From a virus, in IMG/VR virus record IMGVR_UViG_3300032087_001235, positions 1 through 31,273 of that record: DNA of 31,273 nt; one strand, 5' to 3'. The notes under the pieces were generated by a model, which searched no databases, was not told the DNA's origin, and saw only the letters and a list, made by a program, of their open reading frames with translations. Shown here piece after piece: positions 1-31,273 of this stretch. The position numbers and the translations under genes are program-made. Within the stretch, counting starts at the first letter, position 1. Each line of letters begins with the position of its first letter.

Positions 1-91
1 TTGTGGGCAATGAAAAGAACATCCGCTGACTGAGCGTGGTTCAGTTCAAAAATCTCTGTGACGCTGTAAGAAGTAGCTACTTCAGCTATTT
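1..91. repeat. Left copy of 91-bp terminal direct repeat
   Basis: Bases 1-91 are identical to 31183-31273. The repeat lies inside a tail gene whose reading frame continues across the junction. It is therefore best read as overlap from a circular assembly (circularly permuted or terminally redundant genome), not as a regulatory repeat. Whether virion DNA has defined ends cannot be told from this. Confidence 0.97.
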
Positions 92-611
92 TGGCTACAG
101 TGCCTCCGCTGGTATATGTGGTAAAGCTGGAACTGTTGATGCCCGAAAGCTGAAATGTGTTTGTGGTAACTCCGGCAACCGTAAACTCAAGGTTGTTAAC
201 CTCAGTCATGCCAGCAACACCACTAATGAACACCCTGTCGCCGTTTGAAAAGCCGTGGGAGCTTGACGTAACAACAGCCGGATTGGCCTTTGTAATCGCA
301 GTAATGTTTTTGGTCGCTTCGGTCAGGATGCCGCCATCTTTGTAGAAGCGAATATAGTTTGCGCCAAACTCTAGGACATAGGCTTGCTCGTCAGAGAACT
401 CAAAGTTAATTAATCGAACCTTGCCGCCATCTTTACTGCGGCCAGCAAACGTGGTTCCGGGGCGGCGAGTAGTGCCACCGCTGGGGAACACAATCATGTT
501 CTCAAGTTTCTGAGCTGCCTCATTGTACTTCTGCAAGTCAATGCGCCCCTCAAGCCGTGGAGAAATCTCTCCAGACTTGAAGTTCGTTAAGATGCTGGAT
601 ATTCTTGCCAC
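1..611 (-). CDS. Tail tubular protein B-like (nozzle), N-terminal part; continues at 31182
   Basis: This is the N-terminal 203 residues of a tail protein whose remainder is at 29385-31182. Reading on from codon 2-1-31182 stays in frame, giving 2409 nt and 802 residues. The start is GTG at 611, with AAGG 8 nt upstream and 2 nt after the stop of the preceding tail gene. The start of the protein (FKSGEISPRLEGR) and the RRPGT segment near residue 50 are typical of podovirus tail proteins that pair with a T7 gp11-like protein. Residues about 102-175 look like the FCCH-type beta domain found in many phage tail proteins (SSSHGFSNGDRVFISGV). The inferred role is the distal tail tube or nozzle. The T7 gp12 assignment rests on gene order and these motifs. 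Confidence 0.85.
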   Translation of the reverse strand, partial: MARISSILTNFKSGEISPRLEGRIDLQKYNEAAQKLENMIVFPSGGTTRRPGTTFAGRSKDGGKVRLINFEFSDEQAYVLEFGANYIRFYKDGGILTEATKNITAITKANPAVVTSSSHGFSNGDRVFISGVAGMTEVNNLEFTVAGVTTNTFQLSGINSSSFTTYTSGGTVAKIAEVATSYSVTEIFELNHAQSADVLFIAH

Positions 612-613
612 GG

Positions 614-1210
614 CTAGAACCTTATATTGATAAAGTCATCGGAGATAATCTTGTCAGGAACGCCCTCAACAGCATCCATTGACCTAGCCTCTCTCAGCCT
701 ATCATCATAAAGCGCAAACATCTGCTGTGATACAGATGTGCTACCTGTAATCGCATAAGCCGTTTCGGCTGCCAACTTGGTTGCAACCGTTGAAGACAGC
801 AGGGAATCATACTGCTCTGTGTCCGTTATACGCCCGATGTATACAATCCGGCAGGAATCCTCATTGGTCAAAACCTTGCGGCCCTCAATCTTGAACATAG
901 CCTGAGAATCATAAGCGGCGGTGTCGTCATCCACGTTTGATGTATGGAGCGATAAAACACGCAAGCAGAATGGGTCAGTTGGAAGCGTGTACTGAGCCTC
1001 AAATCCAAACGCCGGGGTGTCCGTATCCTTTGCCAAGGCTCGTCTGGTAATCGCAATGTTCCAAGGATGCCCCCTCAGAACCGCATCGCGCACTGTCTCA
1101 AAACGCCTGTTGCAAAGACGGGCCTCTTTTGTATTCTCAGTAAGAGAGGTAATCGTTGCCGCACCCAACAGGTCCATGGCTTCATTACAAATATCAACAA
1201 CTGATGGCAT
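614..1210 (-). CDS. Tail tubular protein A-like (T7 gp11 / P22 gp4-type head-tail adaptor)
   Basis: 198 residues. The N-terminus (VVDICNEAMDLLGA), the early CNRRFETVRDAVLRGHPWN segment and the later FEAQYTLPTDPFCLRVL segment are the hallmark of tail tubular protein A, which forms the ring between portal and nozzle. Length matches the family. ATG at 1210 overlaps the preceding stop by one base (TAATG), so translation is probably coupled. The nozzle gene follows 2 nt after its stop, the usual podovirus order. Confidence 0.9.
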   Translation of the reverse strand: MPSVVDICNEAMDLLGAATITSLTENTKEARLCNRRFETVRDAVLRGHPWNIAITRRALAKDTDTPAFGFEAQYTLPTDPFCLRVLSLHTSNVDDDTAAYDSQAMFKIEGRKVLTNEDSCRIVYIGRITDTEQYDSLLSSTVATKLAAETAYAITGSTSVSQQMFALYDDRLREARSMDAVEGVPDKIISDDFINIRF

Positions 1211-1560
1211 TACTTCAACAACCTTTCAACTTTTATCAACGCCCCTTGGCTTAGATTGCCGTCACCGCCTGACGCGACCTTGCCCTTCTCTTGAGCCTCA
1301 GAGACTAGATTTTTTACTTTCTCTGTAGGCAATATTACCACAGAATCCCCGTCAAGTATAAACGCCCAATACTCTGCCTCAGTTGTCGCTATGCCTGACG
1401 GCTTCCCCCTACAAAAAAACTCCACAAAAACCTTACCAGTCTGTGAAGCCTTAAAATCCCTCTTTACCTCTATAGCCCTTGATTGCAACAAATCAGCCAA
1501 CCAATCCTCTGCTATTTGACCGAGCTTTAAATCCCAGCGAAAGTCGTGGTTCTTCTCCAC
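1210..1560 (-). CDS. PD-(D/E)XK nuclease-like phage protein
   Basis: 116 residues, GTG start at 1560 (the only start giving the full domain; AGGGGG lies upstream). The pattern of an early Glu in LGQIAEDWLADLL (E18), then IEVKRD (E31, K33, D35), then VFVEF (E47) and RGKPSGIATTEAEYWAF is that of a small resolvase-like PD-(D/E)XK family common in phages. It sits between the decoration protein and tail adaptor, just after a terminator, so it may be expressed less than the capsid genes. It may process DNA branches before packaging; that is inference. Activity cannot be judged because the metal-binding Asp is not certain. Confidence 0.65.
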   Translation of the reverse strand: MEKNHDFRWDLKLGQIAEDWLADLLQSRAIEVKRDFKASQTGKVFVEFFCRGKPSGIATTEAEYWAFILDGDSVVILPTEKVKNLVSEAQEKGKVASGGDGNLSQGALIKVERLLK

Positions 1561-1580
1561 ATCCCAATCCCCCTATATTG

Positions 1581-1607
1581 TGGAAAGAAGGGGCGGTTTC
1601 CCGCCCC
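1581..1607 (-). terminator. Rho-independent terminator after capsid/decoration genes
   Basis: A perfect 7-bp GC stem (1590-1596 with 1601-1607) and 4-nt loop lies 9 nt past the decoration-protein stop on the minus strand. It is followed by the T-rich run CTTCTTTCC. The tail is interrupted, so termination may be partial. That would fit reduced transcription of tail genes relative to capsid genes. Confidence 0.72.
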
Positions 1608-1615
1608 CTCAATGA

Positions 1616-2125
1616 TTAGTTTACGACATACTCAATTACGAATGAGAGGTCGCCAGCGGCGTTGCCAGCCGCATCAAAGAGCAGACCAATAAACAGGTAG
1701 CCGCCTGGGTCAGCAGAAAGTCCTGCATCTTCCCAAACACGCTGACCGAGCTTATTGATGTCCCGCGCTTCAAAGGTTACGTCCGTGCCAACACCAGCAA
1801 CCGCACCACGGAGGTCCGTGATAGCAGATGCGTAAGCGTCATCGTCAACCGCAGTGAAAGTACCCGCGCTCTCTGAATAAACACCTACGTCACAAGTGTT
1901 GGTGGTGCCTGAATCAAGGTCATCGTTGAAGAGCTTGATTGTTACGATTGCAGCATTTGATGGAATGGGAGCAAGCATTACTGTGTCTGTTGCTGACAAG
2001 TCACCAGCAGCCAGAGCAATAGTTCCCATTGCAACACGCTTTACGCCGTGAAGGCCATTAGCGTTTGATGCAACCTGTGGCAGGGCAAGGAGATTGGATA
2101 CGAGTGTAGTTGATACGTTAGCCAT
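1616..2125 (-). CDS. Capsid decoration / head protein
   Basis: 169 residues, Ala/Asp/Thr/Gly-rich with few Lys or Arg and predicted beta-rich. It includes a central TVMLAPIPSNAAIVTIKL and ends with a hydrophobic strand (LSFVIEYVVN). Strong ribosome site (AAGGAG) before ATG 2125, 10 nt after the major capsid stop. A small acidic protein directly behind the capsid gene and ahead of a terminator is typical of an abundant head decoration or fibre protein. No motif gives a more precise function. Confidence 0.65.
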   Translation of the reverse strand: MANVSTTLVSNLLALPQVASNANGLHGVKRVAMGTIALAAGDLSATDTVMLAPIPSNAAIVTIKLFNDDLDSGTTNTCDVGVYSESAGTFTAVDDDAYASAITDLRGAVAGVGTDVTFEARDINKLGQRVWEDAGLSADPGGYLFIGLLFDAAGNAAGDLSFVIEYVVN

Positions 2126-2135
2126 TTTTTACTCC

Positions 2136-3029
2136 TTACGCTGCGCCATCAAGGTCATCTTCATCGCACTTGATGCGAACAACCATGTTTTCTTGCATAC
2201 GAGTAGCACCGATGTCCATGCTGTAATAGACCTGAGTTGCGTAACCTTTGTCGGCACGCTCATCAATCCGAGCAGAAACATCCCTGCCAATACCCAGTGC
2301 CATGCCTTCTTCAGCCCATGCAAAGCAAGTACGGACATTGTTGCCGTCCACGGACAAGCGGTTTGACATGATGAACTTGAAGCCCATGAACTCGTCAATC
2401 TCGCCCTGTACCAGTGCTTTAACAGTGTTGAAGTCAGCAGAGGTTACGCTGGTGTCGGCCAGAAGCGCATGAATCTGGCTTGGGCCTACAACAATGTAAC
2501 GTGGGATGGATGGGTCAACATCAGCCTCGTCAAGCAGCTTCTTTGCTTCGCGCAGCTTGGTGAGGTTCATGTTGGTGTCAGCACCACCTACGCTAACAGC
2601 AACGTCTTTGTTGGTGTCAAACGCAGTTGATGTACCGCCTGTTTCGCCAGTGTTAGCATTGGCATCAAAGGCAGAGATGATAACATCATCCATTGCACGA
2701 CCCATAGCAGCGGCTGCGGCCATGGCGTAGGAAGATGTCGGGTCAATCAGCATACGAACCTTGTCCTGGTCATCAATCAGGTCGGCGTACTCGTATGATG
2801 CAAGGCTCAGACGGCGGCGTGCGTGTGGCGTGTCCATCTGAGGGGTGTCGGCATGGCGGCTAGAACGCAGTTGCGCTGTAGCTACACCTACCTGGTCGAT
2901 AAAGGCATTCTTACCAACAACATTCTCAATGCGCACCGTTTCACGCAGACGGGAACCCATCTGCTGTGCAAGCATCTGCACATTAGCAGAATACTGTTGG
3001 ACAAATGCCGTAGTAATTTGAGTAGACAT
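2136..3029 (-). CDS. Major capsid protein
   Basis: 297 residues, HK97-fold type by sequence character. It has an N-terminal helix (FVQQYSANVQMLAQQMGSRL), then VGKNAFIDQVG, an AMAAAAAMGRAMDDVIISAFDA spine-like helix near 115-135, a late EFMGFKFIMSNRL strand, and a C-terminal segment ending MVVRIKCDEDDLD. I associate it with the phage_capsid_2-like group of podovirus capsids. Context is decisive: scaffold and portal upstream, decoration protein downstream. Strong Shine-Dalgarno (AGGAG) before ATG 3029. Confidence 0.9.
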   Translation of the reverse strand: MSTQITTAFVQQYSANVQMLAQQMGSRLRETVRIENVVGKNAFIDQVGVATAQLRSSRHADTPQMDTPHARRRLSLASYEYADLIDDQDKVRMLIDPTSSYAMAAAAAMGRAMDDVIISAFDANANTGETGGTSTAFDTNKDVAVSVGGADTNMNLTKLREAKKLLDEADVDPSIPRYIVVGPSQIHALLADTSVTSADFNTVKALVQGEIDEFMGFKFIMSNRLSVDGNNVRTCFAWAEEGMALGIGRDVSARIDERADKGYATQVYYSMDIGATRMQENMVVRIKCDEDDLDGAA

Positions 3030-3047
3030 GAATCAATCTCCTATAAA

Positions 3048-3293
3048 CTACTCAGTTGGCATCGTGATTACATCGGCTGCGCTACCCTTGCGGACGCTCC
3101 TAGCATTTTGAGACTGCTTCCGTCTACCGTCTTTCCGGTTGCCTTCGGGACGACCTTTATCGCTACCCCGGACCACCCACTCCCAATATAAATCGGCGAG
3201 TTGGTGTGGATTAATGACATCGCGCTGAGTACCATGCTCAACAGCAAGTCTTAAACAATCAAGACGAGCGTGAATCCACTCAAGCTCATCCAT
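3048..3293 (-). CDS. Small hypothetical protein between scaffold and capsid
   Basis: 81 residues. The N-terminal half is helical and acidic (MDELEWIHARLDCLRLAVEHG, then a LADLYWEWV helix). The C-terminal half is very basic and disordered (KGRPEGNRKDGRRKQ). It overlaps the scaffold gene by 8 nt, so translation is probably coupled. I recognise no named family. A role in head assembly is plausible from position only. Confidence 0.7.
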   Translation of the reverse strand: MDELEWIHARLDCLRLAVEHGTQRDVINPHQLADLYWEWVVRGSDKGRPEGNRKDGRRKQSQNARSVRKGSAADVITMPTE

Positions 3294-4128
3294 GAACCAT
3301 CTCCATCAGTTCCTGAACCCTTTTGATGGCATTCTGCCTAGCTACAGGGTTCGCCCTGTCCCAATAAGGGTTGCTCCTATCATTCATGATAGAATCAATC
3401 TCTGCTTGTGCCTCGCGTGGTGTCATGACCAAAGTTTGAGGGCTTTCAGAAACCGTGTCTTCACTGGTGACAGTTTGCCTAAATTCAGCAATTTTTGCAA
3501 ACGCTTTGATAAAATCAGGGTTGTCACCCAGCATTGAACCGTCAGCCAACTGTATATTGAACATTTCACTTGACGCAAACTCCTGCGCAGCTTTCGATGC
3601 CATGTCAATTTTTTGCTCATAGGCTCGACCCCACTCTTGTTTCAATGTTGCCTCAGTCTGCTCTCTGTACTCCTCAGACTGTTGCATATTTGCAACACCT
3701 GTGTTTTCAACAGAGCTTCTATAATACTCCATAATACCTTGGGCTTGGTCGGGAGTAAGCCGCAGCGCATGAGCAATATCCTTAAATTGGGTTGCTACAT
3801 CTTCTGTGACAATGTTCCCGTCTACTGGTATCTCATACCCCTCCGAACTCTCAGGGCGACCCAGACGACCATAGATTCGGTCAAGGTCATCGTCAGTGGG
3901 ATTGACTGGCATTGGTATCTTGTCAGCACCAATAAGACGCTGCGCATTGACGTAAGAACGTGCCAAGTTCTCAACATCCCTGATTGGCGAGAGACTAGGA
4001 TGCTCTCTGATTTCCTCTGGTATCATCTGTAAAAAATCGTTACCAGACCCGCCGGAAGCCACTTCCGCTGGAGTTTCCAGCATAGTAGATTCAGGTTGGG
4101 CTACCTGTTCGACATTCTCTTCTGACAT
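3286..4128 (-). CDS. Capsid scaffolding protein
   Basis: 280 residues, acidic, with a disordered N-terminus rich in Glu/Val/Ala and long helical stretches. The segment FKDIAHALRLTPDQAQGIMEYY (about residues 90-112) followed by EATLKQEWGRAYEQKID is typical of T7-like scaffold or capsid assembly proteins. The C-terminal region has charged helices (AQAEIDSIMNDRSNPYWD and AIKRVQELMEM), as expected for the coat-binding end. It is preceded by AGGAG and lies between the Bbp19-like gene and the capsid. Confidence 0.85.
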   Translation of the reverse strand: MSEENVEQVAQPESTMLETPAEVASGGSGNDFLQMIPEEIREHPSLSPIRDVENLARSYVNAQRLIGADKIPMPVNPTDDDLDRIYGRLGRPESSEGYEIPVDGNIVTEDVATQFKDIAHALRLTPDQAQGIMEYYRSSVENTGVANMQQSEEYREQTEATLKQEWGRAYEQKIDMASKAAQEFASSEMFNIQLADGSMLGDNPDFIKAFAKIAEFRQTVTSEDTVSESPQTLVMTPREAQAEIDSIMNDRSNPYWDRANPVARQNAIKRVQELMEMVHG

Positions 4129-4130
4129 GA

Positions 4131-4334
4131 TTACTCCTGTAACATATTGTGAATGTGGAGGATAACTGCTCGTTTACCCTCTTCAAATGCTGTAGCATTG
4201 GCATCGCCAGCTACATAGCTTGTTGCACGATAGTTGCACCGCGCCTCAAGGTCTACCAAAACCTTCTCACCCTTCTCGCTGGTAAAGGTTTGTTTGTACA
4301 TATCTTTTAACTTTGCGATTTCTCTCTCACTCAC
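4131..4334 (-). CDS. Bbp19-like small protein
   Basis: 67 residues, GTG start at 4334 overlapping the portal stop (GTGA). The sequence EKGEKVLVDLEARCNY followed by YVAGDANATAFEEGKRAVILHI matches the small family often found between portal and scaffold in podoviruses (Bbp19-like: V-x-G-D-P/A-x-x-T-A-F-x-E-G-x-R). Its function is unknown; conservation of position suggests a head-assembly role. It is tightly coupled to both neighbours. Confidence 0.75.
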   Translation of the reverse strand: MSEREIAKLKDMYKQTFTSEKGEKVLVDLEARCNYRATSYVAGDANATAFEEGKRAVILHIHNMLQE

Positions 4335-5920
4335 TGGCCAATCATCCTTGTTGCCTGTGCAGCTTGTGCTGCGGTGTAGACATCCTCTTGTTCCTGCTGA
4401 CGCTCAAGAGCCGCCGCTTGGGCTTCTGCCTGTTGCTGTCTAGCCTGATTAACTTCTGTCTGTGTTTTCAGCGTGGTCTTTGGAACGCCCAGAGAATCAG
4501 TCACATGACGAACCAAGCCATCAGGGTCAAGGTGGTCAAGAACAGGTACAGCCTGTGCGAGTGGCAGAAGAATCTCAAGAGCCTTCATGGTGCTGTTCAG
4601 ACTGCTCGACTTCTGCGCACGGGCCAGTGGCGACACATACTGAATATCAACATCACGGCCCTGTAGAATCTCTGGCGGGGTGGCCAGCATATCATTGCGT
4701 AGCATCAACCCAAACACACGCTCAATCAGTGGACGCAACATCTCATTCATCAGTCGGCCAAGAACGGGGCCAATAACCCTCATGCGCTCTTCCTGCCTCT
4801 GCACAACTTCTGTCGCTGTCATATTGGGGGTTGCCCCCGACAGCAACTGGTCTACATAGAAAGCAGAACGAATAGCCGCCCTTCGTTGCTCTTCCATATT
4901 CAAACCAATCGGAATGCTTGCGCCAGTGTTTAGTGGCGTAATTGTGTCCCTGCTTCCGGCCCTGTAGAAGTTCAGGCCACCAGGCTGTGTTCTGACAGGA
5001 AGAATGAACCCATCATCAGGAACAAGCAGTGGCGGGTCAATCTGCTTTTGAGCTGCACTGATAATCGTCTTGGACATCAGGTTCAACATCTTCACATCAG
5101 GAAGCGCAATCATTGCAGGAGAACGCCCCATCACCTCACCTGTAGCCTTCAGGAAACGTGGGACAACGTATGGCATCTCTTCAAAGCCACTCTCCGACAG
5201 TAGCTTCTTTGTTTCCATCTCAATGTAGTAAGATGCAAACGGCATATTCTTGTTATCCTTCTTTGCCGGGTCGCGGTTGATTCGCGGCAAAACTGCGTGA
5301 AGAATATCAATGTCCTCGTCCGGGTTCTTCTCAAACTTCTTGCGCAAATGTTCAGTTACATTATCAAGGCCAAACCTCTGGATAGCCTGGCGAACAGGAA
5401 CCGTGTACTTCCTGAACACCGTGTCCACAATGCCAAACTGATTCTCTTGAACGTAAAACTCTGAGATGTGACGAGTGCTGAAACGCAACATCATGTCATC
5501 CATCTCTACAAACATACAGCCAGTACCAAACACAACGAGGTCCACATACATTTCGTGAATCTCAGTCTCAAAGTTTGAACGGTTGAAGCAGCGAATCATC
5601 CGTGTGCTGGTATCCTCAAGCCACGCTTGCACCTCTTCGTCACGGCCAATGTCAGCATCCATCATGTCCAAATGGAACCAAGGTGTTGCACCGCTGGTCA
5701 GCATACCGTGAAGGGAGGCAGACAAAAGGTCTACAGATTGTAACGCAGTGCCATCGTAAATTAGCTCCATCCGCTTCTCGCCACGGGAGCGTTTCTTCAC
5801 AATGTCAGACTTTCGCGGAAGCATATAATCCGCTAGTTCCTGATAGTGGGTATTCCAGTTATCTCTCCGGCCACTAACATAGCCAAAGCGCGAAACAAGT
5901 GACTTGATAAAATCGTCCAT
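4331..5920 (-). CDS. Portal protein (head-to-tail connector)
   Basis: 529 residues. N-terminal features NWNTHYQELADYMLPRK and GTALQSVDLLSASLHGMLTS (roughly residues 20-75) are diagnostic of the podovirus head-to-tail connecting protein. Downstream come TMRIRCFN-type helices, an FEEMPYVVPRFLKATGEVMGRSP-like segment and a Gln/Ala-rich C-terminal coiled coil (residues about 490-525) as in other portals. Twelve copies form the ring through which DNA is packaged and ejected. It follows the Arg-Gly protein by 2 nt. Confidence 0.95.
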   Translation of the reverse strand: MDDFIKSLVSRFGYVSGRRDNWNTHYQELADYMLPRKSDIVKKRSRGEKRMELIYDGTALQSVDLLSASLHGMLTSGATPWFHLDMMDADIGRDEEVQAWLEDTSTRMIRCFNRSNFETEIHEMYVDLVVFGTGCMFVEMDDMMLRFSTRHISEFYVQENQFGIVDTVFRKYTVPVRQAIQRFGLDNVTEHLRKKFEKNPDEDIDILHAVLPRINRDPAKKDNKNMPFASYYIEMETKKLLSESGFEEMPYVVPRFLKATGEVMGRSPAMIALPDVKMLNLMSKTIISAAQKQIDPPLLVPDDGFILPVRTQPGGLNFYRAGSRDTITPLNTGASIPIGLNMEEQRRAAIRSAFYVDQLLSGATPNMTATEVVQRQEERMRVIGPVLGRLMNEMLRPLIERVFGLMLRNDMLATPPEILQGRDVDIQYVSPLARAQKSSSLNSTMKALEILLPLAQAVPVLDHLDPDGLVRHVTDSLGVPKTTLKTQTEVNQARQQQAEAQAAALERQQEQEDVYTAAQAAQATRMIGQ

Positions 5921-5922
5921 AA

Positions 5923-6132
5923 TTACCCCAGCAAGGTTGGTTTGCCTGTGGTCGGCTGTTGCTCACCCAATGCGCCAGCAACAATAGTCGAACCCCGACC
6001 CCGCCTCTTCCGAGCTTTTCTTGTAGCCTCCTCTGCCAAAGCGGCAGAACGAGCCATTTCTGTTTTGCTTGCAACCTCCGGCACGGGAGGTGGCGGGGGC
6101 AACTGTGGAGCTTTTGGCGTTAAAAAAGACAT
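5923..6132 (-). CDS. Proline-rich / Arg-Gly small phage protein
   Basis: 69 residues. The start is ATG 6132 (MSFLTPKAPQ), one base after the preceding stop; longer starts only run into the upstream gene. It has a proline run at residues 10-16, a helical Ala/Glu region, then RKARKRRGRGSTIV and a C-terminal KPTLLG. This design (MSFL, poly-Pro, R-x-RGR-S-T-I, terminal LLG) is widely seen beside portal genes in marine podoviruses. Function is unknown. Its RRGRGSTI segment resembles the tail of the upstream repeat protein. Confidence 0.75.
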   Translation of the reverse strand: MSFLTPKAPQLPPPPPVPEVASKTEMARSAALAEEATRKARKRRGRGSTIVAGALGEQQPTTGKPTLLG

Positions 6133-6133
6133 A

Positions 6134-6853
6134 CTATCTTCCCACTGCTTTTGATGATGGAGACTTGTAAAGTGCGCCGTAACCCTCAATCAAAGTCCCG
6201 GCTTGACCCGCACGTTTACCCCTAGTGCGGCGAGTACCCCTGCCCATAACAGTCTGGTCTGCTACAGGCTCTTCTTCGGGTACAACTTCTGGTGTTACAC
6301 GGGGAGCAGTCGGTGGAGAAACAAGCCCCGTCTTTGTTGCAATATCCCGTGGAAGGTCGCTTACCTCTTCAACAATCTTGCCAACCACTTTCTTTACTGG
6401 CCTCTCTAGCGGTTCAACAACATCAGCCGCAGCCTTGACTATCGCCTTGGGTGCTTTAGCAACCTCTTTGGCCACAGTTTTTACTGGCCTCTCCAATGGC
6501 TCAACAACATCCGCAGCCGCTTCAATGATTGTTTTCGGTAACTTCGTAACTGGCTTGGCAACCGCTGTAACTGTCTTTGCCGTTTCCTTTACGGCTTTTT
6601 CAGCAACATCCACCACAGCAGCAGGAGCCTTGGCAACTTCTTTCACCACAGCAGCAGGTGCTTTGATAACAGGCTTCACCACCTTTGCAGGTGCTTTAGC
6701 AACTTCTTTAACCACCTTAGTAGGAGCCTTTGCCACGGTCTTAGCTGCCTCACGAGCATCCCTTGCCGCTTCTGCCGCAAGGTCCCTTACTATTTGTATG
6801 TTATCTCCGCGCTCGATTCGCTTGAATATTTTTCTTACTCCACCGCCACCCAT
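6134..6853 (-). CDS. Lysine/proline 11-residue repeat protein
   Basis: 239 residues. After MGGGGVRKIFKRIERG comes a long region (about 36-160) of 11-residue units built on VVKEVAKAPAK. The KAP prolines fall at residues 44, 55, 66 and 77, an exact 11-residue step. A larger unit, AAADVVEPLERPVK, then occurs twice. Eleven-residue Lys/Val/Ala repeats form amphipathic helices in apolipoprotein, LEA and synuclein-like proteins; membrane or nucleic-acid surface binding is inference. The C-terminus (RGTRRTRGKRAGQAGTLIEG) is Arg-Gly rich and ends SSKAVGR. It starts one base after the acyltransferase stop, with AGGGGAAG as ribosome site. It could be a minor virion protein or a substrate of the acyltransferase. 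Confidence 0.85.
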   Translation of the reverse strand: MGGGGVRKIFKRIERGDNIQIVRDLAAEAARDAREAAKTVAKAPTKVVKEVAKAPAKVVKPVIKAPAAVVKEVAKAPAAVVDVAEKAVKETAKTVTAVAKPVTKLPKTIIEAAADVVEPLERPVKTVAKEVAKAPKAIVKAAADVVEPLERPVKKVVGKIVEEVSDLPRDIATKTGLVSPPTAPRVTPEVVPEEEPVADQTVMGRGTRRTRGKRAGQAGTLIEGYGALYKSPSSKAVGR

Positions 6854-6854
6854 T

Positions 6855-7268
6855 CTACTTCCCCTTCAATCTGTGAAAGCCGCGCTTGTTTGTTTCCGTT
6901 CTTAACCACTGGGCGTTATCATAGCCCAATTCTCTAAACATAGCTTTAAAATACCTGAAACCGTTTGTAATGTCACGCATCCCGCCAGTGCATATAAAAT
7001 CAATAATCCAAGGGCTATTCCCCATCCCGTAGAAGCCATCTCTGGGAAACATCCCCGTGTCCAAATACTCGTCTATATGGCACTGGTCTGGAAAGGCATA
7101 AGTCGCAAAAATTACAGGCTCTTCATCATAACAACCAAGTATGTACTGTTGCTCCTCAATCGGAGGCTGAATGCAACGGCGAAATTCCTCAACACCCCAA
7201 TCCCTGTGGTAGTCACTCTGGCCCATCAACTGAGCGGCCACCCAATATGCGTAAGCCCTCTCACTCAT
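6855..7268 (-). CDS. HlyC-like (RTX toxin-activating) lysine acyltransferase
   Basis: 137 residues. HlyC-family enzymes transfer fatty acyl groups from acyl carrier protein to lysine side chains of RTX toxins. Visible here: QSDYHRDW (His21), matching HlyC SPLHRNW; then QPPIEEQQYILG followed by PVIFATYAF, matching the HlyC core; then SPWIIDF (Asp90), matching WFIDW. His21 to Asp90 is 69 residues, the same as His23-Asp92 in HlyC, so both catalytic residues are kept. The C-terminus (GFRYFKAMFRELGYDNAQWLRTETNKRGFHRLKGK) is shorter than in HlyC. It overlaps the large terminase stop (ATGA) and runs into the repeat-protein gene, so it is part of the packaging/head operon. No RTX toxin is present; the substrate is unknown. 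Confidence 0.8.
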   Translation of the reverse strand: MSERAYAYWVAAQLMGQSDYHRDWGVEEFRRCIQPPIEEQQYILGCYDEEPVIFATYAFPDQCHIDEYLDTGMFPRDGFYGMGNSPWIIDFICTGGMRDITNGFRYFKAMFRELGYDNAQWLRTETNKRGFHRLKGK

Positions 7269-8551
7269 AACGCAAACGGATTGTATTCGTTTAGTGCAGT
7301 CTGTTGCGGAGCCTTATGCATAACCTCTCTACTTTGAAGGCCAACCGCGAGATATCGAAAAGCATCTGCCGCGTGTGACGTATAATCATGTCTTGGATGG
7401 TCCCTGAATGTCTTTCTCTTGTCATCCCACTCCTGCCTATACTGCCTCAAACAATCCAAGCCAATCGCAGTCTTGTCAGCGTCAAAGTAACATTTTGGTA
7501 TCATGACACGGGCGGCGTTGATACCGTCCACAATCTTCATCTTTGGAACCACCCTGAAACGTATGCCCAAAGTGTACGCAGTCTCAAGACGCGACTTTCC
7601 GCTCCCAAGCTCCCTGACTTCAATGTCGTGGGGCGCGAGATGGTCGCCGTATGTATAGTCTTTTTGCCGGAGAATATCGGCATAATGGTCAAGCCCAACA
7701 CCACCGTTCTCATAATAATCTATAATGTTAATCGCACCGCCCCGGAAAACCTGGGCGAACCAAATGGCTGTAGAATCATTCACACCCAAATCCCAAGCGG
7801 TGTGGACAGGATACGCAGGGTCATAAGGAACCCTCGTAATCCGGCCTTCATCATCCAGCCCCGCTATCAGTTTACCATAATACGCACCAACAATCGCCGC
7901 CGTAAATGAACACTCAAATTCCTGCTCATACTGCTGCTCCGACATCGTTGTCTTGGCCGCATCAAGTTCCTCCTGCTTTACAATGCCAGTCTCACTGGCC
8001 TTGCAAATCTTCCAGTACCAGTCATCACTGCCCTCCTCAACCTGAGACTTGGCAATCTGGAGCATATCAAAAAAATGATTATGGCCAGCAGGCGTACCCA
8101 AAAATGTGGCAGACCCCTGTCTGTCGGATAGGGCGGGTCTTACAACCTCCCCCCATACCCTTGGATTCTGCATACCAAATTCATCAAAGAAACACGCATC
8201 AAGATAAATACCACGCAGGGCATCAGGGTTCTCAGCAGACAGCAACATAATCCTGCCACCATTCGGAAAGTCCACACGCAGCTCAGTCTCGTTAAAGGTC
8301 ACGCCGGGAATAACACCCGCATAAAACTTTATATAATCCCAAGCAATCCTCTTGGCCTGGGTAAAGGTCGGGGCAACAATAGCAACCCTTGGCCTCGGTA
8401 GCTCACAGGTCAACGCAACCTTTATAGCATGGTTGATTAGCCAAACAGTCTTGCCGAAACGCCTGTGCATCACCAGCACGTTCCAACGCTTCAACTCCTT
8501 GTGCATCTCAGCCTGAATGACCCTGGGCTTGTACGGAATCTTAACTTCCAT
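7265..8551 (-). CDS. terL: Terminase large subunit
   Basis: 428 residues from ATG 8551, chosen because AAGGA lies 6 nt upstream and the protein then begins in the family way (MEVKIPYKPRVIQ). ATPase: Walker A-type HRRFGKT at 29-35, Walker B LDACFFDE at 117-124 with catalytic Glu124, coupling motif FLGTP at 150-154. Nuclease: WDLGVNDS (Asp254), and the C-terminal HDYTSHAADAFRY, the usual third acidic site. It drives DNA packaging through the portal. It overlaps the tiny basic gene by 11 nt upstream and the acyltransferase by 4 nt downstream. Confidence 0.96.
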   Translation of the reverse strand: MEVKIPYKPRVIQAEMHKELKRWNVLVMHRRFGKTVWLINHAIKVALTCELPRPRVAIVAPTFTQAKRIAWDYIKFYAGVIPGVTFNETELRVDFPNGGRIMLLSAENPDALRGIYLDACFFDEFGMQNPRVWGEVVRPALSDRQGSATFLGTPAGHNHFFDMLQIAKSQVEEGSDDWYWKICKASETGIVKQEELDAAKTTMSEQQYEQEFECSFTAAIVGAYYGKLIAGLDDEGRITRVPYDPAYPVHTAWDLGVNDSTAIWFAQVFRGGAINIIDYYENGGVGLDHYADILRQKDYTYGDHLAPHDIEVRELGSGKSRLETAYTLGIRFRVVPKMKIVDGINAARVMIPKCYFDADKTAIGLDCLRQYRQEWDDKRKTFRDHPRHDYTSHAADAFRYLAVGLQSREVMHKAPQQTALNEYNPFAL

Positions 8552-8654
8552 GTTTTTTCCTTGAATAACTGCCCCTGCCCTTTTTGGGCTTAACGACACG
8601 CTTTCTAAAAACAGAAAAAGAAAGAACTCTGGCCATCGGATTCCTCTTCGCCAT
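8541..8654 (-). CDS. Tiny basic protein between terminase subunits
   Basis: 37 residues, MAKRNPMARVLSF at the start and KPKKGRGSYSRKKHGS at the end. ATG 8654 overlaps the small terminase stop (TGATG) and its own stop overlaps the large terminase start, so all three are probably translationally coupled. The Arg/Val middle and the KGxGSYxRK tail match a short conserved family found beside terminase genes in T7-like and marine podoviruses. Function is unknown; nucleic-acid binding is inferred from charge. Confidence 0.8.
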   Translation of the reverse strand: MAKRNPMARVLSFSVFRKRVVKPKKGRGSYSRKKHGS

Positions 8655-9034
8655 CAGTCTGTCTCCCACAGTATCTTTACAGTACCATCGCTTACCTGAA
8701 CACCAGCACGGCTTTTCTGTTCCCCGAAACGGTCAGGCATCGCCTTGCTGGCCCTCCACCGAACATGGTGCGCATAATCACGCAGCACACTCGTATCGTA
8801 ATTCTTGCGCCGATGAAGTGCGTCATCGAATATCTTGTCCAGTTCTTCCATCGCCTTCTCAACACTGTACTTCTGAGCCTCCTGAACCGCCGCAGCAAAC
8901 TCCTCATCGGTCTTCATGCGCTTGTAAAATGCAGTACGGCTGATGCCAACGCCCTCGCAAACATCAACGATAGTATGCCCATCGGCTAGGCCGGAAATGA
9001 TGAGGTCGGTTCTTTGCTTTGTGAGCTTGGTCAT
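8654..9034 (-). CDS. terS: Terminase small subunit
   Basis: 126 residues. The N-terminal HTH (LADGHTIVDVCEGVGISRTAFYKRMKTDEEF, about 17-47) is followed by a helical region and RWRASKAMPDRFGEQ, a signature of small terminases. It recognises phage DNA and loads the large subunit. It is the first gene of the late minus-strand block; the first base of the block lies opposite the early plus-strand block. Confidence 0.88.
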   Translation of the reverse strand: MTKLTKQRTDLIISGLADGHTIVDVCEGVGISRTAFYKRMKTDEEFAAAVQEAQKYSVEKAMEELDKIFDDALHRRKNYDTSVLRDYAHHVRWRASKAMPDRFGEQKSRAGVQVSDGTVKILWETD

Positions 9035-9144
9035 GGCTGTGTCTCGTCAAGGGTCAATTAACATATATATAGCGGGCGCGGCGCGTGTCGGGGGCATCGC
9101 CTTGTAACGACCCCCCCATGCCTCTGCCTGTGACGTTTTTGCCA

Positions 9145-9242
9145 CAGTGCTGCGCCTGGGCAACAGTGTTGCATAATTGCATCACGGCGTTATAATCGGC
9201 CTTAGCAGTGCCGCGCTAGTGTTGTGTTGTCTGGCAGTGTTG
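9145..9242 (+). repeat. Four CAGTGYYG motifs
   Basis: CAGTGCTG at 9145-9152, CAGTGTTG at 9164-9171, CAGTGCCG at 9206-9213 and CAGTGTTG at 9235-9242, all in the same direction. The second overlaps the -35 box of a predicted promoter. Spacing is irregular (19, 42, 29 between starts). They could be operator or iteron-like sites; chance enrichment is not excluded. Confidence 0.45.
9169..9196 (+). promoter_or_regulatory. Predicted sigma70-type promoter (early)
   Basis: TTGCAT, 16-bp spacer, TATAAT (perfect -10 at 9191-9196). It faces the GP88 gene 236 bp downstream. The -35 is weak (4 of 6), so an activator or the CAGTGYYG motifs may contribute. Confidence 0.5.
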
Positions 9243-9367
9243 AAATATACAACCACCCAACCGCGCAACCTCAACTACCCGCAATCCCTCCAAGTTTCAA
9301 ACATACCTTATTATATGGCTGCATTACCGCGCTGTAAACTTTTTTTACATTTGGTGCACTTTCTTAC

Positions 9368-9396
9368 TTGACCATGCGGCAATCATTTCCTATGTA
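9368..9396 (+). promoter_or_regulatory. Predicted sigma70-type promoter for the GP88 operon
   Basis: TTGACC (9368-9373), 17-bp spacer, TATGTA (9391-9396). It would start transcription about 30 nt upstream of ATG 9432, leaving room for the AGGAG at 9419-9423. An AT-rich stretch with a T run lies just upstream near 9340, as in UP elements. TGACCAT occurs at 9369 and again at 9404. Confidence 0.65.
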
Positions 9397-9431
9397 TTCC
9401 TTATGACCATTTAAGCATAGGAGCATTGAAA

Positions 9432-10148
9432 ATGGCTAAAGTAAACGGATTGAAACTATTGAGCGTTGGCAATAATGCCAAAACAGTGAAAGGCGATGGC
9501 AGCGAATACTTGACCGCCATCCTTTATCTTGCACCTGCCGACATTGTGGATGGCCTTAACGTCTGCCCCATGGCCGTGCTGGCCGGATGTAAAGCTGGCT
9601 GCCTCTATTCTGCTGGCCGTGGCCAGATGAATAGCGTGCAAACCGCACGGAAGCGCAAAACAATCTTATGGCGCGACTACCGTTCAATGTTTATTGAGCA
9701 ACTGGAAAGCGACTTGGAACGCTTCTATAACTATTGCAAGCGCAAGGGAATACAGGCTTGTGTCCGATTGAACGGGACAAGCGATATCCCTTTCGAGAAT
9801 TACCTTGATATGGCTGGTCGCTTTGCTGGTATTCAATTTTATGATTACACAAAAACCGTGAACCGTATCAATAAACCCTTGCCCAAAAACTACCACCTGA
9901 CCCTGTCCTATTCAGAAGCAAGTGAGCGTTACCAGTCTATGGTTCTGGATGCAATGGCAAGCAATGCTGGCCAGACTATGGCCGTGGTATTCCGTGACAA
10001 GGACAGCATCCCTGAAACCTTCAAGGGTTATCCAGTGATTGACGGCGACAAGGACGATTTACGCTTTCTAGACAAGCGGGGAAGCGTGGTAGCACTCTAT
10101 GCCAAGGGCGCGGCCAAGAAAGACCAATCAGGCTTTGTGGTTAACTAA
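9432..10148 (+). CDS. GP88 family phage protein
   Basis: 238 residues from ATG 9432 (AGGAG 8 nt upstream; a TTG six bases earlier is less likely). The cysteine motif C45-P-x6-C53-x3-C57-LYSAGRG is the mark of the phage gene product 88 family, first named in mycobacteriophages and common in marine phages. Further conserved-looking pieces are LWRDYRSMF, VRLNGTSDIPFE, and FYDYTKTVNRINKP. Three clustered Cys suggest a zinc or iron-sulfur site, but the biochemical role is unknown. It is the first gene of the early operon, so it probably acts soon after infection. Confidence 0.82.
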   Translation: MAKVNGLKLLSVGNNAKTVKGDGSEYLTAILYLAPADIVDGLNVCPMAVLAGCKAGCLYSAGRGQMNSVQTARKRKTILWRDYRSMFIEQLESDLERFYNYCKRKGIQACVRLNGTSDIPFENYLDMAGRFAGIQFYDYTKTVNRINKPLPKNYHLTLSYSEASERYQSMVLDAMASNAGQTMAVVFRDKDSIPETFKGYPVIDGDKDDLRFLDKRGSVVALYAKGAAKKDQSGFVVN

Positions 10149-10161
10149 GGGAGATTTTATC

Positions 10162-10368
10162 ATGTCAAATATTGTTGAATTAAACCGCGATTATATCAAA
10201 GGCATTCATGCGGCCAAAATGGACGTAGCCACGGGTGATATATATGACCTTGAAGAGGCTTTGTATATGTTTTCCATTGACCCCGCCGACACTGAATACC
10301 AGCGCGGGTATCATGCTGGCCTCATCCAGTGCTGGCGGCAAGAAAGGGAGGGGCAGGATGCTCAATAA
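10162..10368 (+). CDS. Small early protein
   Basis: 68 residues. ATG 10162 is preceded by AAGGGAG. The sequence is acidic to neutral with a regular pattern: RDYIKGIHAAKMDVATGDIYDLEEALYMF, then DTEYQRGYHAGL. The YQRGYHAGL end resembles short helical segments in other phage early proteins, but I recognise no named family. The next gene overlaps it by 11 nt. Confidence 0.75.
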   Translation: MSNIVELNRDYIKGIHAAKMDVATGDIYDLEEALYMFSIDPADTEYQRGYHAGLIQCWRQEREGQDAQ

Positions 10369-10501
10369 AACACTATCAGTCTTTACCTATGCCATCATTG
10401 CGCTGTCAATGCTGGCATGGATAGACACGCTCTGGATATTCGGCGTGGAAGGAAGCCAACGCTACACATGGTGGGCCTTAATCTATTGGCTTGGAAACTA
10501 G
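10358..10501 (+). CDS. Small early membrane protein
   Basis: 47 residues starting ATG 10358 inside the previous gene, right after GGGAGGGGCAGG. Hydrophobic segment at residues 8-28 (VFTYAIIALSMLAWIDTLWIF), then a short polar loop and a Trp-rich end (WWALIYWLGN) that may be a second membrane-contacting stretch. Early single-pass proteins of this kind sometimes act in exclusion or membrane remodelling; nothing in the sequence proves it. Confidence 0.68.
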   Translation: MLNKTLSVFTYAIIALSMLAWIDTLWIFGVEGSQRYTWWALIYWLGN

Positions 10502-10515
10502 GAAGGGAAACAGCC

Positions 10516-10701
10516 ATGAAACATGAAGTTATAATCTCGAAACACTGGTCCGGAAGGACATACAATGTTGACCTTGTATCTTGGCAGGGTGGCGAAGGAA
10601 TGGCTAATGGTCGAGCCTTTGACGTGGAAAAGTCAGAAGCTGAAAGGGTCGCAAACAAAACCGCGAAAATCTACGGTGCAGAAATTAACTGGAAGGAGTA
10701 G
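10516..10701 (+). CDS. Small early hypothetical protein
   Basis: 61 residues from ATG 10516 with GGAAGGGAAA upstream. Mixed alpha/beta character: an N-terminal strand region (MKHEVIISKHWSGRTYNVDL), then a helix with KSEAERVANKTAKIYG. No family recognised. It lies between the membrane protein and another short protein with 2-14 nt gaps, so it is part of the early operon. Confidence 0.68.
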   Translation: MKHEVIISKHWSGRTYNVDLVSWQGGEGMANGRAFDVEKSEAERVANKTAKIYGAEINWKE

Positions 10702-10703
10702 CC

Positions 10704-10949
10704 ATGTATATCATACATCACACAATCAAATATCAGGCTGGCAATCGCGCCAGCTATACAGATAACTACCAGCTGGCCGATACGCTAGAAGAGGCGAAGA
10801 CAATCGCTCAGGGGCTGGTAGCAAGGCTGGGGGATGACCTGTACTGCTACTCTGTAGCCAAGGTCGTGGAAGCCTCAGAACCGCACTGGGTTGAGAAATC
10901 TGACCCGGCTGCAACCCTTGCACCCGATGCATGGGGGACGGACAAATGA
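10704..10949 (+). CDS. Small early hypothetical protein
   Basis: 81 residues, GGAAGGAG just before ATG 10704. Strand-rich start (YIIHHTIKYQ), then LADTLEEAKTIAQGLVARLGDDLYCYSVAKVVEA, a strand-helix-strand layout common in small phage proteins that carry a reporter of positional residues. The C-terminal 20 residues are polar and likely disordered. No named family. Its stop overlaps the next start (ATGA). Confidence 0.68.
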   Translation: MYIIHHTIKYQAGNRASYTDNYQLADTLEEAKTIAQGLVARLGDDLYCYSVAKVVEASEPHWVEKSDPAATLAPDAWGTDK

Positions 10950-11119
10950 CACCGCAACAGCTAAAAATCAAGCGTCAGTTCTTAGGATTGACGCAAGAGG
11001 AACTGGCCAAGATGTTTCTCATCACGGCCAGGACAATCAGAAACTATGAAACAGGCGCAACCGTCATTCCAAAAACATTTGAAATGGCATTGAACGCCTT
11101 GGAGCTGGAAAGGAAGTAA
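10946..11119 (+). CDS. Small Xre-type HTH protein
   Basis: 57 residues, nearly all HTH: QLKIKRQFLGLTQEELAKMF, then ITARTIRNYETGATVIPKTF. This is the lambda-repressor-like fold also seen in Xre and MqsA-type regulators. It overlaps the previous gene by 4 nt and lies 1 nt before the methyltransferase, so it could regulate its own early operon or act as a control protein for the methyltransferase. It lacks a separate dimerisation domain. Confidence 0.85.
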   Translation: MTPQQLKIKRQFLGLTQEELAKMFLITARTIRNYETGATVIPKTFEMALNALELERK

Positions 11120-11120
11120 A

Positions 11121-12134
11121 ATGAAAGTCATGTCATTATTCGATGGTATGTCTTGCGGGAGGCTGGCCCTTGATAGGGCTGGCCTTCCAGTCACTACCTA
11201 TTGGGCTAGTGAAATAGACAAGTACGCCACAAATATAGCCAAGAAAAACTGGCCTGAAACAGTGCATTTGGGAGATGTTCAGCAAATATCAGGCAAGGAC
11301 TTACCCAAGATTGACCTACTCATGGGCGGCTCACCCTGCCAGGGATTTTCATTTGCTGGAAAGGGTCTCAACTTTGATGACCCTCGAAGCAAGCTATTCT
11401 TTGAGTTTGTAAGGCTGATGAAAGAGTTGCAGCCAAAGTATTTCCTGCTTGAAAATGTCCGCATGAAACAGGAAAGCCAAGACATCATCAGCGAGTATCT
11501 AGGCGTTGAACCTGTAGCAATCAACAGCAGTCTGTTGTCCGCACAGAACCGTTACAGGCTGTACTGGACCAACATCCCTTTTGATATGCCAGAAGACAAA
11601 GGCATAAAACTGAAAGACATTCTTGAGGATGGTTATGTGGACAGAGACAAGTCACACTGCCTAGATGCTAATTACTTCAAGGGTGGCAATCTCAAACAAT
11701 ACTTTGAGAAACACAGAAGGCAGTTAGTGTTCAGTGATGATGGGCTTTGTCATGTTGGTGATGCAGCTTTGAAAGGCCACGGCTATAACCGCAGGGTGTA
11801 TCACCCCGAAGGGAAAGACCCAAGCCTATGTGCTGCGTCTGGCGGTAATCTTGAGCCTAAGATACTTCAAACGCCTCGAGGAGCAAACAAGGGCGGGTTA
11901 AAAGCTGGTGATGGCAAGACCCCATCCCTCACCACATCGTCATGGGAGCATAACAATCACTTGACCTATGACGAAGGCTTGACTTGGCGAAAACTCACAC
12001 CGATTGAATGTGAGAGGCTTCAAACTGTACCCGACAATTACACCGAAGGCGTAAGCAACACACAGCGGTACAGGATGCTGGGGAATGGCTGGACTGTGGA
12101 TGTCATAGCCCACATCCTGAAAGGCCTAGCCTAG
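11121..12134 (+). CDS. DNA (cytosine-5) methyltransferase
   Basis: 337 residues with the C5-methyltransferase motif order: motif I SLFDGMSCG (5-13), motif IV SPCQGFSFAG (71-80, catalytic Cys73), motif VI ENV (111-113), motif VIII QNRYRLYW (142-149), motif IX RLQTVPDNYT (299-308), motif X LGNGW (320-324). The target recognition region lies between VIII and IX and cannot be read. No cognate restriction enzyme is nearby, so it is a solitary phage methylase, probably shielding phage DNA from host restriction. It is the last gene before a strong terminator. Confidence 0.95.
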   Translation: MKVMSLFDGMSCGRLALDRAGLPVTTYWASEIDKYATNIAKKNWPETVHLGDVQQISGKDLPKIDLLMGGSPCQGFSFAGKGLNFDDPRSKLFFEFVRLMKELQPKYFLLENVRMKQESQDIISEYLGVEPVAINSSLLSAQNRYRLYWTNIPFDMPEDKGIKLKDILEDGYVDRDKSHCLDANYFKGGNLKQYFEKHRRQLVFSDDGLCHVGDAALKGHGYNRRVYHPEGKDPSLCAASGGNLEPKILQTPRGANKGGLKAGDGKTPSLTTSSWEHNNHLTYDEGLTWRKLTPIECERLQTVPDNYTEGVSNTQRYRMLGNGWTVDVIAHILKGLA

Positions 12135-12262
12135 CATTGCCCCGTGGCAGTACTGCTAAGTAATGTAGCAAGGCTTTGTTCAAGGCCTTGCTCTTTTTTT
12201 TATAGAAAAGTTTTTATCCAGACTGCCAAGCAGTACTGTTCAGCATTACTGCGAAGCATTGC
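12133..12262. repeat. Duplicated short motifs flanking the early terminator
   Basis: AGCATTGC at 12133-12140 and 12255-12262, and GCAGTACTGC (perfect palindrome, 12147-12156) with a near copy GCAGTACTGT at 12230-12239; GCATTACTGC lies at 12243-12252. The set is arranged on both sides of the terminator in the only non-coding gap between blocks B and C. It could be protein-binding sites or remnants of a duplication. Confidence 0.45.
12167..12201 (+). terminator. Strong rho-independent terminator of early block
   Basis: Perfect 8-bp stem AGCAAGGC / GCCTTGCT (12167-12174 with 12185-12192), 10-nt loop, followed by C and eight Ts. It lies 33 nt after the methyltransferase stop and stops plus-strand reading into the opposing block C. 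Confidence 0.88.
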
Positions 12263-12302
12263 GTCATCACTCCGCAGGAAATAGCATATTTTTCAGCACT
12301 AG

Positions 12303-12719
12303 TCAAACGCCACTCTGTAATGCTTGGTCTGCAAGGATTTCACGGACAAGCATAAACCAGCAATCTGGGGTCAGCGTGGCTGTTTCGCTTCGCCCCTCGT
12401 ATTCTTTATTTATAAATGAAAGAGGCACGACTACGCGAATAGCGGCCCGGTCATACTTATAAATAAGAACTGGGGCCAGCGATGCAGGGTTAGCCTCATG
12501 GGCCTTGACCACCTGTTCCCACCAGTCAGGATGATGCACCCCGCCTTTAGCCATGGCATATCGCTTGCATTCGATAGTGAAAGGCAAGCCCAGCAAGTCT
12601 CCATGGTCTGCCGCCCTGTACTGCTCTAGGTCACGCTTCACCTCAATGCCGAGGTTCTCGCGTATGAGAGACGCAATCTCTCGCTCGAAGGCCGCGCCCT
12701 TGTTCCTACCGTTTGTCAT
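12303..12719 (-). CDS. Holliday-junction resolvase-like PD-(D/E)XK nuclease
   Basis: 138 residues. GAAFEREIASLI (E12/E14), then HGDLLGLPFTIECKRY with Asp41, Glu50 and Lys52, form the E...D...E-x-K core of Hjc-like and related small endonucleases. A HHPDWWEQVVKAH helix follows, then strands. It probably resolves branched DNA made by recombination-dependent replication, working with the annealing protein and SSB of block D. It is the last gene of the short repressor-led minus-strand block; the 12706-12840 small gene overlaps its start. Confidence 0.82.
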   Translation of the reverse strand: MTNGRNKGAAFEREIASLIRENLGIEVKRDLEQYRAADHGDLLGLPFTIECKRYAMAKGGVHHPDWWEQVVKAHEANPASLAPVLIYKYDRAAIRVVVPLSFINKEYEGRSETATLTPDCWFMLVREILADQALQSGV

Positions 12720-12840
12720 GCCTCACCCATATCACCCTGCCAATGGCACCGTGCCAGCCTCTGATAGGTTGAGAAACCCAGCCAGCAGGAACAGGCTCAT
12801 GGGCCAGGGCATACCTGAACCTAGTGAACCGATGGTTCAT
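12706..12840 (-). CDS. Possible tiny protein overlapping the resolvase start
   Basis: 44 residues from ATG 12840, overlapping the end of the zinc-motif gene by 20 nt and the resolvase start by 14 nt. It fills the only gap in block C. The composition (FRYALAHEPVPAGW, then WHGAIGRVIWVRHD) is reminiscent of short phage proteins, and coding in this frame explains the spacing of neighbours. There is no clear ribosome site close to the start, so this is uncertain. Confidence 0.45.
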   Translation of the reverse strand: MNHRFTRFRYALAHEPVPAGWVSQPIRGWHGAIGRVIWVRHDKR

Positions 12841-13039
12841 GCATTGAGGAAAGAAACTGCTCCTCTTCTCCCTCAACCGACAACTCGCAGACCTCGCCGC
12901 TACCATTGCAAGTTTCACAATCCATCCATACGTCCTGAATACCGCCCCTTTCCCAAGGGGTTCGGTTACGGACAACCTCATACAAAGCACGGCCAGTGCC
13001 GCCACATTCAGGGCAATCAATCACGTTCACCAACTCCAT
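12821..13039 (-). CDS. DnaJ-type zinc-motif small protein
   Basis: 72 residues from ATG 13039 (an in-frame ATG at 13066 would add 9 residues; neither has a strong ribosome site). Two CxxCxGxG-like motifs, CPECGGTGRA at about 9-18 and CETCNGSGE at about 41-49, are those of DnaJ-type zinc fingers, so one zinc ion is probably held by the two pairs. Similar tiny proteins are common in phages without known roles. Acidic C-terminus. Overlaps the repressor gene end. Confidence 0.75.
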   Translation of the reverse strand: MELVNVIDCPECGGTGRALYEVVRNRTPWERGGIQDVWMDCETCNGSGEVCELSVEGEEEQFLSSMHEPSVH

Positions 13040-13229
13040 AATAGTGTCTAAAGAAATCACTCGCATCGACCTGACCCTGTGTTGCCTCGTGGATAACGAC
13101 CATGGTTTCCGGCGATGGAAACCGCTGTCGATTGATTATCCTTGATATGGCAGCCGGAGACAACCCGCAGCTCAAGGCGAAGGCCCGTTGCGAAATACCA
13201 TTCTTTTCAAGATAGTCTGATAAAAACAT
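13017..13229 (-). CDS. Cro/CI-type HTH repressor
   Basis: 70 residues: FLSDYLEKNGISQRAFA, then SCGLSPAAISRIINRQRFPSPETM, the Cro/CI lambda-like HTH at about 5-55. No C-terminal oligomerisation or self-cleavage domain, so it is closer to Cro in size. ATG 13229 has no Shine-Dalgarno. The predicted promoter puts the mRNA start at or next to the AUG, suggesting a leaderless message like lambda cI. It probably binds the palindrome at 13250-13264 and controls both its own block and the divergent recombination block. Confidence 0.88.
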   Translation of the reverse strand: MFLSDYLEKNGISQRAFALSCGLSPAAISRIINRQRFPSPETMVVIHEATQGQVDASDFFRHYYGVGERD

Positions 13230-13235
13230 AACTTT

Positions 13236-13264
13236 TTTCTACATGAGTGTTGACACGCTGTCAA
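13236..13264 (-). promoter_or_regulatory. Predicted repressor promoter (minus), likely leaderless
   Basis: Read on the minus strand: TTGACA (13264-13259), 17-bp spacer, TAGAAA (13241-13236). A transcript beginning 6-7 nt later starts at about 13229, the repressor AUG. The -35 box is one arm of the palindrome at 13250-13264. Confidence 0.6.
13250..13264. promoter_or_regulatory. Palindromic operator shared by two divergent -35 boxes
   Basis: TTGACA-CGC-TGTCAA, a perfect 6-3-6 inverted repeat. Each arm is a consensus -35 for one of the two divergent promoters. A dimeric repressor on this site would cover both -35 boxes. The adjacent HTH gene makes it the natural operator; binding is inferred. 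Confidence 0.7.
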
Positions 13265-13278
13265 TGCCTGTTTATGAA
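13250..13278 (+). promoter_or_regulatory. Predicted promoter of the recombination/replication block
   Basis: TTGACA (13250-13255, consensus), 17-bp spacer, TATGAA (13273-13278). The transcript would start near 13285, just before a long hairpin and 84 nt before ATG 13369. Confidence 0.75.
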
Positions 13279-13286
13279 GGGGTTAT

Positions 13287-13350
13287 GGGGGTGAGGCACC
13301 AACAAAATGGGTTTTCTCCTTTCACCATAAAAAAATGGTGCTTCATCCCC
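13287..13350 (+). promoter_or_regulatory. Leader hairpin, possibly with two alternative folds
   Basis: 13287-13301 can pair with 13336-13350 over 15 positions (13 Watson-Crick, 2 G-U). A competing perfect hairpin pairs CACCAT (13323-13328) with ATGGTG (13335-13340) around an A6 loop and uses bases of the first 3' arm, so the two exclude each other. The structure starts at the predicted mRNA 5' end and stops 8 nt before the GGAGG at 13359-13363. It may protect the mRNA end or control translation. Confidence 0.5.
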
Positions 13351-13368
13351 AGCAACTTGGAGGGCTTC

Positions 13369-14262
13369 ATGCAGAAAGAAACACCACAGTATTCACTTGA
13401 GTTTGGTCGCAAGCACGTTAGCGCATCCGGCGGCACTCAGTCCACCGATGAACATATCCTCAAACTCTATCTGAGAAAGGAACACGGCGTTAACTTCCCA
13501 ATGTCATCACGCCCAAGAGCGGGACAGGCAGTGCAAGCTATCTGCGATATGCACTTTGGGCTGGACAACTACAGCCCCATCAATGGACCCAAGCAGGGCT
13601 TGCCTGTCGCCGATGCAATTCGCAAGGGCCGGATGGAGTACGCACTGTTCTCACCACTAGACTGGGACAACGGCAAGGATGCAGAGGCCAAGGAAGAGTT
13701 CATTGAACACCTTGAGCAGATGTCCCTTCACGCCATTGACGGCATTAAAGAGTATTTCGGAAACCAAGACATCGAAGGCGAGTATCAGCGGTTCTACATA
13801 GAAGAGCGCATTGATGTGCCTGTCACTATGTTTCTTGACTATGCCAGCGACACACTGGAACTGGACCTGAAATGCTCATTCCCCCTGCGTAACCCGCCCA
13901 AGAAGGACGGCACAAGGACATGGCGGGTGCCAAAACCCCGCACCGAACCAACGGAATCACAGCTTGCCCAGCAAGCCGTGTATTGGAAGGCAACTGGATT
14001 GCGTCCAGGATTGCTTTTCGTGACCTCTGACGGCTATCACCTAGCCACAGAGGATAATACCCCATCTCTCAAGCCAGAGGCCTTGGAAGAGGCTTATAAC
14101 GCGATTGTGCAGAGGTGGCTAGTGGTGCAGAACCTGATGAAAGCTGCGAATGGAAACTGGAAGACTTTGTTTTCGATGGTTGCACCTGATTTTGGCCAGA
14201 TTTCTGGGCGGCACGGCCCTGAGATTCTGAATATTGCTAAACAAATGTGGAGTGTGAAATGA
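13369..14262 (+). CDS. RecB/Cas4-like PD-(D/E)XK exonuclease
   Basis: 297 residues from ATG 13369. The longer open frame starting at 13243 is rejected because GGAGG lies 5 nt before 13369 and the extra part crosses the promoter. Nuclease core: EERIDVPVTMFLDYASDTLELDLKC (about 145-169), giving Asp157, Asp166 and Lys168, followed by QLAQQAVYWKATG (198-210), the QxxxY helix typical of RecB-like and Cas4-like nucleases. Probably a 5'-3' DNA exonuclease that makes single strands for the annealing protein encoded downstream, as in lambda Exo/Beta type pairs. Confidence 0.82.
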   Translation: MQKETPQYSLEFGRKHVSASGGTQSTDEHILKLYLRKEHGVNFPMSSRPRAGQAVQAICDMHFGLDNYSPINGPKQGLPVADAIRKGRMEYALFSPLDWDNGKDAEAKEEFIEHLEQMSLHAIDGIKEYFGNQDIEGEYQRFYIEERIDVPVTMFLDYASDTLELDLKCSFPLRNPPKKDGTRTWRVPKPRTEPTESQLAQQAVYWKATGLRPGLLFVTSDGYHLATEDNTPSLKPEALEEAYNAIVQRWLVVQNLMKAANGNWKTLFSMVAPDFGQISGRHGPEILNIAKQMWSVK

Positions 14263-14492
14263 ATTTACAAATTGAAAAGAATGTCCCTATCCCGCCGGAG
14301 AGCAAAGGTCGTCCGGCACGGCTCAACTATGATGAGATTGACATCGGTGACAGCGTTAAAGTCAGCACCGTTACAGACCTCAACACAATCGTTCAGTGTA
14401 TGCGCCGCCGTGGCATGAAAGCCACTCAACGCAAAATCAAGGACGGCAGAACCAGTGATGGATTTTACTGGCGCATCTGGCGGGTAAAGTAG
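14259..14492 (+). CDS. Small conserved phage protein (DUF7303-like)
   Basis: 77 residues from ATG 14259, overlapping the nuclease stop (ATGA). The layout NVPIPPESKGRPARLNYDEIDIGDSVKV (about 7-34), followed by RRRGMKATQRKIKDGRTSDGFYWRIWRVK, matches a short phage family often found near replication genes: a PIPP start, a central GDS strand and a basic DNA-binding-like end. Function is not known; the closing W-R-x-W-R pattern suggests a small beta domain that could bind nucleic acid. Confidence 0.78.
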   Translation: MNLQIEKNVPIPPESKGRPARLNYDEIDIGDSVKVSTVTDLNTIVQCMRRRGMKATQRKIKDGRTSDGFYWRIWRVK

Positions 14493-14501
14493 GGGGGAAC
14501 C

Positions 14502-14675
14502 ATGACAGATAAACTTTCACCAGAAGAGCAACAGGCTGTCTACTTTGGAAGGTCGCTTGAAGAAATGTTCAAGGTTCCTGAAATAAAGCCATCGAAGACA
14601 CAGGCCAATCGTTCATACCGCAACTCAAAGCGCGGAGACTTTTTCGGAAAGGATAAAGACAATGACGGAAGTTGA
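14502..14675 (+). CDS. Small hypothetical protein
   Basis: 57 residues, ATG 14502 after AGGGGGGAAC. LSPEEQQAVYFGRSLEEMF forms a likely helix; the second half (KPSKTQANRSYRNSKRGDFFGKDKD) is basic and probably disordered. No family recognised. Its end overlaps the start of the next gene by 14 nt, so it belongs to the same operon. Confidence 0.65.
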   Translation: MTDKLSPEEQQAVYFGRSLEEMFKVPEIKPSKTQANRSYRNSKRGDFFGKDKDNDGS

Positions 14676-14823
14676 GCAGCAACACGCACAGGCCATTGAC
14701 CTGACGTTGGAGCGTATCAATCGCCTTGAAAAAGAAGTGCAGGAAATGAAGGAAATGATTTTCTTTGTTATGCGCAATGTAAACCAAATGGCTGGAGAAG
14801 AGGAAACTCAAAATGAGCAGTAA
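14662..14823 (+). CDS. Small coiled-coil protein
   Basis: 53 residues from ATG 14662. Heptad-like pattern through residues 5-45 (IDLTLERINRLEKEVQEMKEM), then a Met/Phe-rich stretch (IFFVMRNVNQMAG) and a Glu/Gln tail. It is probably a dimerising coiled coil, possibly an accessory subunit of the replication/recombination set. It overlaps the annealing-protein start by 11 nt. Confidence 0.68.
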   Translation: MTEVEQQHAQAIDLTLERINRLEKEVQEMKEMIFFVMRNVNQMAGEEETQNEQ

Positions 14824-15481
14824 AATCTTTGATGCCATGGGCCTAGTGCAGGAATACAACAAAAAGCACGGTGTGGCTCAGAGGGGTGGCAAGACCTACA
14901 CACAGGTTGTGCATCGGATGGAAGCGTTCCGGCAAGTGTTCGGGATGGAGTTCGGTGTTGATACCACCATTGTTGTTGACGATGGACAAAGGGTCGTGAT
15001 ACGAGCTATCATTACGAATGGCGAAGGGCTTACCATCGGCTCTGGCCACGCAGAAGAAATCAGAGGAGATGGCCACGTTAATAAAACATCGGCCATTGAG
15101 AACTGTGAAACTTCCGCTATAGGTCGTGCTTTAAGTAGCATTGGCCTCAGTGGCGGCGAGTACGCTTCTGCAAACGAGATGGACGCTGTTGGACGCAAGC
15201 AACAGAACCTATCGAATCAGGTTGGCGGCGGCAGAGCAGACCCCTCCGCTGCGGATGCGCCGCCACCTGACCCATCCCCCGAAGACAAACAAAAACGGAA
15301 GGACAAACTTCTGTATCTGGACATTGCTAACACTTTGCCCAGCAAGAAGTCGCGGCAGTCTGTTGAGCAATTCTTCCTCGACAATAAACCCGCGATTAAA
15401 GAACTGCGTGACAGGGATGCCGGTAAGGCAGACCTGATAATGAAACTTTTTGAAGACAGAATCAAAGAACTAGGAGTATAA
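14813..15481 (+). CDS. Putative single-strand annealing protein
   Basis: 222 residues. Core about 30-125: TYTQVVHRMEAFRQVFG, strands with VVIRAIIT, then KTSAIENCETSAIGRALSSIG (91-111) and EYASANEM (117-123). This TxAIENCETSAVGRAL-SIGL-x-ASANE pattern marks a large phage group related to Rad52/ERF-like annealing proteins. The C-terminal third has a Pro/Asp-rich linker (about 140-160) and a charged helical end. It would anneal single strands made by the upstream nuclease, with the SSB gene right behind. The exact SSAP family is not settled by eye. Confidence 0.72.
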   Translation: MSSKIFDAMGLVQEYNKKHGVAQRGGKTYTQVVHRMEAFRQVFGMEFGVDTTIVVDDGQRVVIRAIITNGEGLTIGSGHAEEIRGDGHVNKTSAIENCETSAIGRALSSIGLSGGEYASANEMDAVGRKQQNLSNQVGGGRADPSAADAPPPDPSPEDKQKRKDKLLYLDIANTLPSKKSRQSVEQFFLDNKPAIKELRDRDAGKADLIMKLFEDRIKELGV

Positions 15482-15482
15482 A

Positions 15483-15794
15483 ATGGCCTATCAAAAGGTA
15501 ATGAATATCAAAGTATTTCCAAACGACAAGGGGGCTGCAAAGTGGGGCAACTCAAAGTTCACCCCATACAAGGACGGCTCACCCGCCGACATTCACCTCA
15601 GAAGCGATGTGAAATACAGGGTCAGCGTCTTTGAAGAGAATGATGGTAGCCTTGGCATCAGCATCACAATCCCCGATGAAGCAAGGGGCGGCACCGACAG
15701 GGTGGCTGATGATGTGAAGCAGGGTGGCTTGAAAAAGCTGGCTGACAGCGTTTCAGGCCGTGGCATGAACCTTGATGATGATATTCCGTTCTAA
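15483..15794 (+). CDS. ssb: Single-stranded DNA-binding protein
   Basis: 103 residues. The C-terminus ends MNLDDDIPF, the acidic tip of bacterial and phage SSB proteins that recruits partner proteins. The body has strands fitting a short OB fold (MNIKVFPNDKGAAKWGNSKF, IHLRSDVKYRVSVFEENDG, LGISITIPDE). It starts 1 nt after the annealing-protein stop and overlaps the next gene. The two genes together form a recombination pair; the acidic tip may also draw in host factors. Confidence 0.82.
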   Translation: MAYQKVMNIKVFPNDKGAAKWGNSKFTPYKDGSPADIHLRSDVKYRVSVFEENDGSLGISITIPDEARGGTDRVADDVKQGGLKKLADSVSGRGMNLDDDIPF

Positions 15795-15967
15795 TGGAAC
15801 CGTGGCATCAAATACTTGTCGCGCCTTACGATGATGGTCTTCTGATTACCATTGATGGCAAGACTTATTTCTACAACCAGACTGTAGAGATGCAACTCGA
15901 TTTGGCCAAGGAACTCATTACTAGAAGTCGCAACAACAAAAAGAAAGGTCTTTACAGGGCTGAGTAA
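15794..15967 (+). CDS. Small hypothetical protein after SSB
   Basis: 57 residues, ATG 15794 sharing its first base with the SSB stop. Strand-rich N-half (HQILVAPYDDGLLITIDGKTYFYNQ), then an amphipathic helix and a very basic end (TRSRNNKKKGLYRAE). Not recognised. Its stop overlaps the start of the next gene (TAATG). Confidence 0.66.
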   Translation: MEPWHQILVAPYDDGLLITIDGKTYFYNQTVEMQLDLAKELITRSRNNKKKGLYRAE

Positions 15968-16209
15968 TGAGCAACCCTTGGGATAAAAAGAGGGGCAAGA
16001 AAAAGAAGAAGGCAGCCCTGCAAGTGGATGAACGCACTATCCAGTGTGACCACTGCGGGGCTACCCATCGCGCCCTTGATGGGGGGTGGGTTGTTAACGG
16101 ATTGGGCATGAAGCTATGCCAAAACTATGAGAGGGATTGTTTTGATGAAGTGCGAAAACTGCGGGCATCCGCTGCCAGAGAACCACTTAGGCTCTCACTT
16201 GACGATTAG
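15967..16209 (+). CDS. Lys-rich zinc-ribbon-like protein
   Basis: 80 residues. A basic N-terminus (KKRGKKKKKAA) is followed by CDHCGATHRALDGGWVVNGLGMKLCQNYERDC: Cys27, Cys30, Cys51 and Cys58, a likely four-Cys zinc site. The short inter-strand segment WVVNGLGMKLC resembles treble-clef or ribbon proteins of phages. Probably nucleic-acid binding. The next gene begins 65 nt before its end. Confidence 0.72.
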   Translation: MSNPWDKKRGKKKKKAALQVDERTIQCDHCGATHRALDGGWVVNGLGMKLCQNYERDCFDEVRKLRASAAREPLRLSLDD

Positions 16210-16525
16210 CGGGGAAATATCCTTGAGTAGGCTCATGGATATTTTCTACAATGAAACTGGAGTTACCAGACGAGAACTCAGAAAGAAAAGTCGGGCAAGG
16301 CCATTCATACAGGCTAGAACTGTATTCGTAAAACTTGCTAGGGACCACACAAACAAAAGCTACACCACGCTGGCCCGATACCTTGACCAAGACCGTACAA
16401 CGGTTGTGCATACACACACCAACCGCAAACTGGACGAGGATTACTTTGAGGTTTACTTGCGTATCAAGAAAAAACTTGAAGAGACTACATCTTCTTCTTG
16501 GGTTTCTTCCCAGCTTTTTTCATAG
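16145..16525 (+). CDS. DnaA domain IV-like DNA-binding protein with Cys motif
   Basis: 126 residues from ATG 16145 (AGAGGG 9 nt upstream; an upstream in-frame start at 16127 is less likely). CENCG at 3-7 is half of a zinc motif. Residues about 26-95 match DnaA domain IV: LSRLMDIFYNETGVTRRELRKKSR, then ARTVFVKLARDHTNKSYTTLARYL, then DQDRTTVVHTHTN, equivalent to the DnaA signature around DHTTVLHA that reads the DnaA box. No AAA+ or domain I part, so it could bind DnaA boxes without unwinding. It may act in phage replication initiation or block host initiation. Its last 41 nt overlap a convergent minus-strand gene. Confidence 0.8.
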   Translation: MKCENCGHPLPENHLGSHLTISGEISLSRLMDIFYNETGVTRRELRKKSRARPFIQARTVFVKLARDHTNKSYTTLARYLDQDRTTVVHTHTNRKLDEDYFEVYLRIKKKLEETTSSSWVSSQLFS

Positions 16526-16604
16526 CCATGGCAGTCGCCGCTTGCTTCTTTGCTTTCGGCGACTTCTTCATGCCACCCTTCATTTTTCCATAATGTCCTG
16601 GCAT
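16485..16604 (-). CDS. Tiny lysine-rich protein (MPGHYG)
   Basis: 39 residues, MPGHYGKMKGGMKKSPKAKK at the start and KKAGKKPKKKM at the end: about one third Lys and many Met and Gly. AGGAAAG precedes ATG 16604, 2 nt after the previous stop. MPG-x-YGKM-KGG leaders recur in small marine phage proteins. A nucleic-acid or membrane-binding role is inferred from charge. It ends the late block and overlaps the DnaA-like gene end on the opposite strand. Confidence 0.75.
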   Translation of the reverse strand: MPGHYGKMKGGMKKSPKAKKQAATAMAMKKAGKKPKKKM

Positions 16605-16606
16605 CT

Positions 16607-16897
16607 TCACTTTCCTTTTTTTGCCTTGTTTCGTTTTGATATAGCTGCCGCCTTCTTTCGTGCGTCAGCTTTCGAGGATGCACCCCATGCCCTGAGCGAT
16701 AGTAGCAACCGTGTCGGCTTCCCATTCTTGCGCTCTGGCCCCTTCATATTGCCCATTCGTGCTAGGAAACTTGCACGGCGTGGATTGTCCCCCGATTTTA
16801 CAGGTCGCTTGAGGTTCGCGCCAGTAGTCTTTTTGAAAAACTTTCGGCCAGCCTCGTTCAGACCACCTTTCGGATTCTGAAACCTTTTAGCTACCAT
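16607..16897 (-). CDS. Conserved basic phage protein (NPKGGLNEAGR family)
   Basis: 96 residues. FQNPKGGLNEAGRKFFKK, then GANLKRPVKSGDNPRRASFLARM, GNMKGPERKNGKPTRLLLSLRAWG and a Lys-rich end. This is a family I recognise from many marine phages, including cyanophages and T4-like phages, where it is usually called hypothetical. ATG 16897 overlaps the lysozyme stop by 11 nt. Basic throughout; DNA or RNA binding is inferred. Confidence 0.82.
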   Translation of the reverse strand: MVAKRFQNPKGGLNEAGRKFFKKTTGANLKRPVKSGDNPRRASFLARMGNMKGPERKNGKPTRLLLSLRAWGASSKADARKKAAAISKRNKAKKGK

Positions 16898-17336
16898 CTA
16901 ACGCTCTCATCCGTTTCTCTAGGCGCATAGCCCTGTTAGGCACTTGTCGATACCACTTGGAATCAATCATCTGATTTGCAGCCTCGACATAATCCCTGTC
17001 ATCAACAGCCGCTTTCATCTTAGCAAATTTAGACAATCTTGGGTAGCCGAGGTTGAACATCATGTTGGCGATGACAAGCTGGGCCTCTTCCGGCAGCTCG
17101 TCAAAGTCATCATACAGGTTGCAACAGTCCTGTAAGGTAACTGAAATGTCTCTCTCAAAGACAGCGTGAACACGTTCACTAGAGACTGGTGCGCCAACAG
17201 GTAGGCCAAACTCAGGGTCAGCCTCTTTGACTAGGTGGCCTATGCCAAACGTGGGAAGGCCAAGATGGTCAAGGTATATCTCATACTTGCAGCCCTCGTC
17301 AGCGGAGAGCTGCTCACGCAGTTTATCAATGTTCAT
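16887..17336 (-). CDS. Endolysin (T4 lysozyme-type, GH24)
   Basis: 149 residues. Catalytic triad Glu14 (ADEGCKYEIY), Asp23 and Thr29 (LDHLGLPTFGIGH), in the same 11/20/26 spacing as T4 lysozyme. A later MMFNLGYPRLSKF and a DSKWYRQVPNRAMRLEKRMRAL end are also typical. It cleaves peptidoglycan once the holin has opened the inner membrane. No signal peptide. It lies in the late lysis region but is separated from the holin by a row of tiny basic genes. Confidence 0.93.
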   Translation of the reverse strand: MNIDKLREQLSADEGCKYEIYLDHLGLPTFGIGHLVKEADPEFGLPVGAPVSSERVHAVFERDISVTLQDCCNLYDDFDELPEEAQLVIANMMFNLGYPRLSKFAKMKAAVDDRDYVEAANQMIDSKWYRQVPNRAMRLEKRMRALDGS

Positions 17337-17340
17337 GAGG

Positions 17341-17454
17341 CTACTTCTTTTTTCTTTTCTTCAACGCCTTGAGGTCAGCACCAGTAATCTTTTTCCGTGG
17401 TGGTGCAACAGCGGCCAGCTTCTTTTGTTTCGGTGAATACTTTGTACCCGGCAT
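17341..17454 (-). CDS. Tiny basic protein (MPGTKYSPKQ)
   Basis: 37 residues: MPGTKYSPKQKKLAAV, then APPRKKITGADLKALKKRKKK. ATG 17454 lies 2 nt after the stop of the preceding gene. The MPGTKYSPKQKK start is a leader I associate with short proteins of marine phages, but function is unknown. Strongly positive, so it could bind DNA or RNA. Confidence 0.72.
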   Translation of the reverse strand: MPGTKYSPKQKKLAAVAPPRKKITGADLKALKKRKKK

Positions 17455-17456
17455 GA

Positions 17457-17582
17457 CTACTTCCTCTTCTTTTTCTTGAGAACACTCGCAAGCATCTTGG
17501 CCTGACCAGCATGAGCCTTTGATGCCGCTTTCAAACCAGCCTGAACCTTCTTGACCTTTGCCCTTGTAGCTTTCTTCATCAT
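17457..17582 (-). CDS. Tiny basic helical protein
   Basis: 41 residues, start ATGATG at 17582 overlapping the DUF5824-like stop (ATGA). KKATRAKVKKVQAGLKAASK, then a short Ala/Gly stretch and KKKKRK. Amphipathic helix with one basic face. It joins the row of tiny Lys-rich genes in the lysis region. No family recognised. Confidence 0.68.
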   Translation of the reverse strand: MMKKATRAKVKKVQAGLKAASKAHAGQAKMLASVLKKKKRK

Positions 17583-17806
17583 TTGCTCTTCCTCTTTTTT
17601 AGCAAGTCAGCATCTGCCTTCCTGGCTCCACCCTTGCCCGTTGCGAAACTTCTGACCCGGCCAGCCGCCCACTGATGCGCTGAAACCTTGGGTCTGCTTC
17701 CCGATGAATAGTAAGCACCCAACCCCCTTGAGTATACCTTACTCAGAGTGGACTTGGATATGCCGCTAGACTTTGAGTATTTCTCAATAACAGCCGCCTT
17801 GCTCAT
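17579..17806 (-). CDS. DUF5824-like basic phage protein
   Basis: 75 residues. SKVYSRGLGAYYSSGSRPKVSAHQWAAGRVRSF and GKGGARKADADLLKKR are the pattern of a family (DUF5824-like) present in T4-like and marine phages. It contains conserved Arg-Gly-Leu-Gly-Ala and Ser-Gly-Ser-Arg-Pro pieces. The role is unknown. It overlaps both neighbours by a few bases. Confidence 0.8.
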   Translation of the reverse strand: MSKAAVIEKYSKSSGISKSTLSKVYSRGLGAYYSSGSRPKVSAHQWAAGRVRSFATGKGGARKADADLLKKRKSK

Positions 17807-17982
17807 GCCTTGCTCCTTATCTTGCTTATCCTGTCCATCATTGCCTTGGTCAGCTTGCCCTCTTTATAGAGGCGGCGGGTTCTTTTAATCTCTGCTTCTC
17901 TGGACGTAGGATTCTTCGCGCCCCTTACATACTTCTTGGGAACGCCACCTTTTGTTTTTGGAACTTTCTTGAACTTCCTCAT
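17803..17982 (-). CDS. Tiny basic phage protein (KVPKTKGGVPKKY)
   Basis: 59 residues: MRKFKKVPKTKGGVPKKY, GAKNPTSREAEIKRT, then YKEGKLTKAMMDRIS. This KTKGGVPKKYLxGAKNPxxREAEI pattern recurs in cyanophages and other marine phages as an unnamed protein. Start and stop overlap the neighbouring genes (ATGA on both sides), so the whole row is translationally coupled. Confidence 0.78.
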   Translation of the reverse strand: MRKFKKVPKTKGGVPKKYVRGAKNPTSREAEIKRTRRLYKEGKLTKAMMDRISKIRSKA

Positions 17983-18683
17983 TGCATTGCGTCCTTGATG
18001 GCATCCAGGGTTTCTTCGATTGTAGGTGGCTTGGTGTCATTAGGCAAATACTTGCACTGAATCGTGCGCTGGATGTTCTCGCCGCGCTCATATACGGCGA
18101 TATCCTGCGTGTTGTTGGCACCAGTGTAAAGGCACAGATAGTCCCCCTGATGCTTCTGGCAGTCAACGAGCCGACAAACCGTGTACTCAGGGTGAAGTGT
18201 TGATGCCCTTGCAGGGTTAATCGACAACAAAAACAGAATGAATCCACCTATCAGAACGCAGCCAAACACAGCAAAAACAATCCAGAACACAATCTCAGAA
18301 AACTTACGCCGCTTCTCACGCTGGGCATACAGAGTGTCCTGTCTCTGCTTCCGTATCTTGGCTTCCGTTTTTACCAGGTCATCCCAGGCAGATGGCCCAA
18401 GAACCGCAGATATCCACTGGCGCAGCTCGTCACGCTGGGCTTGAGCCTTCCTCTTGGCGGCAAAGACTTCCATCGCCTCCTGTTCAATGCTTTTCCCAGC
18501 AAACATCTTTTTGAATATGGGAGGGTTCTTGGCCTCTTTCTCAGCTTGGTCAAGGTCAGACAACGCCCCCATCCAGCGGGAAAGGTCGCCAGCCATAGAT
18601 TCGATATCCTTACCGAACTGAAACCCCTTCTTGATAGCCGTAAAGGCCGCAGAGGCTGTTGCTATGGCTGACAGCGGTTCCAT
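17979..18683 (-). CDS. Membrane protein next to holin
   Basis: 234 residues. The N-terminal 120 are helical and charged (MEPLSAIATASAAFTAIKKG, SMAGDLSRWMGALSDLDQAEKEAKNPPIFKK). One strong membrane span at about 131-155 (IVFWIVFAVFGCVLIGGFILF) separates this from a C-terminal 80 residues with four Cys, probably periplasmic. A single-span protein between holin and endolysin could be a spanin-like or holin-partner component, but it is larger than usual. The N-terminal pattern (MEPLSAIATASAAF) recurs in marine phages. Confidence 0.78.
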   Translation of the reverse strand: MEPLSAIATASAAFTAIKKGFQFGKDIESMAGDLSRWMGALSDLDQAEKEAKNPPIFKKMFAGKSIEQEAMEVFAAKRKAQAQRDELRQWISAVLGPSAWDDLVKTEAKIRKQRQDTLYAQREKRRKFSEIVFWIVFAVFGCVLIGGFILFLLSINPARASTLHPEYTVCRLVDCQKHQGDYLCLYTGANNTQDIAVYERGENIQRTIQCKYLPNDTKPPTIEETLDAIKDAMQ

Positions 18684-19084
18684 TACTTTGCGGTGCCTTT
18701 CATCTTCTCAAACGTGCGGAGGCCACCAAGACCCAGCATACCAGTCAGCACAGTCATCAAAGCACCCATATCAAACGATGGCAGTTCAAGAGATACTCCA
18801 TACGCTGCAAGTGCAAAGACGAATATTGGTTGAAGCACAAAGTGGTAGGCAAACGCCGCGCCACATACCCATCCAATAAAGGGCCGCCAACCAGCAACAA
18901 AAACATTGCGATGTGCAGCTTCCGTTTTGTTGACCTCGATTTGTGCTTTAGCGATATCATTGATGTTGTTGACTAGCTCTGACTGGATTTCCCTTTTCGC
19001 CTTGGCTGCCGCCTCTTGGTCTGGAACAACCCGGTCAATAACCTTGCCAACAATCGGTGATAGTGCTGTGATTAACTGTATCAT
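18683..19084 (-). CDS. Holin, GTA three-TM type
   Basis: 133 residues. Amphipathic charged N-terminal helix, then AGWRPFIGWVCGAAFAYHF (65-83), the hallmark of GTA_holin_3TM, a further span PIFVFALAAYGV, and the C-terminal span LMTVLTGMLGLGGLRTFEKM. It would form the inner-membrane lesion for endolysin escape. Its stop overlaps the start of the membrane protein gene. Confidence 0.88.
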   Translation of the reverse strand: MIQLITALSPIVGKVIDRVVPDQEAAAKAKREIQSELVNNINDIAKAQIEVNKTEAAHRNVFVAGWRPFIGWVCGAAFAYHFVLQPIFVFALAAYGVSLELPSFDMGALMTVLTGMLGLGGLRTFEKMKGTAK

Positions 19085-19093
19085 GTGTTTTTC

Positions 19094-19285
19094 CTATAGC
19101 CGTTGGCCTCGTTCTTGGAACTGAAAGCACGTTGCACCCCAACGCAGGATTTTCCCTTCTTCATACATGCGCTGAAAATGATTGTCGGTGGCTGTCACAT
19201 CAGGACACTCTCGAACCAGTCTGCTTTCAAGGACAGGCTCTCCGTTAGGCATTACCAGAACCAGTATGAAGATAAAGAACTTCAT
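19094..19285 (-). CDS. Small exported protein near lysis genes
   Basis: 63 residues. Hydrophobic start KFFIFILVLVMPNGEPV resembles a signal or anchor; the rest has two Cys (residues 28 and 53) and polar sequence. Small Cys-containing exported proteins next to holins can be o-spanin or antiholin parts; I see no lipobox, so this is only a possibility. Overlaps the upstream gene by 4 nt. Confidence 0.68.
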   Translation of the reverse strand: MKFFIFILVLVMPNGEPVLESRLVRECPDVTATDNHFQRMYEEGKILRWGATCFQFQERGQRL

Positions 19286-19434
19286 TTTCCCTGCCTTATG
19301 TATGTCACTATTCTAATACCTATTAGAACAATGGACCCAATAGCTACAACGAGAGCCAACCATTCGTTCAGTGGTTGCAACCACCAAGGGGCTGAGATAC
19401 CAGCCGTTGCAATCGGTATATCAGCCTGTCTCAT
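19282..19434 (-). CDS. Tiny membrane protein
   Basis: 50 residues: polar MRQADIPIATAGISAPWWLQ, then one membrane span about 25-44 (EWLALVVAIGSIVLIGIRIV) and a basic end. Its start lies 2 nt after the stop upstream, and its stop overlaps the next start. Holin-like or antiholin role possible from size, topology and position. Confidence 0.74.
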   Translation of the reverse strand: MRQADIPIATAGISAPWWLQPLNEWLALVVAIGSIVLIGIRIVTYIRQGK

Positions 19435-19435
19435 G

Positions 19436-19789
19436 CTACCAGCCCGATGGCGTGGCGTTACGAACTGCCGGGGAAATCAGTGCATCCATCTGAGCATCAA
19501 GCATTGCTTCCATCTCAGCTTCTGTTTTGCCGATGTTATCCAGCACCCACGCCTTCACATTGTCCTGTGTCACGCTGTCGAAAGCGATGAAACCGTCATG
19601 CCCTTCCGGCGGCAGGGTCAAACCAGCAGAGCCGTATGCGCTGACGCTGAGTGGCTGGCCATCAGCATTTGTGGCAGTATCGTGAACCGCAGTAAAACGC
19701 CAGTGAACCTGACTGATTACGTCAGCAAAGCCGTTCTGTTCGTTGTTATTCACTTCTAAGTTTGGAAAAGTCCAAGTGTATGTAGCCAT
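19436..19789 (-). CDS. Small protein downstream of tail fibre (DUF7936-like)
   Basis: 117 residues. ATYTWTFPNLEVNNNEQNGF, DVISQVHWRFTAVHDTATNADGQPLSVSAYG, and DSVTQDNVKAWVLDNIG match a short conserved family seen after tail-fibre genes in many marine podo- and myoviruses. The role is unknown; a tail-fibre assembly or receptor role is suggested by position only. The last residues are Ala/Pro-rich. Confidence 0.78.
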   Translation of the reverse strand: MATYTWTFPNLEVNNNEQNGFADVISQVHWRFTAVHDTATNADGQPLSVSAYGSAGLTLPPEGHDGFIAFDSVTQDNVKAWVLDNIGKTEAEMEAMLDAQMDALISPAVRNATPSGW

Positions 19790-19792
19790 TGT

Positions 19793-22054
19793 TTACTCCT
19801 GTGAATTGGCTTCTAATGCCGCAAGGCGGGTTTCAAGGTCTTCAATTTTTCTATGTGCATCCTGCAATGCCGCTACCAGTACAGGCGTGATGCGTCCGTA
19901 GTCCATTGACCACATATCATCCTCACTGTCGCCCTTGCTCACAGCCTCTGGCACAATCTCTTCCATTTCCTGTGCGATAAAACCGTGAACAGCATCAGCG
20001 TCAGGGTCAGCCTTCCATCTGTGCGATACAGGGTTCATAGCCATCAGCATATCTGTGGCGTGGTCAATAGGCTCAATGGCAGTCTTCAAGCGGATATCTG
20101 AAGTGGTGTTATAGGTTGTGCCTGAACCAGTGACGGAAATAGACCCGACCGTTGTGCCGTCTTTCTTAAACCCGGCAATGTCGCCATCGTTGGTTGTGCG
20201 ATTAAGATTAAGAGGCTCGTCAGAATCTCTTGTAACAATTAGCGATGAGCCGTTAAAATAACGCAGTCCTTCATCAGTTGTCCACGATGTATTGCTTGTC
20301 CCAACCAGCAGATTGCCACTGCTGTCGATACGCATACGTTCTGTGTTTGATGCGCCAGTGCCAAAAACCAAACCTTGTGCGCCGCCAGCACCACCATCAA
20401 AGGATGCGATTGAAGCGTTGACGTTGTTACCCTCGGCAAAACAAATAGCGTTGCTGAAATTGCCGCCTGTCGTGGCAGAATCAAACTTCAGTGCAAAGTC
20501 AGTGACGGTATCAGACAATGCTGATGCGTTGCTTGCGTTTCCTGAAATGTGCAATTTTGTTGAAGGCGAACTCGTCCCCAGCCCTAATCGCTGTGTGGAC
20601 GCATCCCAGTACAGACCTTGCGTTGTGCCGTCATCGGCGTAGAAGCTGATATCGCCGCCGGAATTTACAAGCAATCTATCAATCATTGCTGGCGCAGAAC
20701 TAGCGGTTCTAATCTTAAAGTCACCGGTATTTGTGCCAGTGCGAATTCCTACCAATTCAGTTGAGCCAGAATTACTGCCAGCCACAGTGCTATTTGCAAA
20801 CTTTAACGTAGTAGCAGTGTTTGTGGCTGTTGCATTATTACGCAATTCAAGCACGTCAACTTCTGCTCCAGAAGATGTGCGTGTAAGGGCATTTGCACCA
20901 CCATCAACCGTCAGCCCATCAGCCGTCACCGTGCCAGTGATGTTGATGTCGCCAGTGCCAGTGATGTCGTTGCCGTTGGTGTCAAGGTTGCCGCCAAGCT
21001 GGGGCGTGGTGTCGCCCACTAGGTCAGGTGATGCCGTATTCCAGGCAGAGCCATCATAAACTTTCAGGGCGTTGATGGTGGTGTTAAAGTACAAGTCACC
21101 AGCATTCAGCGCATCGCCATCGTTGTCTGTGCTTGGGTCGCTGGATTTTGCCCCCAAGTATGTGTCATCAAAGTTGTCCAAAGCCGCAGCCGCTGCCGTA
21201 GCCGATGATGCCGCCGCTGTAGCTGATGATGCCGCTGCCGTGGCAGAGGTTGAGGCATTTGATGCCTGGGTTGATGCCGTTGATGCACTTGATGCCGATG
21301 CCGTTGCACTGTTGGCTGATGCTGTTGCACTGGTGGCCGAGGCTGTAGCACTGGTCGCCGCATTGGTCGCGCTGGTAGTCGCAGCCGCAGCATCCACAAT
21401 CAGGTCATATTTTGCACTGTTTGCATTTGTTGTAAGTGGCTGGGAACCAGAGCTTGTGTGGGCAGTATTAACAATAAAGATGTTGTTGGTGCTGGTGTCC
21501 TTAACCAGGTCACGTTGCGCATAGGCTGTTGAAGCGGCCCAATCGCCCCTAAACGTGCCAATCTCCTGCGTAACAGCAAGTTCACCACTGCTGTCAAAAG
21601 CAAAAACTTTGTTAGCTCTGTCGGTTGCACCAACCGTGAACTCTGTTGAGGTCATCGTGTTTGTGCGGGACAGTTTGATGGAGCGGTTGACCTCATCCTG
21701 CGTGTCCTGTGAAAGCAGGGTCAGCTTGTCCAGCGCATCTTCATGGCTTGCCGCTGGGAATGGGTCGTTTGGAGTGTAGTCCGTAAGCTGGGTCTGAGCA
21801 GTCTCGCGCAGAAGAACAACAGTGGTGCCGCTGGCCGGAGCCGTGACAAACGTAATGTTGCCGCCGCTTGCACCTCCAACGCCGGAAACGGTATAGTCTG
21901 TTGTCTTGGTCTGGACAGATTCAGCACCAGTCGCGTTTGTACGCACAATGACGGTAATGTCATCGTCATCAAAGATTTTGAATCCGTAGGCAAAGACCGT
22001 AGTTGAGCCATCGCCGGAATAGCTGTTTCTGGTGGTTGTGCTGCTAACTGTCAT
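19793..22054 (-). CDS. Tail fibre with C-terminal S74 intramolecular chaperone
   Basis: 753 residues. The N-terminal 140 residues are T7-tail-fibre-like (YSGDGSTTVFAYGFKIF, VLLRETAQTQLTDY, HEDALDKLTLLSQDTQDEVNRSI) for attachment to the tail. Then an Ala/Ser/Thr-rich stalk (about 215-295) of SATASATS-type units, and beta-helix-like repeats. C-terminus about 640-753: SDIRLKTAIEPIDHATDMLMAMNPVSHRWK, AVHGFIAQEMEEIVPEAV, YGRITPVLVAALQDAHRKIEDLETRL, the peptidase S74 auto-cleaving chaperone with a coiled coil. Preceded by GGAG and its own promoter-like site. Confidence 0.92.
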   Translation of the reverse strand: MTVSSTTTRNSYSGDGSTTVFAYGFKIFDDDDITVIVRTNATGAESVQTKTTDYTVSGVGGASGGNITFVTAPASGTTVVLLRETAQTQLTDYTPNDPFPAASHEDALDKLTLLSQDTQDEVNRSIKLSRTNTMTSTEFTVGATDRANKVFAFDSSGELAVTQEIGTFRGDWAASTAYAQRDLVKDTSTNNIFIVNTAHTSSGSQPLTTNANSAKYDLIVDAAAATTSATNAATSATASATSATASANSATASASSASTASTQASNASTSATAAASSATAAASSATAAAAALDNFDDTYLGAKSSDPSTDNDGDALNAGDLYFNTTINALKVYDGSAWNTASPDLVGDTTPQLGGNLDTNGNDITGTGDINITGTVTADGLTVDGGANALTRTSSGAEVDVLELRNNATATNTATTLKFANSTVAGSNSGSTELVGIRTGTNTGDFKIRTASSAPAMIDRLLVNSGGDISFYADDGTTQGLYWDASTQRLGLGTSSPSTKLHISGNASNASALSDTVTDFALKFDSATTGGNFSNAICFAEGNNVNASIASFDGGAGGAQGLVFGTGASNTERMRIDSSGNLLVGTSNTSWTTDEGLRYFNGSSLIVTRDSDEPLNLNRTTNDGDIAGFKKDGTTVGSISVTGSGTTYNTTSDIRLKTAIEPIDHATDMLMAMNPVSHRWKADPDADAVHGFIAQEMEEIVPEAVSKGDSEDDMWSMDYGRITPVLVAALQDAHRKIEDLETRLAALEANSQE

Positions 22055-22071
22055 TTCTGTCTCCTACAGTA

Positions 22072-22100
22072 TTTATACCGCATTTTGCGTATTATCTCAA
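22072..22100 (-). promoter_or_regulatory. Predicted promoter before the tail-fibre gene
   Basis: On the minus strand: TTGAGA (22100-22095), 17-bp spacer, TATAAA (22077-22072). It lies in the only gap of the downstream late genes, with a small CGCA/TGCG hairpin in the spacer. It could boost fibre and lysis-gene expression; the operon promoter lies far upstream. Confidence 0.6.
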
Positions 22101-24610
22101 AATCTAGTTGCCGACTGGGATGGCGGGAAGAAAAACTCTTGCCCCTTCTCTCTTTCAAGCCGCCTTTCCATGCGCCTGAGATAGCCGGGGCTGTTGTGTT
22201 CCATTATGCCGTATATGAACAGGTAGTCCATCGCCGCCCTTGTGTAGAACAAATTTAAAAATGGAGTGTTCTGCATCACCAGCCTTGTTGCCGCTGTGCC
22301 AGCCGGGTCGCCATCGCGGAGTTTTGCGTATAGCTTTAAAACATCACTTGCTGTGCCTATCGTTGGACCAGCAAAGGTTTCAAGTGGACCCTGCCCGTAC
22401 CTGTTAAACTCACCGAAAATAAAGTCACCATATATTCCAGCACCACCACCCTGAACAAAGGCATCAGCAAAGGTTTTCATATCGGTGGGGTTTCTAGGCT
22501 CCCTGCCCTTGATGATGTCTTTCAACGATAGGGCCATGTAGCCCAAAATGGTGGTGCCAACCATTGTCCCAACTATCCCCATAGTGCCGCTCATGCCGCC
22601 ACCATAGCTCTGATATTGGCGCATCATTGTTTTGCTGACATAGGTAATCGGAAACCCTTTTAGCTGCATGAACAGCCTAAGAGCCTCGCCTATAGCCGTG
22701 CCGCGCATGGTGCCAAGATTCATAAATGAACGCTCTCTGGCACCGGGAGTTGGAACAGCCGTGTCAGCCATATCGGCATAATATGAGCCAATCTTGGTCA
22801 TTAGCTTGCTTCTGAACTTATTGCGCATTGATTCGGTAATGTTAAGAGTTCCCTCTTGGTCGCGGATAACTTGGTCTAATCGCGCACCTTCAAGTTTCAT
22901 GGCGAGGTCTGGAAACAAATATGTCCGGCCATCAGGCGCACCCATGTCAACATCCCTGAACAAGTTGAACTCCTGCTCAGTTATTCCAAAGTAGCTTAAG
23001 ATGTCTTGTTGTTTTTTGGGCAGCGTGCGCCACTCACCTTTCGCATAGTCGGCTAGGTCCGTTGCAAGCATTCTTGCCAGACCCACCTTCTGTGCGTTGT
23101 TCCACCAAACCATACCATTGGCCTTGAAAAAGACCCGGTTCATAGCTGATATCATCCCGGGTGCGTTGTCATCCGATGAAAATCTGCCGTGAACATCACC
23201 AGTAAAGTTTTCAACGCCAGTCAAGAGCCTGTAAGCAACTCGCTTTGATTCGGATTTTGATAGCGTGGAGAACACATCTGTCAGGGCTTGGTGATAAGAC
23301 TGGAAAATGTTTCTGTCTGTAACCCTGTTTATTGTCGCCGCCTTAGTTGCGATGTCCGATATCGATGATATCGTTGCAGCTCCAAGTTTTGCCATTTGTT
23401 GTATTTTTCGGAATGAGGAGCCAACAGCGGCTACATCCACACCATAAAATCTGCCATCCTGCGCACCCCTCATTTGAGTTGTACCGTCAAGCTCCTTGAA
23501 ATAGTTTTGTAGAATATTTACGCTGGCTTTTTTGCCCTTGCTTTGAGCAGCTTCTAGTGTTTCTTCAAGAAGCCTCTCAAACATCATCTTTGGATTTGTC
23601 CCAAATGTTTCCATCAAGGCAATGTTCTGTCCATCGTGCAAAAGTGCATCTGTTACAGCTTGTGATAGGGGCTTTCGAGAATACTTTTTGGCATAAGCGT
23701 AACTGCTTGCGCCGTCCTTAAAATGCAAAACACGCTCAGAGGAGAGCTTTTTCGCTAGATTTGCCGGACCCTTGAAGCCAGTTACAGGGTCTGGCATTCC
23801 GTCAATGCCTACCCGTTGGTCTGCCCTCGTAAATTTACCACTTACAATGTTATCCCAAGCGGCTTTTAAAAACTTGTCTTGGTCCTCGCCTGGTTGAAGT
23901 GAACGAAACGTCCTCTCCGCATCAAGCAACGGAAGAATGTCCAGCTTCCATTGCTCGTATCCAGCATCACTCAACAGCATAGAATCGTGAGCCTGACGAA
24001 CAACATACTCAGGCAAGTCATCAATGTCAGCACCAGCCATGTTCTTTCTTGCGAGAGCTGCTTTTTGCACTCTTCTGATAGCCTCTGCTATCCCCCTTGC
24101 TTGAGCATTTTCAGTAACACCAAACCCATCAAATAGTTCACGGTAAACAAGCTCTTCTAGCTGGTCAGACTGAAACAACTTAGCCAAGCCACGCCCCTCT
24201 AGGTCATCAGCAAGCATACCAATGTAAAGTTTTCCGTTGGCCAAAGTCTGAGCATCAATGCTATAGCCGCCGCTTTTCTTTTGCTCGTTAAGAGAGCCAA
24301 CCAATATTGCAGCAAGCTCTTTGGCGGGGTCGGGCGAGTTTATTATTCTTGTTCGGTTTTCGATGTAACGCTTTGCGTTAATCATTCTGTTTCGCTTCTC
24401 AATAGCGGCCTGTTTCTTTGCCATCCGCGATACTTGCCGCGCCCCTTCTAGCAGCTTGTTCATGAGGCTCTGCGTCATAACCTGGGCGTTAGACCTAGAA
24501 AGCTCATCGTTCATAATCATCAGGATGTCATCAATCTCTTCCTTGAGAAGAGGCTTTCCAGCGTTTTCAGCGGCGATACTGATGTCGTTGTAGCAAAGTT
24601 TTATGCTCAT
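22097..24610 (-). CDS. Large internal virion / ejection protein
   Basis: 837 residues from ATG 24610, directly overlapping the stop of the preceding gene (TAATG), with GAGGG upstream. Long helical body (KLLEGARQVSRMAKKQAA, ERLLEETLEAAQSKGKKA), a region FMQLKGFPITYVSKTMMRQYQ and a C-terminal hydrophobic piece (GIVGTMVGTTILGYMALSL, about 670-690). A membrane-inserting helix is expected in T7 gp16-like proteins that build the channel for DNA ejection. I infer that role from order (after gp14/gp15-like genes) and composition. No transglycosylase motif seen. Confidence 0.72.
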   Translation of the reverse strand: MSIKLCYNDISIAAENAGKPLLKEEIDDILMIMNDELSRSNAQVMTQSLMNKLLEGARQVSRMAKKQAAIEKRNRMINAKRYIENRTRIINSPDPAKELAAILVGSLNEQKKSGGYSIDAQTLANGKLYIGMLADDLEGRGLAKLFQSDQLEELVYRELFDGFGVTENAQARGIAEAIRRVQKAALARKNMAGADIDDLPEYVVRQAHDSMLLSDAGYEQWKLDILPLLDAERTFRSLQPGEDQDKFLKAAWDNIVSGKFTRADQRVGIDGMPDPVTGFKGPANLAKKLSSERVLHFKDGASSYAYAKKYSRKPLSQAVTDALLHDGQNIALMETFGTNPKMMFERLLEETLEAAQSKGKKASVNILQNYFKELDGTTQMRGAQDGRFYGVDVAAVGSSFRKIQQMAKLGAATISSISDIATKAATINRVTDRNIFQSYHQALTDVFSTLSKSESKRVAYRLLTGVENFTGDVHGRFSSDDNAPGMISAMNRVFFKANGMVWWNNAQKVGLARMLATDLADYAKGEWRTLPKKQQDILSYFGITEQEFNLFRDVDMGAPDGRTYLFPDLAMKLEGARLDQVIRDQEGTLNITESMRNKFRSKLMTKIGSYYADMADTAVPTPGARERSFMNLGTMRGTAIGEALRLFMQLKGFPITYVSKTMMRQYQSYGGGMSGTMGIVGTMVGTTILGYMALSLKDIIKGREPRNPTDMKTFADAFVQGGGAGIYGDFIFGEFNRYGQGPLETFAGPTIGTASDVLKLYAKLRDGDPAGTAATRLVMQNTPFLNLFYTRAAMDYLFIYGIMEHNSPGYLRRMERRLEREKGQEFFFPPSQSATRF

Positions 24611-26313
24611 TAGCTTGCCCTCACGGCTCTGCCAACGCAAACGGCAGCGGCCTCTGTTGCGGCATCAAAAGAATTTGCCCGTTCAACCAATTCATCAGCG
24701 GCAGAGATAGCCTCCAAAAATTCAGCCGGAACCTCATCAACCTCAGAGAGCGTGTTTATCTGCTCTTGCAACACATCAATCTCTTCCTGAATTGCGTCAA
24801 ACTCAGGGTCTTTGTAATTTGCAGCCTCTGCCTCAATCTCGTCAGAGGTCATGAAGTCATCCCGTGTGCTTTGCAGGTCATAAGTCTTGGAAATCTCGGC
24901 GTTCTTGAAATCCGAAAACTCCTGCTCAGTAAGACCTTCCTTGAAAACCTTGTACGAAATATTTGACGGCACCGCATTTGCCATCTCTTCATAGTTTTTA
25001 ATCACACTGCCGCGCTCGCTTAACAGGGAAAAGAACTGCTCGTCAGTCAAGCCACGATAGTCAATGTCCAAAGCCTCCGCTTCATCGACCAACTGCCCCG
25101 CACGTTCCATCGCAACAACTTGCTCAAGGTCTTCATACTTGTATATTCTGTTTCCAAACTTTTCTTCTCGGAGTGCGTCAAGTAGGTCATTTATAGTAGC
25201 CCTGCTTACACTATCCTCACTCTTGATGTAGCCAGCTTCCTGTGCAGCCTCGGTCAACTCGTCCAAAGTCTTTGCGGTGGCCCGATTGTTACTCACTATG
25301 CCAAAATAAGACCCACCTTTTCCAGCATCGAATATTTGCTTAATCTCACCAATGTCCTTGTCGCCAGTAAATATTTTCCCTTGAGAGCGAATGAATGAAA
25401 GAAGCGACTTTGGCTGTTCCTTCTCAACTAGTGCCGGACGCAAAACAGACGGTATTTTTCTTCCCTTGGGATTGAACTTAAGCTCTCTATTCATTGGGGC
25501 GGCTGGACCCAAGGATAAAACTGGTTGCTGGTCCCTCATAACTGGGTCTGCTTGGGCGATTACCTCAACATCAACCTTTCTGTCACTAACAAGTTGCGAA
25601 ACAGCGGTTCTTGTCAGTGCCTCTCTTGTTGGCAGTTTTGTTCTTGATAGCCTGTCTGACAGCTTGCCGCCAGCAACGTGCAGACCGCCACCAAGGGCCG
25701 AGCCAAAGGTCACATTCAGTAGGGTGTCCATTATGGTGTAGTCATCGTCTTGAAGCAACGCAGATGCGCCAAGCACAATCGGCTCAACAGCGGCCGCGCC
25801 AACCGCGCCCTCCGCTATGCCACGAATAGCCCTAGCTTTTGTAACCCCATGCCTGACAGCCATTGAGGCAAACCTTGCCTGACCAACGACAGGAATAAAC
25901 GCCGAGGCAATGTTTAGCGGGTCCAATGCACTGGCAAGAAACCCAACACCAAGCTGGGAAGCACCCAAACCAAAACTAGGGTTCGCCCTATCCAGCACAA
26001 TCCTCCTGCGCAAACGCTCGTCATAGTCTTGGGCAAGCATGGTCGCCGCGCCCTCATGAATCCCGTCTTGGCCAACCTCAATCGTGGGGCGAAAGAAATC
26101 ACTACGCCGCCACTCGTCTTGGGTCAGCTTGCGCCCCTTATCCTTCTGAACAAAGTAGTCAAAGGCTCGTACACCAGAGTTTAGGGGGTTGTAATGAATT
26201 GTGTCCTGAAAGGTTGCCCCCAAAACATCAAGCGTACCAGCGTTCTGGTAGTCAAAGTAATTTTGCCTTATGAAGGGGTTGTTTACTGGCTCTGGACCGG
26301 GAAGCTCTGCCAT
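24610..26313 (-). CDS. Internal virion protein (ejection complex)
   Basis: 567 residues. N-terminus PVNNPFIRQNYFDYQNAGT, TFQDTIHYNPLNSGVRAFDYF; then LGVGFLASALDPLNIASAFIPVVG (about 118-141) and AEGAVGAAAVEPIVLGASALL, hydrophobic Ala/Gly-rich segments like those in podovirus ejection proteins. C-terminus is Glu/Asp-rich coiled coil (DVLQEQINTLSEVDE) and ends CVGRAVRAS. It joins the next gene without a gap, so the pair may be a split version of a single T7 gp16-like protein. Confidence 0.7.
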   Translation of the reverse strand: MAELPGPEPVNNPFIRQNYFDYQNAGTLDVLGATFQDTIHYNPLNSGVRAFDYFVQKDKGRKLTQDEWRRSDFFRPTIEVGQDGIHEGAATMLAQDYDERLRRRIVLDRANPSFGLGASQLGVGFLASALDPLNIASAFIPVVGQARFASMAVRHGVTKARAIRGIAEGAVGAAAVEPIVLGASALLQDDDYTIMDTLLNVTFGSALGGGLHVAGGKLSDRLSRTKLPTREALTRTAVSQLVSDRKVDVEVIAQADPVMRDQQPVLSLGPAAPMNRELKFNPKGRKIPSVLRPALVEKEQPKSLLSFIRSQGKIFTGDKDIGEIKQIFDAGKGGSYFGIVSNNRATAKTLDELTEAAQEAGYIKSEDSVSRATINDLLDALREEKFGNRIYKYEDLEQVVAMERAGQLVDEAEALDIDYRGLTDEQFFSLLSERGSVIKNYEEMANAVPSNISYKVFKEGLTEQEFSDFKNAEISKTYDLQSTRDDFMTSDEIEAEAANYKDPEFDAIQEEIDVLQEQINTLSEVDEVPAEFLEAISAADELVERANSFDAATEAAAVCVGRAVRAS

Positions 26314-28508
26314 TACTCGCGTCCCTTCTCGGTTTTAATCATATCTCTAAGAGCGTCCCTTCTAAATTTAAGTTGCAGCTTCTCAGCTTCAAATTTTTCA
26401 AACTCACCCGCCGCCTTTGCACGGGATATACTTATCCCACCGTACTCGTCCCTAAGTTTCAGATTGATATTTTCTAACTCCCTCTCCATTTCCTCAATGC
26501 TTTGTGCGCGTTTTTGCTTTTCTGAAATCCTAGAAAGAACCTCAGTAAATGAAAACTTGATTGGTTGGCCTTGTTCGGTTTCAACAATATTGTCCGTATC
26601 GTCAACAAGCACGACTGATGACCTGTCCCCGGTTGTTACCCATCTACCGCCCTGCCTAACATTTTGGGCGTATGTGCTTCTGGATATCTCACCAGTGACA
26701 TCACCCTGATATCTGCCAACCGCAACGTCCTTGAGAGTTTCCGGGTTGTTTAGGATTTGAGTTAGTTCACTTTCAATAGCAGAGGAGCTGTTTTGGTACT
26801 TGCGCGGTAGAATAAAGGGTTCGCTGTTCACGCTAGGGAAAACATACCTGTCCGTAATAATCCGGGCAGCTTTTTTAACAGCCTCACCTTCTTCCTGACC
26901 GCCAAATGCTACAAGATACATGGCCAGTTTGCTAACAGTTTGCTGAACTTGCACCTTGTGGTCGCTGGCATCGCTTGATGTCATGGGGATGGAGCTTACA
27001 TACGGAGCAAGTTCATCGGTCGTCAGCGAAACAATGTTTTGCATTATTTCTTTGCTTATAACCTCTTTGATGCTTTTTTCGTCAGTGGACTGAGATGCCA
27101 GAAGGTCAGCGTTTATGGGGTTGAACGGGTCTGAGGCAACCGATTGCTGGGCAAGGCTAAACCCGTACCGTGGCATAAGAGATAGAACCAGGGTTTCGTT
27201 TGCTTCACCCGCACCCAAAACAAAGTTTCTAAGGCTCTCTATCCTTTCAAGCTCCGACATATCTTTTAAGCCATCTTGAACTTGTTGCACTTGGGCATTT
27301 GTATAGGGGTTTTGTTTAATGCCCATCTGGCTTTGTGTTGCAAGAATCGTCACGGGGGTAACTTCCTTGCCCCTTTTCTGCAACTGCTGCGCAACGTATT
27401 GTGCTGGGTCAGTTTCTATTGCCTCCTCTCTGGCGGCAAACTGCTCAAGAGCCAGCCTCTTGACCTCTGCATTTTCAGCGGCATTGGGTCCGGAAACGGG
27501 CAGATTGTTTATTTCAGCCATAACCTGTAATGCTTGTGGCTCAGTGGCAAAAGACAAGTCATCACTAAGGTCAAACATCTTCCGGCCCACATACGCCCTG
27601 GATTCAAGAGAATTTGCAAGGTCAGGACGATTTACAGCCTCGAATCCACTTATAACAGCCCCAATAGCACCACTGTCTCCAGTAGTGGCCAATTCAGCTA
27701 AAGCGTCATCCTGCTTCGCTTTCAAATCAGCAAGCTGCCCAAACTCCAAATCAGTTATTCTGGACTTAAGGGGTGTTACTAAAGACGACCTCTGACGAGC
27801 GTCCAGTTTCTCAAACTCTCCCTCGCCATTGAGTATTTTGTCTTTTAGAACTTTAAGGTCATCAGCAGTTTTTGAGGGGTCGATAGATGCCGCCAAAATG
27901 TCCCTATTCTGAATCTCAAAATTAACGGATTCTTCACTGTAGTTTAACTTCAACCCAAGCTCTCTACCCGTTGATATAAACTGGTTGATGTCAGCAAGCA
28001 CTGTATCACGCATTTGGACATTCTCTGCGCTGGGCAACAGAGATGCGATTGCCTCGTTGAACTGAGTAGAGCGTTTCTCCTGAAACTTGTTATGGACTTG
28101 AGGCCGAGAAGAAGCCAGCTTTCTATCAAGAAACGACCCAACGTCCGATTTCATCTTTATTTTCTGTGAGCGAGAAAGGTCAAGCGCATCAATCTCTGAG
28201 AGTTTCTTATTCTTGAACTCCCCAAACTCAATCTCAAAACCGCGAACCGATTGTGCCTTTGGGTTTCTTTCAAGCTCACCAGCCTCACGCTCAACTTCGG
28301 CAGTCTTTTCTGCGTAAATGGCTTGTCTTTCAACGTCCCTCTCTGCTTCTAAAAAATTAAACGCAATATCACTAGCAGCTTTGCCTAGTCTTGCACTAGC
28401 CTGGCCCGGCGCGGTAAACGCACCAACATCTGCGCGAGGCGAAAGCTGACCTGTCGCCAACTGTGCGGCTGGTCCCTGTCCTTTATTGTATAGCGGTATC
28501 CTTGGCAT
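26313..28508 (-). CDS. Internal virion protein, gp15-like
   Basis: 731 residues, largely helical and polar with Gln/Glu/Lys coiled coils. The start MPRIPLYNKGQGPAAQLATGQ with RADVGAFTAPGQASARL is typical of gp15-like and related internal core proteins in podoviruses (MPRIPLYN-type leaders). It contains QYVAQQLQKRGKEVTP, PVTILATQSQMGI and a C-terminal EEMERELENINLKLRDEYG. It is likely a core or periplasmic tunnel protein. One-base overlap with the next gene. Confidence 0.76.
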   Translation of the reverse strand: MPRIPLYNKGQGPAAQLATGQLSPRADVGAFTAPGQASARLGKAASDIAFNFLEAERDVERQAIYAEKTAEVEREAGELERNPKAQSVRGFEIEFGEFKNKKLSEIDALDLSRSQKIKMKSDVGSFLDRKLASSRPQVHNKFQEKRSTQFNEAIASLLPSAENVQMRDTVLADINQFISTGRELGLKLNYSEESVNFEIQNRDILAASIDPSKTADDLKVLKDKILNGEGEFEKLDARQRSSLVTPLKSRITDLEFGQLADLKAKQDDALAELATTGDSGAIGAVISGFEAVNRPDLANSLESRAYVGRKMFDLSDDLSFATEPQALQVMAEINNLPVSGPNAAENAEVKRLALEQFAAREEAIETDPAQYVAQQLQKRGKEVTPVTILATQSQMGIKQNPYTNAQVQQVQDGLKDMSELERIESLRNFVLGAGEANETLVLSLMPRYGFSLAQQSVASDPFNPINADLLASQSTDEKSIKEVISKEIMQNIVSLTTDELAPYVSSIPMTSSDASDHKVQVQQTVSKLAMYLVAFGGQEEGEAVKKAARIITDRYVFPSVNSEPFILPRKYQNSSSAIESELTQILNNPETLKDVAVGRYQGDVTGEISRSTYAQNVRQGGRWVTTGDRSSVVLVDDTDNIVETEQGQPIKFSFTEVLSRISEKQKRAQSIEEMERELENINLKLRDEYGGISISRAKAAGEFEKFEAEKLQLKFRRDALRDMIKTEKGRE

Positions 28509-28517
28509 ATCTTAACC

Positions 28518-28967
28518 TTACAACTGTGCTGCCCTTGAGCCACTCTCAAGAAGTGATGCGTAGGCTTGTGTCCTAAATGCGTTAGACCTAGCACGGCCCT
28601 GCGCCCTTGTAAGAGTAGCCGCGCTTTGAGATGCAGTCTGCTCAATCTCACTTGCGTACTGAATCCTGAGAGCGTCCATTTCAGTGCTAAAGTATGTATC
28701 AGCCAATGCTTGCAACGGACTGCCGGACAACTCAATTCCCGATGCCGCTGTCGCAACCTTCTGGGTTGCCGCTAGGCGTTCTGAGTTAGCGCGGAGGTTA
28801 GCCTCTTCTTCTACCTTCCTACGTTGCAGTAGAATAGCCTCATTCTCTGTAACCTGTGCGTTGTATTCCGCAACTCTTCGGGCAGCCTTGGCTGATGCCA
28901 TGTTGCCCTTGAATTGCAATACAGAACTTGCAGCCGCCGCTGATGCTGCAATAACAGGAGCTGCCAT
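28518..28967 (-). CDS. Internal virion protein, gp14-like
   Basis: 149 residues. An Ala-rich N-terminus (AAPVIAASAAAASSVLQFKG) is followed by a long amphipathic helix (AARRVAEYNAQVTENEAILLQRRKVEEEANLRA) and SGIELSGSPLQALADTYFSTEMDALRIQY. The S-G-SPLQxLAD-x-x-x-x-E-x-D-x-L segment is the typical mark of gp14-like internal virion protein B, which is ejected into the outer membrane. The neighbours (gp13/GNAT-like upstream, gp15-like downstream) fit. Confidence 0.85.
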   Translation of the reverse strand: MAAPVIAASAAAASSVLQFKGNMASAKAARRVAEYNAQVTENEAILLQRRKVEEEANLRANSERLAATQKVATAASGIELSGSPLQALADTYFSTEMDALRIQYASEIEQTASQSAATLTRAQGRARSNAFRTQAYASLLESGSRAAQL

Positions 28968-29392
28968 TACACCACCCTCGCAAATCTATAATAGTCAGAC
29001 TTGTCTGGACCAAACATCCTCATCAACCCTTCTTCCTCAAACCCACACCAGTCCGCAAACCTGTAAGCCTTCTCGTCATTCGCGTGAACGCTGGCTTGCA
29101 CTCTCCACAAATCATTGTTTTCCATTATAGTCTCAAAAGCCGCAAGAGTACATCGTGACACAGTAATCGGCATCTTCCGGGCATCCTTTGACAGAACCAT
29201 CCAAACTTCACCAACGCCTTCCCACAGCCTGTAAACACCACCACAAGCCATAACTGTATTGTCATCCAGTAGGCTGAAAGCGGTAAGGCATTCCTCGTGA
29301 TGCACAATCTGAGTTCTGTTTGCGTCAGAAAACTCAAAGTCAGTCTCAATCTGAAACAGGTGCATATTCTTGAATGGCACAAGTCTAGGCAT
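28967..29392 (-). CDS. GNAT-like virion-operon protein (T7 gp13 position)
   Basis: 141 residues. PRLVPFKNMHLFQIETDFEF; ECLTAFSLLDDNTVMACGGVYRLWEGVGEVWMVLSKDA; QASVHANDEKAYRFADWCGFEEEGLMRMFG. The strand-rich core, GGVYRLW, EVWMVLS and a closing ADWCGFEEEGLMR resemble the acetyltransferase (GNAT) fold, as seen in small proteins at the T7 gp13 position. It lies between the nozzle gene and gp14-like gene. It may be enzymatic or a virion assembly protein; substrate not visible. Confidence 0.75.
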   Translation of the reverse strand: MPRLVPFKNMHLFQIETDFEFSDANRTQIVHHEECLTAFSLLDDNTVMACGGVYRLWEGVGEVWMVLSKDARKMPITVSRCTLAAFETIMENNDLWRVQASVHANDEKAYRFADWCGFEEEGLMRMFGPDKSDYYRFARVV

Positions 29393-31273
29393 CGAATGTA
29401 TTTGACCTCCGCATGATAGCTATAATCGTCATCGGTAGCGGCTGCGACTGCTTAATAACAACACGGGAATCATTGTCATAACCAGATGGGAAGGAAACCT
29501 CTTTGTCACCGCTAAAGATTGGAACAGCAGTATCCATATCCATGCTTGAATCTCTGAATGGGATGCGGTCCAGCGATGTCAGTGTAGGCCCAACCTCTGC
29601 ACCCACGGTTTCTAGGAATCGGACCGTTACGCCATGAATCCGCTTTATCTTGCCTTGGGAGACACCATCATTAGCCCCACCCTCAAGCCTCAAAGTCTGA
29701 ACTATAGAATCGTAGCCATAACCAACGTGAACCTTTGTAGCACTCCTGTCTAGCGTCACGGACCCGCCTGAAACGGTCTTGTCTGCGTGTGCCGAACCGT
29801 CTGCAACAATCTGAACTGTCTCCCCCTCTAGGTGGTTCAGGCCCGTAATCGTTGAGGTTGATGAACCGCTGTATGTCAGGCCACTGTCCACAAAGAAAGC
29901 ATCTGTAATGTCACCGCCAAAGTTAATTGGCTTTAGAAACTCAATGTGACGCACAGTCGAACCGTTAATGGTGCGCTTGACTGAAACATACACTTGGTCT
30001 TCTGCCCCCGATGGGATTGCTGTGATACTCTCAACAACCCCGCTGCCTCCGATATTGTGGTCATGCCACCCTATCGCCGCATTTGCTCGGTCATACGTCA
30101 AACCAATAAGGCCACCATCATTGTGAACAAACCACAGGATAAGTTCAGGCTCCTGTTGCCAAATCATGTCAGACACACCACCGCGAGTAATGTGGTCAGC
30201 CAGAATGGTAAGGTCTACGCCCAAAAGCCCGTCAGTGTCCAAGTCAAACGTAATCTCTTTAATCTTCTCAAGACCCTTCTGAACCAGAATGGTAGAGTTT
30301 CCAGCCCGTAAAGGACGCACATCAGATGTTCCAAATGTAGTCTCCCGCAAGACGTTTACATTTGTTGGGGTTACAGGTGTAGCACCCGTGCCGCCGGACA
30401 GGGTAAACTCCGAACTTGTTGTAAGAATCTGCAAGAACCTACCCGGAAGCAAGTGCTTGATGACGTTAACCTGGTCAGATGCAATCGTAATATTTACCGC
30501 ATCATCGTCTTCTGTGCCTGGGGTGTGATTCTCAAAATCGGCACTCTGTGAGCCAAAGATAGTCTGTGGTTGGCCTGTCGTGCCAGCAAAGTATAGACGC
30601 TGCTCGTAGAATGCTACAGCCTTTGGAAACCCCTGGTCTCCACCAAACGCCCCAAGCGACCAACGCTTTGTAGCGTTACTTGAGCCTACAATGTGGTCTG
30701 GCAGTGTGGAGTTGCCAAACTCGTCTTCATGCACCGTAGCTGTCACCTCCGTTGCGCTGGTAAAAGCCGTAATCTTTACATGGCCGAAGCCATCGTGCTG
30801 GTATTCCCAGTCTAGCGCACCATAGGTTTCTGTGCCTTCAAGATGCACAGGCGGTGTGTTCCCAGATGTTTGGGTGCTTCCAGTTACGCTTTTGTACACA
30901 TGACCATTATAACGCACTGTATCGCCATCAGCATAACTTGTGCTTGCTGCCCATTCATCATGATGGATTTCAAGCACCTCACGAAAACGGATAAGTCGCC
31001 CAATATCATCACTGCTAAACAAGTCAGCAGATGCTATAATAGTTACGCTGCCTGTTTGCGCTGAAGCGTACAAAGTGGTCGATGTTGTGTTTTCATCAAG
31101 ATACGGGCCATCAACAAAGTCAATGTCTGTAAGGCTGAAGCTAGTCGCTGTTGTGCGGGTCAGCTTGGCTGGTGCGTGGTCTTTGTGGGCAATGAAAAGA
31201 ACATCCGCTGACTGAGCGTGGTTCAGTTCAAAAATCTCTGTGACGCTGTAAGAAGTAGCTACTTCAGCTATTT
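29385..31273 (-). CDS. Tail tubular protein B-like (nozzle), C-terminal part; begins at 611 after circularisation
   Basis: The remaining 599 residues of the nozzle protein that starts at 611 (31183-31273 duplicate 1-91). The N-terminal part of this piece is VLFIAHKDHAPAKL, then WAASTSYADGDTVRYNGHVYKS, RWSLGAFGGDQGFPKAVAFYEQRLYFAGT, and FLQILTTSSEFTLSG, all typical of podovirus nozzle-like proteins. Later segments are beta-rich with GGVSDMIWQQEP and DGGLIGLTYDR. The end overlaps the GNAT-like gene by 8 nt. An internal start gives 562 residues, but the continuing frame across the junction shows that is not the real start. Confidence 0.88.
   Translation of the reverse strand, partial: IAEVATSYSVTEIFELNHAQSADVLFIAHKDHAPAKLTRTTATSFSLTDIDFVDGPYLDENTTSTTLYASAQTGSVTIIASADLFSSDDIGRLIRFREVLEIHHDEWAASTSYADGDTVRYNGHVYKSVTGSTQTSGNTPPVHLEGTETYGALDWEYQHDGFGHVKITAFTSATEVTATVHEDEFGNSTLPDHIVGSSNATKRWSLGAFGGDQGFPKAVAFYEQRLYFAGTTGQPQTIFGSQSADFENHTPGTEDDDAVNITIASDQVNVIKHLLPGRFLQILTTSSEFTLSGGTGATPVTPTNVNVLRETTFGTSDVRPLRAGNSTILVQKGLEKIKEITFDLDTDGLLGVDLTILADHITRGGVSDMIWQQEPELILWFVHNDGGLIGLTYDRANAAIGWHDHNIGGSGVVESITAIPSGAEDQVYVSVKRTINGSTVRHIEFLKPINFGGDITDAFFVDSGLTYSGSSTSTITGLNHLEGETVQIVADGSAHADKTVSGGSVTLDRSATKVHVGYGYDSIVQTLRLEGGANDGVSQGKIKRIHGVTVRFLETVGAEVGPTLTSLDRIPFRDSSMDMDTAVPIFSGDKEVSFPSGYDNDSRVVIKQSQPLPMTIIAIMRRSNTFDA
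31183..31273. repeat. Right copy of 91-bp terminal direct repeat
   Basis: Identical to bases 1-91. It can be removed to obtain one 31,182-bp circle without affecting any gene. Confidence 0.97.

Follow-up and report, generated by a model that had tools for sequence, protein, structure and literature searches.

A 15-bp palindrome as putative shared operator and -35 element of divergent early and repressor promoters in the viral record IMGVR_UViG_3300032087_001235

Analysis of the IMG/VR record IMGVR_UViG_3300032087_001235 over its whole length of 31,273 bases (the window) revealed a perfect 6-3-6 palindrome, TTGACACGCTGTCAA (TTGACA-CGC-TGTCAA), at positions 13250-13264. With a probability of about 0.8, the neighbouring 70-residue Cro-type HTH protein uses this palindrome as its only operator, and would through it shut both an early operon and its own gene. 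The left half would be the -35 box of the promoter of the early (nuclease/recombination/replication) operon, and the right half that of the repressor's own leaderless promoter. One dimer bound to the 15-bp site would cover both -35 boxes, turning off the early operon and the synthesis of the repressor together. Since each -35 box lies inside the spacer of the other promoter, the two RNA polymerases would exclude each other. Repression would probably be self-limiting, so that early transcription occurs as a pulse or settles at a set level. What is observed directly is how the sequence elements are arranged and that this arrangement is conserved together with the repressor; from this we infer binding, dimer stoichiometry, start sites, the direction of regulation and the physiological role.

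Scanning of the whole record found the palindrome to be the sole perfect copy and the sole match at one mismatch or fewer. Direct reading of the sequence confirmed both the palindrome described in an earlier note on this DNA and the two promoters which that note had drawn from its arms, TTGACA-17-TATGAA on the plus strand and TTGACA-17-TAGAAA on the minus strand (Table 1). In the minus promoter, 6 nt separate TAGAAA (13241-13236) from the repressor ATG at 13229. Both -10 hexamers are weak, matching TATAAT at 4 of 6 positions and lacking the T at the last position, and neither is listed by a standard promoter scan of the record. A perfect 6-3-6 inverted repeat alone is weak evidence; 15 were found in the record against about 7.6 expected, and about 0.03 would be expected by arithmetic in the 139-bp intergenic region. 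The combination of such a palindrome with -10-like hexamers 17 nt away on both sides (both arms matching TTGACA at 5/6 or better, the -10-like hexamer matching TATAAT at 4/6 or better) occurs once in the record and in 0 of 60 dinucleotide shuffles. Geometry from one sequence is suggestive only, and the decisive evidence is conservation.

Table 1. Features of the divergent control region and its flanks (positions in the window; TSS, transcription start site; SD, Shine-Dalgarno sequence).
Feature	Coordinates	Strand	Evidence
70-aa Cro/CI-type HTH repressor, apparently leaderless	13017..13229	-	Pfam HTH_3, PHROG, AlphaFold, no SD
Predicted minus -10 TAGAAA, 17 nt from -35; TSS expected at about the repressor ATG, 13229	13236..13241	-	TA in 26/28 class A, 19/19 class B
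Palindrome, putative operator of the HTH repressor, each arm a -35 hexamer	13250..13264	.	Sequence, uniqueness in the record, conservation beside homologous repressors
Predicted plus (nuclease operon) promoter -35 TTGACA	13250..13255	+	Invariant in one-palindrome relatives; kept in repressor-less L140, L142, L134
Predicted minus (repressor) promoter -35 TTGACA, inside the spacer of the plus promoter	13259..13264	-	Sequence; TTGACA also in class B and L119; elsewhere in class A TTGCCA/TTACCA/TAGACA
Predicted plus -10 TATGAA, 17 nt from -35; predicted TSS about 13285	13273..13278	+	TA in 28/28 distinct relatives; hairpin begins at predicted TSS
Leader hairpin, 16-bp stem, arms 13286-13301 and 13336-13351	13286..13351	+	Begins at predicted plus TSS, ends before SD; comparable stems of other sequences in relatives
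Shine-Dalgarno GGAGGG of the nuclease gene	13359..13364	+	Sequence
First gene of the plus operon, syntenic homologue of the 'putative nuclease' gene in cultured HTVC010P-type phages	13369..14262	+	80 IMG/VR homologues kept; tblastn to HTVC106P, C72C1; gene order as HTVC034P

Sequence and modelled structure identify the 70-residue protein as a Cro/CI-type HTH repressor with a lambda-repressor-like five-helix fold. It matches Pfam HTH_3 above the cut-off (E 5e-9; 36.5 bits against 23), and its PHROG match is a transcriptional repressor. The AlphaFold model (pLDDT 92.8) has five helices, and its structure matches include YdaS, with P22 c2, the 434 repressor and SinR among those with Z of about 8. 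The palindrome is flanked by the gene of this protein on one side and the nuclease-type gene on the other, with no second regulator. In the phage collection, the repressor of an AT-rich relative matched only Rhizobium phage RHph_Y25 and Microcystis phage Mae-JY35, where the homologue (annotated as cro-like in RHph_Y25) occupies a cro-like position opposite a C-type repressor. Beyond the repressor on the minus side are a small Zn-finger-like gene and then a PDDEXK/RusA-like nuclease; on the plus side, gene 13369-14262 is followed by a gene at 14813-15481, in the position that the single-strand annealing protein (SSAP) occupies in HTVC010P-type phages, and then by a DnaA-C-like protein. A second HTH_3 protein of 62 aa (10931-11119, plus strand) is encoded directly upstream of a C5 DNA methyltransferase (11121-12134), a layout resembling that of a methylase controller gene.

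The terminase large subunit (TerL) is 51-55% identical to those of cultured HTVC010P-type pelagiphages, and the gene order nuclease, SSAP, DnaA-like is that of HTVC034P. Terminase and genome organisation thus place the record, as far as sequence can tell, among the HTVC010P-type phages (proposed Ubiqueviridae), which rank with the most abundant marine phages known (PMC12753301, PMC10504331). At 31.3 kb the record falls slightly below the length of about 33-35 kb seen in most full-size relatives. The GC content is 48-50% over the record, and the host may not be SAR11 (Pelagibacter). The tyrosine recombinase (PF00589) and resolvase (PF00239) families were not found in the record, which may be incomplete; this agrees with the description of a phage with no integrase given previously. 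PF00589 was also absent from nine records, in a search with positive controls.

A search of IMG/VR with the nuclease protein recovered 106 relatives, of which 80 were kept; a repressor homologue is encoded in 69 of these 80, as well as in L001, L002 and the present record. A TTGACA-N3 palindrome was found at every locus with a repressor homologue (right arm TGnn[AT]A, at least 4/6 symmetric pairs, at most 1.6 kb upstream of the nuclease gene), the sites following the pattern TTGACA-N3-TG[GT][CTA][AT]A. Where the repressor gene directly abuts the site, which gives 48 distinct upstream regions, the distance from site to ATG is 20 nt in 35 of them (range 15-21). Loci in which the repressor is separated from the palindrome (L152, L154) or in which an extra gene or a longer stretch lies between the two (L001, L002, L100) were left out of such ATG-anchored counts. 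Mean arm symmetry over the 48 distinct regions, whose independence is limited by close kinship among the relatives (10 clusters at 75% repressor identity), is 5.25/6, compared with 0.69-1.69 after shifting the right arm by 1-3 nt. Symmetry holds at arm positions 1, 5 and 6 in 48/48 regions and at position 4 in 25/48. Searching again, this time with a repressor profile, found further loci with the same layout and the same site.

The palindrome is therefore conserved wherever a homologous repressor was found across related phages, the comparison that the earlier note had proposed. Its additional expectation that the two arms co-vary was not borne out: the left arm is invariant, and the right arm varies, from TTGACA to forms resembling TTGCCA. 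On a simple reading, polymerase and repressor would both constrain the left arm, and the right arm would be constrained mainly by the repressor.

Other searches covered wider collections. Neither the record's own promoter region nor its repressor had a match in the phage collection in searches at DNA and protein level. An exact 15-mer scan of IMG/VR returned 93 stretches of DNA; these matches were not used as evidence, because their count is near chance by a rough estimate from the collection size. In the unrelated contigs L027, L071, L074, L075 and L025 the exact 15-mer is repeated in tandem (TTGACACGCTGTCAAC every 21-22 bp) or appears as two copies closely facing each other; these may be operator arrays of another system.

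Two promoter architectures were recognised among the relatives. Class A consists of this record and 27 other distinct sites, with one palindrome each. The left arm, which provides the plus -35 box, is TTGACA in all 28 sites, and a plus -10 hexamer starting with TA, mostly TAAGAC, follows at 17 nt in 28/28. The minus -35 box is TTGCCA in 18 sites, TAGACA in 4, TTACCA in 3, TTGACA in 2 and TTTACA in 1. Counting 17 nt from the right arm, 26/28 sites have a minus -10 hexamer that starts with TA. TTGCCA is one base from the -35 consensus, so that merging an operator half with a -35 box would be easy. An exact TTGACA right arm was found only in this record, L119/L121 and class B. In L097-L099 and L178-L181 the spacing of the minus promoter is shifted, and the right arm is misplaced for the best -10 hexamer.

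Class B comprises 19 distinct AT-rich sites with a perfect palindrome. The right arm gives TTGACA-17-TATTAT in 13 of them and a TA start of the minus -10 hexamer in all 19, while the plus promoter is served by a second TTGAC[AG] located 32-33 bp further on. In both classes the minus start is predicted at or near the repressor ATG, which mostly lies 5-6 nt past the minus -10 hexamer. Arithmetic puts the operator centre in class B (L145-L175) near -61 relative to the predicted plus start. Some regulators activate from a distance of about 61 bp, and the effect of the repressor on the plus promoter could differ from that in class A.

These data bear on a different explanation, in which the palindrome is still the repressor's operator but overlaps the -35 box of a single genuine promoter, that of the early operon; the repressor would have its promoter elsewhere, and the second shared -35 box would be a by-product of operator symmetry. 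Many class A relatives do have a right arm that makes a poor -35 box (TTACCA, TAGACA), in L097-L099 the arm is wrongly spaced for the best -10 hexamer, and TAGAAA is a weak -10 hexamer. The weak -10 hexamers of this record and the non-consensus minus -35 box in most of class A are counterpoints to the one-operator reading as well. However, the minus -10 hexamer starts with TA at 17 nt in 45 of the 47 distinct sites of both classes, at a near-constant distance to the ATG, and in class B, with its mostly TTGACA-17-TATTAT sites and separate plus promoter, the palindrome clearly fits a repressor promoter. An early promoter without a repressor counterpart is consequently considered unlikely.

A Shine-Dalgarno-like sequence before the repressor ATG was found in 0 of 48 distinct upstream regions, and in this record an in-frame stop is located 12 nt before the ATG. 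A leaderless start is a reading consistent with the spacing of the minus promoter and with the lack of a Shine-Dalgarno sequence, in line with the previous proposal that the minus transcript begins at about the repressor AUG.

The leader hairpin is an independent mark of the predicted plus start. Its stem, up to 16 bp long, starts at +2 in this record, at most 1 nt from the predicted plus start in L101, L103-L105, L109 and L136, and at most 2 nt from it in L182 and L184. The stem arms differ in sequence between groups of relatives yet pair, and the 3' arm ends shortly before the Shine-Dalgarno sequence. Shifted stems occur in L097-L100, L102 and L001, and relatives with short leaders have none. 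The hairpin loop of this record (13302-13335) contains UUCUCC, and the loops of several class A relatives contain CUCC, complementary to the Shine-Dalgarno sequence. An Rfam search of positions 12800-13700 gave no match.

A terminator scan flags 13247-13267, as would be expected if the inverted repeat of the palindrome acted as RNA, in the form of a terminator or hairpin. Such an RNA element was rejected, since the repeat lies upstream of both predicted starts, has a loop of 3 nt and is not followed by a U run. Moreover, in the commonest relative, TTGACAGATTGGCAA, an A stands opposite a G in the arm, which would weaken an RNA stem and leave a DNA half-site. A role of the repeat in RNA is thus extremely improbable.

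Presence of the site follows presence of the repressor gene. In a clade of five relatives (L140-L144) the TTGACA promoter is kept, the palindrome is absent and no repressor was detected; for L140 and L142, no repressor homologue was found over the whole 33-34 kb records. L134, a 9.8-kb record, likewise has TTGACA without palindrome or repressor. The exceptions are L116 and L124, which keep the palindrome TTGACACCGTGGCAA and for which no repressor was found on their incomplete contigs.

The comparison extends to 27 distant repressor homologues, which come from two phages, one genome of another kind and otherwise alphaproteobacterial genomes. Around their start codons, perfect 6-bp inverted repeats number 11 with a gap of 3 and 15 with a gap of 5, each against about 1.5 expected, and are not over-represented at gaps of 0, 2, 4 and 6. 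This enrichment at odd gaps suggests that the repressor family tends to have odd-centred palindromes beside its own gene. A frequent form is nnnCCA-N3-TGGnnn, and the sequences differ from the site of the record. The palindromes adjoining distant homologues in alphaproteobacterial chromosomes (L257-L283) are sometimes paired (for example in L273, L275 and L279).

The motif TTGAC...GTCAA resembles the boxes of the FNR family, and the site could in principle belong to a host regulator of that kind, for example as an FNR/FixK-type box TTGA-N6-TCAA, rather than to the phage repressor. Such boxes are 14 bp long, whereas the site here is 15 bp long with a constant 3-nt centre in all relatives, and the FNR/FixK-type box was rejected on this spacing. 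The site also tracks the repressor gene, and distant homologues adjoin odd-centred palindromes of other sequence, which makes a host regulator very unlikely.

The classical model for comparison is the OR region of lambda (cI/cro, PRM/PR), with two regulators, divergent promoters, operators inside the promoters, three operators per region and an integrase. The present region shares with it a small HTH regulator, divergent promoters, an operator inside the promoters and, by prediction, a leaderless repressor mRNA, as is known for lambda cI (PMC8630535). Unlike lambda, it has one regulator and one operator, no recombinase was found, and the -35 boxes are the two halves of that one operator. Of the hallmarks of a lambda-type switch, neither two antagonistic flanking regulators nor several operator copies are present, and no integrase was found in the record, which may be incomplete. 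With one autorepressed regulator, a pulse or a set point is expected and not a two-state lambda switch. In the earlier description of a very compact genetic switch, the word 'switch' is therefore an overstatement for one operator with one autorepressing Cro-type regulator, no adjoining CI partner and no evidence of lysogeny. An unlikely further possibility is that HTVC010P-type phages without an integrase use this one-dimer operator to keep their whole early operon off while the phage lies dormant, reversibly and unintegrated; exclusion between the polymerases, which meet at one -35 region, would then decide in which direction the locus fires.

Closer parallels exist for parts of the layout. 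Among solved structures, CP-933P YdaS is one of those closest to the repressor in both sequence and fold. The CP-933P YdaS/PaaR2 region is divergent and partly leaderless, with operators over both promoters, two antagonistic regulators and several 18-bp repeats (PMC8630535); the divergent layout with operator sequence over both promoters is common to both, with a single 15-bp site here in place of the repeats. Mycobacteriophage BPs also has an intergenic palindromic operator and divergent promoters (Prep/PR), but it uses separate operators and integration-dependent immunity; its OR is located between the -10 and -35 boxes of PR, and a 12-bp palindrome constitutes only a half site (PMC4557955). 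Bidirectional promoters with symmetric -10 elements have starts 10-23 bp apart and mutually exclusive polymerases (Warman et al., PMC12825309). Symmetry serving both strands and polymerase exclusion would be alike here, but the symmetric element is the -35 box and the predicted starts are about 56 bp apart.

The cultured phages HTVC010P, HTVC034P, HTVC203P, HTVC204P, Lederberg and Skadi share with the record the gene order, a small HTH gene that points away from the nuclease operon, and TerL identity of up to 55%. In contrast, their HTH proteins are only 28% identical, and TTGACA, where present, lies outside any palindrome. Most of their HTH genes have a purine-rich, Shine-Dalgarno-like leader. 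Lederberg and HTVC204P (among L291-L296) carry short AT-rich palindromes, GTTATATATAAC and GATATATATATC, 24-30 nt from the divergent HTH gene, possibly operators of different sequence. The start annotated for HTVC010P gp53 (L289, 30415-30801) probably lies upstream of the true one, which would be at 30568 (MTLKEW...), after a Shine-Dalgarno-like sequence. The relatives form a natural series, from cultured isolates with separate operator and promoter, through class B, where the operator is joined with the repressor's own -35 box, to class A and this record, where one palindrome serves for everything.

Overlapping divergent phage promoters with internal operators (lambda; CP-933P, PMC8630535; BPs, PMC4557955) and leaderless repressor mRNAs are already well known. 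A limited search of open papers turned up no published example of a single operator whose two halves each form a -35 box, and, for early-gene control in HTVC010P-type phages, no description beyond predicted regulators. If the proposed arrangement is true, it would be one of the smallest known two-promoter control elements, and why phages without a detected integrase keep a repressor of the early operon would become a question. It also makes a precise prediction that is cheap to test, namely that the 15-bp site should bind the 70-residue protein and control two promoters at once.
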